A stretch of 48,122 nucleotides of DNA from Acidobacteriota bacterium (GTDB lineage Bacteria > Acidobacteriota > Thermoanaerobaculia > Multivoradales > J023): the NCBI GenBank assembly GCA_029263395.1, contig JAJCXO010000135.1, positions 1-48,122 of the forward strand, given 5' to 3'. Position 1 is the first letter of the stretch. Each line of letters begins with the position of its first letter. The notes below the pieces were generated by a model. That model did no database searches. It had not been told where the DNA came from and saw only the letters and a program-made list of their open reading frames with translations. The position numbers and the translations under genes are program-made. This document shows, in pieces, positions 1-48,122 of the stretch.

Positions 1-48
1 CTGACCCTGACCCTGCCTGACCCTGACCCTGCCTGACCCTGACCCTGA
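1..48. repeat. 16-bp tandem repeat, three copies, cut by window edge
   Basis: The unit CTGACCCTGACCCTGC is repeated at 1-16, 17-32 and 33-48 (the last copy ends in A instead of C). Each unit is itself built from CTGACC steps. The array probably continues upstream of the window. No coding frame is apparent. A similar CCTGATCCTGAC pattern occurs inside the gene at 13036-14568, where it encodes Pro-Asp repeats. Confidence 0.85.
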
Positions 49-147
49 ACTCGAAGGTCAGGGCGATTGTCGGTCGATATTCGGCCAAATCGGGCGAATT
101 GGGGCCCGTTCTGGGTGATTCGCCGGAGAAGCCCGGAAAACTACAAC

Positions 148-444
148 CGGGAGAAGACCTTTCGGTCGTCAAAACTAGGGCTCTCCCGCCGGGAGGACGC
201 CATTCGAACGTCAGGTATTGCGTCCAACGGCGGGAGAAGACCTGTCGTGCGGTGGGTCAGGGGGTCCAACAGCGGGAGAAGACGTTTCCGTCGTCATAAC
301 ACGTCTCCTGGCGGGCCCGGGGCGGGAGTTGGAAGGCTGGAGAGGTCTTCTCCCGGCGGCAGGGTGCGTGTTGAGGCAAGAGTGTGGTTTGTTACCGCCA
401 CCCTCGGAGGTGTTGATGCCGACGACAGGTCTTCGGCTGACGGT
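148..444. repeat. Degenerate repeat family with ~42-bp spacing, direct and inverted copies
   Basis: The core CGGGAGAAGACCT or close variants occur at 148, 190, 231 and 273, with spacings of 42, 41 and 42 bp. The reverse complement (AGGTCTTCTCCCGGCGG) occurs at 343 and in decayed form at 427, 84 bp (2x42) apart, with a very degenerate copy possible near 385. Reading frames across the region are all shadow-like, so I treat it as non-coding. It could be a decayed minisatellite, a mobile-element end with multiple protein-binding sites, or a dispersed repeat. Nothing else is recognisable in 445-730. Confidence 0.6.
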
Positions 445-730
445 GGGTTCCTCCCCCAGGCCCTCTGTGCGACCAGAGGAGAAGATGAGATAAGACTCGT
501 CGGGTGCACGAAGACGTCCCCGTCACATCCCAGAGATGGCACCGAAGTCCCAGGCTTCCATCCATTCCAAGTTGACCAGAGTCGCCCAATCACCGCCGGA
601 TGACGCTTCTGTGCAACGCAGCGCCAGGCAGTTACCGGCTGACTTCGCAGTGCGCCGACGACTCGATCGCGGCGAACCCGCAAGATCAGGGTTGTTTCTT
701 TAACAAAAAGCCTGCCGACCCGGTAACATC

Positions 731-856
731 GCTTTTGTCGGCCGACATTTTCCGTTATTACCTGGTAAAGACGCTTTTGTCGGCCGACATTTCTCGATTT
801 CGGCCGGAAAACGGGCTTTTGTCGGTCGACGTTTTGCGTTTTTACCTGGTGATCTT
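731..856. repeat. Three tandem 42-bp repeats
   Basis: Three units begin with GCTTTTGTCGG(C/T)CGAC at 731, 773 and 815, exactly 42 bp apart. Units 1 and 3 also share TACCTGGT in the second half, while unit 2 has diverged there. On the minus strand the array would encode a 14-residue repeat, but no start, signal or known domain supports a protein. The sequence differs from the 148-444 family but has the same period. 857-988 holds nothing else I can identify. Confidence 0.75.
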
Positions 857-988
857 GCCGCCGTTTTTCGACGCCAAGCCAAATCACCGGGTGTGAAGGG
901 CCAATTTCTGACCGAAAGAGCTCGGGATCGAACGACCCAGCCGCCCACGGTGTGCGCCTGAGCACACACCGTGGACACGAGCCAGCAG

Positions 989-3900
989 CTACTGGTAGGT
1001 CACGACCAACTGCGGATGATTCGACGCGGTTGAATTGTTCGCGGCGTAATAGCCGATGAAGTCATTACCGCGATCATCGTTGTCATCGAGATCGAAGTAG
1101 AAGCGCAGCTGGGTGGTACCGACCTTGTTGACGACGGTCAAGCCCGTTGCGCCGAGACCCCCTTCGGACCAGTCGCCGTTGCTGGCGGCGTTCGAGAGGG
1201 TGGCGGTTTGGGCGACGCTGGCAACCGCTTCGAAGTCACTGTTGGCGAGAGCGGTTGAACCGCCGAGGCCACCGGAGTGGACGTCGACCCAGCAGACGCC
1301 ATGGGTGGAGAAGGGGTTGGTGCCGGTGACTCGGCCGCGGCGTAGACGCAAGGTGGCGGAGACGATGGTGGCGCCATCGGGAATCGCTGAGGTGTCGAAC
1401 GACACCACACTTTTGTATTGACGGTCACTGCGGTTGTCTCCAGCCCGCAACGCACCGGTGCCGGTGTTGGTGGAGTTCCTGCTACCACCGATGTTGGAGT
1501 TTTCGCTCGACTCCCGCACCCAGCCATCATCGCTGGCGATGGAGGTAAAGGTCACCGTGGTTGGATTGGGCGCGGCGAGGGGTGTCGTATTGGGTGTCGG
1601 GGTCGATTGGATCTGCCAGTTGCCGGCGAGATCTATGCGTTCGATGGAGGAGCTGGAGGGCGCGTCACCCACTTCGGCTGGGTTTGCGTTACCGCTTTCG
1701 TCGATCAAGCCACTGTTGTTGTTGGGACCGTAGATCACCGCGTCGATCGGTATCGTCGAACCGGTGATCGAAGCGGCTGGCACGTTGAACAAGGCAACGC
1801 CATCACCCGTCGATCCGCTATTTTGGAAGTCCGGTGAGAAGTTGATCGCCTGGTCTAACGTTGGGTTGCCGTTCGCAACACTCGACGTTGGACCGCCGAC
1901 AACAAACGTAGCGCCCGGCTGGATGGTGCCGGTCAGCTGCACCAGGCTGGTGGTGTAAGTGGTACCGCCGTTACCCAGGCTGAAGCCTGAGAGATTGATA
2001 GCGACGCTGTCGTTGTTGTAGATCTCGACCCATTCGAGACCATCGTCGGTGCCGCTCGGATCGTAGAACACCTCACTCAGCAACAGACTGCCGTTGTTGG
2101 GCTGGGTTGCGGTGACGGTGATTGCGATTGCGGCTGCTCCTGGCAATCCACCGGAATCGGTGACCGCCGCGGTGACGCTGTGGCTGCCAACCGACAAGGT
2201 GGTGGAGAAGGAACCGCCGTTGCCGACGGTGCCGTCGAGGTTGGACGTCCAGACCAGGCTGCCGGTGAGGCTGCCATCCTCGATATCGCTCGCCGAGCCG
2301 CTGAAGCTGATGACCGAGCCGTCGGCGAAGGAGGCGCCGTTGTTCGGCGAGTTGATCGTGACGCCGGGGGCGGTGTTCGGGTTGACGGTGAAGCTGACGA
2401 CGTCGGTTGCCTGCAGGCTGCCAGAGTCGGTCACCGCCGCCGTGATGGTGTGGCTGCCGACGGAGAGGACTGTCGAGAACGAGCCGCCCGTGCCGAGGGT
2501 GCCATCGAGGTTGGAGGTCCAATTGATGTTTGTGGTGAGGTTGCCGTCTTCGGCGTCGTTGGCGGTGGCGCTGAAGCTGACTGAAAAGCCCTCGCTGGTG
2601 CTGCCACCGTTGGTCGGACTGCTGATGTTCACCGTCGGTGCCTGGTTGCCGGTCGGCGCCAGGTTGGAAACGTTGGGTGTTGGGCTCGACTGGATCTGCC
2701 AGCTGCCCGCCAAATTGATGCGCTCGAGGGACGACCCTGGTGACGCATCGCCAACCTCGGGGGCATTGGCGCTGCCGGTCTCGTCGATCAAGCCGTTGTT
2801 GTTGGCGCCGCCGTAGATGACTGCGTCAACCGGGACGGTGGCACTGTTGACCTGAGCGCAGGGGATGTCGAACAGCGCTACGCCATCGGCGGTCGAGCCG
2901 CTGTTCTGGACATCGGGATTGAAGTTGAAGACCTGGTCGAAGCTCGGGTTGCCGTTGGTGGCGCTCGACGTTGGGCCGCCGACCACAAAAGTCGAGCCGG
3001 CAGCCACCGAGCCACTGAGTTGAGCCATGCTGGTGGTGTAGGTTGTGCCAGCGTTGCCGAGGCAGTACCCCGACAGGTTGACGGAACCGGTACCGCTGTT
3101 GAAGAGCTCAATCCATTCGAAGCCGTCGTCACCGCTGCTGACGTCATAAAGCACTTCGCTCAGTAGGATTCCACCCGCGCCGGGAGCTTGCGGGGTGGCC
3201 GAGGTGCCGGCACTGTCGGCGCTTTCGTTGGCCGAGGCGTCAACGGCGGTGACGACGTAGAAGTAGGTGGTACCGTTGGTCAGCCCGCCGTCGACGAAGG
3301 ATGGGGTCACGAGCAGGGACCCGTTGACCACGTTGTAGGGCCCACCGGCGGCGGTGGCGCGATAGAGGTTGTAACCCGCTAGGTCACTTTCGCTGTTGGC
3401 GTTCCAGGTCAACTGATTCTGGCCGTCGCCAGCTGTTGCGGTAAGGCCGGTTGGGGGTGCCGGTGGGGTGGTATCTGGGATGCTGCCGTCCGGTGTCGCC
3501 GAAGCTTGGTTGCTGTCACCGCTCTCGTTAGAGGAGGTGTCGACGGCGGTGACAACATAGGTGTAGGTGGTGCCGTTGGTGACCGTGCTGTCGACGGTGT
3601 TGGTGGTAGTGAGCTGGCCACCGTTGATCTTGATGTAAGGGCCGCCGACACTGGTGGCGCGATAGATGTTGTAACCCGACAGGTCGTTTTCGCTGTTGGC
3701 GAGCCAGCTCAAGGCGACAGTGCCGTTGCCGGCAGTGGCGATCAGGCTAGCGGGAGCGGCAGGGGGTGTGGTGTCGGTGGTGCAGACGTCGTTGTGCAGG
3801 CACTCGACCCACTCCGGATGGTCGATGAATGGATTGCGATTACCCTGGAAGCTGAAAACCACTTCGTTGCGCCAAATCTCCCGGCTGTCGGGTGGATCTT

Positions 3901-4717
3901 GCGCGTGCCATTGCAGCAGCACCGACAGCATACCCATGTAGGCGACGGATTGATTGGAGCCGGTGTTCGAGGCGTCGATCAGTGATTCGTTGTCGGTGAC
4001 GATCAGATCCGGTTCGCTGAAGCCGGTGACGCTGTGGCTGCCGCCTTCGTAACGAATGTCCATGTAGAAAATGGCCCGTGCGACGTCCCCTTTGCGGCCG
4101 TTCCAGGTTTCCCAAGTGCCTTGGGTGAAGGAACCGGATTGCCAATTCGAGTTGCCGGGGTAGACGCCACTGCCGCCGCCGCGCCCATCGTTGAACAAGG
4201 TGGTTTGCTCAGTACACGAGGCGTCACACCAGCGAAAGGGAAGATTACTGCGCGCTGAGTTGTAGCCGGCATCCGAAGCGAACAGATGATGGCAGTCGGT
4301 GTAGGGGTAAACACCGGTGCCGTCGTCGGGGAAGCCATAGGACTTCGGCCAAGAGTGCTCGCGGTTGTAGGCCCCGACGCCCCCGGCGATTTTGGTATAA
4401 CTGGCGTTTTTGTAGACGTCGATGATGTTGTTGATGTTGTTGGGATCTTCGTCGGCAAGATTGATGATGTCCCAGGTGTCGGTGGTCGAGGCGGTGTACG
4501 GGAAGCGGGTGTGGTCATCCACCACGTCATGTAGGGTCGACCGCAGGGTGGAGCCGTTGGTGGTATCAATAGTGTCGTAGTAGCCAGCCGGCACTTGCGC
4601 GTCGGCGGCGCTGGCGGTGAGGATTCCGACGAGGAAGAGTCCCATGAGGATGCTTCGAATGACCTCGGCCGTGGAGCTGATTATCGCGACGCTTGGCTTC
4701 CCAGATGTTAAAGACAT
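989..4717 (-). CDS. Secreted endonuclease I family protein with FN3, lamin-tail and DNRLRE domains
   Basis: A 1242-residue exported protein. Residues 1-41 form a signal peptide (hydrophobic GLFLVGILTASA, cleavage near ADA-Q). Residues ~42-310 match bacterial endonuclease I (EndA/Bsn family), with the REHSWPKS and TDCHHLFASD blocks and a following YNSARSN, i.e. the beta-beta-alpha-metal nuclease core. Two fibronectin type III domains follow (~320-510), then a lamin-tail-like domain (~515-690), two Ig/cadherin-like repeats (~695-870), a second lamin-tail-like copy (~878-1050) and a C-terminal DNRLRE-type domain (~1060-1242). AAGGGAAG lies about 5 bases before the ATG. Expected role is extracellular DNA/RNA degradation, with the C-terminal modules for surface or substrate attachment. 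The gene stands alone, divergent from 5091. Confidence 0.88.
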   Translation of the reverse strand: MSLTSGKPSVAIISSTAEVIRSILMGLFLVGILTASAADAQVPAGYYDTIDTTNGSTLRSTLHDVVDDHTRFPYTASTTDTWDIINLADEDPNNINNIIDVYKNASYTKIAGGVGAYNREHSWPKSYGFPDDGTGVYPYTDCHHLFASDAGYNSARSNLPFRWCDASCTEQTTLFNDGRGGGSGVYPGNSNWQSGSFTQGTWETWNGRKGDVARAIFYMDIRYEGGSHSVTGFSEPDLIVTDNESLIDASNTGSNQSVAYMGMLSVLLQWHAQDPPDSREIWRNEVVFSFQGNRNPFIDHPEWVECLHNDVCTTDTTPPAAPASLIATAGNGTVALSWLANSENDLSGYNIYRATSVGGPYIKINGGQLTTTNTVDSTVTNGTTYTYVVTAVDTSSNESGDSNQASATPDGSIPDTTPPAPPTGLTATAGDGQNQLTWNANSESDLAGYNLYRATAAGGPYNVVNGSLLVTPSFVDGGLTNGTTYFYVVTAVDASANESADSAGTSATPQAPGAGGILLSEVLYDVSSGDDGFEWIELFNSGTGSVNLSGYCLGNAGTTYTTSMAQLSGSVAAGSTFVVGGPTSSATNGNPSFDQVFNFNPDVQNSGSTADGVALFDIPCAQVNSATVPVDAVIYGGANNNGLIDETGSANAPEVGDASPGSSLERINLAGSWQIQSSPTPNVSNLAPTGNQAPTVNISSPTNGGSTSEGFSVSFSATANDAEDGNLTTNINWTSNLDGTLGTGGSFSTVLSVGSHTITAAVTDSGSLQATDVVSFTVNPNTAPGVTINSPNNGASFADGSVISFSGSASDIEDGSLTGSLVWTSNLDGTVGNGGSFSTTLSVGSHSVTAAVTDSGGLPGAAAIAITVTATQPNNGSLLLSEVFYDPSGTDDGLEWVEIYNNDSVAINLSGFSLGNGGTTYTTSLVQLTGTIQPGATFVVGGPTSSVANGNPTLDQAINFSPDFQNSGSTGDGVALFNVPAASITGSTIPIDAVIYGPNNNSGLIDESGNANPAEVGDAPSSSSIERIDLAGNWQIQSTPTPNTTPLAAPNPTTVTFTSIASDDGWVRESSENSNIGGSRNSTNTGTGALRAGDNRSDRQYKSVVSFDTSAIPDGATIVSATLRLRRGRVTGTNPFSTHGVCWVDVHSGGLGGSTALANSDFEAVASVAQTATLSNAASNGDWSEGGLGATGLTVVNKVGTTQLRFYFDLDDNDDRGNDFIGYYAANNSTASNHPQLVVTYQ

Positions 4718-4900
4718 GCTGCTTCCCTTTTAGTGGCGGTGCGGATGGGCGCGGCCCAATTTCTGCACCAGCAAGCGACAGCCTGCGCCAAGGCGCTCGG
4801 CTGTCAGCTCCGTTCTGTGAGTGATGCCAATCAATAGAGCAAGAGACGCGCCAATCTGCGATGGCCGGATGTGCCCTGGTCGTGTCTACTTGGCGGAGAA

Positions 4901-4919
4901 AAGTCCTTTTAAAAGACTT
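4901..4919. promoter_or_regulatory. Imperfect palindrome in divergent intergenic region
   Basis: AAGTCCTTTTAAAAGACTT is a near-perfect inverted repeat (AAGTC/GACTT arms around TTTTAAAA, with one extra base). It lies in the 373-bp divergent region between the endonuclease gene and the start at 5091. It may be an operator or an AT-rich promoter core. Nothing else in 4718-5076 is recognisable. Confidence 0.35.
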
Positions 4920-5076
4920 ATCTCGGGTTTTGGTGCTGTAGATCGGGCCGCCGATTCTCAACAATGAGATACCGCGTTCTTAGACTTGAGACAGCAGTCA
5001 ACCCAAATTGAGGCCGAAGAAGATCGGATGACCCTTCGAGCAACTTGTCTCGAAGTCGAAGCTGGTCGTCGAGCCG

Positions 5077-5093
5077 GCTACAATCAGCCTATG
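5077..5093 (+). promoter_or_regulatory. Extended -10 element directly before start codon (leaderless candidate)
   Basis: GGCTACAATCAG (5077-5088) contains a TACAAT -10-like hexamer at 5079-5084, only 6 bases before the ATG at 5091. The same 12 bases with the same 3-base gap to ATG occur at 28921. No Shine-Dalgarno sequence is present, so transcription probably starts at or near the A of the ATG. The -35 region (TCGAAG at 5056) is weak. Confidence 0.45.
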
Positions 5094-7106
5094 AGGGCAT
5101 CGGCGACTCGGCTTCAGGCGTTCCTTCCAGCCATGTTGTTGATGTTGTTCAGCAGTGCGTCCGGTACGTTTCATGGCGGTGCCTTCGGCGATTGGACGTT
5201 GGCCGGGCATTTGGCGTTGCTGCTTTTTGTGGCGGCCTTTGGAGAGGTTTGGCCCGATCCGCTGCGCCTCGGGCGGAGCGGCAACGTGCTGTTGGTTGCC
5301 TTTCTCACCACGGTGGTGGTGAGCTTCTGGCTGTCGCCGGTGTCGCGGGCCGGATCGATGAGCTTGATTCTGTTACCCGCATTCTTTCTGGTGCCGTCAG
5401 CGGTGGCGCGATGTTGGGCCACCGTCGAGCAACGTCAGCTGGGGCTGCGATCGATCGCAGGGGTGGTGGTTGTCATCGCGGGCTGGTCACTCTTCGGCTG
5501 GTGGCGATTGGAAACCCCTGGGACGTCACTGCCTCTGGGGCATCACAACTTGCTGGCGGCTTGGCTGTTGGTTTGGCTGCCGGTGGTGGTGGTCGGCTGG
5601 CGTGAGCGTGGGATAGGCCGTGTGATCGTCGGCATGGCGTTGGGGTTGGGGATTGTTTCCCTGGTGCTCACCGGTTCGCTTGGAGCTGCTGTCGCGGTTG
5701 GGATCGTTGCGCTGCTGGCGGCGATGCGCACGCGTTGGGGGCGGATCGGGTTGATGATTGCTGGGGCTTTGGTGGTGTTGCAGGGGCCACGGTTGTTCGA
5801 TGTCGCCACCGGTGCCGATTTCTCGACGATCGCACGCTGGAGTTATGCCCAGGCCGGCTGGAAGGGGCTCATCGAGCGACCGGTCTTCGGGTGGGGTCCG
5901 GGCGCCGCCAGCTGGACTCTCAGCGAACACTTTCGACCTATCCCAGGAATTCATCCACCGGATCAAGTTGTTGCCGATTTGCACTCGGTGCCAATGCAAA
6001 TCGGGTATGAGCTCGGATTCACCGGATTGTTGCTGGTAACAGGCCTAACGATCGTCTGGGTACGTCGCCGCTGGGTCACACCGTCGCAAGATCACCTCTT
6101 ACGTCGTGGTGCCGCTGTCGGCCTCGTCACGCTGGCACTTGCCAGTTGTGTTGGCAGATTGTTGGCAATTACGGCACTGCCGTTGGCAGCCGCCTTGTGT
6201 GCGGGCATGGTGTTGGCGGCTGAAGGCTGCGCGGGGCAGCCGGCCGGTAGACGCTGGCCGACTGCGGTGGCTGCGATCGTGATGTTGTGGTGGGTGGTAC
6301 CGTTGGACCTGGCTCAGATTGCCTACGACAAGGCGGTACGAGCGCCTAGTGAACAGGCACAGCTGCAGGCTCTACAGCGGGCTCGCCAGCTTGATCCGAG
6401 CTTTCCTCTGTATCGATTGCGATACGTGTTGGTCGCCAGCTCCCAGCAGCCGCAGACCCCTGACTTGGCAGACGAGGCGCGACGTGCTGCGGCGGATGCC
6501 CGAGGGCTGGCGGCGCCGTGGTTGATCGCTGGCCGGCTAGGGCAGGAGGTCGGAGCGTCATGGAGCCGATCCGCATTGTTGGAAGCGTGTCGAACTAGCC
6601 CGTTGGGGGCGCTGGCGCCGTTCTACCTTGCGTTGGAGGAGGCGCCGGGCTCCACAACTCGTCGGTCGTCGAGAGCCAGCTCGTCGGCAGCTAGTTCGCT
6701 GACAGATGCTTGGGCTGCCCGGGCTATTTTGGCGGAGCCGTATCTTCTGGCCGCTCGTGCCTGGCAAGATCGTCGCTCGGTGCTGGCCGCGGGAGTCCAT
6801 CTCGCTAGCCAGCTCGAGAGCGTTGATGCTGGCTGGCGCCAGGAGCTCGAGGAGACGTATCTATGGCTAGAGGAAGCTCCAGAAAGTTCGACGGCAACTC
6901 GCCGATTGGCATTGATGCTGGATGGAGACGACACCACATCGGTGTCTCTGCATGCGTTTCGGCGACAGTCTTGGTCAGCGATTCTGGCAGAGATCGAGGT
7001 TGATGCGGATCGTGTCGTCGAGATCAACCTGGCCGCGGCAACGGAGCTGCGGTCGACTGGTTCCGCGGTGTTTGCAGCCCACTGTGGACTTGGCTCTGAC
7101 CCGTAA
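5091..7106 (+). CDS. O-antigen ligase/Wzy-like membrane protein with C-terminal soluble region
   Basis: 671 residues from the chosen ATG. An upstream in-frame ATG at 4986 exists, but the residues it adds look random and lie upstream of the -10-like element. Residues 1 to ~430 contain about ten or more hydrophobic segments. The Wzy_C-type signature is present: FGWGPG followed by a periplasmic loop and DLHSVPMQIGYELGFTG, matching the conserved D-H-S-x-P-x-Q and E-x-G-x-x-G residues of O-antigen ligases and polymerases. The C-terminal ~220 residues are soluble and helix-rich (ALQRARQLDPSFPLYRLRY), resembling the TPR-like tails of some members. Likely role: glycan polymerisation or ligation at the periplasmic face of the inner membrane. 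Substrate unknown; no glycosyltransferase genes are nearby. Confidence 0.75.
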   Translation: MRASATRLQAFLPAMLLMLFSSASGTFHGGAFGDWTLAGHLALLLFVAAFGEVWPDPLRLGRSGNVLLVAFLTTVVVSFWLSPVSRAGSMSLILLPAFFLVPSAVARCWATVEQRQLGLRSIAGVVVVIAGWSLFGWWRLETPGTSLPLGHHNLLAAWLLVWLPVVVVGWRERGIGRVIVGMALGLGIVSLVLTGSLGAAVAVGIVALLAAMRTRWGRIGLMIAGALVVLQGPRLFDVATGADFSTIARWSYAQAGWKGLIERPVFGWGPGAASWTLSEHFRPIPGIHPPDQVVADLHSVPMQIGYELGFTGLLLVTGLTIVWVRRRWVTPSQDHLLRRGAAVGLVTLALASCVGRLLAITALPLAAALCAGMVLAAEGCAGQPAGRRWPTAVAAIVMLWWVVPLDLAQIAYDKAVRAPSEQAQLQALQRARQLDPSFPLYRLRYVLVASSQQPQTPDLADEARRAAADARGLAAPWLIAGRLGQEVGASWSRSALLEACRTSPLGALAPFYLALEEAPGSTTRRSSRASSSAASSLTDAWAARAILAEPYLLAARAWQDRRSVLAAGVHLASQLESVDAGWRQELEETYLWLEEAPESSTATRRLALMLDGDDTTSVSLHAFRRQSWSAILAEIEVDADRVVEINLAAATELRSTGSAVFAAHCGLGSDP

Positions 7107-7120
7107 CCCTGAACGACCGG

Positions 7121-7156
7121 TCCCCAGAATGACAAATGTCCCCAGAATGACAAAAC
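7121..7156. repeat. 18-bp tandem duplication between convergent genes
   Basis: TCCCCAGAATGACAAATG (7121-7138) is followed directly by TCCCCAGAATGACAAAAC (7139-7156). It sits in the 157-bp gap between the stop at 7106 and the ferredoxin stop at 7264. No hairpin-plus-T-tract terminator is evident. It may be a small dispersed repeat. Confidence 0.7.
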
Positions 7157-7263
7157 GGGACGCGAGGCGTCCCGTAAATGTCTTGCGACAACTGCAGTCT
7201 TGCACGAAGCGCAAGTGCGACCGCAGATGTTCGACCGCAAGGCCGATCATCAACTAAGGTGCG

Positions 7264-7524
7264 CTAGCCTGGCGGCTCGAGATCGAACTGTGTGTAGTTC
7301 TTGGCAATGAAGCTTTCCCATTTTTCGGGCACTTCCTCTTCCGGCACAATGGCTTCGACCGGGCAAGCGTCAACGCATAGGCCACAATCGATGCATTCCT
7401 CCGGCTGGATGTAGAGCATCGGCCATTCGTCCTCGTCCGCTCCGTAGATGCAGTCTACCGGACACACATCGACGCAGGCCGTATCCTTCACGCCGATGCA
7501 CGGTTCCATGATGATATGAGTCAT
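7264..7524 (-). CDS. fdxA: 7Fe (3Fe-4S/4Fe-4S) ferredoxin
   Basis: 86 residues. The first cluster motif is CIGVKDTACVDVCPVDC, where the usual second cysteine of a 4Fe motif is replaced by Val. The second is CIDCGLCVDACPVEA, a complete CxxCxxCxxxCP. This pattern and the tail (PEKWESFIAKNYTQF) closely match Thermus/Bacillus-type seven-iron ferredoxins. It is a soluble cytoplasmic low-potential electron carrier. AGGAGAGACC precedes the ATG by about 6 bases. It is a single gene, and the partner oxidoreductase cannot be told from context. The divergent region 7525-7795 has no gene; a TATAAC at about 7671 could be a -10 element. Confidence 0.93.
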   Translation of the reverse strand: MTHIIMEPCIGVKDTACVDVCPVDCIYGADEDEWPMLYIQPEECIDCGLCVDACPVEAIVPEEEVPEKWESFIAKNYTQFDLEPPG

Positions 7525-7795
7525 TTTAGGTCTCTCCTAGGGCCGGGTTCGCAGAGGCTGCGTCGATTAAGTTCGGACACGGGGCAACGTTGCCAAAAAA
7601 CGCGGCGGTCGAAGGCCAAGCTGGCTAGGCCTCGAGTCGGCCGGTGTCGTAGTCTCATAATGGGCTGGGAGTATAACAACCTCAGACAGGTGGGCCAAGC
7701 CAGCTCGGCCAGTGAATGTGGTACTCTCCGCGCTGCTCGCCGCGTTGCGGCGTAAGTAGGTACCAACCGCAGATGACCGGATCCAACAAGAGCCT

Positions 7796-8680
7796 ATGCC
7801 CATCCTAGAGTGTTTGCTTCAGCGTCGATTGATCGTCGTGACGGGCAAGGGCGGTGTCGGCAAGAGTGCCATGACGTCCGTGCTGGGGCGCAGCTTGGCC
7901 CGCCGCGGCCGCAGAGCGTTGGTGCTCGAGGTCGATCCGCGGGAGAACTTGCATCAGCTGTTGGGTGTGGCACCGTCTGGCGGTGCGATCGTCGAAGTGG
8001 CGCCGAACTTTTACCTCCAGAATCTCAAACCACGTCATGTCGTGGATTGGGTGGTGGACAAGCAAGTCAAGATCAAGATGATCGCCAAGCGCGTGATCAA
8101 TAGCCCGATTTATCATCGTTTTGTCGAAGGTGCTCCAGGTTTAACCGAGATCGCGATTCTTGGACACGCCCTGCGGTTGGCCCGTGGCGAGTTGCCTGAC
8201 GCGCCGGACATCGACGTGGTGATCCTTGACGCCCCCGCGACCGGGCATGGGGTCTACTTGTTGACTGCTCCCAAGTTGTTTGCCGCCGCCATCGGTAAAG
8301 GGCCGTTTGCAGATCTAGCCAGCGAGGTGGCTGACTATGTGGCGGATCCGGTCGCATCCGGGTTGGTGGTCGTCACCCAGGCCGAGGAGATGCCGGTTCA
8401 GGAGGCTCTGGAACTGCGGCGTGTGTTGGCTGAACGCTTCGGTCGTGACCCGGAGCTATTGATTGCCAATGGACTCTATCCGGTGGCGCCCGACCGAGGC
8501 GACGACGAGCTGACGGCGTTGTGGCGTCGCCGTTATCAGCTCAATGTTGACCAACTCGAACGTCTCGATCGTCAATGGGCCGGGCCCCGGATCAATCTGC
8601 CGCTGTTGCCGATCGATAGTGGGGCCGAGCTGGTGGCGGCGCTCTGTGATCGATTCGATACCGCGCTGGAGGCATTGTAG
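7796..8680 (+). CDS. ArsA/GET3-type ATPase, first of a pair
   Basis: 294 residues. A deviant Walker A (TGKGGVGKSA, residues ~16-25) opens the protein, followed by EVDPRENLHQLLGV, equivalent to the switch region after strand 2 in ArsA/GET3, and VVILDAPATGH, the Walker B/switch region. This places it in the SIMIBI class near ArsA/GET3 rather than ParA. The protein is single-domain and has none of the arsenite-binding cysteines of ArsA, so arsenite pumping is unlikely, and there is no arsB nearby. The next gene starts 1 base after its stop and encodes a second homologue, so they probably act as a heterodimer. Location just upstream of phaR and the phasins suggests a link to granule proteins; this is inference. 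Confidence 0.8.
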   Translation: MPILECLLQRRLIVVTGKGGVGKSAMTSVLGRSLARRGRRALVLEVDPRENLHQLLGVAPSGGAIVEVAPNFYLQNLKPRHVVDWVVDKQVKIKMIAKRVINSPIYHRFVEGAPGLTEIAILGHALRLARGELPDAPDIDVVILDAPATGHGVYLLTAPKLFAAAIGKGPFADLASEVADYVADPVASGLVVVTQAEEMPVQEALELRRVLAERFGRDPELLIANGLYPVAPDRGDDELTALWRRRYQLNVDQLERLDRQWAGPRINLPLLPIDSGAELVAALCDRFDTALEAL

Positions 8681-8681
8681 G

Positions 8682-9752
8682 TTGGATCTCGGCTCACGAT
8701 TGACGGTGGTTGTCGGCTCGGGGGGCGTCGGCAAGACGACGCTGGCGGCGGCCCTCGGTCTACGCTCGGCGGCGGCTGGGTTCGACACCCTGGTGATGAC
8801 TTTCGATCCGTCGCGACGTCTCAAGGATGCGCTCGGCATTGGCGACGCAGAGGGTAACCAGGAGGTGGTGGTTGCGGGTACCGAAGGACGTCTCCACGCC
8901 AGTCTGCTGGACGCACGGGCAACCTTTGATGGCCTGGTCGCCCGCTACGCCGAGGATGACGAGGCTCGTCGCAGAATTGCGAACAACCCCTACTATCATC
9001 ACCTGGCCGGACATCTTGGTGGAATCCTTGAGTACATGGCAGTGGAGCGATTGTTCGAAGTGGCATCCTCGGGTCGTTATGCTCGAATCATCCTCGACAC
9101 ACCGCCCACCACGCAGGCGATCGATTTTCTAGAAGCGCCGACCAGGATTGTCGACTTCCTGGACAGCGGCGCTCTCAAGATTGCACTAGCGCCCTGGTTC
9201 GATCCGAATGGGGAACTGCGGGCGACTTCACGGTTGGGGTTTGTCGGGCGTGGGTTGGAACGGTTCCTCGATCGTGTAGTCGGCATGCAACTGCTGCGCG
9301 ATATGTCCGAATTCTTCCGGGCCTTCGGTCCACTGTTTGATGGCTTTCGCGGCCGTGCCAGCGAGACCGAGACCTTACTCGCGAGTGCCGAGACTCGCTT
9401 TGTGTTGGTGACCGGGGCCGGCGAAGACCGTATCCCGGATACGTTGTTTTTTGCCCGCAAGCTCGATGAAGCGGGTTATCAACTCGGTTCAGTGGTGGTC
9501 AATCGTGTACACCCGGACGTTGGGAGCGGTGTCGCGGAAAGTGAGATGTCCGAAGGGCAGCGCCTGTTTCAGTGGTTGGGAGATAGACATCGACGAGGGT
9601 TGGCTACTCTGCGGGGCCTGCTGAAACCCGAGCTGCCCTTGTTGGCGATGCCTCTAGCCGGTGACGAGCTGACCGATCTCGAGTCCCTCGATGGTCTCGG
9701 CCGCGAGCTCGAACAACGATGGCTTGCCGCGCTGCGACATCCGACCTCGTAG
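8682..9752 (+). CDS. ArsA/GET3-type ATPase, second of a pair
   Basis: 356 residues from a TTG start at 8682, chosen because GGAGG sits 9 bases upstream and the Walker motif follows at once. The longer in-frame extension from 8544 would overlap the preceding gene by 137 bp and reads as random. Walker A is VGSGGVGKTT (residues ~11-20), followed by FDPSRRLKDALG, the ArsA/GET3 switch-type motif. IILDTPPTTQAIDFLEAPTR matches the switch II/Walker B region of this family. No metal-binding CxxC is seen. Tandem, non-fused ArsA genes mirror the two halves (A1, A2) of classical ArsA. Likely a cytoplasmic ATP-driven targeting or chaperone factor; client unknown. Confidence 0.82.
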   Translation: MDLGSRLTVVVGSGGVGKTTLAAALGLRSAAAGFDTLVMTFDPSRRLKDALGIGDAEGNQEVVVAGTEGRLHASLLDARATFDGLVARYAEDDEARRRIANNPYYHHLAGHLGGILEYMAVERLFEVASSGRYARIILDTPPTTQAIDFLEAPTRIVDFLDSGALKIALAPWFDPNGELRATSRLGFVGRGLERFLDRVVGMQLLRDMSEFFRAFGPLFDGFRGRASETETLLASAETRFVLVTGAGEDRIPDTLFFARKLDEAGYQLGSVVVNRVHPDVGSGVAESEMSEGQRLFQWLGDRHRRGLATLRGLLKPELPLLAMPLAGDELTDLESLDGLGRELEQRWLAALRHPTS

Positions 9753-9868
9753 CACCTGCTGCACTGCAGCACATCCTGTTCTGCCGCAGCGCAGCGTCGA
9801 GGCTCGACCGTCTGCCTGAGATCGAATCAACTCGCCGTTTACCATAGGCTTAAGGCGCTGTGCGCTTA

Positions 9869-9885
9869 TTGCCGCATCACGGCAA
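9869..9885. promoter_or_regulatory. Putative PhaR operator 1
   Basis: TTGCCGCATCACGGCAA is a perfect 6-bp inverted repeat (TTGCCG/CGGCAA) around 5 bases. It lies 9 bp upstream of the -35 hexamer of the phaR promoter. PhaR proteins of other bacteria bind TGC/GCA-rich inverted repeats near phasin and phaR promoters, which fits. It is the best of three copies. Confidence 0.6.
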
Positions 9886-9893
9886 AAAAGTCC

Positions 9894-9922
9894 TTGACAG
9901 TTTTGCCGCACTGCGGTATTTT
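9894..9922 (+). promoter_or_regulatory. Sigma-70-type promoter of phaR
   Basis: A consensus -35 TTGACA (9894-9899), 17-bp spacer and -10 TATTTT (9917-9922) lie 131 bp upstream of the phaR start. The spacer is almost filled by operator 2 (9903-9919), so a bound repressor would block RNA polymerase. The implied leader contains a small perfect hairpin, GCTCTC/GAGAGC at 10011-10025, before the Shine-Dalgarno site. Confidence 0.7.
9903..9919. promoter_or_regulatory. Putative PhaR operator 2, between -35 and -10
   Basis: TTGCCGCACTGCGGTAT is an imperfect copy of the TTGCCG-N5-CGGCAA palindrome. It covers the promoter spacer and the first three bases of the -10 hexamer. Its centre is 34 bp from operator 1 and 30 bp from operator 3, about three helical turns in each case, so cooperative binding on one face of the DNA is possible. 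Confidence 0.55.
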
Positions 9923-9932
9923 AGTTTTGTTG

Positions 9933-9949
9933 ACGCCGCAGTACGGCAA
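9933..9949. promoter_or_regulatory. Putative PhaR operator 3, downstream of -10
   Basis: ACGCCGCAGTACGGCAA retains a perfect right arm (CGGCAA) and four bases of the left arm of the palindrome. It starts 11 bp after the -10 hexamer, near or just after the expected transcription start, a typical repressor position. Less regular GC(A/T)GC palindromes also occur at about 9757-9771, before operator 1. Confidence 0.5.
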
Positions 9950-10053
9950 TCAGCGGCGACCCGGAAGAGTTGCGAGCTAGAAACTCCGCGAGCTTCCACA
10001 CCTTGAACCAGCTCTCTAGGAGAGCGTCTCTGGTCGAGCGCCAGGAGGTAAGC

Positions 10054-10620
10054 ATGATTCGAATCATCAAGCGGTACGAGAGTCGCAAGCTTTACGATAC
10101 CGAAGAGAGCCGTTACGTTGCCCTCGAGGACATCGCAAAATGGGTACGAGGCGGGCAGGAGGTCAAAGTGATCGACAACGCATCGTCAGCGGACGTCACA
10201 GCGCAGATCCTGACCCAAATCATTCTCGACGAAGGCAAACGTGGCACCTCGTTTTTGCCGTCGGAACTGCTTCACGACTTGGTCCGTGCCGGCGAGAAGG
10301 CGGTTGCGACCAGCGTCGAACGAGTCCAGGGCAAGGTCGATCGCTTGGTGCAGGCGTCGATGGACCGGCTAGCGCCTGTCCGTCAGGCGAGAGAAGAGAT
10401 GGGGCACCTGCGGGAGCGGCTCAGCGAACTCGAGCAGACGTTGACTAGCCTGGAGGATGAAACTGTGAAGGTGGCGCCCAAGGCGGCTAGCAGTGCGTCG
10501 ACGGCTCGCAAACCAGCCGCCCGCAAGTCGACTGCTCGCAAACCGGCTGCTCGCAAGCCGGCTGCTCGTAAACCAGTGGCCAAGAAGGCGACCGCTACCG
10601 ATAGCGGTTCGGCTAACTGA
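10054..10620 (+). CDS. phaR: PHA synthesis regulator PhaR with Lys/Ala-rich tail
   Basis: 188 residues. Residues 1-62 (IIKRYESRKLYDTEESRYV, then a VRGGQEVKVID block) form the PHB/PHA accumulation regulator DNA-binding domain. Residues ~63-150 are helical with a coiled-coil-like stretch (LRERLSELEQTLTSLED). The tail from ~165 is a run of ARKPA/ARKSTARKPA units like histone H1 or AlgP tails, unusual for PhaR. ATG 10054 is chosen because AGGAGG lies 5 bases upstream; the longer in-frame start at 9970 lacks this. PhaR represses phasin and its own genes and is released by binding nascent PHA; the operators upstream support autoregulation. The first phasin starts 72 bp downstream. Confidence 0.9.
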   Translation: MIRIIKRYESRKLYDTEESRYVALEDIAKWVRGGQEVKVIDNASSADVTAQILTQIILDEGKRGTSFLPSELLHDLVRAGEKAVATSVERVQGKVDRLVQASMDRLAPVRQAREEMGHLRERLSELEQTLTSLEDETVKVAPKAASSASTARKPAARKSTARKPAARKPAARKPVAKKATATDSGSAN

Positions 10621-10692
10621 TCAGGCTTTGAAAGCAACAGGTTTGAACGCAACATTACCAACCCGAATGGGGTTGTTTGGAGGATAAAGGCA

Positions 10693-11094
10693 ATGAACAC
10701 CGAGGTGAAAGAGTCCAGCGACGAGAGGGCCTTGTGGGCTCCAGTGCAGAATCTGGGCCGCGGTATGCGAGGTGTCGGCCGCAACGTGTGGCTGGCTAGC
10801 CTCGGCGCTCTCGACACGGTGGATGAACGCAGCAGAGGGCTGTTCTCTGATCTTGTCGGCCGCGGCGAGCAGTTCGAGAAGCGTGAACGGCCGATCCTGG
10901 GGGCTCGAGTCAACAGGATGAACGCCCGCGTCGAAGCGATGCGCCACCGAATGGAGCAGGATGTCGAATCGACCCTGGGGCGAACGTTGCAGCGTTTCGG
11001 AGTTCCCGATCGCAGCTCGGTCCATCAGTTGATCGACCGAGTCGAGCAACTGACGCGGGAAGTTGAAGGTCTGAAGACCCAATCCCCGTCGTAA
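10693..11094 (+). CDS. Phasin / poly granule-associated protein
   Basis: 133 residues. The N-terminal part contains RNVWLASLGALDTVDERSRG, the amphipathic signature of PhaI/PhaF-type granule proteins. The C-terminal part is a heptad-like helix (SVHQLIDRVEQLTREVEGL) preceded by the family motif FGVPDRS. It lacks the Lys/Ala tail of the next gene. Likely role: coating PHA granules and controlling their size. GGAGG lies 9 bases before the ATG. It is probably co-transcribed with phaR. It is a paralogue of the 11223 protein. Confidence 0.82.
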   Translation: MNTEVKESSDERALWAPVQNLGRGMRGVGRNVWLASLGALDTVDERSRGLFSDLVGRGEQFEKRERPILGARVNRMNARVEAMRHRMEQDVESTLGRTLQRFGVPDRSSVHQLIDRVEQLTREVEGLKTQSPS

Positions 11095-11222
11095 GTGATC
11101 TAGTGCGGTGTTTGATTAGAACCTTTCGAATATTTCTTGGAAATAGTGGAAGGGAATATGCAAACAGGGCACTGAACACATCTCATCTACTCAATCAACG
11201 ATAAGAACACAGGAACAAAACC

Positions 11223-11714
11223 ATGAGCGATAAAAAAGACTTCCCTTCTGATGTCAAAGACAGTGCCCACAAAATCTGGCTGGCGGGTCTCGGCGCCCTT
11301 TCTGCAGCTGAAGAAGAAGGCTCCAAGCTCTTCAAGAACCTTGTCGAGCGCGGTGCAAGTTTCGAGAACCGTGGTCGCGAGGCTTATGACGAGGTCAAAG
11401 ACAACGTCAAAGAAACGGTCGACAGCGCGGCTGACGAAGCCAAGCAACGTGTGGGCGGAACCTGGGGCAAGGTCGAAGAGCGGTTGGATGACGCGGTGAC
11501 CGCGGCACTCGGTCGACTCGGCGTGCCTAGCCGAGACGAGATCGCAACGTTGACCCGTCGGGTAGAGGAGCTCACCGCCGTCGTCGAGCAGTTGAAGCCG
11601 GCGAAGAAGGCGTCAGGGGCCCGTTCCAAAACGGCTACTGCCAAGACGGCTTCCGCCAAGACGGCTTCCGCCAAGGCCGCCGTCAAAAAGGACGCCGAGT
11701 CGGCAGCCAACTGA
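11223..11714 (+). CDS. PhaF-like phasin with repetitive basic tail
   Basis: 163 residues. AHKIWLAGLGALSAAEEEG (from residue ~15) and LGVPSRDEIATLTRRVEELT are hallmark blocks of the poly(hydroxyalkanoate) granule-associated family. Between them is an amphipathic helix rich in Asp, Glu and Lys. Residues ~130-158 repeat AKTAS/AKTAT units (15-bp DNA repeat at about 11637-11685), a short version of the histone-like tail of Pseudomonas PhaF, which binds nucleoid DNA and helps segregate granules. A 128-bp gap precedes it, so it may have its own promoter. The patatin gene follows after 26 bp. Confidence 0.87.
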   Translation: MSDKKDFPSDVKDSAHKIWLAGLGALSAAEEEGSKLFKNLVERGASFENRGREAYDEVKDNVKETVDSAADEAKQRVGGTWGKVEERLDDAVTAALGRLGVPSRDEIATLTRRVEELTAVVEQLKPAKKASGARSKTATAKTASAKTASAKAAVKKDAESAAN

Positions 11715-11740
11715 TCTTCTAATTCTTCGAGGAGCCAGCG

Positions 11741-13039
11741 ATGCAGAATTCCTCCCAAAGTAGCGCGCTGGCTCCTCCGATCGGGCTAGCGCTCGCCGGC
11801 GGTGCCCCCGGCGGTGCAATTTACGAGATCGGAGCCATGCGGGCTCTCGACGAAGCCATTGATGGTTTCGATTTGACACAGTGTGGTGTTTTTGTCGGAG
11901 TCAGCGCGGGTGCTTTTTTGGCCGCCTGCCTAGCCAATGGCCTGCGAACCGACCAGCAGGTCCGAGCGATCGTCAAACGTGAGCCCGATGAGCATCCCTT
12001 CCGGCCGGAGATCTTCTTCAATCCGGCGGTCAAAGAGATCACTAAACGACTGTTGCAGGCGCCGAGGCTCCTCGGCGGCGCACTGACCGCCTATGTGACC
12101 CGGAAAGAGAAGCGGCTGGTCGATGCATTGACCGTCCTCGGGCGTAGCCTTCCGGTCGGTATATTCGACAACGATCCAGTACGGGACTACGTCGCTCGTA
12201 TTTTCTCGATCAAAGGGCGGACCGACGATTTTCAGCAGTTGGCGAGCAAGCTGACTGTTGTCACCACTGATCTCGAGTCCGGCGAATCGATGCGGTTTGG
12301 TTACCTGGGATGGCCTCACGCGCCGATCTCGGTCGCGGTGCAGGCGTCGACCGCACTGCCAGGGCTTTATCCGCCGGTGGAAATCAACGGGCGTCATTAT
12401 GTCGACGGCATTTTGCTCAAGACGATGCATGCCTCGGTGGCCCTCGAAGCCGGCGCGGAGCTGGTGTTTTGCATCAACCCACTAGTCCCAGTCGACACTC
12501 GGAGCGCAGTGCAGCAGAATCTCCTGCGGCAAGCTCCGGTTTCACGACGGGGGCTTCCGGCAGTGTTATCGCAAGCCGTTCGGACTATGATCCACTCGCG
12601 GATGAGCCTTGGGATGCGCGCCTACGACAACGCATATCCCGATGCCGACATACTCCTGATCGAGCCTCCCCGTGACGATTATGAGGATTTTTTCTCCAAC
12701 ATCTTCAGCTTCTCATCACGGCGAGCGGTGGTTGCGCATGCTTTCGACGCAACTCGACGGAGCCTCTTGGCGCGGCGAGAGTCGATCGAACCGATGCTCG
12801 CCAGACACGGCCTACGCTTGAATGTAGACTTTCTACATGATGAGCAATCGGACGTTTGGAGCAGTGTCGGCCTACCGGAATTCTCTCGGCTGGAGACGCA
12901 GGATGCAGAGCACGATAAGATGTCGAAGATGACGCCTGAGGGGGCCGATTTAGATTTGCGACACGATCTCGAGGCGGTGTTGGAACGAGTCGAACGAATA
13001 GCGGTCGAGAGGAAGACAGAGCTTTCACATTCGCCATGA
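11741..13039 (+). CDS. Patatin-like phospholipase/esterase, possible PHA-granule hydrolase
   Basis: 432 residues. LALAGGAPGGAIYEIGAMRAL (residues ~17-36) is the patatin oxyanion region, here with GGAPGGA instead of the usual GGxRG. GVSAG places the nucleophile at Ser55, and HYVDG places the catalytic Asp at Asp222, so the Ser-Asp dyad is intact. No signal peptide is seen. GAGGAG precedes the ATG. Patatin-fold proteins include intracellular PHA depolymerases and granule-associated lipases. With phaR and two phasins upstream, a granule-surface hydrolase is my preferred reading, but a phospholipase cannot be excluded. The next gene overlaps its stop by 4 bases (ATGA). Confidence 0.8.
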   Translation: MQNSSQSSALAPPIGLALAGGAPGGAIYEIGAMRALDEAIDGFDLTQCGVFVGVSAGAFLAACLANGLRTDQQVRAIVKREPDEHPFRPEIFFNPAVKEITKRLLQAPRLLGGALTAYVTRKEKRLVDALTVLGRSLPVGIFDNDPVRDYVARIFSIKGRTDDFQQLASKLTVVTTDLESGESMRFGYLGWPHAPISVAVQASTALPGLYPPVEINGRHYVDGILLKTMHASVALEAGAELVFCINPLVPVDTRSAVQQNLLRQAPVSRRGLPAVLSQAVRTMIHSRMSLGMRAYDNAYPDADILLIEPPRDDYEDFFSNIFSFSSRRAVVAHAFDATRRSLLARRESIEPMLARHGLRLNVDFLHDEQSDVWSSVGLPEFSRLETQDAEHDKMSKMTPEGADLDLRHDLEAVLERVERIAVERKTELSHSP

Positions 13040-14568
13040 TCCGCCGTTTGAGTAGGGAAGGGGTTCGGCTTCATCTTTTTGCGCTGTGGGTGCTTACGGT
13101 GCTCGGCGCGGGGTCGACGAATGCGAGTGAGCTGACCGGGGCCGCTTGGTGGATCCAGCAAGAAGCGATCGATCCTGCCTTCGTTACAGAATACGAGCAG
13201 TCCAGCCGCGAGTTCTTCAAGGCGGTCAGCTCTTCTGTGGGCTCTGAAATTTATGCTCTGCGCGGCAAAAATTCGGTCTACACTTATTTGGCGACAGGGC
13301 CGGCAGCAGCTCTGGCGACATTACAACAGCTGGGACGAGGCCGGGCTCAAGGACTGATGCAGCGCGGCTTGATCGTTCCAAACTCGCGCCGAGATTGGGC
13401 CGTCGTCGAATGGCCTAGCCTGTCGCAACCTCCGTCCAGCAAGCCTGAAGATGTGGTCTTCTATCGACTTTCGTTCCACTACCAGGTGGCTTCGGACCAA
13501 GATTGCGCTCGTCGAGGCTTGCAAGTTGTAGGCGATCTCAGCCGCGAGTTGAACAGTGGCTTCAGCGCGTTTCGTGCGTCGCCAGAGAGCGGTTTGACTT
13601 TTTATGTTGTGGGAGAAGGCGCCCGAAGCCGGGATGGTTTTATCGCGTTGGCAGATCTGCAGCGCTCGATAAACGATAGTGGCGAGGCGGAGGACAACCA
13701 GGGTGACAGCTCTACGATGGTGGTTGTCGAGGGTGTGGTCTACCCTGAATTGTCATTTCCTGGCGATAGGACTCTGGCGGATGCGATGTGGTCATCGATC
13801 AACGCTCAACCCAGAACTCCTGCAGCCTCGGCTCGTCAGCGACGTCGGGCTAGGTCACAAGACCGTGCTGCGGATAGCCAACCTGTTGACGACGATTCAA
13901 GCCTATCGACTGCGAAGGAAACAAGTGCGGCGGTTTCGACGAAGGACAAATTCCAGCCAGAAACCGGTCGTCAGGAAGGTGCGGGTATCGTACCGAGGGA
14001 GCCTTTTCCGCTGCCTTCCCAGGCAGAACCCAAGAGATCCGAACAGGCGAGCCAACCCCGCGGCGTTGTACCCTTGGAACCACTTCCGCACGAGCCCGGT
14101 CCTGACGAGCCTGATCCTGACTGGCTTGATCCTGACCAGCCTGATCCTGACAAGATACAGTCGAGCGAGACACCTAGAGAGGAAGAAGGCTCGAAACTTC
14201 CAGGGCCCGGACTGAGTCTCGATGATATCGAGTTGACACTACAGGCGTGGGCACTCGCCTGGTCCGAACAACGAGTCGACCACTATCTCGGGTTCTATTC
14301 AGACCGGTTTCAGCCGACGGAAGACCGAGACTTGGAGGAGTGGGTGGCCTGGCGCCGAGTTCGAGTCTCCAGCCCATCCAAGATTGAGGTTTCACTCGAT
14401 AGCTTGGCGGTCAAGTCGGAAGCTTCCGAGACGGTGCAGGCCGAGTTTGTCCAAACCTACGCATCGAATAGCTATCGTGACACGGTCCGTAAGCGGCTGG
14501 AGCTAGTGTACGAAAACGGAGCCTGGAGGATCATTGACGAACGGGTGATCCCCGGCGAGGACAACTGA
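13036..14568 (+). CDS. Exported protein with Pro/Asp-rich linker and C-terminal NTF2-like domain
   Basis: 510 residues. An N-terminal hydrophobic signal (LHLFALWVLTVLGAG, residues ~14-28) is followed by an unrecognised domain to about residue 225. A low-complexity, charged linker of ~170 residues comes next, with Pro-Asp-rich repeats around residues 355-375. The last ~115 residues (LQAWALAWSEQRVDHYLGFY ... ENGAWRIIDERV) match the NTF2-like fold seen at the end of many periplasmic proteins. The start overlaps the patatin stop (ATGA), so translation is coupled. It may interact with the envelope; function unknown. The 3' end is only 4 bp from the convergent GGDEF/EAL gene. Confidence 0.7.
   Translation: MIRRLSREGVRLHLFALWVLTVLGAGSTNASELTGAAWWIQQEAIDPAFVTEYEQSSREFFKAVSSSVGSEIYALRGKNSVYTYLATGPAAALATLQQLGRGRAQGLMQRGLIVPNSRRDWAVVEWPSLSQPPSSKPEDVVFYRLSFHYQVASDQDCARRGLQVVGDLSRELNSGFSAFRASPESGLTFYVVGEGARSRDGFIALADLQRSINDSGEAEDNQGDSSTMVVVEGVVYPELSFPGDRTLADAMWSSINAQPRTPAASARQRRRARSQDRAADSQPVDDDSSLSTAKETSAAVSTKDKFQPETGRQEGAGIVPREPFPLPSQAEPKRSEQASQPRGVVPLEPLPHEPGPDEPDPDWLDPDQPDPDKIQSSETPREEEGSKLPGPGLSLDDIELTLQAWALAWSEQRVDHYLGFYSDRFQPTEDRDLEEWVAWRRVRVSSPSKIEVSLDSLAVKSEASETVQAEFVQTYASNSYRDTVRKRLELVYENGAWRIIDERVIPGEDN
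14100..14153 (+). repeat. In-frame CCTGATCCTGAC repeat
   Basis: Imperfect direct repeats of TGA(T/C)CCTGAC(N)AGC type, 15-18 bp apart, encode PDEPDPDWLDPDQPDPD within the linker of the 13036 protein. The unit resembles the CTGACC array at window position 1-48, which suggests the same slippage-prone motif is present elsewhere in the genome. Confidence 0.7.
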
Positions 14569-14572
14569 GCGT

Positions 14573-17416
14573 TCACCACTTGGGAGCCCGTTCGATCAAG
14601 GCCGAGGCTTCTTCGCTCGGTAGCGGCTGGGAGAACAGAAAACCTTGGGCTTGAGTCAGGCCAAGTTGTCTGAGTTGCTCGAGTTGGGCAGGCGTCTCGA
14701 CACCTTCTGCGATGACTTCGAGGCCAAGGCGATCGCCAAGGGCAAACGCGGCACTGACAACCTCAATGTCTCGCCCGCCGGTCTTCATACGAGCCACGAA
14801 CGATCGGTCAATTTTAAGGGTGTCGATCGGTGAGCGATAAAGCTCTTGCAGCGACGTGTAACCGCTACCGAAGCTGTCGATGAGGATCCTGAATCCTCGG
14901 CGCCGCAGTTGCCAGAGGACTGCCATCGACTCCGGGGCATCAACCAAGAGGCTCTCTTTGAGCTCGAACGCGACCGCGTTCGGAGGGGCACCGGTCTTCT
15001 CGGTGATGGTCTGAAGATCGGACAGGAAGTCTGGGGCAGTGAGTTGTTTACCCGAGATGTTGATACTGACGCGGAGCCCCGCGACTTGTGGGAATCGACG
15101 CCGCCATTCGACGATCTGTCGCAAGGAGTGTTCGAGGATCCAACGTCCAAGCGGCAGGATGAGGCCAGTCGTTTCGCTGGCAGGAATCAACTCATCCGGC
15201 CCCAACAGGCCGCGGGTCGAGTGTCGCCAACGAACCAATGCCTCAAACGCGATGATGTGGCCGGTTTCGAGGGAAATGATGGGCTGATAGTGGAGTACTT
15301 GTTGTTCGTTCTCGATCGCCCGGGCAAGATCAACTTCCAGGCGTTTGCGCTCGGCGTCGCTGCGTTGCATCTCTTCGTCGAAGATTTCGTAACAACCGAG
15401 GCCACGGGCCTTGGCGCGATACATGGCGATGTCTGCGTCGCGGATCAACTCTTCGGCGCGTTGGTAGTCGGATGAGCTGAAGACCAGGCCTACGCTGCCC
15501 GAAATCTCCACCCGTTGTCCTTCCAGATCGAGCGGTCGATTCAGGCTTTCGAGGATTCGCTCGGCGGTCCTGGAGGCGTCGGCTACGGTCTTGACATCTT
15601 CGAGAATCAGGGTGAATTCATCGCCAGCCAACCGAGCGGCGGTATCTCCCGGTTCGATGCAGCCTTCGAGCCGGCGTGCAGTCTCGATCAGCAATCGATC
15701 TCCAGCAGCATGACCGAGGGTATCGTTGATCTCCTTGAAGCGGTCGAGATCAATGAATAGCAAACAGAAGTTGTAGTCGACCCGTGCTTTCGACCGTCGC
15801 AGATTGCGATCCAGCCGCTCGATCATGAGCGTACGGTTGGGTAAGCCAGTCAGGGCGTCATGAAACGCATCGTGGAAGAGCTTGCGCTCGGCTTGCTTGC
15901 GCTTGCTGATATCGCTGTAGAGACCGAAGGCGCCGGTTCGCCCCTCCGCTAACTCGATGGGGTAGCCCAGGATTGCTACATCCACCGACGACCCGTCCTT
16001 GCGTTGGCGGACAGATTCGTGATCGACCACCCGGCGTTCATAGACCACCTCAGAGAGTTGAGCAGACTCCTGGTGCAGATCCGTCGGGACAATTTTCTCG
16101 GTCAGCATGCCACCGACCAACTCGTCGACATCGAACTGGAACAAGCGCACAAAACTTCGGTTGGCGTCAACCACCCGATCCTTGTCATCGAGGATCACGA
16201 TGCCATCGGGAGAGTTGTGAAACAACTGCTGGAAAAGGGCTCGTTCACGTTGCAGGGCAGCTTCCATCCGACGTCGGTCGGTCACGTCGCGGGAGGTTAC
16301 GACGACGCCACCAACCACCGGATTCTGAGTCATGTTGTTGCATACCGACTCGAACGTCCGCCAATGAGAGTCGCCGTGGTGCAGGCGAATCTGACTGGCG
16401 GCGGTCGAGTCTACGTCTTGCAGCGCCTGTTGCAGCGTGGCTCTGAAGCGGCCCTGATCCTCCGCATGAACGAGTTGGTGGAAGTCCTGCCCGACCAGGG
16501 TGTCGGCACTTCTTCCCAACAGGTGGTCACTGGAAAGACTCTGATAAAGAATCTGACCATCGAGGTCGAGGATCGAGATCATGTCCGAGGCATGTTCTAG
16601 CAGGGCACGGAAGTATTCCTCGCGATAACGTAAACTTTCCTCGGCCTGGCGTTGTTCGGTGATGTCTTGCAACACGCCTACCGAGCCCGTTCCGGACCCG
16701 TCCGCAAAGGGCATGGGAGCGGCTGTCAGCTTGACCCACAGGGGGTCGCCACTCTTGGTTTCCAGCGGCAAGGTGTACTCTTCCGATCCCGTTCCTGAAC
16801 CGAGGAGAGTCTGACCGGGGAGACGGTCGCGAACCGCGGGTGAGACCAGGATGTCGTCGGCTTCCCGGCCGATCAGTTCGTCGCTCGTGAATCCAGTGAT
16901 GCGACTCATACGGCTGTTGGCAAGTTCGATGCGGCCGTCCGGGTCGACCTGGAAAACCCCCTCGCGCATGGTTTCGAGCAAGGTCCGGAAACGCCGTCTA
17001 TTGGCATCAACAGCGCTGGCGTTTTGGCGATGTTTAGCTTGGTTGCGCTGGCCGATCGCGAGCCGCAGGCTCAATCTGGCCGGAGTGAGCGGTGACAAGA
17101 GAATGTCGTCAGCCCCCGCTGCCAGGGTGTCGCGAATCAGCTCCGGTGACTCGGTGTTCGGCCACGCCAGCACGAGGGGCCGTCCCGTGCTTGGCAACTT
17201 GTCATCAGCCTGGGCTCGCAAGTCGCGAATCAGCGCCAGGGCGGAATCGATGTTGGATTCGAGACCGATCACCGCGATTGCAAATTGATGGTTGGCCAGG
17301 GCTACCCGCGCACCCGAGGGGCTACCGCAAGGCGTGATCTGGTGCTGGCGCCTCAGAAAGAAGTCTTCTAGGAGCTGGCGTGTCGCTGGATCTGCGACAA
17401 CTATCAGAACCCGCAT
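14573..17416 (-). CDS. Pseudo-receiver/PAS/GGDEF/EAL cyclic-di-GMP protein
   Basis: 947 residues from the ATG at 17416, which directly opens a receiver-like fold (MRVLIVVADPATRQLLEDFF). An in-frame GTG at 17482 would add 22 unconvincing residues. The receiver-like domain (~1-125) has Gly where the phospho-acceptor Asp is expected (AVIGLESN). Three PAS domains follow (~145-515, e.g. GVFQVDPDGRIELANSRMSR). GGDEF (~525-685) has AGDEF, compatible with diguanylate cyclase activity. EAL (~695-945) keeps EALVRW, ELKES, KIDRSFV and IAEGVET, but the DDFGTGYSS loop reads DSFGSGYTS, losing one metal-site Asp. It may therefore be mainly a cyclase with weak or no phosphodiesterase activity. It is a single gene. 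Confidence 0.9.
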   Translation of the reverse strand: MRVLIVVADPATRQLLEDFFLRRQHQITPCGSPSGARVALANHQFAIAVIGLESNIDSALALIRDLRAQADDKLPSTGRPLVLAWPNTESPELIRDTLAAGADDILLSPLTPARLSLRLAIGQRNQAKHRQNASAVDANRRRFRTLLETMREGVFQVDPDGRIELANSRMSRITGFTSDELIGREADDILVSPAVRDRLPGQTLLGSGTGSEEYTLPLETKSGDPLWVKLTAAPMPFADGSGTGSVGVLQDITEQRQAEESLRYREEYFRALLEHASDMISILDLDGQILYQSLSSDHLLGRSADTLVGQDFHQLVHAEDQGRFRATLQQALQDVDSTAASQIRLHHGDSHWRTFESVCNNMTQNPVVGGVVVTSRDVTDRRRMEAALQRERALFQQLFHNSPDGIVILDDKDRVVDANRSFVRLFQFDVDELVGGMLTEKIVPTDLHQESAQLSEVVYERRVVDHESVRQRKDGSSVDVAILGYPIELAEGRTGAFGLYSDISKRKQAERKLFHDAFHDALTGLPNRTLMIERLDRNLRRSKARVDYNFCLLFIDLDRFKEINDTLGHAAGDRLLIETARRLEGCIEPGDTAARLAGDEFTLILEDVKTVADASRTAERILESLNRPLDLEGQRVEISGSVGLVFSSSDYQRAEELIRDADIAMYRAKARGLGCYEIFDEEMQRSDAERKRLEVDLARAIENEQQVLHYQPIISLETGHIIAFEALVRWRHSTRGLLGPDELIPASETTGLILPLGRWILEHSLRQIVEWRRRFPQVAGLRVSINISGKQLTAPDFLSDLQTITEKTGAPPNAVAFELKESLLVDAPESMAVLWQLRRRGFRILIDSFGSGYTSLQELYRSPIDTLKIDRSFVARMKTGGRDIEVVSAAFALGDRLGLEVIAEGVETPAQLEQLRQLGLTQAQGFLFSQPLPSEEASALIERAPKW

Positions 17417-17576
17417 ATCATGGCGATCTTCGAGGCTAGTGGTGCTGTGGCTGACAGAGTTTGGGAACCGGGAATGTATCACGCCGCCGCCAGTTAACGT
17501 ATTACGTCACCTGCGGTTTGATCGTTACGTTGACAACTGGAACCTGTGACACCAAACTTTCGACACCGCTGCCGAG

Positions 17577-19376
17577 TCACGCTCGTTTGTTCAGGCCAGC
17601 GACCAAGCCGATAACCAGCAGTAGGCTCCAGATCGGCCAAGGGCTACCGGTCGACGCTAGGATCGATCCTGCAACCAGGCTGAAGCCGCCAAAAATTGTG
17701 CCGCGGACCCCGGCGAGTGGGTTTTCACTGCGGTGCTTGGCGGAGCGTTCGAGGAGCTTCAAGCCTTGACTGACAAGGGTAGGGGCCTTAACCATCACAT
17801 CGATGAGCTCGGGGGCGCCGCGCAGCGTCTCGCGGACTAGGCGAAACGGACTGAAGCGGTCCAAAATCATCCGCGTGATGTGCGACTTGGACGCTTCGGC
17901 GACGTCGAAACCGGGCTTCAGCATGTGACCGACGGCTTCGAAGGTGACTAGAGCCTTGGTCATCAACACGGTTTCGATCGGGAAATAGACCCGATATTCG
18001 GCACCCAGCGAAACCGATTCTAGGATCAGCTGGGCGAACGAGAAGTCTTCATAACTCGATGATCGTTGCCAGCGTCGGCTGACTTCTTCGACCTCACGCC
18101 GGAAACCGTCGGGATCGCTACCTGGGCCTGGTTCGGCGACGCTAGTAAGATACCGGGCGGCGTTGGCGGGGTCGCCGGTTACCAAGCAGTAGTAGTAGTA
18201 GAGAAGTGTGCGACGGACATCTTCGGTGAGACGACCGACCATTCCCAGGTCGATGAAGCCGGCCTGTGGTCCAGGTAGGATAATCAGGTTGCCGGGATGG
18301 AGATCAGCGTGGAAGAAGCCGTCGCCATAGAGCATGCGGATGATGGCACTGACACCGAGATCGATGACGCGATCCTTCTCTGATTCAGTGAGCTGCTTGG
18401 CGGCGTCGGCGTCCGGTCGGATGCCGTCGAAGAATTCCATGCACAGGACCGAGGTTGAGCTGTAGCGGCGGTAGATGCGCGGAAATCGTACGTCAGGCAC
18501 GTCTCTGAAGTTGGCGGCGAAGGATTCGGCGTTGTCGGCTTCGCGAACGAGGTCCACTTCCCGTAAGGTGTATTCGGTGAATTCCTGTAGGACACGTTTG
18601 GGTTGGTAGCGAGGGAGAATTATCTGTAGGCCGTAACCAAAGAGCCCCAGCAGAGTTGCATCCCGTTTCAAGGTTTCGCGGATACCGGGCTTGACCACCT
18701 TCAGGATCACCGCATCGCCTTCGATCGTCGTCGCACGATGACTCTGCGCGATCGAGGCTGAACCCGCTGGGATCGGTTCGATCCACGAGAAAGTCTCGGA
18801 CACTGGTTTCCCGAGGCCTTCCGCCACCAGCTCGAGGTAGCGATCGTAAGGTACTGCCGGTAAACGACTGAGGAGGTTCTTGAGTTCTTCGGTGACAGCT
18901 CGGGGCAGCAAGTCCTCCCGCAAGCTCAACACCTGTCCGAGTTTGATGTACGTTGGACCAAGAAGCTCGAGGCGGCGGCGCAGTTGTACTGGAAAGGGCT
19001 GCTTGACCAACGACCGTTTGATGAACGGCCATACCATCAAGGCGGCCACCTGGATACAGCGGAACCTCAGACCGTGGCGCTTGGTTTTCGGTCGGGTGCG
19101 ACTGTAGTCGACAAGGCCCCCCATCAGCAGGCCAATGAGATGCCGGTTGGTCACCAGGTAGCGCCGCAGCAAGCCGGCCGGCCGGCTCTCGCGCAATTCT
19201 TCGTATCCCGCGTCAGCCAGTGATGGCACCTTCGTCCCCATCAATGCTGCTGCAGACAGGTCTTTGGAAGACGGGTCTGTAGTAGACGGGTCTGTAGATG
19301 ATGGGTCTGTAGTAGACGGGGCTGCAGAAGGCATAACCTCGTTGACTAGCGGTTGACTATTCTGTGTCTGTTGCAT
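17577..19376 (-). CDS. ABC1/AarF/UbiB family kinase-like protein
   Basis: 599 residues from ATG 19376 (an in-frame TTG at 19394 is the alternative). UbiB-family motifs are present: KLGQ (~145-148), the Ala-rich loop variant AGSASIAQ (~204-211), the ATP-site Lys in VILKVVKPGI (~226), the catalytic HADLHPGN (Asp ~358) and the metal-binding DLG (~376). Two C-terminal hydrophobic segments (FGGFSLVAGSILA and IWSLLLVIGLVAGL) anchor it to the inner membrane, as in UbiB and ADCK proteins. Family members are atypical ATPases supporting quinone or isoprenoid-lipid metabolism. The N-terminal ~45 residues are low complexity, with TDPSS repeats. No ubi or men genes are adjacent. Confidence 0.88.
   Translation of the reverse strand: MQQTQNSQPLVNEVMPSAAPSTTDPSSTDPSTTDPSSKDLSAAALMGTKVPSLADAGYEELRESRPAGLLRRYLVTNRHLIGLLMGGLVDYSRTRPKTKRHGLRFRCIQVAALMVWPFIKRSLVKQPFPVQLRRRLELLGPTYIKLGQVLSLREDLLPRAVTEELKNLLSRLPAVPYDRYLELVAEGLGKPVSETFSWIEPIPAGSASIAQSHRATTIEGDAVILKVVKPGIRETLKRDATLLGLFGYGLQIILPRYQPKRVLQEFTEYTLREVDLVREADNAESFAANFRDVPDVRFPRIYRRYSSTSVLCMEFFDGIRPDADAAKQLTESEKDRVIDLGVSAIIRMLYGDGFFHADLHPGNLIILPGPQAGFIDLGMVGRLTEDVRRTLLYYYYCLVTGDPANAARYLTSVAEPGPGSDPDGFRREVEEVSRRWQRSSSYEDFSFAQLILESVSLGAEYRVYFPIETVLMTKALVTFEAVGHMLKPGFDVAEASKSHITRMILDRFSPFRLVRETLRGAPELIDVMVKAPTLVSQGLKLLERSAKHRSENPLAGVRGTIFGGFSLVAGSILASTGSPWPIWSLLLVIGLVAGLNKRA
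19270..19329 (-). repeat. 15-bp in-frame repeat, four copies
   Basis: Four copies of GACGGGTCTGTAGTA or close variants at 19270, 19285, 19300 and 19315, exactly 15 bp apart. On the minus strand they encode the five-residue repeat TDPSS/TDPST at the N-terminus of the UbiB-like protein. Copy number is likely to vary between strains by slippage. Confidence 0.85.
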
Positions 19377-19473
19377 GGCGTCTATTTGCGGCAATTCCGG
19401 CCCGAGTCTAGCTGGATCCCCAGCGGAAAAGCGTGTTCGGTCGCAAGGTCGCCCCTTCGAGTCCGTCGTGCGC

Positions 19474-19502
19474 TAGACCCACGGCGCGTTTCGTCCTATG
19501 CT
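19474..19502 (+). promoter_or_regulatory. Putative promoter of the site-2 protease gene
   Basis: TAGACC (19474-19479), a 17-bp spacer and TATGCT (19497-19502) resemble sigma-70 -35 and -10 boxes. The ATG at 19512 follows the -10 by 9 bases with no Shine-Dalgarno sequence, so the mRNA would be leaderless or nearly so. Confidence 0.4.
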
Positions 19503-19511
19503 CGCAGCCTC

Positions 19512-20222
19512 ATGGAGATGACTGCGGATACGCTCTTGCTGGGTATCGTCTGGTACGCTGCTTTTTTGTTCTCGTTGACGGTGCACGAGGCAGCCCATGC
19601 CTGGGCGAGTTTCAAGCTCGGTGACGAGACGGCTTACTTGGGTGGTCAAGTGACGCTCAATCCTTTGCCCCACATGCAGCGGGAGCCGTTTGGCACGATG
19701 CTCGTGCCTTTGTTGAGCTACATGCTGTCAGGTTGGGTGATGGGCTGGGCCAGTGCCCCCTATGATCCTCGCTGGGCGGATCGATATCCACGACGTGCGG
19801 CTTGGATGGCCTTGGCCGGGCCGGTGTCGAATCTGCTGATTGCTGTCGGCTGCGGCCTCCTGATCAGGCTGGGGATGATGGTGGGGACGCTAGCCGGGCC
19901 AGAGACCGCTCGCTTTGTTCAGGTCACGGTCGCGACTCAGCCGGGCATCTGGGAAAGTCTTGCGACCCTACTGAGCATTCTGTTCTCCCTCAACGTGCTG
20001 CTGTTTGCTTTTAACCTCATCCCATTGCCACCGCTCGACGGCAGCGGCGTCTTGCCGCTAGTCCTCAAGGAAGAGTGGGCCCGGGGCTACCAGGACTTCA
20101 TGCGCCAGCCAGGCTTTGGGCTCGTCGGGTTGCTGATCGCCTGGAAGGTGTTCGGGGCAGTTTTCCAGCCGCTCCATTTGCTGGCCCTCAACATGTTGTA
20201 CCCGGAGCTCGGATACCACTGA
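19512..20222 (+). CDS. Site-2 protease family (M50) membrane metalloprotease
   Basis: 236 residues from ATG 19512 (a second ATG at 19518 is possible; upstream in-frame residues from 19353 overlap the divergent gene and are not protein-like). Zinc motif HEAAH (residues 25-29) lies in the first membrane helix, and the third ligand is Asp176 in NLIPLPPLDGSG, the usual N-P-x-D-G region of short S2P proteins. Five to six hydrophobic segments are present, with no PDZ or CBS domain, so this is the minimal-core type. It is expected to cut substrates within the membrane; substrate unknown. It is convergent with the YkgJ gene, 12 bp away. Confidence 0.88.
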   Translation: MEMTADTLLLGIVWYAAFLFSLTVHEAAHAWASFKLGDETAYLGGQVTLNPLPHMQREPFGTMLVPLLSYMLSGWVMGWASAPYDPRWADRYPRRAAWMALAGPVSNLLIAVGCGLLIRLGMMVGTLAGPETARFVQVTVATQPGIWESLATLLSILFSLNVLLFAFNLIPLPPLDGSGVLPLVLKEEWARGYQDFMRQPGFGLVGLLIAWKVFGAVFQPLHLLALNMLYPELGYH

Positions 20223-20234
20223 GTCGACTGGACG

Positions 20235-20705
20235 CTAATCGCGCCAATCATTGTCGATCGCGAGTTGGCGTCGAACCTCTCCCGCTTCGACTCGGGTGTC
20301 GTCGACTTCGATCCCTGGGCAGCTCTCGGCCTCGATCGCCCAGGTCACAGGCGTGGCCATGATCCGATCCCAGAACGGATAGGTGCGGCACTGCCCAGGG
20401 CGTGCGGCATAAACCGAGCAGCCAGCACCTTCTCGGTAGAAGATACAGTCGTAGTTGGCGCGTTCTTTGAGGCTGTAGCGGCCCTCGAGACGTCGGACGT
20501 AGCGCCGTTTGAGTTCGGGCAAAGTCAGCGAGAGATGTTCCGCCAGTTGTTCCATCTCGGCCTGATTCAACCAAACCGCTCCAGGTCCAATGCGACCGGA
20601 ACAGCAGAGCCCGCACTCCGAGCCCAGGCAGCGGAAGCGGACACCATCTTGGTACCAATCAGGGTCCTGCGGCTTGGCGGGTGCGATCTGGGGTAGTCGG
20701 GTCAT
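20235..20705 (-). CDS. YkgJ-family cysteine-cluster protein
   Basis: 156 residues. FRCLGSECGLCCSG (from residue ~24) opens the family's Cys-rich cluster, continued by YDCIFYREGAGCSVYAARPG and QCRTYPFW, giving eight or more conserved cysteines typical of the putative zinc/iron-chelating YkgJ (UPF0153) domain. The biochemical role of the family is not established. The gene is short, soluble, and divergent from the ankyrin gene at 20750 with only 44 bp between starts. Confidence 0.88.
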   Translation of the reverse strand: MTRLPQIAPAKPQDPDWYQDGVRFRCLGSECGLCCSGRIGPGAVWLNQAEMEQLAEHLSLTLPELKRRYVRRLEGRYSLKERANYDCIFYREGAGCSVYAARPGQCRTYPFWDRIMATPVTWAIEAESCPGIEVDDTRVEAGEVRRQLAIDNDWRD

Positions 20706-20728
20706 GACAGCAATTCCGGAGCGACCAC

Positions 20729-20739
20729 TTTATGATAGT
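20729..20739. promoter_or_regulatory. Overlapping divergent -10-like boxes
   Basis: The 44-bp gap between the divergent starts at 20705 and 20750 contains TTATGATAG. On the plus strand TATGAT (20731-20736) is a -10-like hexamer 13 bases before ATG 20750. On the minus strand the same bases read TATCAT, 20-odd bases before ATG 20705. The two promoters may therefore overlap and exclude each other. No good -35 boxes are seen. Confidence 0.35.
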
Positions 20740-20749
20740 TTGAAAAGCA

Positions 20750-23089
20750 ATGTTTCATCGGCTCCTCATGACCCTTTGCTTCAGTCTCGTGGTTGCAGCT
20801 CCGGTGCTCGCACAGGAAGGGGCCTATGGTCCTGAACCTCGCAACCCGAATCAGCCGCAACCGACACGCCGTGGTCAACCCGAACGGCCTCCGCAGTCGA
20901 CAGAGTCTGGGCCGGAGATTGGGCCGGGACAGCTGGCACGGTCTGGGCAGCCGGCACCGTCTGGCCAGCCAACAGAGTTTGCACAGTTGACAGAGCCGAC
21001 TCAGCCCGACGTCCCACCCGCCGATTTCGAGGTTCCGCCCGCTGAACCGATCAGTCCTCGGGAAGCCCTGTTTCTAGCAATCGAGCTACGCGACGTCGAC
21101 GCTGCGCTGGTGGCCTTGCGAAACGATGCCGACGTCGAGATCAGTCGCGGTAATCCGAGTCCGTTGGCTACCGCGGCGCTCCACGATGATGCTCGGATGG
21201 TGGCGCTGTTGTTGAGCTTCGGCGGCAACCCTGGGACAACCAAGGACAGTCCTCTCGAGGAAGGTGTCCGCAACGAAAATTTGAAGATCGTTGATTTGTT
21301 GCTACGCTCAGGAGCGACGGTGCCGGCCGGCAAACAGGGTGTCGAAATGTTCCGGCTGGCGCAGCGTGGCAGCAAAGCGATCGAGCTGAGCAAGGCGCTG
21401 CTCGACCACGGTGGCAACCCGAATCTGTGTTTGACGGCTGCCACACGAAGCGCTCGCATCGGCATCATGCGGTATTGCCTCAGCCGTGGTGCCAACGTCA
21501 GTACCCTGCCGGCTGATCTCAACATTCTAAGTGTCGCGCTACGCAGCGAGGACGCGGCTTTCATCGGCCAGGTTTTGGGCTACGGTCTCGAAGACCGTGT
21601 GGTGGCAGGAGCCCTCAGCGCCGCCGTCGCAGTGGGCAATATGGATGTTGTACAACGGGCCATTGCCAGGGGTGCAGTGCCCGTCTTCGACGATATCGAA
21701 GCAGCGGTCGAGAATCGGCAGGCCGAAATCGGTAGTTTGCTGCTGGTTCAGACTGAGCCTGGTGACGGCTCGGTGTTGGAAGGGGGAGACGTTGAGGGGC
21801 TGATCCAACAAGCCGAGGACTTGGGGCTATCGCAGATTGCCGCCGCGGTGCGCCGCAAGAGCGGCCGGTCGGCATGGACTTTGGAACGGTTGTTGCCGTG
21901 GGTGTTAGGCGGTGGTTTTGCTGTCGGGTTGATCATCTTGTTGTTGCGCAATCTCAATAACTCGGCACCCAAAGTGTCGATTGCCGGTGGTCCAGCGTTG
22001 ACTGACCGGAGGGTGGCAACTCCGGCTCAACCGTCGACCGGCTGGCCGCAGGCGGCGCCGGGCGGTGCACAGGATTACGGTGTTACGCCAGATCCGGTGT
22101 CGCCAGATCCTATTCCTCCAAACTCCAATCCTCCCAGGCCAGTGGCGCCCCTGCCGGCTGCACAAGGACCAGCGCCCGCTTTAGGCACCTCGATGGCTCC
22201 ACCGTTGGCAACTCCAGCCGTCGCATCGCCGGCTCCTGCGGCGGTCTCCATGGCTGCGTCTTCTGTTCCGCCGGCTGCTGCTGTTCCGCCAGTTGCGGCC
22301 CCTGTGATGCCTGCTGCTGAACCTGTAGCCCCTGCCGTTGGGTCGGCGAGGGGCGAACTTCCTGAGTTGACACCAGCAGGGTTGACTCCAGCAGAGTTGG
22401 CTCCAGCCCAAGCAGCAACACTTGAAGTGGCTCCCGTGCCGGCGGCTCCAGTAGAGACGGTTGGGGTCGAGGCGTGGGCAGTCGCGCCCAATGTCTCGGC
22501 ACCAACTTCGATGGCGCCGCCCCGCCCAATGGTTGTTGCGCCCCAAGCTCAACCGAGCTTAGACGTGAAGATGCCCGAGGTCGATTTATCGCATCCGGCG
22601 GACCGAGTTTTTGCTGCGGTCCGTCAGGCGGCGGCGAGCGTATCGCAGCAACCGGAAACCCTCGGTCGACGGCACGTTGCCCTGGTCACTCCGTCGCGGG
22701 TCACGATGCTGCATCCTTGTCCAGCTCCGGGCTCCCTGGGGCCCGAGCAGACGACGCTGGCAGAAGGCTTGGTGCCGTCTGGCACGTCGCGAAACGTTGC
22801 CGTCATCGGCTACAACGAGCTCGAAGCCACCAAGGCTGATATCTCGATGGCAGTACCGTTTTTTGGTCTGCTACAGACTCTCGGCTATCTCGGGCATTCG
22901 GTCTGGATCTTCGAGGGTCACGTTTCGGCTATGGGCGCTGGATGCCAAGACGCCGATGTCCTGATTGTCGACGATGGGATGATGCGTCACTTGCCAGGCA
23001 ATTGGCGCAGCGTCGCAATGCGCGTGATGCGGGGCCCGGATATCTACGCCTTTGAGCGGCGGTCCGGGAACCTGCGGCGCATGAAATAG
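20750..23089 (+). CDS. Exported ankyrin-repeat protein with Ala/Pro-rich linker and unknown C-terminal domain
   Basis: 779 residues. A signal peptide (LLMTLCFSLVVAAPVLAQ, residues ~5-22) is followed by a Pro/Gln/Gly-rich stretch to ~85. Residues ~98-350 form degenerate ankyrin repeats (ATAALHDDARMVALLLSFGG; NLKIVDLLLRSGATV; ALLDHGGNPNLCLTAATRSA). A membrane helix lies at ~381-397 (VLGGGFAVGLIILLLRN). After an Ala/Pro/Val-rich linker (~410-600), a folded C-terminal domain (~610-779, with GRRHVALVTPSRVTML and DADVLIVDDGMMRHLPG) resembles nothing I can name. The ankyrin part should be periplasmic and the C-terminal domain cytoplasmic if the signal is cleaved. Function unknown. Confidence 0.72.
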   Translation: MFHRLLMTLCFSLVVAAPVLAQEGAYGPEPRNPNQPQPTRRGQPERPPQSTESGPEIGPGQLARSGQPAPSGQPTEFAQLTEPTQPDVPPADFEVPPAEPISPREALFLAIELRDVDAALVALRNDADVEISRGNPSPLATAALHDDARMVALLLSFGGNPGTTKDSPLEEGVRNENLKIVDLLLRSGATVPAGKQGVEMFRLAQRGSKAIELSKALLDHGGNPNLCLTAATRSARIGIMRYCLSRGANVSTLPADLNILSVALRSEDAAFIGQVLGYGLEDRVVAGALSAAVAVGNMDVVQRAIARGAVPVFDDIEAAVENRQAEIGSLLLVQTEPGDGSVLEGGDVEGLIQQAEDLGLSQIAAAVRRKSGRSAWTLERLLPWVLGGGFAVGLIILLLRNLNNSAPKVSIAGGPALTDRRVATPAQPSTGWPQAAPGGAQDYGVTPDPVSPDPIPPNSNPPRPVAPLPAAQGPAPALGTSMAPPLATPAVASPAPAAVSMAASSVPPAAAVPPVAAPVMPAAEPVAPAVGSARGELPELTPAGLTPAELAPAQAATLEVAPVPAAPVETVGVEAWAVAPNVSAPTSMAPPRPMVVAPQAQPSLDVKMPEVDLSHPADRVFAAVRQAAASVSQQPETLGRRHVALVTPSRVTMLHPCPAPGSLGPEQTTLAEGLVPSGTSRNVAVIGYNELEATKADISMAVPFFGLLQTLGYLGHSVWIFEGHVSAMGAGCQDADVLIVDDGMMRHLPGNWRSVAMRVMRGPDIYAFERRSGNLRRMK

Positions 23090-23167
23090 GCGTACCATCC
23101 AACGGCTCGAGCGTCAGTGAGTTGCGCCTCGTTCGAGGTTTGCAAGAGGTCGAGAGAGTTGGATCGG

Positions 23168-23842
23168 CTAGTCGCGCTCGATGACAACCAGGTGCAGCTC
23201 GCCGGGACCGTGGACGCCGACAGTGAGTTTTTGTTCGATGTCGCCGGTCTTGCTCGGGCCGGTAATGAACGTGAGCGCACTCGGCAGCCCACCACGAGCT
23301 TGGACCTGTTCGAATAACGCGGCCAGCTCATGAACCACGTCCCGGGCCTCGAGCACGGCGATGTGGAGCGGTGGCAACAGGGAGACCGCTCGACCCTGGC
23401 CTGGGGCAGCTATCAAGGCGAGGGTGCCGGTTTCGGCAACCGCGAAGTCGACCGAGGTGAGGCCGGCGTCGACTTCGAAGGCTATCGTTCGCAGCTCCTC
23501 AGGGGTTGTTTTATCGGTTAGCCTGGCGACGGTCAGATCGATATGGATGCGACCTAGCTCTTCGTCGATGGCAAGCGTCCTCAATGCGGGGGTGTCGCCT
23601 CGCAGAAGGCGGTGAACTTGGCGATTGCGCAGGATCTCGAGAACCCGTTGGCGGGCCTCCCCGGTTGTGGCCACCCGAGTGGTGAAGCCCCCAGCGGCCT
23701 CGAGTTCGGTGCACAACATCCGCACTCGGTCGGCGAGTTCGGGTGGCGGTGGCGGAACGTAGGGTGTTGGCCGCGGCGGGAGCGGCTCCGGGGCCTCGTC
23801 GAGGCTAGCGCGCACTCTGGCCAGAAAGCTCTCACGATCCAT
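23168..23842 (-). CDS. lutC: Lactate utilization protein C (LUD domain)
   Basis: 224 residues, normal length for LutC. The LUD domain shows VDFAVAETGTLALIAAPGQG and ITGPSKTGDIEQKLTVGVHG, both characteristic blocks. LutC is one of three subunits of the LutABC iron-sulfur L-lactate dehydrogenase, which oxidises lactate to pyruvate. It is the last gene of the operon, starting 16 bp after lutB. The 78-bp gap to the convergent 20750 gene has no obvious terminator. Confidence 0.92.
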   Translation of the reverse strand: MDRESFLARVRASLDEAPEPLPPRPTPYVPPPPPELADRVRMLCTELEAAGGFTTRVATTGEARQRVLEILRNRQVHRLLRGDTPALRTLAIDEELGRIHIDLTVARLTDKTTPEELRTIAFEVDAGLTSVDFAVAETGTLALIAAPGQGRAVSLLPPLHIAVLEARDVVHELAALFEQVQARGGLPSALTFITGPSKTGDIEQKLTVGVHGPGELHLVVIERD

Positions 23843-23858
23843 AGTTATCGAGTCCTGG

Positions 23859-25298
23859 TCATCGGGCTCGACCTGCCCAACGCTGACGGAACGTTTGCCT
23901 CGCCGGTGCCGGAACGTCTCGCAGCTCAGTCCAGCCGGTGATTATTGGCGGCCGCCACCAGCTACCTCGCCGACGGAACAGCCACGACGCGAAGTAGAGC
24001 ATCGTGCCAGCCCAGCGGTAGCGTATGGGGGAGGTCATCGTTTTGGTGAAGAGTTTGATTGCCAGACGTTCTGCGTGTCGTTGCTGTGGAGGTGGCGATT
24101 GGCTGGTTTTCGAACCTGTGTCCGATTCGGTAACAATCTTGCGACGCTGGGCGAGGAGCATCCGGGGTAGATTGATGCGTACCGGACAGACATCACGACA
24201 GGCGCCACACAAGGATGAGGCGAAGGGCAGGGCAGAGGCTTGCTCGCGACCGACGAAGCTCGGAGTGATCACCGCGCCGATCGGGCCGGAGTAGACCCAA
24301 CCATAGCTATGCCCACCGGCATGCCGGTAAACCGGGCAAATGTTGAGGCAGGCACCACAGCGGATGCAGCGCAAAGACTCTCGCAGCTCGGGATCGGCGA
24401 GTAGGCGAGAGCGGCCGTTGTCTTGGATCACGAGATGGAAGGCTTCGGGGCCGTCTTCTTCGTCCTGGCGCTTGGGACCGGTTATACAAGAAACGTAGCT
24501 CGACATCTTCTGACCGGTGGCACTGCGGGCTAGGATCTTCAAGAAAACTGACAGAGATGACAGATCTGGAATGACTTTTTCCATCCCCATAACCGCCACG
24601 TGGACGCGGGGCAGGGAAGTCGAGAGTCGAGCATTTCCCTCGTTTTCCACCACCGCGATAGTGCCAGTTTCGGCAACCGCGAAGTTGACGCCTGAGATGC
24701 CGAGATCAGCGCCGCGGAAGGCGTCTCGCAAGATCTTGCGAGCTTCCTGGGTCAGCTCTTCGCGAGTCTCCAAGCGCCGTGAACCAAGTTTTTCCATGAA
24801 TAGCTCGGTGACTTCCTCACGGGTCTTGTGGAGGGCGGGGGCAATAATGTGAAAAGGAGCCTCGTCGGCGAGTTGGATGATGTATTCCCCGAGATCAGTT
24901 TCGACGGTCTCGACACCCGCGCCCTCGAGCGCTTGGTTGAGACTGATCTCCTCAGTTGTCATCGATTTGCTTTTGACCACCCGCGTTGCCTGATAACGCT
25001 TCGTCAAAGCGACGATGATCTGGCGCGCCTCGGCTGCATCTGCGGCCCAGTGCACTTCGCCGCCAACGCGTTCCACCGAGTCGGCGAGACGTGCCAGTTG
25101 CTGATCGAGCTCAGCGAGGGTGCTCGCCTTGATGTCACGTCCCAGGTCGCGCAGCGCTTCGCCTTCGGGAAAGGTAGCGAACGCGGCTTGCCGTGCTAGA
25201 TTGAAGCGCGGCCCGGCTACCTCCAAAGCTTGTTGGAGTTGCGGATCGGCGATCGCCTGGCGAACCTTGTCAGCGAATTGATGGCTGGTGACGTCCAT
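23859..25298 (-). CDS. lutB: Lactate utilization iron-sulfur protein B
   Basis: 479 residues. The N-terminal LUD domain (~1-290) includes LGISGVNFAVAETGTIAVVE and ETDLGEYIIQLADEAPFHII. Two ferredoxin motifs follow, CIRCGACLNICPVYRHAGG (~313) and CGACRDVCPVRINLP (~363), each binding a [4Fe-4S] cluster. The C-terminal domain ends with Trp/Arg-rich residues, as in other LutB proteins. It starts 4 bp after the lutA stop, so translation is probably coupled. It passes electrons from lactate within the LutABC complex. Confidence 0.95.
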   Translation of the reverse strand: MDVTSHQFADKVRQAIADPQLQQALEVAGPRFNLARQAAFATFPEGEALRDLGRDIKASTLAELDQQLARLADSVERVGGEVHWAADAAEARQIIVALTKRYQATRVVKSKSMTTEEISLNQALEGAGVETVETDLGEYIIQLADEAPFHIIAPALHKTREEVTELFMEKLGSRRLETREELTQEARKILRDAFRGADLGISGVNFAVAETGTIAVVENEGNARLSTSLPRVHVAVMGMEKVIPDLSSLSVFLKILARSATGQKMSSYVSCITGPKRQDEEDGPEAFHLVIQDNGRSRLLADPELRESLRCIRCGACLNICPVYRHAGGHSYGWVYSGPIGAVITPSFVGREQASALPFASSLCGACRDVCPVRINLPRMLLAQRRKIVTESDTGSKTSQSPPPQQRHAERLAIKLFTKTMTSPIRYRWAGTMLYFASWLFRRRGSWWRPPIITGWTELRDVPAPARQTFRQRWAGRAR

Positions 25299-25302
25299 CG
25301 TC

Positions 25303-26034
25303 TCAGCCGTCTTCGAAGCCGCCGTAGGCCAGGAGCTCTGCTACGTGCATCACCTTGAGAGGACTCCGGCGACGGTTGAGGGCGCCGCCAAGATGCATCA
25401 GGCAACCGCAGTCCGTTGCAGTCAGAACAGTGGCGCCGGACGCTTCGAAAGCCTTCAGCTTGGCATCCAACATGGCCCCCGACAACTCAGGCATCTTGGC
25501 GGAAAAGGCGCCTCCGAAGCCACAGCAGACCTCGGCGTCGGGCAACTCGACGAGCTCGACTCCAGGTACTTGGGCGAGTAGTGCCTCTGGGGAGCCACCG
25601 CCACCGAGCTCCCGTAGTAGGTGGCATGACGGATGGTAGGTGACGCGGGCTTGGAACGATGTGGTGTCGGGCTCGAAACCCTCCTGAGCTAAAAGCTCGG
25701 TCAGCTCCAGCGTCTTGCGCGCGAGGTTCTGGGCTCGGGGCAGCCAGGTGGTGTCGTGTTCGAACAACTCCGGCAGCTGCACTCGCACCATGCTGGCGCA
25801 AGAGCCCGAAGGAGTTACCACTTCGTCGTAGGGCTCGAAGATTTCGATCATCCGTCGACCCAGTTGACGGGCTTCGTCGCCATAACCCATGTTGAAGGCG
25901 GGTTGGCCACAGCAGGTCTGAGCTTCAGGGAATTCCACCTGACGGCCACACCGCTCGAGCAGTTGAACGGTGGCTTCGCCAACTTGCGGGAACAGCTGGT
26001 CGATCAGACAGGTGACGAAGAGCGCGGTTCTCAT
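25303..26034 (-). CDS. lutA: Lactate utilization protein A, CCG-domain Fe-S protein
   Basis: 243 residues from ATG 26034 (a GTG directly before it is possible). MRTALFVTCLIDQLFPQVG is the usual LutA/GlcF-like start. Two cysteine-rich CCG domains are present: QTCCGQPAFNMGYG (~residue 40) and EVCCGFGGAFSAKMPE (~167), which together ligate a Fe-S centre. Length matches Bacillus LutA. It is the first lut gene but the third gene of the operon, only 8 bp after the receiver-phosphatase gene. Confidence 0.94.
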   Translation of the reverse strand: MRTALFVTCLIDQLFPQVGEATVQLLERCGRQVEFPEAQTCCGQPAFNMGYGDEARQLGRRMIEIFEPYDEVVTPSGSCASMVRVQLPELFEHDTTWLPRAQNLARKTLELTELLAQEGFEPDTTSFQARVTYHPSCHLLRELGGGGSPEALLAQVPGVELVELPDAEVCCGFGGAFSAKMPELSGAMLDAKLKAFEASGATVLTATDCGCLMHLGGALNRRRSPLKVMHVAELLAYGGFEDG

Positions 26035-26042
26035 CACGAAGG

Positions 26043-27176
26043 CTAGGACAGATGGCGGGCTGTCAACAGCGTGACGTCGTCGTCGGCTGGCCGACCGCCG
26101 GCGAATGCTGCTACCTGATCGAGAATGCGGTTCAGCAGCTCGCTGCCGCCGACCGTCGCGTCGCGCACAATGGCGTGTAACCGTTCGACCTCGAACATCT
26201 CATCGTCATCGCGCGAAGCTTCGGGGATACCGTCGGTGTAGAGCAAGAGGGTCGAGTCTTGGCTCCACGGAACTGATTCGCTTTGCCATCCGAGGTGACG
26301 GAGGACGGGGGAGACCAGGGGGCCAGTCGAAGTCAGAGGCCGTGGTTCAGCCCCCGGGCGAGTCACCAGCCCCCCTTCGTGACCAGCATTGACGTACTCG
26401 AGTTCTCCGTCTTCAATCGATATCCTGACGCACAACAAGGTGACGAAGCGCCCGGGCTCAAAGGCGGCGACGTTTTCTGCCACTCGGTCGACGACTGCTA
26501 GGGGGTCGAAGTCAGGGTAGGACGCTCGAAATGCCGATTTGACGAGACTGGTGAGCATCGCCGCGGTGGCACCGTGCCCCACGACGTCGGCGATCAACAG
26601 CGCAACCCGCCCTGAACCGGCGGCGGCATAGTCGTAAAGATCCCCGGCGAGTTCTGTACAGGGCTGATATGCGGCTTGGATCTCGAGCCCATCGATTTGT
26701 GCGTGCCGCGCTGGCAGCATGGTTTCTTGGAAGGCGCGGGCCTCCGCCAGTTGGTGTTCCAAGTGTGCCAGATGGCGCCGATTGGCGTCCTCCAACAATT
26801 TGAGTTCGAGACAGCGATCGACCAGGGTACGCAGCACGGCGCGTTCGAAGGGCTTTTGAATGTAGAAGAAGGCTTTCTCGCGAATCGCCCGGATCAGCTT
26901 TTGATCGGAGTCGAAGCCGCTACCGGTCATGAGGATTACTCGGAGGTCGGCATCCTGACGTTTGAGAGCGTTCATCAGCTCGAAACCGTCCATCTCCGCC
27001 ATGCGAATGTCGACAATCGCCAGAGCTGGGTGTAGCTCGCGGCAGCGGCGTAGAGCTTCGGTCGGAGAGGTGAAACCAGAGACCTCGTAGTCACGTTCGA
27101 GCACCCGAGTGACGGTGCGCAGCATCGCCGGCTCGTCGTCAACGACAAAAATTCTAGGTCGGTCGGTGCGGGTCAC
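26043..27176 (-). CDS. Receiver domain fused to PP2C (RsbU/SpoIIE-type) phosphatase
   Basis: 377 residues, GTG start overlapping the kinase stop (GTGA). The receiver domain (~1-125) has the acidic pair DDE at 13-15, phospho-acceptor Asp56 in AIVDIRMAEMDG and the conserved Lys in QKPF. A short coiled linker leads to a PP2C/SpoIIE domain (~165-375) with AGDLYDY, ADVVGHG, NAGHEGGL, TDGIPEA and DDVTLL, the metal-binding set. Such proteins dephosphorylate anti-anti-sigma factors (RsbV/SpoIIAA type) when the receiver is phosphorylated. No STAS or anti-sigma gene is in the window. It is placed between its probable kinase and lutABC. Confidence 0.9.
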   Translation of the reverse strand: MTRTDRPRIFVVDDEPAMLRTVTRVLERDYEVSGFTSPTEALRRCRELHPALAIVDIRMAEMDGFELMNALKRQDADLRVILMTGSGFDSDQKLIRAIREKAFFYIQKPFERAVLRTLVDRCLELKLLEDANRRHLAHLEHQLAEARAFQETMLPARHAQIDGLEIQAAYQPCTELAGDLYDYAAAGSGRVALLIADVVGHGATAAMLTSLVKSAFRASYPDFDPLAVVDRVAENVAAFEPGRFVTLLCVRISIEDGELEYVNAGHEGGLVTRPGAEPRPLTSTGPLVSPVLRHLGWQSESVPWSQDSTLLLYTDGIPEASRDDDEMFEVERLHAIVRDATVGGSELLNRILDQVAAFAGGRPADDDVTLLTARHLS

Positions 27177-28840
27177 CGGCCGACCTCCGGCGCACTATCG
27201 AGAATCGGTAGATCGAGCTGCAACCGAGTTCCTTCGCCGACGGTCGAGTTGATGTCCATTTCGCCGCCAATGTCCCACAGAATCGAGCGACAAATCGACA
27301 ACCCGAGTCCATTGCCGTCCGTCTTAGTGGTGAAGAACGGTTCCGAGACCCGTTCCATCATCGGTTTTGGGATACCGCAGCCGTCGTCTTCGACGGTGAC
27401 CCGAATCGTGTCGCTGCCGTTCTCAGCCGAGACCTTCAGCTCACCGCCGTCCGGCATCGCGTCGCGCGCATTGGTCAATAGGTTGAGAAACAGTTGCGTG
27501 AGGTCGCCTTGACTACCGCGAATCGTCGGTAGCTCTTTGGGTAACTCGAGCGTGACATCGATCGATCGCCGTTTCATACTATCGCCGAGCACCGACAGGG
27601 CACCGTCGATGGCCCGCCGTGGATTGCCATGACCAACACCTTTGCCAGAGCCGCGAGCAATCGCCAGCATGCCGCCGAAGACCCGTCGACAAGTTTGAAG
27701 CGACGTTTCCAAGGATTGCAGGTCCTCGGCCAAGGTTGCGGCTTCGATCTCACCATCGCGAGCGTCAGCGCGCATCTGTTGCACGAGGGGCAACATCGCG
27801 CCGAGCGCATTGTTGACGTCATGGGTGATGCCACGGGTGAGATTAGCCAGCGCATGTTTGCGTTCGGACAACAGCACCTGTTCCTGGAGTGACTCGGTGC
27901 GGACAGAGAACTGTACTGCCAGGGATGCCAGAGGGAGAAATTCCTCCACCAACTTGGCTTCGTAGCCGCCGAGCACGCCGCTACGTCGAGCGGAAATCTT
28001 GAGCAGGCCGAGGGCTCCGGCGGGTGTTGCGATCGGGGCACATAACATCGACACTTCTGACGGTACCTTGCCGGTCTCGTCGCTCAGCAACGCTGGCAGG
28101 CTGGTGTCGGAGCGATCTCTGGGGGCGTGCCAGCCCTCGCTGGTGCGCTCGTAGAGACGCACTGCACTTTTGCTCAACTGGCGCCGGGTGGCCTCGTCGA
28201 GGGGCAAGCGTAGGCCGATCTGGAGGCTTCTGGCCTTGGTCCAAGCAATCTGCTCTGCTACTAGCTCGAGCGTGTCAGATTCGTCTTTGGCGATGAGCAG
28301 AGACGCGGAATGATCGTAGCGAGTCAACGATCGCAAGCCGTGCAGGATGTCGTAGATCAGATCTTTCGGATCCTGATGGTTGGCGATCTTCTGTTCAATC
28401 TTGCGCCGCACCTTGCGTGATCGTTTCTCGTCGAGTTCGCGGATAATCTCGGTCAACGTTTGGGTGATGGCGAACAGCGCTTGGCGCTGCTCTGGGCTGA
28501 ACGGGAGGTTCTCATGGCGCAAGGCGATTACCGCCCAAGACCGTCCCCGCCGTTTGACCGGTGCCAGCAGTATTCCTTCGGGGATCTCTGGGCGGGCACC
28601 GAGAATGTATTGAGTCAGCAGGGCTTTGTCCCAGGTTGTACTCCGGGGGTAGACGTACACCACCACCGCGTCCGAGCGGCCGGGTTTTAAGGTAGCGACG
28701 GCCCCTTCGGGTGCACTGAATAGATCCCGAGTGACCCGCAAACCGTAGATAAGAGCCTTACGCACGTCGTGAACGTGACGGAGACGAGAGCGCAAGTCCG
28801 CTTGCAGACGCAGCATCTTGAGTTGGAAAGGTTCGTTCAT
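27173..28840 (-). CDS. GAF-domain sensor histidine kinase
   Basis: 555 residues from ATG 28840. A GTG at 28885 would add 15 residues but lies upstream of the -10-like TACAAT, so I reject it. No membrane segment is seen, so it is cytoplasmic. One or two GAF-like domains fill ~40-315. The H-box is LTRGITHDVNNALGAMLPLV with His340. The ATPase region has NLLTNARDAMPDGG (N box), DDGCGIPK (G1), PFFTTKTDGNGLGLSI (F/G2). It probably phosphorylates the receiver-PP2C protein encoded by the next, overlapping gene, and it heads a five-gene operon ending in lutC. Confidence 0.9.
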   Translation of the reverse strand: MNEPFQLKMLRLQADLRSRLRHVHDVRKALIYGLRVTRDLFSAPEGAVATLKPGRSDAVVVYVYPRSTTWDKALLTQYILGARPEIPEGILLAPVKRRGRSWAVIALRHENLPFSPEQRQALFAITQTLTEIIRELDEKRSRKVRRKIEQKIANHQDPKDLIYDILHGLRSLTRYDHSASLLIAKDESDTLELVAEQIAWTKARSLQIGLRLPLDEATRRQLSKSAVRLYERTSEGWHAPRDRSDTSLPALLSDETGKVPSEVSMLCAPIATPAGALGLLKISARRSGVLGGYEAKLVEEFLPLASLAVQFSVRTESLQEQVLLSERKHALANLTRGITHDVNNALGAMLPLVQQMRADARDGEIEAATLAEDLQSLETSLQTCRRVFGGMLAIARGSGKGVGHGNPRRAIDGALSVLGDSMKRRSIDVTLELPKELPTIRGSQGDLTQLFLNLLTNARDAMPDGGELKVSAENGSDTIRVTVEDDGCGIPKPMMERVSEPFFTTKTDGNGLGLSICRSILWDIGGEMDINSTVGEGTRLQLDLPILDSAPEVGR

Positions 28841-28857
28841 GAGATACGGTGCGTCAG

Positions 28858-28863
28858 ATTGTA
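28858..28863 (-). promoter_or_regulatory. -10-like TACAAT upstream of the kinase-lut operon
   Basis: On the minus strand GCTACAATC occurs 17 bases before ATG 28840. The surrounding GCTACAATC matches the extended element found upstream of 5091 and 28935. No convincing -35 box or Shine-Dalgarno site accompanies it. It supports ATG 28840 over GTG 28885 as the start. Confidence 0.4.
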
Positions 28864-28920
28864 GCAGTGACACGATGGGTGGCACCGCCCATGGAGAACC
28901 TTTAGCCGGTTCATGTTGGG

Positions 28921-28937
28921 GCTACAATCAGTTTATG
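28921..28937 (+). promoter_or_regulatory. Extended -10 element, GGCTACAATCAG, 3 bases before ATG
   Basis: GGCTACAATCAG at 28921-28932 is followed after 3 bases by ATG 28935, the same arrangement as at 5077-5091. The TACAAT hexamer is 6 bases from the start codon, so a leaderless transcript is likely. The opposite-strand TACAAT at 28858 lies about 60 bp away, so the intergenic region is a compact divergent promoter. Confidence 0.45.
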
Positions 28938-29021
28938 GCGACCCCGGGATTCGACACCTTCACCTTTGCGGCGGGCCAGATCCGTCACCGAGTGGCCCTG
29001 CGCGAGATTGGCGACGTTTGA
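28935..29021 (+). CDS. 28-codon leader ORF coupled to radical SAM gene
   Basis: Opens at the ATG placed 6 bases after TACAAT and ends with a TGA that shares its A with the ATG of the radical SAM gene (TGATG). The product begins MATPGFDTFTF and ends REIGDV; it has no Cys and no membrane segment. The position suggests it drives coupled translation of the enzyme, which lacks its own Shine-Dalgarno site. The sequence is faintly like the N-terminus of dienelactone-hydrolase-type proteins, so a pseudogene fragment is another reading. Whether the peptide itself matters is unknown. Confidence 0.4.
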   Translation: MATPGFDTFTFAAGQIRHRVALREIGDV

Positions 29022-30415
29022 TGTGGCATCTCGGTCAGCTTTTTAGCCTGCTTCGCGAGCCGGTCTCGGCGGAGAAGCGCACCTTGTTGCAGGCGCGTTG
29101 GCAAGAGCTGCCAGCTGATCTGCGGGTTGGTTGGCAAGTCGTGGGCCAGCACCATGTTCATTGTGGCTACACCCTGGGTCCGTCCTTCTGCTCTTTTGGT
29201 TGTTCACACTGTTATTTGCCGGGCAATGCCAACCGCGTGCCGCTGCCTTCACTGGCCGATATGAAGGCCCAGATCGACGCCAATCGACGTGCGATCGGTG
29301 CTGGCGGAGGGCTACAGATCACAGGTGGAGATGTCATTGATGCGTATTGGCGCGAAAGCCGGCAAGATGAGCTCGTCGCCATTTTGAGGTATGCCAATCA
29401 GGCCGGGGTCGTGCCGATGCTGATGACCCACGGCCAAAAATTGTTGGACCATCCCAGCTACCTGGTGCAGTTGGTGACGGAGGGAGGACTGCGCAAGCTG
29501 GCGATCCATATCGACATGACAATGGCCGGGCGACCGGGTTATCCTATTAAAGCGTTGCGGTCCGAAGCTGACCTCCATCCGTTGCGAGAACGGTTTGTCG
29601 AGTTGATTCTCGATGTTCGTCGCCAGACCGGGGTGCGGTTCTCTGCCGCCCACACGGTGACGGTGACCGAGCGCAACATCTCGAGTGTCGATGAGATCCT
29701 GAGGTGGTTAGTCTCTGATCCGAGGCACCTCGAGGCTTTTCGTATGATCAGTCTCCAGCCCGAGGCTGAGGTCGGTCGGACGCGATACTCTGAGCGACCG
29801 GTGACGCCCGAGCAGACCTGGAGCAAAGTTTGCTCCGGCATCGGTCTGAATCTACCGCGGGATAGCTTCCTCGTCGGTCATCCCGAGTGCAGCCACCTCA
29901 GCTCGCTGTTGGTGCTGTATCCGTCAACGTCGAGCCGAGAGCAGAGCCCGGTGGCAGGACAAGTGATCAATCTTTTTGACGACAGCAGTGAAAGCCGGAG
30001 CTTTCTGAGCTCGATCCTGGCGACCTTCGGTGGTATCGGAGCACGCGGCGAGCGCCACACCGAAGCCAATCTTCGCCGGCTTGGGCTCGTGCTGAGGCAT
30101 CCCGCCAGCCTATGGCGGATAGCAAAATATGCTGTCTTTGTCGCCCGCCGCGACGGTGTGGGGCTCGCTCAACTCGCTCGGGTGTTGGCCGGCCGGGCGG
30201 ACTTTCGGGTACTCAGTGTTGTCCAGCACAATTTCATGAGTGCAGCCGAGATTGCCGAGCCCCGTAGTGAACAGGTTGAGCAACGCCTGGCGGGCTGCTC
30301 ATTCCGAGGAGCGGTGCGGCGCGGCGATGATTGGGTCGATGTACCGATGTGCGCGATGAACGCCGTTGAACGTGAGGACTTATACAACGTTCAGATCGGC
30401 GCAACGCAGAACTGA
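29021..30415 (+). CDS. Radical SAM protein, Tes/membrane-spanning-lipid-synthase-like
   Basis: 464 residues from ATG 29021. The radical SAM cluster motif is FCSFGCSHC (Cys57, 61, 64; Cx3Cx2C), with LQITGGDV as the following GGE-like motif. Further cysteines occur in GHPECSHL, LAGCSF and VPMCAMN. The C-terminal segment (QHNFMSAAEI ... RLAGCSFRGAV ... DVPMCAMN) resembles archaeal tetraether synthase (Tes) and bacterial membrane-spanning lipid synthases that join two fatty acyl tails, as needed for the iso-diabolic acids known from Acidobacteria. This assignment rests on motif resemblance only; another radical SAM function is possible. The start follows the leader ORF by TGATG overlap; the 3' end overlaps argE by 25 bp. 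Confidence 0.6.
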   Translation: MWHLGQLFSLLREPVSAEKRTLLQARWQELPADLRVGWQVVGQHHVHCGYTLGPSFCSFGCSHCYLPGNANRVPLPSLADMKAQIDANRRAIGAGGGLQITGGDVIDAYWRESRQDELVAILRYANQAGVVPMLMTHGQKLLDHPSYLVQLVTEGGLRKLAIHIDMTMAGRPGYPIKALRSEADLHPLRERFVELILDVRRQTGVRFSAAHTVTVTERNISSVDEILRWLVSDPRHLEAFRMISLQPEAEVGRTRYSERPVTPEQTWSKVCSGIGLNLPRDSFLVGHPECSHLSSLLVLYPSTSSREQSPVAGQVINLFDDSSESRSFLSSILATFGGIGARGERHTEANLRRLGLVLRHPASLWRIAKYAVFVARRDGVGLAQLARVLAGRADFRVLSVVQHNFMSAAEIAEPRSEQVEQRLAGCSFRGAVRRGDDWVDVPMCAMNAVEREDLYNVQIGATQN

Positions 30416-31551
30416 TCGACGAAGCCGGTCAGCAGCTCTGAAGCCTTTGCTAGCTCGTCTTTCGGGATCGACTCGTTGGGCTTGTGCGCAACTTCGATCG
30501 TGCCAGGCCCCCACAGCAGGCAGTCGAAACCAGCGGTTTGGAACCAACCGGCGTCGGTTGCGTAAGACGCACTGACGGTACTGTCCTGCCCCATATGTTG
30601 GCAGAGGGTCGTGTAGAGGTCGTTGCCGTCGTCGAGCAGCATCGGTGGGCTTTCCTCGACATCACCGAGCTCAAATGTATAGCCGTCTACGGCATCGATG
30701 ACCGTTTGCCGCAAGCGCTCGGCGATGGGTTCGGCAGTCATTCCCGGCAAGACTCGTATACCGATGTCGATTACGCACTGATCTGGGACGATATTGACAG
30801 CAGCGCCACCAGCTACTTGCGCGATATTCAAGGCGACAAACGGGACTTCCGGAAAATATTGGCCGTGAGGCGGCGCTTCGCGTTCTAGAGCGCGACGCAA
30901 CTCGGCGATACCAACCATCGCTTTGGCAGCCGGCTCGATGGCGTTGCGGCCGAGATGCGGGTAGCCGCTGTGGGCACCGATACCACGGAAAACCAAGCGG
31001 ACTGTGGCGTGTCCTTTGTGCATGCGAATAACGTCGAGGGACGTTGGCTCGCCGATGATCGCACGTCGCGGCAGCGCTTGTTCTGCGGGCCAGGTCGACA
31101 CGAAGTGGCGAGCACCAAGGGTCCCGAGCTCTTCATCGTAGGTCAACACCAGGGCCAGAGGGTTGCGCAGTTTCGAGGTTTGGACACGGGCTGCCTGGTT
31201 GATAGCCAGCGCAACGAAGCCCTTCATATCGCAAGCACCGCGGCCGACGTAAGCAGTCTCGGACTCGAAGAGTTCGAAGGGGTCAGTCTGCCATCCTGGC
31301 TCCAGCGCCGGCACCACGTCCATGTGTCCCGAGAGCATCAGACCTGCGCGGGCATCAGCCTGGGCTTCCGGGCCGACAGTGATCACGAGATTTGTTTTGT
31401 CGCCGTCCGGGGAGGGATTGCGCTCGATGCGGATACCGGGGCGATCGAGATAGTCGCAAATGAACTCAGCGATGGGCAGGTTGGAGTTGTGGCTGGTGGT
31501 GTCGAAAGACACCAGCCGTGCCAGCAAATCGGCATCAGATAGGATCGTCAT
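30391..31551 (-). CDS. argE: Acetylornithine deacetylase (M20 family)
   Basis: 386 residues. The M20 metal-site motifs are complete: SGHMDVVP (His76, Asp78), GRGACDMKGF (Asp108), TYDEELGTLG (Glu140/141) and GEPTSL. Length and motif wording match ArgE, which hydrolyses N-acetylornithine to ornithine in arginine biosynthesis. A succinyl-diaminopimelate desuccinylase (DapE) is the main alternative; the SGHMDVVP and RGACDMKG wording favours ArgE. It is not clustered with other arg genes. Its start codon is 7 bases after a TACCCT box. Confidence 0.88.
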   Translation of the reverse strand: MTILSDADLLARLVSFDTTSHNSNLPIAEFICDYLDRPGIRIERNPSPDGDKTNLVITVGPEAQADARAGLMLSGHMDVVPALEPGWQTDPFELFESETAYVGRGACDMKGFVALAINQAARVQTSKLRNPLALVLTYDEELGTLGARHFVSTWPAEQALPRRAIIGEPTSLDVIRMHKGHATVRLVFRGIGAHSGYPHLGRNAIEPAAKAMVGIAELRRALEREAPPHGQYFPEVPFVALNIAQVAGGAAVNIVPDQCVIDIGIRVLPGMTAEPIAERLRQTVIDAVDGYTFELGDVEESPPMLLDDGNDLYTTLCQHMGQDSTVSASYATDAGWFQTAGFDCLLWGPGTIEVAHKPNESIPKDELAKASELLTGFVDQFCVAPI

Positions 31552-31558
31552 GAACTCT

Positions 31559-31587
31559 AGGGTATGTCATGGCCGATGGTCAGACAA
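31559..31587 (-). promoter_or_regulatory. Putative argE promoter, short or no leader
   Basis: On the minus strand TTGTCT (31587-31582), a 17-bp spacer and TACCCT (31564-31559) resemble sigma-70 boxes. The ATG at 31551 starts 7 bases after the -10, without a Shine-Dalgarno site, so the transcript may be leaderless. The rest of 31588-31696 is unassigned apart from TATGAC at 31682, which precedes the GTG at 31697 by 9 bases. Confidence 0.45.
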
Positions 31588-31696
31588 CCGGATCTGAAAT
31601 TCGTGCACAGGGGCTTTGTTCAAGCATGTTAAGATGCTCTGAGCTTGCAACAAATAGGGCGAATTCAGTGGGGCTCTTCGTTATGACGGGGCAAAT

Positions 31697-34180
31697 GTGA
31701 AGGATCTAGGGCGCGATTTGAAGTACGGCGCCCGGCTGCTGGTCCGGAAACCGGGTTTTACCGCGGCTGCGGTGCTGTCCCTGGTGCTCGGCATCGGGCT
31801 CAACACCGCCATTTTCACGCTACTCGATGCAATCTTTCTGCGGCCAGTGCCGGTCGAGAATCTCGACACGCTGGCGGCGATTTATGCATCTAGGCAAAAC
31901 GAAAACGGCGAGGTAGAAGGCTTTTACAGCCACTCCTATCCCAACTATCTCGACCTGCGCGATCGCACCGAGTCGTTCTCTGGATTGGCGCTGCACATCT
32001 GGCACAAGATGAACCTCTCCGGAGGTGACGAACCGTTGCGCGCCAGCGGCATGTTCGTCACCGCAAACTACTTCGAGGTTTTGGGGCTGAAGCCGGCCAC
32101 CGGTCGTTTTTTTCTGGCCTCGGAAGCCGAGCCGGGAGCCGATCCGGTTGCGATCCTGAGTCACGGTTGCTGGACGCGTAGCTTCGGCGGGAATCCCGAT
32201 GTCGTCGGCGAGACGATAGAAGTCAACGGCCAGCAGGTCACGGTCATCGGCGTGGCGGCGCAGGGTTTCAAAGGAGTCGAGATCGGTGTCGATATCGACT
32301 TCTGGATTCCGACGTCGATGTTTGAGGAAACCTCTCCATATGGCCAATGGTTCAATACCCGAGGCGCTGCGCTGTTTCGGGCGGTGGGTCGTTTGAAAGA
32401 CGGGGTCAGTCTGCAACAGGCAGAAACCGAATTGGTGCGACTGTCACACCAGATGGCAAAGGACTTCCCGATAGAGAATGAAGGCCTCGGAGCGCGGATC
32501 AAGCCTCTGTTGGAGGGAACGCTGCTACCCGAGGAGCGGCACCGCCACGTTGGGTACGGCAAGATCTTGCTGATCGCCGTGGGGCTGATCTTGCTCATGT
32601 CTTGCCTCAACGTTGCCAGTCTTTTACTGATTAGAGGTCTCGAGCGAGGGCGCGAGATTGCCATCCGGAGGTCCTTAGGAGCCAGTCGACGGCGGATGGG
32701 GAGGCAATTGGTGATCGAGAATCTTCTGCTGTTCCTGGTGGGTGGAGCCCTGAGTCTGCCAGTGGCACGTTGGAGTCTCGATCTGCTGTGGCGATTCCGT
32801 CCACCGCAGTTTGCTGTGGATGCCCTGGATCTCACCCTAGACAGTACGATTTTCGGTTTTGCTCTGCTGACCGCGCTGCTGTCTGGTCTGGCCTTTGGTG
32901 TCTTGCCGGCATTACGAGCAACCAAGCTGAATCTGGTGTCTAGCCTCAAAGAAGCCAGCGTGCCGGCAGATGCCCGCGGATTACCTCGCCCATGGTTGCA
33001 GCCCCGCCGGGTGTTGGTGGTTGGGCAAGTTGCTCTGGCATTGATTTCACTCGTAGCGGCGGGACTGTTTCTCCAGAGCCTTCGCAATGCCAGTCGGATC
33101 GATGTCGGCTTTGACGCAGAGAACCTACTGGCATTGAGCTTTGCGCCAGGCGAACAGGGTTATGACGAGCCGCAGACTCGAGCCTTTTATCAGCAAGTTT
33201 TGGAGCGCGTCGAAGCCTTGCCTGGCGTCCAAACAGCTGCCTTGTCCGAAAATCGACTCCTGCGAGGTGCGATCATTCGGCAGCAGATTTTCCTCGAGGG
33301 CTCGGATACCGCTTTCGAGGGCGGGGGCCGTGCCTTCCATCGAACCAATGCCGTACTTCCGGGATTCTTTTCAGCTGTCGGTATTCCGTTGATTCGCGGC
33401 AACGACTTTGACGACACGATTGTCGCCGACGGACCAAGGCTGGCCATTGTCAACGAAACGATGGCCAAGCTGGCGTGGCCTGGGGAGGATCCGATCGGTA
33501 GACGTTTTCGTTTGGACTACTCCGATCGCCCGTTTGTGCAAGTGATCGGGGTCGCCCAGGACGTCAAATACCGACAGATCCATGAGGCTCCGCAGTGTTT
33601 CCTGTACTTCCCCGAGATCCAGCGTCACGCCCCGGCGATGACACTGCACGTGCGTGCGGAGGGCGATCCATCAGCGCTTTCGAGTTCGGTCAGGGAGGTG
33701 GTCTACCGACTGGCACCAGAGCTACCTATGGCTGATATCCGGACCTTGTCTGAGTTCGTCGGGGAGGCGTTGTGGATCGAGCGGGCTTCAGCGACTCTGC
33801 TTGGGGTATTCGGAATCCTTGCCCTGTCGCTGGCCAGCCTCGGTGTCTACAGCGTGCTAGCGGAAACAGTGAATCAGCGACGTCGCGAGATGGGAGTTCG
33901 GATGGCGATCGGGGCCGGCCGCTCAGATGTGCTGAAGGTGGTGGCTGGTGAGGGGGCGAAACTGGTCGGTATCGGCCTGATCGTCGGGCTGGCCGCCGCC
34001 TTGGTTATCATGAAGGTGAGTGCCAGCATCTCTGATCAGCTGTATGGTGTCAGTGTGACCGAGCCGTGGATCTATGGCCTTGCCGCATTGATCTTGTTGG
34101 CAGGCTCAGTGCTGGGTTTTTTGATTCCCGCCCTGCGAGCCACCAAGACCGATCCGGTCAGAGCCTTGCGCGCCGAATAA
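31697..34180 (+). CDS. ADOP-family duplicated FtsX/MacB-type permease
   Basis: 827 residues from a GTG start. The N-terminus LKYGARLLVRKPGFTAAAVL, then SLVLGIGLNTAIFTLLDAI and LRPVPV, is the signature opening of the Acidobacterial duplicated orphan permease (ADOP) family. It has a MacB-like periplasmic domain (~45-250), one FtsX core (~275-400, with RGLERGREIAIRRSLGASRR), a second periplasmic domain (~420-680) and a second FtsX core (~695-820, with RRREMGVRMAIGAGRSDVLK), each with three to four helices. Family members lack a fused ATPase and rely on a separate MacB-type ATP-binding protein; none is next to it. Substrate unknown, probably export of a lipid, peptide or antimicrobial. Confidence 0.92.
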   Translation: MKDLGRDLKYGARLLVRKPGFTAAAVLSLVLGIGLNTAIFTLLDAIFLRPVPVENLDTLAAIYASRQNENGEVEGFYSHSYPNYLDLRDRTESFSGLALHIWHKMNLSGGDEPLRASGMFVTANYFEVLGLKPATGRFFLASEAEPGADPVAILSHGCWTRSFGGNPDVVGETIEVNGQQVTVIGVAAQGFKGVEIGVDIDFWIPTSMFEETSPYGQWFNTRGAALFRAVGRLKDGVSLQQAETELVRLSHQMAKDFPIENEGLGARIKPLLEGTLLPEERHRHVGYGKILLIAVGLILLMSCLNVASLLLIRGLERGREIAIRRSLGASRRRMGRQLVIENLLLFLVGGALSLPVARWSLDLLWRFRPPQFAVDALDLTLDSTIFGFALLTALLSGLAFGVLPALRATKLNLVSSLKEASVPADARGLPRPWLQPRRVLVVGQVALALISLVAAGLFLQSLRNASRIDVGFDAENLLALSFAPGEQGYDEPQTRAFYQQVLERVEALPGVQTAALSENRLLRGAIIRQQIFLEGSDTAFEGGGRAFHRTNAVLPGFFSAVGIPLIRGNDFDDTIVADGPRLAIVNETMAKLAWPGEDPIGRRFRLDYSDRPFVQVIGVAQDVKYRQIHEAPQCFLYFPEIQRHAPAMTLHVRAEGDPSALSSSVREVVYRLAPELPMADIRTLSEFVGEALWIERASATLLGVFGILALSLASLGVYSVLAETVNQRRREMGVRMAIGAGRSDVLKVVAGEGAKLVGIGLIVGLAAALVIMKVSASISDQLYGVSVTEPWIYGLAALILLAGSVLGFLIPALRATKTDPVRALRAE

Positions 34181-34198
34181 GAGGACTGCCGGTCTGGA

Positions 34199-34897
34199 TC
34201 AGGGGGCGAAACGATAACCGGCGCCGCGGATCGACGTGATGTAGCGCGGCCGAGACGGATGCTCTTCGAGAGCTTGGCGTAGCTTGCGGATGAAGTTGTC
34301 GACGGTCCGTGTCTCCAGCGAGCCGGGCATGCCCCACACTTCTTCTAGGAACTCTTCGCGTGAGATGACCTCGCCTGGTCGTGATGCAAAGAGCCGCAGG
34401 ATACCGAGCTCCTTTGGCGACAGCCGGAGTTCTTCGCCGTCAGGGCGAGTTGCGGTAAAACCCTGGAAATCGATGTGCCACTGCCCGAAGGCCAGGCTTT
34501 CGGGGACCTGTGCCGACGGGAAAGTCCGTCCCCAAACCTGGCGTCTCAGGGTGCCGCGCACCCGGGCCAGTACTTCGTCGAGATCGAAGGGTTTGGTGAT
34601 GTAGTCGTCGGCCCCGGCTTCTAAGCCGGCGATGGTATCCACCGGTCGATCCTTAGCGCTGATCATCACGATCGGCTCGATGTGTCCGGTTTTACGCAAC
34701 TGCTCGGCGACTTGGATACCGCTGATGCCGGGCAACATGACATCGAGCAGGATCAAGTCGAAACTTTGTCGTTCGACGGCAACTAATGCGTCTTCACCGG
34801 TAGCGGCGAGTTCGACGTCATAACCCGAATTGCGCAGATTGAAGGCCAGCCCCTGCGCCAAGTGGTCCTCATCCTCGACCAACAGAATGTGGCTCAA
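34199..34897 (-). CDS. OmpR-family response regulator
   Basis: 232 residues. The receiver domain (~1-118) has acidic residues at 8-11, phospho-acceptor Asp52 in LILLDVMLPG and the KPF lysine at ~102. The C-terminal winged helix (~135-230) ends with the classic TVDNFIRKLRQALEEHPSRP and ITSIRGAGYRFAP. It is translated from an ATG overlapping the kinase stop by 4 bases (ATGA). Likely targets include its own operon and perhaps the ADOP permease, which converges 18 bp away; neither is proven. Confidence 0.95.
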   Translation of the reverse strand: MSHILLVEDEDHLAQGLAFNLRNSGYDVELAATGEDALVAVERQSFDLILLDVMLPGISGIQVAEQLRKTGHIEPIVMISAKDRPVDTIAGLEAGADDYITKPFDLDEVLARVRGTLRRQVWGRTFPSAQVPESLAFGQWHIDFQGFTATRPDGEELRLSPKELGILRLFASRPGEVISREEFLEEVWGMPGSLETRTVDNFIRKLRQALEEHPSRPRYITSIRGAGYRFAP

Positions 34898-35922
34898 TGA
34901 TCCACCAATACGTTGGACGTCAGACGTGCCACCTTTTGAGCGGCACGGTCGATGGCGCTCTCAGCTCGCTTGGCAGATCTCGCCGGTAGCCGGATCGAAA
35001 GGGTCATGCCGTGACCGGGGCCGTCCGAAAACGCCTTGACTCGTCCGCCATGAGCTTCGACGATCGACCGCACCACGAAGAGACCAATACCAGTGCCTTT
35101 GCGTTTAGGCTGAGTCTCCGGTGCCTCGCTGCGGTAGAAGCGTTCGAAGAGGTGAGGCAACTCGTTGGCCCCGACACCCATACCGCGATCAGCGATCCGC
35201 AACTCGGCCCATTCCTCACTTGACGTCAACTTCAAGTCGACCTGCGGATGGTTCTTACCGCGATAGCGAATCGCATTGTCGATCAAGTTATCGAGTACCT
35301 GGCGAAACATCATACGATCGAGCTTGACCCACTGCGCACCTTCGCCGGTCAGGGTTAGTTGCAGGCCGCTTTCTTCGTTTAGGGTCGCAGCATCCTGGAT
35401 GAACCCTTCTAGATAGCCATAAAGTTCGACGTCTTGCATCACCACTGGCAGTTCGTCACCTCGGTTGTCGACTTCGGCGGCTCGCAGGATGTTGCTGATC
35501 AATCGCTGCAAGCGTTCGACGTCGAAGAGGATTTTCTCGACGAAGTCGAGGCGGTCTTCGGTGTTTAGATCGCGCTTGCGCAAGGTTTGAGCAAACAACT
35601 TGATTGCCGACAATGGCGAGTTGAGCTCGTGAGATACCGAGGCGATGAAGTTGGACTGTCGCTGGCTCCAGCGGATGTGGCCGATCAACTGCGCGCCGAG
35701 GATGCTCGCCAACACGATGATGGTGAGGAACAAGACGCTGCCGAGGGCAATGAAGGTCCAGTGGAAGGCGGAATCCTGGGCAGCAAGTGCCTTGAGCTTC
35801 TGGTAGTCCTGGACAAGTGCGACGTGCCACAGCACGGTCAATGTCACGATCAGGACCAGCACGATCACAAAAAGGATTACCGGTTTGCGGATCGACAGGG
35901 ATCTGTAGCGTCGGTCACTCAA
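34894..35922 (-). CDS. Membrane sensor histidine kinase
   Basis: 342 residues from a TTG start with AGGAAA about 8 bases upstream. Two membrane helices (~13-33, VILFVIVLVLIVTLTVLW, and ~56-80) enclose only a short external loop of ~22 residues, so it may sense membrane state or a partner rather than a soluble ligand. No HAMP domain is seen. HisKA box: IASVSHELNSPLSAIK with His98. The ATPase domain has DNLIDNAIRYRGKN, ADRGMGVG, FERFYR and GTGIGLFVVRS. It forms a two-component system with the overlapping downstream OmpR-type gene. Confidence 0.94.
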   Translation of the reverse strand: MSDRRYRSLSIRKPVILFVIVLVLIVTLTVLWHVALVQDYQKLKALAAQDSAFHWTFIALGSVLFLTIIVLASILGAQLIGHIRWSQRQSNFIASVSHELNSPLSAIKLFAQTLRKRDLNTEDRLDFVEKILFDVERLQRLISNILRAAEVDNRGDELPVVMQDVELYGYLEGFIQDAATLNEESGLQLTLTGEGAQWVKLDRMMFRQVLDNLIDNAIRYRGKNHPQVDLKLTSSEEWAELRIADRGMGVGANELPHLFERFYRSEAPETQPKRKGTGIGLFVVRSIVEAHGGRVKAFSDGPGHGMTLSIRLPARSAKRAESAIDRAAQKVARLTSNVLVDH

Positions 35923-35963
35923 GGGGATGGTTTCCTGGGCTCGAGTCAGTGAAGTTTCGTCAT

Positions 35964-36027
35964 AGGATATCGATCCTCAGGATATCCCGCATACCTTTGG
36001 AGATCCATCACGGCGATACGTTAGGAT
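35964..36027. promoter_or_regulatory. Short repeats and -10-like box in divergent region
   Basis: AGGATATC occurs at 35964 and 35979 (15 bp apart), and ATCCTCAGGAT between them is a perfect 5-bp inverted repeat. The site lies between the divergent kinase gene (start 35922) and the CRTAC1 gene (start 36037). It is a candidate binding site for the adjacent regulator. TTAGGATC at 36021-36028 supplies a -10-like TAGGAT, 9 bases before ATG 36037, again with no Shine-Dalgarno sequence. Confidence 0.35.
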
Positions 36028-36036
36028 CCGCGACCT

Positions 36037-37956
36037 ATGATAAATCCCCGATTCATCCGTCGTCTGCTTGGCGGGCAAGCAGTCCGACACGCCCCTGCGT
36101 TTTCGGCAGCGAAACCTATCGGAGTTGGTTTTTTGTGCCACTGTCGAGTGCTCGTTTTGGCTTGCGGCGCGCTGGCGGCGTTTGGTTGCGGTCCAGGTGA
36201 AAGAGGCGTTGGCAGCGGAGAAGGAGCTGCTGGCGCTGAAGGTCGCGGTACCGTTGAAGGCGACAGTCCCGCCGAGTCTTCGCTGACGAACGCCGCTCCT
36301 GCTGCCGATGCAACGTCTTCGGCGACGATGTCTTCGGAGGTGGCGGTAGCTCCGTTGCTGGTGGATGGGACTGCCGACTGGGGGTTGAACTTTACTCACC
36401 AATCCGGCGCCGGTGGTGATTTGCTGTTTCCTGAGATGATGGGTGGCGGCATCGCAGTGTTCGACGCTGACGGCGATACCGACCTGGACCTCTATTTTGT
36501 GTCGGGGGCTCCGCGCCTGGGGCGAAACCCAGCCGCGGACGGTCCCGTCAATCGCCTCTTCCGGCAAGGTGAGGACGGACGTTTTGCTGATGCAACGGCA
36601 GGTTCGGGGCTGGGAGATTCAGGCTACGGCACCGGTGTCGCGGTCGGCGATGTCAACAATGATGGCCACGAGGACGTCTTCCTGGCCAACTTTGGGCCAG
36701 ATCGCCTGTTCCTCGGTCACGGCGACGGCACGTTTGAAGACGCCAGTGGTAACGCCGGTATTGCGGCGACTGGAGCCGGGGCTGAAGACTGGTCCACCTC
36801 GGCAGTGTTTTGTGATCTCGATCGCGACGGCTACTTAGACCTTTATGTAGTGCATTATGTGGTGTTTGATCGCGCGGTTCGCTGCACCGACAAAGCGGGT
36901 AGGCGGGAGTACTGTGGTCCGGACAGCTTTTTGGATCGCACAGACGTGCTGCTGCGTAATCTTGGGAATGGAAAGTTTCGCGACGTAACGGCAAAGGCCG
37001 GCATTGATGCGGTGACCGGGGCTGGCCTCGGGGTCGTCTGCGAGGATGTGGACGATGACGGCTGGCTGGATATCTATGTCGCCAATGACGGTGATCCCAA
37101 CCAGCTGTGGATGAATCAGCGAGATGGCACCTTTATTGATGACGCTCTGATCATGGGTTCGAGTGTCAATGCCGCTGGGCTTTATGAGGCCGGTATGGGT
37201 GTTGTTGCCGCCGACTTCGACAACGATGGCGACTTCGACCTCTTCCTGACCCACCTCCGCGATGAAACCAACACCTTCTATCGCAATCTGGGTAGCGGCC
37301 TTGGCTTCGAAGACAACACGACCCAAGTCGGCCTGGCAGCTGCTAGCACACCGTATACCGGCTTTGGCACCGCGCCGATCGACATCGACCTCGACGGTGA
37401 TCTCGACCTGGTGATCGCCAACGGGCGGGTCAAACGCGGCGAGCCGCTGACCGATGAGCTGCCAGATCCATGGAATGTTTATGCTGAACCGAATCTGGTC
37501 TACCGCAACGACGCCGGCACCTTCAGAATTCTCACCGACGAAGTTCGAGACTTCGTAGTTGAGATCGAAGTTGGCCGGGGGCTGGCGACCGGTGATCTCG
37601 ATGGCGACGGCGATCTCGATCTCGTGCTGAGCAACATCGCGAGTCAAGCACGTCTCTATCGTACCGAGGCGTCCGCCGGCCACTGGCTGTTGGTTGACGC
37701 TGTGGACCCAGGTCTACGTCGGCGAGCGCTCGGGGCTCGGGTGACCGTACAGGCTGGTGAACACCAACAAGTGCGCACCGTTCAAGGAGCGATGAGTTAC
37801 CTCTCGGCGAGCGACCCTCGGGCACATTTTGGGTTAGGTGAGACCAGCGACCCCGTAGCCGTGACGATCCGGTGGCCAGATGGCCAGCAAGAGCTTTTCG
37901 AGAACATCGCGGTTGACCAGGCGATTGTTCTGCAGCGAGGCGAGGGCAAACAGTGA
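36037..37956 (+). CDS. CRTAC1-family FG-GAP/VCBS repeat protein with ASPIC/UnbV domain
   Basis: 639 residues. A hydrophobic segment ending in a lipobox-like AAFGCGPG (~residue 51) suggests an exported lipoprotein. Seven Ca-binding VCBS/FG-GAP loops are visible, such as DADGDTDLDLYFV, DVNNDGHEDVFLAN, DLDRDGYLDLYVV, DVDDDGWLDIYVAN and DLDGDGDLDLVLSN, forming an integrin-like beta-propeller. The C-terminal ~75 residues (LGARVTVQAGEHQQVRTVQG ... RWPDGQQE) are the ASPIC/UnbV domain. Function of bacterial members is unknown; surface or periplasmic interaction is likely. The next gene overlaps its stop by 4 bases (GTGA), so the two proteins are made together. Confidence 0.92.
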   Translation: MINPRFIRRLLGGQAVRHAPAFSAAKPIGVGFLCHCRVLVLACGALAAFGCGPGERGVGSGEGAAGAEGRGTVEGDSPAESSLTNAAPAADATSSATMSSEVAVAPLLVDGTADWGLNFTHQSGAGGDLLFPEMMGGGIAVFDADGDTDLDLYFVSGAPRLGRNPAADGPVNRLFRQGEDGRFADATAGSGLGDSGYGTGVAVGDVNNDGHEDVFLANFGPDRLFLGHGDGTFEDASGNAGIAATGAGAEDWSTSAVFCDLDRDGYLDLYVVHYVVFDRAVRCTDKAGRREYCGPDSFLDRTDVLLRNLGNGKFRDVTAKAGIDAVTGAGLGVVCEDVDDDGWLDIYVANDGDPNQLWMNQRDGTFIDDALIMGSSVNAAGLYEAGMGVVAADFDNDGDFDLFLTHLRDETNTFYRNLGSGLGFEDNTTQVGLAAASTPYTGFGTAPIDIDLDGDLDLVIANGRVKRGEPLTDELPDPWNVYAEPNLVYRNDAGTFRILTDEVRDFVVEIEVGRGLATGDLDGDGDLDLVLSNIASQARLYRTEASAGHWLLVDAVDPGLRRRALGARVTVQAGEHQQVRTVQGAMSYLSASDPRAHFGLGETSDPVAVTIRWPDGQQELFENIAVDQAIVLQRGEGKQ

Positions 37957-39479
37957 CTCTGCCCACAGGTGCGTGGCCAACAGTTGCTCGGCTTCGTGGC
38001 CCGGCGATATGGGTTCTGGCAGCCGTTTTTGCGGTCGCCTGCGGTCAGACATCGCCTGATCCTGCTGCCGAGAAGACGTCTCAGGCCGAGTCTCTACCGG
38101 TTGGTGCGGCCAGCGACGATTCGAATACTGCGTCTTCAAGTACAGCATCTTCGACCACGGTCCTAGAGATACCGCAGCCTGACCTGACCGATATGGAACC
38201 GCAGGTGGAGAAGCGGTTGCAGCAGACCCGTGCCGCGGTCGAAGCGGATCCAGGCTCAGCTTCCGCCTGGGGACGTTTCGGCATGGTGGCCCACGCCCAT
38301 GAATTATGGGATGCCGCCGCGGTCGCTTATCGACGCGCCGAGCAGCTTGATCCTGGGGACGTCCGGTGGCCTTATTACCTCGGAGACGTTTTGAGCGTAC
38401 TCGGCACGAACCTCGACGAGGCCGCCGCGACGTTCAGGCGGGCGATGGCACAAAAAGCGGACTACGGTCCTGCCCACATGCGTCTCGGCAGAGTGTTGCA
38501 TGCGGCGGGTCGAAGTGATGAAGCGGCTGTCGAGCTCGAACGCGCCTTAGAACTCGAGCCCGGGCTGCAGCCAGCGCGGGTGACGCTGGCGCAGATCCGG
38601 CTGTCTGAGGGAAAGCTCGAGGAAGCGGAAGCGATGCTCGACCGGATCCTGGCCGGACAGCCGCGTCACGCGCAGGCTTTGTCTACCCTAGGTCAGATTT
38701 ACATGCGTCAACGTCGGCGTCCAGAAGCGCGCAAGATAGCTGAGCGAGCGCGTGACGCGGCGATCTACAACTTATTCTCGGACCCATTGATGAGCCAGGT
38801 CATCATCGAGGGGGTGTCGTCGGTTCTGATCTGGGACCGAGCCAAGGCGTTTCTGGACAATGGCGACAATGAACAGGCAGCGCTCGGTCTAGAAAAAGTT
38901 CTCGAGCTACAACCCGACAATGCGGATGCACACCAGCAGCTTGCCGTTGCAGTCGGAAATTTTGGAGAGCTGGACCGATCACGTCGTCATCTGGAGCGAT
39001 CGGTCGCGCTGGCACCTGACCGAGTGGATTCGCTGATCCAACTCGCCACCGTACAGATCGAGCTGCAGGAGCCTAGAGCGGCAGTCAAGCACCTACAGCG
39101 AGTGTTGGAACTGGCTCCTGAGGATCCGGACGCTGGTTGGATGCTCGGTCGCGCCCTAATTCTGAGCGGCGATGTACGTTCGGGGTTGGCATCGTTCGAC
39201 GAGGAGCAAAAAAAAAGCGACACAATTCCGCTTTGGGTGCGTAACGACTGGGGCAGTGCCCTGGCCCAGAATGGCCGGCCCAACGCAGCACTCGAGCAAT
39301 TTCGTGCCGTCCTTGCCCAAGAGCCAGAGAATGCCCAAGCGCTATTTTATGTCGGGCTGGTGCTCGAAGGCCTGGGGCGAGTGGCGGAAGCGGTGGAGCA
39401 TTATTGTCGTTCGATGAAGGCTCAGCCCAACCCGCCTGCTGGGTCGCGTTTGCAGGCCCTTGGACAGGTCTGCCGTTGA
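37953..39479 (+). CDS. TPR-repeat lipoprotein
   Basis: 508 residues, GTG start overlapping the CRTAC1 stop. Signal peptide with lipobox VFAVACGQT (Cys ~30). From ~85 to 500 it consists of tetratricopeptide repeats (AAVAYRRAEQLDPGDVRWPY; AAVELERALELEPGLQPAR; ALGLEKVLELQPDNADAHQQ; AVKHLQRVLELAPEDPDAGW), about ten units. The translational coupling suggests that it binds the CRTAC1 propeller at the periplasmic or outer-membrane surface. Such CRTAC1-TPR pairs recur in Acidobacteria and Planctomycetes, to my knowledge without a defined role. Confidence 0.9.
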   Translation: MTLPTGAWPTVARLRGPAIWVLAAVFAVACGQTSPDPAAEKTSQAESLPVGAASDDSNTASSSTASSTTVLEIPQPDLTDMEPQVEKRLQQTRAAVEADPGSASAWGRFGMVAHAHELWDAAAVAYRRAEQLDPGDVRWPYYLGDVLSVLGTNLDEAAATFRRAMAQKADYGPAHMRLGRVLHAAGRSDEAAVELERALELEPGLQPARVTLAQIRLSEGKLEEAEAMLDRILAGQPRHAQALSTLGQIYMRQRRRPEARKIAERARDAAIYNLFSDPLMSQVIIEGVSSVLIWDRAKAFLDNGDNEQAALGLEKVLELQPDNADAHQQLAVAVGNFGELDRSRRHLERSVALAPDRVDSLIQLATVQIELQEPRAAVKHLQRVLELAPEDPDAGWMLGRALILSGDVRSGLASFDEEQKKSDTIPLWVRNDWGSALAQNGRPNAALEQFRAVLAQEPENAQALFYVGLVLEGLGRVAEAVEHYCRSMKAQPNPPAGSRLQALGQVCR

Positions 39480-39841
39480 TGCTAGCGGCTAGCGATGAGC
39501 CGGTTAAGGCGGTCAGTTTGTTCGTGTGAACTAATGCTTCGCTAGTCCGTCTCGGCTCGCTTGCCGCGGTTCAGTCTTCATGCAATACTTGGCCTTCATT
39601 TACCGAAATCGCCTGTTGGCGAGACTCGCCGCAGCTAGTCTATTTTCTTGGATCTAGATCCAAAGATTTGGGCTGATTTCGGCCCCTTGGACAGATGAGC
39701 ACTCCCTAAACCCAGGAAGAATCAATAGTTCCGTCGGCAGGACGGTTTTCAGGTCCTGGCATAGGATTTGCTCTAGCAGACACGTAATAGTTGTTTTAGC
39801 CCGCTCAGAACCCCCGCTCAACGAACCACGAGGAGGCAAGT
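39480..39841. promoter_or_regulatory. Upstream region of TonB receptor with perfect 16-bp palindrome
   Basis: TTGGATCTAGATCCAA (39648-39663) is a perfect 16-bp palindrome about 180 bp upstream of the receptor gene and is a candidate operator. No other gene is visible in this 362-bp stretch. A strong Shine-Dalgarno site AGGAGG (39831-39836) lies 5 bases before ATG 39842. I could not identify convincing -35/-10 boxes; TAGGAT at 39762 is a possible -10. Confidence 0.45.
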
Positions 39842-42800
39842 ATGCGGAGAGCATTCGTCTTGATGACAGTCGGTCTGTTGATGATGTCGACCGTCGCGTT
39901 TGGCCAGGCCCAACGCGGTAGCGTCACCGTCACCGTCACCGACGCCGATGGGGCTGTCCTTCCAGGCGCCACCGTTTCGGCAACTTCTGATCAAACTCTT
40001 AGCCGCCGTAGCGCAATTACGAGCGGCCAAGGCCAGGCAAAAATGGTTGGCCTCGATCCGGCGGTCAATTACGTGGTGACGGTGACCCTTGATGGGTTCT
40101 CCGGTGCCCGCCTCGAAGGTGTGAGTGTCCGTGCAGGTTCTGATACCGCGCTCGAGGCACAATTGAAGCTCGCCGAGATTTCGGAAGAGCTGATTGTCAC
40201 CGCCGAGTCACCGCTGGTTGACGTGACCAAGACTCAAGCTGGTCAGAACATCACCTTGCAGCTGACGGAGTCGCTGCCGACGGCACGCTCCTACCAGGAC
40301 TACTTGCAACTCGTCCCGGGTGTGCAGGATTCCCTCGGCTCAACCGATAACCCCGCGTCGCGCTCCGGTGTGAATTACCGTGACGCCGACCGCGCTGGTG
40401 GTGATGTCGGTCGCTCGAGCGACAATCTCTACTACTTCGACGGCATCAACGTGACCGACCGTACCGACGGTATCGCCGGTGCCGACATCAACACAGAGAT
40501 CATTCAGGAGCAGAGTGTGCTCACCGGTGCTATCCCGGCCGAGTTCGTCGGTGCCCCTGGCCTGATCTCCAACGTTGTCACCAAGAGCGGTGGTAATCAG
40601 TTCTCCGGTTCGGTCAACTACTATCTGCAGAGTGACAGCTTCCAAGAAGACTTGAAGGGTCGCCAAGTTCGCGAGGCTGCCGAGCGGGCCGCGGAGCAGA
40701 ACGTCACTTTAGCCGGTGATCCCGACGCGCCGTTCTCGACCTTCGATGCCGCCGCAACTCTCGGCGGACCGATCTGGCGAGACAAAGCCTGGTTCTTTGC
40801 CAGCTATCGCGCCACAGAGGAAGAGCGCGACGTGCTCAACTCTCGGAACGAGTTCCTTCGTACCCGTACTAAGGAGGCCGATCAGGCCTTTGCCAAGTTG
40901 ACGTGGGCGATCACTGACAGCGACGTGCTGTCGGGTACTTTCCTCAGCGATCCGACCGATCAGGACGGCTCGTTCGACGGCGACATCCCGAACTCTGCCG
41001 ACTTCAGCTCAGAACTTGGCGGCGAGCGCTTCTCTCTCGGTTACAACCGGGTCTGGGGTTCGGCTGCTATGGAGCTCGCGTATACCGATCATGACGGCGA
41101 CCGCAACGAGTTCCCAATCAATCGCTCGAATCGCAACGTGGTTTCCTTTTCTCCGGGTGCGGTCATCGGAGCCGATGAAGCGTTGCTCGGTGGTGATGGC
41201 ACAGATGTCATCGTGAATCGTGCGACCGAATCGGCTCGCGCCTCTCTCGAGTACCTCTTTGACACTAGCTGGGGTGATCACGCCCTCAAGTTCGGTATCG
41301 TCGATGGCGAGAGCACGCTGTTCGAGAACAACTCGACGGTCGGCAGCCCACCGGCAACCTACTTGTCGCTCAACCCCCGCGACACTAACGGTACGATCGT
41401 GTTGTGTGCCGTTCTCGGCACCTGCAACGACGGTGACGATCCCTTCAGCCAAGTCGACTTCGGCGCATCCAGCGACGAAGTGCTCGGCTTCAACGAGGCC
41501 CTCACCGGTACCCAACGCGATACATTGCTCGCTCTCTGGGATACCAATGGCAACCAGTTCCTCGATCAGGAAGAGTTGTTCAACAACATGACCTTCGGCA
41601 GCACAGCTGAAAATCCGAACGGTCTGATCAACTACACCCGTGATCTCGAGACCCAAGCGGGTCCGTCAAACAAGGGCTCCGAGTCGACCCACTACTACAT
41701 CCAGGATTCCTGGCAGTGGAACAAGTGGAGCGTCAATGCTGGTCTGCGGGCTGAGGACACCACGTTCCTCGCCGACAACGGTGATGACGTCGGGACCTGG
41801 GACACTGAGGTTGCACCGCGCTTGAGTGTCGCTTACGACATCAAGGGTGACGGCCGTAGCAGTATCGGCGTGTTCTACGGTGAGTACTACGATGCCTTCC
41901 GTGACACCGCGATCGATTTCGCCGGTTCGTTGACGGGTCGTGTGATCGAAGAGCAGGTCTACGTCGATGCTCTTGGTGACTGGGTGCGGTTCCGGTTCCG
42001 TGGTGGTACCGCAGTCCAGGATGCCTTCTTTGCGCCGCGCATCGAAACCCCTGTGACGGAAGAGATCCAGATCCAGTACAAGCAGGATCTTGGCAACAAC
42101 ATGATGTTCGAGATCAACCTCATCGACCGTGAAACCACGGGCATTGGTGAGGACTACGGTTCCTTCTACTACAACGAAGATCAGTATCGTGGTCTCCTTC
42201 AGGATGCAATCGACAGCGAGAGCGCTGCCGGTCCTGGCGATCCGAACAACTTGTTTTTCTTCCTCGGACCGCAGTTCTTCGGCTTCAACAGCCTGAGTGA
42301 CATCCCGACTAACCTCAACTTCCTGATCGGCAGCTTGCCGGGCAATGCGTTCCGTGACTGGCAGGGTTTGGAGTTGGTCTTCCGTAAGCGCTACAGCGAC
42401 AACTGGCAGCTGTTGGCGTCCTACAACTACGCTGATGGCGAAGGTAACACCAACTCCGACGCCAACTTCGACGGCGCTGGCGACGTGATCTTCCTCGATC
42501 CGCGTGCGCCCAACCGGACTGGCACTCTGCCGGGTTTGGTGGAGCACCTGTTCAAGGTCCACGGTTCCTACAATTGGGACAATGGCTTCCAGGTTGGTGG
42601 TAGCTATCGCTGGAACTCCGGCATCGTGCTCAACCGGAATGCCTCGCAGGCGTTCTCTCGTAGCCTCCCGGATCGCGTTGACACCGACTTCGGTTTCGGC
42701 GGCTGGCCTGGCGGCACCTTCGAGGATTCCTGGGTCGCTCCTGACGCGCTCGGTTTCTACGATGGCGAGTCCTACGGTGTCCTCGACATCCGTGGCTCCT

Positions 42801-43000
42801 ACATTTGGAATATCGGTGATCGTGCCGAGGTAGATTTCTTCCTCGACGTGTTCAACCTCTTCGACGAGCAGAGTGTGATCCGCCTCCAGGATCTACTCCC
42901 AGGTGATGTTTCGGCCCGTGGTGCCAACAATGGTGGCCCGGACGGCGTCAACTTCGTCGATCCGCGGCGTTACTTCATTGGCGCACGACTCCGCTTCTAG
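39842..43000 (+). CDS. Oar-like TonB-dependent receptor with carboxypeptidase-regulatory domain
   Basis: 1052 residues. Signal peptide 1-21 (LMTVGLLMMSTVAFGQ). Residues ~23-112 are a carboxypeptidase-regulatory-like beta-sandwich (DADGAVLPGATVSATSD), ~115-250 the plug (LTESLPTARSYQDYLQLVPG), and the rest a 22-strand-type barrel ending in RYFIGARLRF, with the terminal Phe used by the BAM machinery. An EF-hand-type loop DTNGNQFLDQEE lies at residues 567-578, probably in an extracellular loop. Codon use is more biased to C-ending codons than in neighbours, consistent with high expression. Likely imports a large ligand (peptide, glycan or siderophore); substrate unknown. No TonB/ExbBD gene is in the window. 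Confidence 0.93.
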   Translation: MRRAFVLMTVGLLMMSTVAFGQAQRGSVTVTVTDADGAVLPGATVSATSDQTLSRRSAITSGQGQAKMVGLDPAVNYVVTVTLDGFSGARLEGVSVRAGSDTALEAQLKLAEISEELIVTAESPLVDVTKTQAGQNITLQLTESLPTARSYQDYLQLVPGVQDSLGSTDNPASRSGVNYRDADRAGGDVGRSSDNLYYFDGINVTDRTDGIAGADINTEIIQEQSVLTGAIPAEFVGAPGLISNVVTKSGGNQFSGSVNYYLQSDSFQEDLKGRQVREAAERAAEQNVTLAGDPDAPFSTFDAAATLGGPIWRDKAWFFASYRATEEERDVLNSRNEFLRTRTKEADQAFAKLTWAITDSDVLSGTFLSDPTDQDGSFDGDIPNSADFSSELGGERFSLGYNRVWGSAAMELAYTDHDGDRNEFPINRSNRNVVSFSPGAVIGADEALLGGDGTDVIVNRATESARASLEYLFDTSWGDHALKFGIVDGESTLFENNSTVGSPPATYLSLNPRDTNGTIVLCAVLGTCNDGDDPFSQVDFGASSDEVLGFNEALTGTQRDTLLALWDTNGNQFLDQEELFNNMTFGSTAENPNGLINYTRDLETQAGPSNKGSESTHYYIQDSWQWNKWSVNAGLRAEDTTFLADNGDDVGTWDTEVAPRLSVAYDIKGDGRSSIGVFYGEYYDAFRDTAIDFAGSLTGRVIEEQVYVDALGDWVRFRFRGGTAVQDAFFAPRIETPVTEEIQIQYKQDLGNNMMFEINLIDRETTGIGEDYGSFYYNEDQYRGLLQDAIDSESAAGPGDPNNLFFFLGPQFFGFNSLSDIPTNLNFLIGSLPGNAFRDWQGLELVFRKRYSDNWQLLASYNYADGEGNTNSDANFDGAGDVIFLDPRAPNRTGTLPGLVEHLFKVHGSYNWDNGFQVGGSYRWNSGIVLNRNASQAFSRSLPDRVDTDFGFGGWPGGTFEDSWVAPDALGFYDGESYGVLDIRGSYIWNIGDRAEVDFFLDVFNLFDEQSVIRLQDLLPGDVSARGANNGGPDGVNFVDPRRYFIGARLRF

Positions 43001-43043
43001 AGTCGTAAGCTAACGAAGCTCGACCTCTTCGAGGTCGACTTGA

Positions 43044-43075
43044 AGAGCCCTCCCGGTGGAGGGCTCTTTCTGTTT
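43044..43075 (+). terminator. Rho-independent terminator of the TonB receptor gene
   Basis: AGAGCCCTCC (43044-43053), loop CGGT and GGAGGGCTCT (43058-43067) form a perfect 10-bp GC-rich stem, followed by TTCTGTTTTT. It starts 43 bp after the stop at 43000. A smaller 7-bp hairpin (CGACCTC/GAGGTCG, 43021-43037) precedes it. This is the clearest terminator in the window. Confidence 0.92.
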
Positions 43076-43084
43076 TTGGGTTGC

Positions 43085-43429
43085 TGCGGGGATGATAGGG
43101 GCTCGGTCTCAGAGTAGTCTTTCGTAAGAGCGGCTCTACTGCGTCGTCATCCAGTCCCGATTGTCGATCGCCGGTTGATGGCCTGATCTCCCGATGCTCA
43201 TTCTTGACGAGCATTGCTGGATCGAATCTCGCAGGCGGCGAAGCTCCTGGAAATGCCCACAACATGGCGCTTTTTCGGTAGTGGAGAGATGAAGGAGTAG
43301 ACTTGCATGCGATCGGTAGGGGAGCGTGTGCGCTGGTCGGGATGTCACGTAGAGGTGCATGCGCCGGACCGATGGTTGAGCCCGAGGGCTAGATGAGGTC
43401 ACGGAAGCCTCGCTTGTCGCGAGCCTTCC
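43085..43429. other. Gene-free stretch at the start of the accessory islet
   Basis: 345 bp without a credible gene. A minus-strand reading frame (43624-43136) crosses it but overlaps the 43520 gene, lacks a ribosome site and has a composition typical of a shadow. It may mark an old insertion boundary between the core receptor gene and the islet. No repeat or promoter is recognised. Confidence 0.4.
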
Positions 43430-43519
43430 TTGCGGAAAGTAGGCTGCTATGTGTGTGTACAAGCACGAATGTGCTTTGAGAATACGTTTTGGCTGGCACC
43501 GAGGGTGGCGGCTCAAGGA

Positions 43520-43990
43520 ATGATTGAAGAGGCCCCTGATCCTCAAATGCATGAGACTAGACGTATAGAAGCTGGCGAGTCGAAACCCGATGCGTTCGGA
43601 TTGTCGCTGGTGGGGCAAGTTCAAGGAGAGTCTGCAGGCCGGGTTCTCAAGAAAGTAAGAAGCGCTTGGTCGATCATTGCGAGTTGGGGTCGTTGGTCTG
43701 ACGGCAAAGAAGGATCTCTTCAGACAGTCGATGATCGGGAACTGCTTGTGCAGCTGCCAGATTGGTTGACGGAAGCCTTTGAAGAGTCGGGTGACCTGGA
43801 AGGCTGGCTAGACGAAATTTTCGATCGAGATTGGATCTGGTGGGGATCGACGGCCTACGGCAACCAACTCAAGATAGATATCTCGTCCCAAAGCATGCCG
43901 ACTAGCACGTGGCCAATTTCGCGGGTGATCCTCGCGGCGGGTGGTGAGAACGTGAGAGTAGAAGATTGGTTTAGATCAGAAGGGCGTTGA
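43520..43990 (+). CDS. Hypothetical protein, first gene of the islet
   Basis: 156 residues from ATG 43520. Other in-frame starts are TTG 43430, ATG 43469 and ATG 43547; AAGGA directly abuts 43520, so the start is uncertain. The C-terminal half is rich in Trp and acidic residues (LPDWLTEAFEESGDLEGWLD, FDRDWIWWGSTAYGN), giving a compact acidic protein. No signal peptide or known domain is seen. It is followed at once by the first pair of 80-bp repeats. Size and acidity resemble small immunity-type proteins, but there is no toxin beside it, so I assign no function. Confidence 0.5.
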   Translation: MIEEAPDPQMHETRRIEAGESKPDAFGLSLVGQVQGESAGRVLKKVRSAWSIIASWGRWSDGKEGSLQTVDDRELLVQLPDWLTEAFEESGDLEGWLDEIFDRDWIWWGSTAYGNQLKIDISSQSMPTSTWPISRVILAAGGENVRVEDWFRSEGR

Positions 43991-44017
43991 ATACCTTCTC
44001 CTCGGCCCCCATCGCGG

Positions 44018-44176
44018 TGTCCCGTCCGCAGTGTCCACAAGGCTCTCGTCCAGATTTGAGTCAGAAATCAGTCGCTAGCGCTTCTCAGTCTGTCCCCTGT
44101 CCCGTCCGCAGTGTCAGCGAGCCATTCGGCTGGTTTTTAGTCAGAAAACAGTCTTTGACGCATCTCAGTCTGGCCC
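44018..44176. repeat. Tandem pair of ~80-bp islet repeats (R1, R2)
   Basis: R1 starts with TGTCCCGTCCGCAGTG at 44018 and R2 with the same 16 bases at 44098, 80 bp apart. Both continue with a variable ~20-bp part, then AGTCAGAAA(T/A)CAGTC and CTCAGTCTG(T/G)CCC. R1 is nearly identical over its whole length to the copy at 46662 (R5), while R2 is more diverged. They lie directly between small genes and contain no clear open frame. Confidence 0.8.
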
Positions 44177-44180
44177 AGTA

Positions 44181-44390
44181 GTGGACATCTTAGTTAAGAA
44201 GGCTTACAGGAACGGGCTCCGCGAGGGGCTAATAGGGAAAACTATACTAACTGGGAGTACTACCGGGTACTTTCAGATCCGGACATCCTTTAAGAAGACG
44301 GCCTTTTGCGGAGTCTTCAATGGCGAAGGCCTAAACTATAGGGGGATTTCCACAGACTTTATTCTTAAACAAGCAAGTATTCATAACTAG
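44181..44390 (+). CDS. Possible small hypothetical protein (69 aa)
   Basis: Opens at a GTG directly after repeat R2 and has no Shine-Dalgarno site. The product is basic (KKAYRNGLREGLIGKTILTG) with no recognised domain. The DNA is clearly more AT-rich than the flanking genes. It could be a gene remnant or non-coding; the alternative is that 44177-44400 is only an intergenic spacer before the gene at 44408. Confidence 0.25.
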   Translation: MDILVKKAYRNGLREGLIGKTILTGSTTGYFQIRTSFKKTAFCGVFNGEGLNYRGISTDFILKQASIHN

Positions 44391-44407
44391 GCTTTGAGGG
44401 GGTTTAC

Positions 44408-44743
44408 TTGTCAGAGAAGCTTCTTACTGAATTTGAGATCGTGGAGCTGAAAGAGCTGTTGGTCAGCTTGACGGGGGCTATAGCTACAATTGTTGGCTAT
44501 CAGGAGAGCAACAGTGTTTTGGAACTTCGCGTCCAAAGGAAACACGGGCATGATCGTTGGCGTGTCGAGTTTGGGGAAGTTAGTTACTTCTGTGGGCCCA
44601 TGCGTTGGGAAGTCACTGGATTAGAACTAGTCTCTGAGGATACAAAAGTCGGTCGGCGTCATCGTGGTCTTCAGTGGAGACTTCGAGATATTGAAGCGGG
44701 CTTCGAAGTGGTTTGTCAGGGTCTCAATTTTGTCGAGAAGTAG
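44408..44743 (+). CDS. Hypothetical protein (111 aa)
   Basis: TTG start with GAGGGGG about 5 bases upstream. 111 residues, soluble, beginning SEKLLTEFEIVELKELLVSL and containing LELRVQRKHGHDRWRVEFGE. Alternating beta-type residues in the second half suggest a small alpha/beta domain. No family recognised. It ends at repeat R3, so it is bounded on both sides by islet repeats or AT-rich spacer. Confidence 0.5.
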   Translation: MSEKLLTEFEIVELKELLVSLTGAIATIVGYQESNSVLELRVQRKHGHDRWRVEFGEVSYFCGPMRWEVTGLELVSEDTKVGRRHRGLQWRLRDIEAGFEVVCQGLNFVEK

Positions 44744-44744
44744 C

Positions 44745-44796
44745 TGTCCCGTTTGTCCCGTCCGCAGTGTCCGCAAGCCATTCGGCAAGTAGCAGC
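44745..44796. repeat. Partial islet repeat R3
   Basis: TGTCCCGTCCGCAGTG at 44754 matches R1, R2 and R5, and the following CCGCAAGCCATTCGGC matches the R2 variant. The rest of the unit (AGTCAGAAATCAG ...) is missing or replaced, so this copy is truncated. A second TGTCCCG precedes it at 44745, right after the stop of the 44408 gene. Confidence 0.65.
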
Positions 44797-44901
44797 TGGC
44801 GAGGATGCTGTCCCACGCCGAGAAGTAAAGTGGGTGGCCGCGCGACCGCTGCATCCCGGGAACTCGCCGTCAACTTACTCGGACCGAAGGGTCTGGAAAT
44901 C

Positions 44902-45153
44902 ATGGTCACGGGCACCTACCAGAATGAGTATCGATTCTTCGGGAGGTTGGAAGCTGCCATCATGTCCAGCGTGTTAGCTTTTGGCGGCCCAACTAAGGGT
45001 ACCTTGTTGCGTTTGTCTGTCGACATACCGATTCATGGGAGTCCAGGTCACAGTATTCGTATTACGCGCGAGTTCCTAAAACCGATCCAGCTAAGCACCC
45101 CTTCAAGTGGATATATCCCTGCCCATATTGTAGATGTGGAGAAGAAGCCTTGA
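44902..45153 (+). CDS. Hypothetical protein (83 aa), possibly longer at its N-terminus
   Basis: From ATG 44902 the product is 83 residues (VTGTYQNEYRFFGRLEAAI ... ITREFLKPIQLS). The same frame is open upstream to 44713, but that part overlaps repeat R3 and reads as random Ser/Pro/Arg. The next gene's ATG shares the last base of this gene's TGA (TGATG), so translation is coupled. No domain recognised. Confidence 0.45.
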   Translation: MVTGTYQNEYRFFGRLEAAIMSSVLAFGGPTKGTLLRLSVDIPIHGSPGHSIRITREFLKPIQLSTPSSGYIPAHIVDVEKKP

Positions 45154-45596
45154 TGACCCGAGCAGCCTGTTCAATCACCCTGGTCTTGGCCTTGGCCTGC
45201 GCGTCCGTTTCAACGCCATGGAAGCGGGCCCTTCGAGGATCGGTTGTAGCGTACGATCAGGCGGCTACCTTGACGAAGATCACATCTGCGCCGCAAGTGG
45301 ATATTCTCATCGTCAAAGTGGAGGGAGCCTCTCCGCCCGATGCCGCAGGATCATTCAAGAAGATCGTACTCCACGGCTTCCATGGGGAACCGCTTCCGCG
45401 GGAGTTTTTCGAGCAAGGCCACCGGTGGCGGTTCGCCGTCTTAGCAAGTCGAAACTTAGAAACCTGCACCGCACCACTCCCTTATCTGAAATGGCTAGAC
45501 GAGCAAGCCAAGATTATTGCACCTGATCTGACTCGTATCGAGTGTCTGGAGGCTAGGCGCTCCGACGTCAAAATGTCCTCTCCAAGCTATCCCTAG
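45153..45596 (+). CDS. Lipoprotein, N-terminal part of a probably frameshifted metzincin-like gene
   Basis: 147 residues from ATG 45153. Signal with lipobox (SITLVLALACASV, Cys ~17) points to an envelope lipoprotein. The body (VDILIVKVEGASPPD ... LEARRSDVK) has no recognised domain. The frame ends at TAG 45594 after a GTCAAAATG run (45567-45575). In the -1 frame the protein would continue without a stop as NVLSKLSLATLRDLFLREMD into the HExxHxxGxxH protein at 45602. I therefore think this is the first half of one ~260-residue lipoprotein metalloprotease, split by loss of one A, a sequencing error or, less likely, programmed frameshifting. Confidence 0.55.
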   Translation: MTRAACSITLVLALACASVSTPWKRALRGSVVAYDQAATLTKITSAPQVDILIVKVEGASPPDAAGSFKKIVLHGFHGEPLPREFFEQGHRWRFAVLASRNLETCTAPLPYLKWLDEQAKIIAPDLTRIECLEARRSDVKMSSPSYP

Positions 45597-45601
45597 CCAC
45601 G

Positions 45602-45937
45602 TTGCGCGATCTCTTCCTGCGTGAGATGGATGCGCCCTACAGCCGTGTCGTATTGACTACGTCTGGTTTAGTGGGACGCTGCGGCCCGGTCCGACAGACT
45701 ATTCTTCATGAGATACTCCATAATGTCGGGAAGGATCACGATGTGGTTTTGAATAGGAATGACAAGGGGGAACCTGCTGACGTTCCGCCAGCAGGCAAGT
45801 TTATTCGCATCTTGAGTGAATATGACTTTTTCGAAATTGAGTCAGGGCTAGATCTTGTTGGGCGGCAAGAGGTTCTAGAAGCTAAGAAATTAAGACAAGA
45901 ACAGGATAGAAAGGAGATTCAATACGATGGCGAATAG
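45602..45937 (+). CDS. Zinc-protease (metzincin motif) fragment, C-terminal part of split gene
   Basis: 111 residues from TTG 45602, though no ribosome site is visible and the frame is open upstream to a TAG at 45554. ILHEILHNVGKDHD contains HExxHxxGxxH, the zinc-binding signature of metzincin metalloproteases, with a hydrophobic helix before it. The C-terminal ~35 residues are charged helix (REVLEAKKLRQEQDRKE-like). On its own it lacks a signal peptide; joined to the 45153 frame it would be a lipoprotein. It overlaps the next gene by 11 bases. Confidence 0.55.
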   Translation: MRDLFLREMDAPYSRVVLTTSGLVGRCGPVRQTILHEILHNVGKDHDVVLNRNDKGEPADVPPAGKFIRILSEYDFFEIESGLDLVGRQEVLEAKKLRQEQDRKEIQYDGE

Positions 45938-46622
45938 GACTCGATGGGCCTGGCTATCAGACTGTTTGATAAGTATCCGTAATACTTGCGGTTTAGCGCC
46001 CTTCGCAGGTTGGGGTTTGGTATCGGCTGTTGCCGCCTGTTGTTTGGGAATTAGTTGTAGTCTGCCTGTTGATATTGATCAGATACGATATCAGATCTAC
46101 AATCGTGCTCTCGAAGACTACGGCGGCAGAAGTCTCCCGGTCATGCTATGTGGTGAGACGGGATTGCCCGAGTTTTTTAAGAGTGCTAGTAGTGGGTCCG
46201 GAAGCGAAAATCATACTTCTAATGGCGAGAGGAGAAAGGGGCTCTCGTATCCGGAACCCAGGGATTCCTGGCAGATTTCATCTGAGGTAGCCGAGAGGCT
46301 ACTGGAAGTTATCCCGGGGATTGAAGAGTTACTAGTGGAAGACTTCAGGGAGCGGAATCTTGGTCCTCGAGAGATCAATGGAGACCTCATATTAGTCAAG
46401 GGGATTGGTGTTTCCAAAGGCGGATGCGGTGGCGAAATTGGCAAGAAGAAGTCAGGGGAGTTTATTGAGTTATCAAACATCGGTGTGAGCGAATCTGGCA
46501 GGCAGTCCCTTGTATACATTGGCCTCCTTTTTGGAGAGGCCGGCCGTGGATGGTTTATTCTCTTTGAGCAACACGAAGGGGACTGGATCGAGGTGGATAG
46601 GGTAAAGGCGTGGGTTGTGTAG
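45927..46622 (+). CDS. Hypothetical exported protein with conserved C-terminal Trp-Val motif
   Basis: 231 residues, with AAGGAG 10 bases before ATG 45927. An N-terminal hydrophobic segment GLVSAVAACCLGISCSLPVD (residues ~30-49) has a lipobox-like Cys. The C-terminal ~60 residues (IELSNIGVSESGRQSLVYIG ... HEGDWIEVDRVKAWVV) match a pattern I have seen in many uncharacterised exported proteins: SxxGF/VNxxxxQALVYVG, a Gly-rich turn, then GxWxVxxxxxxWV. No catalytic motif. Transcribed with the upstream metzincin gene, so a partner or inhibitor role is conceivable but unproven. Confidence 0.6.
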   Translation: MANRTRWAWLSDCLISIRNTCGLAPFAGWGLVSAVAACCLGISCSLPVDIDQIRYQIYNRALEDYGGRSLPVMLCGETGLPEFFKSASSGSGSENHTSNGERRKGLSYPEPRDSWQISSEVAERLLEVIPGIEELLVEDFRERNLGPREINGDLILVKGIGVSKGGCGGEIGKKKSGEFIELSNIGVSESGRQSLVYIGLLFGEAGRGWFILFEQHEGDWIEVDRVKAWVV

Positions 46623-46634
46623 TTTTTTACCGGC

Positions 46635-46751
46635 TGTCTTGTCCGCAGTGTCCGCAAGCGGTGTCCCGTCCGCAGTGTCCGCAAGGCTCTCGTCCCGTTT
46701 TGAGTCAGAAATCAGTCGCAAGCGCTTCTCAGTCTGTCCCCATTGGGGACA
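46635..46751. repeat. Islet repeats R4 (partial) and R5, with terminal hairpin
   Basis: R4 (TGTCTTGTCCGCAGTGTCC, from 46635) is a short copy. R5 at 46662-46741 differs from R1 at only about four of 80 positions, so R1 and R5 are direct repeats 2.64 kb apart flanking the genes 44181-46622. R5 ends in TGTCCCC-ATT-GGGGACA (46735-46751), a perfect 7-bp hairpin that may end transcription of the islet genes although there is no T-tract. Confidence 0.8.
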
Positions 46752-47150
46752 AAGTCGGTAGTTTCGCTTCTTCATAGGGTGTTCATCTTGGTTGAAGCGG
46801 TCCGAGCCTGGCGTCAGACGCACTTATCCTGCGGATAGTGCATCGGCTTGCATTGGCGCCGTGCTGGAGGCTGGCTCTAGGCCCCGGTCGGTCCGCTCCC
46901 TCGCCACACCCTAGGCCGTCGTGTTGCGCGCCCTCAGAAAAGAAAAAAGAGGAAGAGTCAGAGAAGAGCTGGGTAAGGCGGAGACCCCTTCCTGGTGGGC
47001 CGAAGGGCTCTCGACAGGAAAGTGACACCTCGGCCTCCAAACCGACGAATCCGAATACGACGACAGCTATCCTCGAGTAACATCGAACTGTGAGGCAATA
47101 CGGTCGGCAGAAGTAGTTGACGCTGGTCATTATGATCCCGAAGACCTGCG
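46752..47150. other. Gene-free stretch before the insertion sequence
   Basis: About 400 bp with no convincing gene. A plus-strand frame at 46838-47080 encodes a Pro/Lys/Ser-rich sequence without a ribosome site and looks spurious. It contains an A-rich run (AGAAAAGAAAAAAGAGGAAG, from about 46937). Probably islet remnant disrupted by the IS21 insertion. Confidence 0.4.
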
Positions 47151-47151
47151 T

Positions 47152-47306
47152 ATTCCGGGGGAATCCGACCACCTGTTCCGACGGAAGGCGACCACTCGTT
47201 CCGACGCAAGGCGACCACCGATTCCGATCTGAAGGCGACCACTTTGTGGTCGCCTGTCGGAAGGGTGGTCGGCTTCCATCGGAAGGGTGGTCGCTTTGGA
47301 TCGGAA
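47152..47306. repeat. IS21 left-end transposase-binding repeat array
   Basis: Direct copies of TTCCGACGnAAGGCGACCAC lie at 47176, 47199 and 47222, with a weaker one at 47152 (spacing 23-24 bp). Inverted copies (GTGGTCGC ... CGGAA) lie at 47246, 47265 and 47287. The two sets meet in a perfect 9-bp hairpin, GGCGACCAC-TTT-GTGGTCGCC (47234-47254). IS21 ends carry multiple such sites that bind IstA. Confidence 0.85.
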
Positions 47307-47393
47307 TGGCCTGATCGAGTCGATGAGGGGTCGTCCTCGCGACCGAGTATCTTGGTCTCCAAGGAGACCAAGATGCCAGCGAGGAGATTACCT

Positions 47394-48122
47394 ATGCGAA
47401 AGACGCGCGAGATTCTGAGACTGTTATGGCAGTTGAGATTTGGGGTCCGGCAGACGGCGCGCTCGTGCCAGACGAGCCATGCGACGGTGGTGGAATACCG
47501 TCGGCGTGCCGAGGCGGCAGGTCTGGACTGGCCAGGAGTCGAGGCGATGGATACTGTGAATCTGGAGCGCCGGCTATTCCCGTCTACGACGTCGAAGTCG
47601 CCGCCTGTTAGGCCACAACCGGACTGGAGCGAGATCCATCAGGAGCTGAAGGGCAAGGGCGTGACGCTGCAGCTGTTGTGGGACGAGCACAAGGCGGTGT
47701 ACCAAGACGGCTACCAGTACAGCCGATTCTGCGAGCTCTACGGAGACTGGCGCGGTCGCCTGGACCTGAGCATGCGCCAGCATCACCGCGCCGGAGAGAA
47801 GCTCTTCGTGGACTATTGCGGCCAGACGGTGCCGATCACCGACCCGGGCACCGGAGCGATCCATGAGGCTGAGATTTTCGTCGCCGTGCTGGGCGCCAGC
47901 AATTACACGTATGCCGAGGCCACGCGTAGCCAGGGACTTGTCGACTGGGTCGGCTCGCACATTCGTACCTTGGAGTTCCTCGACGGCTGTCCCGAACTGT
48001 TCGTGCCCGACAACCTGAAATCGGGTGTCAATAGACCTTGCCGCTACGAGCCAGAGCTGAATCCAACCTACCGTGATCTGGCGACGCACTATGGGATGGC
48101 GATCATCCCGGCGCGAGTGCGT
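47394..48122 (+). CDS. istA: IS21-family transposase IstA, 3' end beyond window
   Basis: 243 codons, open at the window edge. ATG 47394 is chosen because GAGGAG (47381) lies 7 bases upstream and MRKTREILRLLWQLRFGVRQ is the usual IstA beginning; ATG 47373 is in frame but lacks this. A helix-turn-helix (~8-40, VRQTARSCQTSHATVVEYRR) binds the terminal repeats. The DDE catalytic core shows Asp140 in KLFVDYCGQTVPI and Asp206 in FVPDNLKSGV; the Glu lies past the edge. Full-length IstA is about 500 residues, so roughly half is present. Confidence 0.93.
   Translation, partial: MRKTREILRLLWQLRFGVRQTARSCQTSHATVVEYRRRAEAAGLDWPGVEAMDTVNLERRLFPSTTSKSPPVRPQPDWSEIHQELKGKGVTLQLLWDEHKAVYQDGYQYSRFCELYGDWRGRLDLSMRQHHRAGEKLFVDYCGQTVPITDPGTGAIHEAEIFVAVLGASNYTYAEATRSQGLVDWVGSHIRTLEFLDGCPELFVPDNLKSGVNRPCRYEPELNPTYRDLATHYGMAIIPARVR

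Follow-up and report, generated by a model that had tools for sequence, protein, structure and literature searches.

Radical SAM gene and its surroundings

The window (the whole stretch of DNA analysed, 48,122 nucleotides of contig JAJCXO010000135.1 from an Acidobacteriota bacterium) encodes on its forward strand a protein that has a radical SAM core and a C-terminal auxiliary-cluster domain in common with the archaeal tetraether synthase Tes (MJ0619, GDGT-MAS, 7tol, NF045702). The features of the gene are listed below, with residues numbered throughout according to a 500-aa reading of the same frame, which is also open from an earlier ATG at 28913.

29021..30415, forward strand: radical SAM gene, 464 aa, stop codon at 30413-30415
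29162..29164, forward strand: Cys84, nine residues upstream of C93, typical of the family
29189..29212, forward strand: radical SAM motif C93-x3-C97-x2-C100
29879..29890, forward strand: H323-P-E-C326, with C326 in the column of a cysteine presumed to bind the C-terminal auxiliary cluster in Tes
29987..30187, forward strand: cap region (residues 359-425), predicted to be helical and lying between auxiliary-cluster cysteines one and two, at the position of the Tes lipid-pocket cap
30227..30238, forward strand: H439-N-F-M442, with position 439 aligned to the labile Met ligand of Tes
30296..30298, forward strand: Cys462, presumed auxiliary-cluster ligand, within 'GC'
30344..30361, forward strand: P478-M-C480-x-x-N483 ('VPMCAMN'), with C480 as the third presumed auxiliary-cluster ligand

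The start at 29021 is favoured because of a same-genus relative (80% identical), the single further member of the genus among the genomes searched: there the corresponding ATG is preceded at four codons by a TGA, and the interval contains no ATG, GTG or TTG. A 520-aa open frame listed for this relative conflicts with its DNA. The upstream start at 28913 is disfavoured by this TGA and by the AlphaFold model, in which confidence is below 50 at residues 1-28 of the 500-aa reading. Every motif that the initial annotation had listed for the 464-aa radical SAM reading frame (Cx3Cx2C, HPEC, GC, NFM and VPMCAMN) is present; C84 is a cysteine absent from that list. Invariance of C93, C97, C100, C326, C462 and C480 in 18 aligned relatives, against a mean column identity of 43%, rules out a chance motif or a wrong frame. 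Across 91 family rows (the window protein included), C326 is kept in all 91 and C462 and C480 in 88, the remaining three rows being gapped.

The gene is solitary: a histidine kinase gene (27173-28885, reverse strand) diverges from it, and an M20 peptidase gene (30391-31551, reverse strand) overlaps it tail to tail. No lipid gene was found among four neighbouring proteins scanned with Pfam, and in the closest relatives the annotated genes nearby are of mixed types and not obviously lipid-related. Further along the reverse strand (23168-26037) lie lactate-utilisation-like genes with LUD and CCG domains, which we take to be of LutC, LutB and LutA type and which adjoin the response regulator and histidine kinase genes (26043-28885).

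Detection and distribution of the family

The window protein is difficult to detect with standard models. Pfam Radical_SAM (PF04055) gave 19.6 bits, under its cut-off of 29.5, a direct PDB search returned one weak match (7tol, E 0.09), and a search for related loci with this single protein as query found no match. Its sole NCBIfam match at E 1 was TrsS (NF045646), with a score of 18.2 bits against a cut-off of 490 that places it outside TrsS; two distant family members reached 106 and 122 bits over most of that model. It is nevertheless a member of the radical SAM superfamily, as two distant relatives exceed the PF04055 cut-off and its predicted model aligns to radical SAM structures.

Family matches were obtained in 22 of the 98 genomes searched (counting the window's own), and the named family loci are the best 80 of 210 matching contigs, mostly metagenome bins by record title. 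The 91 family rows carry the labels of 12 phyla, with three rows lacking a phylum label: Acidobacteriota, Pseudomonadota, Myxococcota, Gemmatimonadota, Planctomycetota, Verrucomicrobiota, Nitrospinota and Actinomycetota, together with Calditrichota, Bacteroidota, Latescibacterota and Omnitrophota, the last four with one row each. Within the Acidobacteriota, the family was found in 12 of 297 genomes (E 1e-40) and Tes-type genes in 171 (E 1e-30), with only three genomes (G079, G198 and G346) containing both. The NCBIfam and literature searches made here returned no name or description for the family, which is real and well conserved, shows a Tes-type fold and has a partner that recurs.

Fold-level kinship with Tes

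The initial annotation had proposed a Tes/MSS-like enzyme, to be checked by profile comparison and structure prediction, and both place Tes first. An 18-row family profile (A1) searched against the PDB gave Tes 7tol as best match (E 1.9e-24; next structure 9.3e-4), in an alignment running from the core through to the Tes 'FCTYN' opposite the family 'MC..N', and Tes was the only solved structure matched by the profile through the C-terminal domain. Profile-profile comparison with 12 Acidobacteriota Tes-type proteins also extended through the C-terminal domain (E 9.4e-22, 351 columns); a generic radical SAM protein encoded in the same genome reached 1.1e-8 over 174 core columns, although a single sequence does not offer a like-for-like control. 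With the AlphaFold model (pLDDT 87.4, pTM 0.87) the best alignment was to 7tol, with a Z score of 28.2 over 345 residues; viperin scored 18.1 and SuiB 15.1. This order comes from the second alignment, the only one that 7tol topped, as the Foldseek ranking was headed by other radical SAM proteins and lacked 7tol in its first 50.

The columns of C326, C462 and C480 are common to all 30 Tes-type rows of the tree alignment, and their putative ligand role is read from alignment with 7tol. R289, F441, R458, N483 and R487 are likewise found in 30/30 Tes-type rows and in 84 to 89 of the 91 family rows. The mean net charge of the cap is +7.3 in the family and +6.8 and +4.6 in two Tes-type groups, compared with core values of -1.5, -2.9 and -6.6, respectively, and the hydrophobic share of the cap is Tes-like; the helical hydrophobic moment of the cap helices in the window protein was no better than that of shuffled sequences, 216 of 500 of which reached it. 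Tes-type proteins and the family therefore have in common the three cysteine columns, R458, N483, F441 and a cationic cap. Taken together, the profile, the model and the cysteine columns support fold-level kinship with Tes that includes the C-terminal auxiliary-cluster site.

Separation from the Tes family

Kinship with Tes stops short of membership. The window protein was not listed by NF045702 (the Tes model, cut-off 450 bits) at E 1, nor was it among the 13 other places listed when the genome was scanned at E 0.1; the genome has no NF045702 match at E 1e-22, and its best, located elsewhere, is at generic radical SAM level (1.4e-19). Tes has a rubredoxin domain and an N-terminal auxiliary-cluster domain, whereas the window protein has neither. 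In alignment A2, C44, C47, C68 and H71 of the rubredoxin site and C109, C113, C116 and H119 of the N-terminal auxiliary cluster are invariant in 12/12 Tes-type rows; these N-terminal metal-site residues, described for Tes in the available text of PMC9433317, are absent from the window protein, where C84 is the sole Cys between M37 and the core motif.

Residue columns separate the two groups further. A Cys 7-10 residues upstream of the core motif is present in 90/90 readable family rows (L132, with a gap at the motif, is unreadable) compared with 1/29 readable Tes-type rows. Position 439 is His in 71, Gln in 17 and Lys in one of the 91 family rows (two gaps) and Met in 30/30 Tes-type rows, and the column of Tes Tyr459, which corresponds to G466 of the window protein, holds Tyr in none of the 91 family rows and in 30/30 Tes-type rows. 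Across the same 30 Tes-type rows, a Phe is replaced in the family by Tyr101, a Gln by His199 and the Phe before the third Cys mostly by Met479. In the parts of PMC9433317 available to us, Met439 and Tyr459 of Tes are fully conserved across 1000 archaeal homologues and the variants M439A, Y459F and Y459L are nonetheless robustly active; on that account, the residue differences seen here do not exclude Tes-like chemistry.

Phylogenetic analysis gave a well-supported separation. In a 124-row tree, the 30 Tes-type rows from Acidobacteriota, 21 of which exceed the NF045702 cut-off, were divided from the 94 others with SH-aLRT 100, and in a 58-row tree the 16 Tes-type rows were divided from the 42 others with bootstrap and SH-aLRT both 100, the Tes-type rows of both trees being Acidobacteriota only, with no archaeal Tes. 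In the 124-row tree, the window protein belongs to a clade whose 14 rows come from Acidobacteriota and Gammaproteobacteria (SH-aLRT 100). An alternative tree joining this clade with the Tes-type rows was 17.1 log units worse (p-AU 0.0516), so the branching order within the family is unsettled and the isolation of the Tes-type rows settled. Membership of the Tes family is ruled out by the NF045702 results, the absent N-terminal sites, the residue columns and this fully supported branch. The Tes half of the Tes/MSS-like assignment thus holds at the level of the fold and fails at the level of the family, and the expected placement in the Tes clade is contradicted by trees that put the window outside the Acidobacteriota Tes-type clade and that include no archaeal Tes. 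As judged from sequence, this is a separate bacterial family, set apart from the Acidobacteriota Tes-type proteins by the trees and compared with Mss by description only.

These Acidobacteriota Tes-type proteins have the same modules and come from the same phylum, yet the tree places them opposite the family, and their N-terminal ligands are retained in the 12 rows of A2. Tes-type homologues have been reported from Edaphobacter, Koribacter and Solibacter in the available text of PMC8941075. Two Tes-type genes that differ in kind (>450 and ~325 bits) were also observed on each of three Acidobacteriota contigs (G334:C7, G165:C24 and G208:C21), separated by about 0.8 to 6 kb and perhaps forming a two-enzyme lipid locus.

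Mss and diabolic acid

Mss is reportedly a proven bacterial membrane-spanning lipid synthase, from work by Sahonero-Canavesi in 2022. Thermotoga maritima is said to produce diabolic acid, a synthesis presumably attributed to Mss, and its genome is matched neither by the Tes model (E 1e-22) nor by that of TrsS (1e-24); this null result suggests that a dedicated Mss model is needed for annotating diabolic acid producers. In the available text of PMC11868695, other authors count Mss and 'Tes homologues' separately, and that of PMC13274423 reports a Tes architecture for Mss from AlphaFold superposition, with homology set at >30% identity and E 1e-30. Given the separate counting and the T. maritima result, the pairing 'Tes/MSS' joins two things. 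PF09989, which we take to be part of the ester reductase Ger, had no match in the window's genome (E 0.001) but matches four control genomes, T. maritima among them, and is therefore not specific to Ger; ester-linked iso-diabolic acid does not require Ger. Diacids can escape ordinary fatty acid profiling. The major fatty acids of two cultured family carriers include iso-C15:0, and the word 'diabolic' is absent from the main text of the same source as available (PMC8841776). On this evidence the window protein is not a diabolic acid synthase, and iso-diabolic acid coupling is a minority reading.

A recurrent DUF547 partner

A DUF547 gene lies within 6 kb of the enzyme gene in 53 of 88 family loci, and in 30 of the 52 loci flanked by 3 kb or more on each side. 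Fifty of the 53 neighbours are within 500 bp and 41 are on the same strand, one of the 53 (L079) being a weak match (E 2.2e-11). Ninety loci had been entered, of which L160 and L162 were dropped (masked stretches, nothing at the strict threshold) although both hold DUF547. The identity of DUF547 was established with Pfam on two linked copies. By comparison, DUF547 was near in none of 20 Tes-type control loci from the same phylum, two of which (L173 and L176) are shortened by contig ends. A DUF547 neighbour and the extra Cys before the core motif are thus features of the family that are absent and nearly absent, respectively, in the Tes-type group.

Within the window's clade, DUF547 is near in 6/14 loci, with three of the other eight lacking upstream sequence, and in the window's genus it is not adjacent to the enzyme gene. 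Two DUF547 genes occur in the window's genome, neither of them linked to the enzyme gene: the copy on contig 176 is 52% identical to the enzyme-linked copy in G013 and ~50-57% identical to four other linked copies, and the second is 29-33% identical to these linked copies. Among 98 genomes, 15 held both genes, 7 the enzyme only, 5 DUF547 only and 71 neither (Fisher p 9.5e-9, uncorrected for kinship), DUF547 being counted at 45% identity and 238 bits, a threshold chosen after a gap in the scores had been seen. In four of the seven enzyme-only genomes (G011, G032, G084 and G091) a more distant DUF547 adjoins the enzyme, and an in-frame stop interrupts DUF547 in G027. The two genes co-occur in relatives even when unlinked, as in the window's genome. 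On contig 234 of that genome (~36.3 kb, L167), a second, distant DUF547 follows a MerA-like FAD oxidoreductase in one open frame, a pairing also observed near some distant family members. Eleven regions around unlinked DUF547 genes had shared neighbours only between two same-genus genomes, plus two single pairs.

The linked DUF547 proteins have signal sequences by eye and a lipobox-like motif in 11/22 by pattern. H153, C158 and C163-P164 are invariant, with H153, C158 and C163 present in 22/22 rows. A DUF547 model (pLDDT 90.1) compared with solved structures gave no match with Foldseek at E 0.001 (best 0.9) and none with VIA-align at Z 8, an absence that does not establish a new fold. No paper combining 'DUF547' and 'radical SAM' was found in the literature searched, in which DUF547 papers were mostly plant work by title.

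Other neighbours are less frequent. Near the enzyme in the 88 loci were a TIGR04283-like glycosyltransferase (13), a MerA-like oxidoreductase (12), MauE (11; presumably the family of amine dehydrogenase maturation) and VTT (10), whereas the 14 loci in the window's clade had none of these four types nearby. PhyH (phytanoyl-CoA dioxygenase-type) lies within 6 kb in 3/88 loci (L065, L067 and L098), two of them in the window's clade, and one of the 20 Tes-type controls has a TIGR04283-like neighbour. An Omnitrophota locus (L114, 3859-13146) contains VTT, MerA-like, family, GH1, TIGR04282-like, ArsM-like, phosphate-permease-like, ArsS and TIGR04283-like genes, with ArsS exceeding its cut-off, and is an arsenosugar-type cluster with a Tes-fold enzyme. 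As a general partner ArsS was rejected, with ArsS-like genes in one and ArsM-like genes in three of the loci searched, and the window's genome has no ArsS over the cut-off.

Proposed chemistry and alternative explanations

Our best explanation is lipid-type radical chemistry on an auxiliary cluster with DUF547 acting outside, which as a whole we put at an even balance; it builds on the fold-level kinship, the conserved cysteines, the separate clade and the genomic tie to DUF547, from which we infer the chemistry. The enzyme would be a cytoplasmic radical SAM protein with the two catalytic modules of Tes and without its two N-terminal metal domains. The core cluster would cleave SAM, and the resulting deoxyadenosyl radical would abstract hydrogen at an unactivated carbon. 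The substrate held beneath the cap would be hydrophobic, most probably a membrane lipid. An auxiliary [4Fe-4S] cluster, presumed to be bound by C326, C462 and C480 and perhaps also by H439 or C84 as putative ligands, would trap the carbon radical via a sulfide, as in Tes, to give a C-C or C-S bond; a cluster-bound intermediate forms part of the Tes mechanism in the available text of PMC9433317. The exported DUF547 protein would then act on or bind the product outside the cytoplasm, the best candidate in the window's genome being that on contig 176. From its anatomy, Tes-like chemistry is most likely for this enzyme, and a cap charge similar to that of the Tes-type groups suggests a lipid or other hydrophobic substrate; a lipid-joining role is possible. 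A more specific version, which we consider rather doubtful, is a two-gene system across about a dozen phyla in which a stripped-down Tes-type enzyme and an exported DUF547 protein yield a C-C or C-S linked membrane lipid; with similar reserve, this may be a new lipid class in bacteria without known membrane-spanning lipids, with a DUF547 protein that has no clear structural match.

The tight pairing and co-occurrence of the two genes might instead reflect an enzyme that modifies DUF547 before export, for example at one of its invariant residues (Cys, Cys or His). The invariance of H153, C158 and C163 and the MauE genes near 11/88 loci are consistent with such a role, but Tes is the best structural match by far over the peptide-modifying SuiB, the charge and hydrophobic share of the cap are Tes-like, and similar DUF547 genes occur without the enzyme in 5/98 genomes; we regard this as unlikely. 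Still less probable is the proposal of the initial annotation that the enzyme makes iso-diabolic acid by tail-to-tail coupling of two iso-C15 chains, here as a stand-alone substitute for the missing Tes-type gene. The catalytic modules are those of Tes, replacement is conceivable in a genome with no NF045702 match at 1e-22, and kinship with Mss, known here by description only, could favour coupling; the two differing positions M439 and Y459 also tolerate substitution in Tes (PMC9433317, as available), and iso-C15:0 is major in the two cultured carriers (PMC8841776, as available). Against these points, a fully supported branch divides the window from the Tes-type proteins, the family occurs in 12 Acidobacteriota genomes compared with 171 of 297 for the Tes-type genes (three with both), and the linkage to DUF547 is unlike that of the 20 Tes-type loci. 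The family is also present in Gammaproteobacteria, Nitrospinota and others, for which we know of no diabolic acid production.

The arsenosugar-type cluster in Omnitrophota, where a distant member lies with ArsM-like, ArsS and TIGR04282- and TIGR04283-type genes, raises a further alternative, that the enzyme belongs to a pathway of arsenosugar or glycolipid type, in which it makes or links a hydrophobic moiety of some glycosylated product. The TIGR04283-like, MerA-like and VTT neighbours (13, 12 and 10 of 88 loci) fit such a pathway. The scarcity of ArsS-like and ArsM-like genes (one and three loci), the lack of ArsS over cut-off in the window's genome, the absence of MerA-, VTT-, MauE- and glycosyltransferase-type genes around all 14 loci in the window's clade and the TIGR04283-like neighbour in 1/20 Tes-type controls make it very improbable.

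Implications

What is new here is a family spread over 12 labelled phyla and tied to an exported DUF547 protein. The Tes reaction, the joining of two unactivated carbons, is among the hardest reactions known. If lipid-type radical chemistry is the correct explanation, Tes-type chemistry would extend past the archaeal and known bacterial membrane-spanning lipids, a widening that rests on a widely distributed bacterial family whose catalytic modules are those of Tes, whose redox equipment differs and whose exported partner recurs, and DUF547 would gain its first functional context. Genes of this kind are unsafe as markers for producers of diabolic acid or brGDGTs, and the family is best taken as a lead on new lipid-type radical chemistry.
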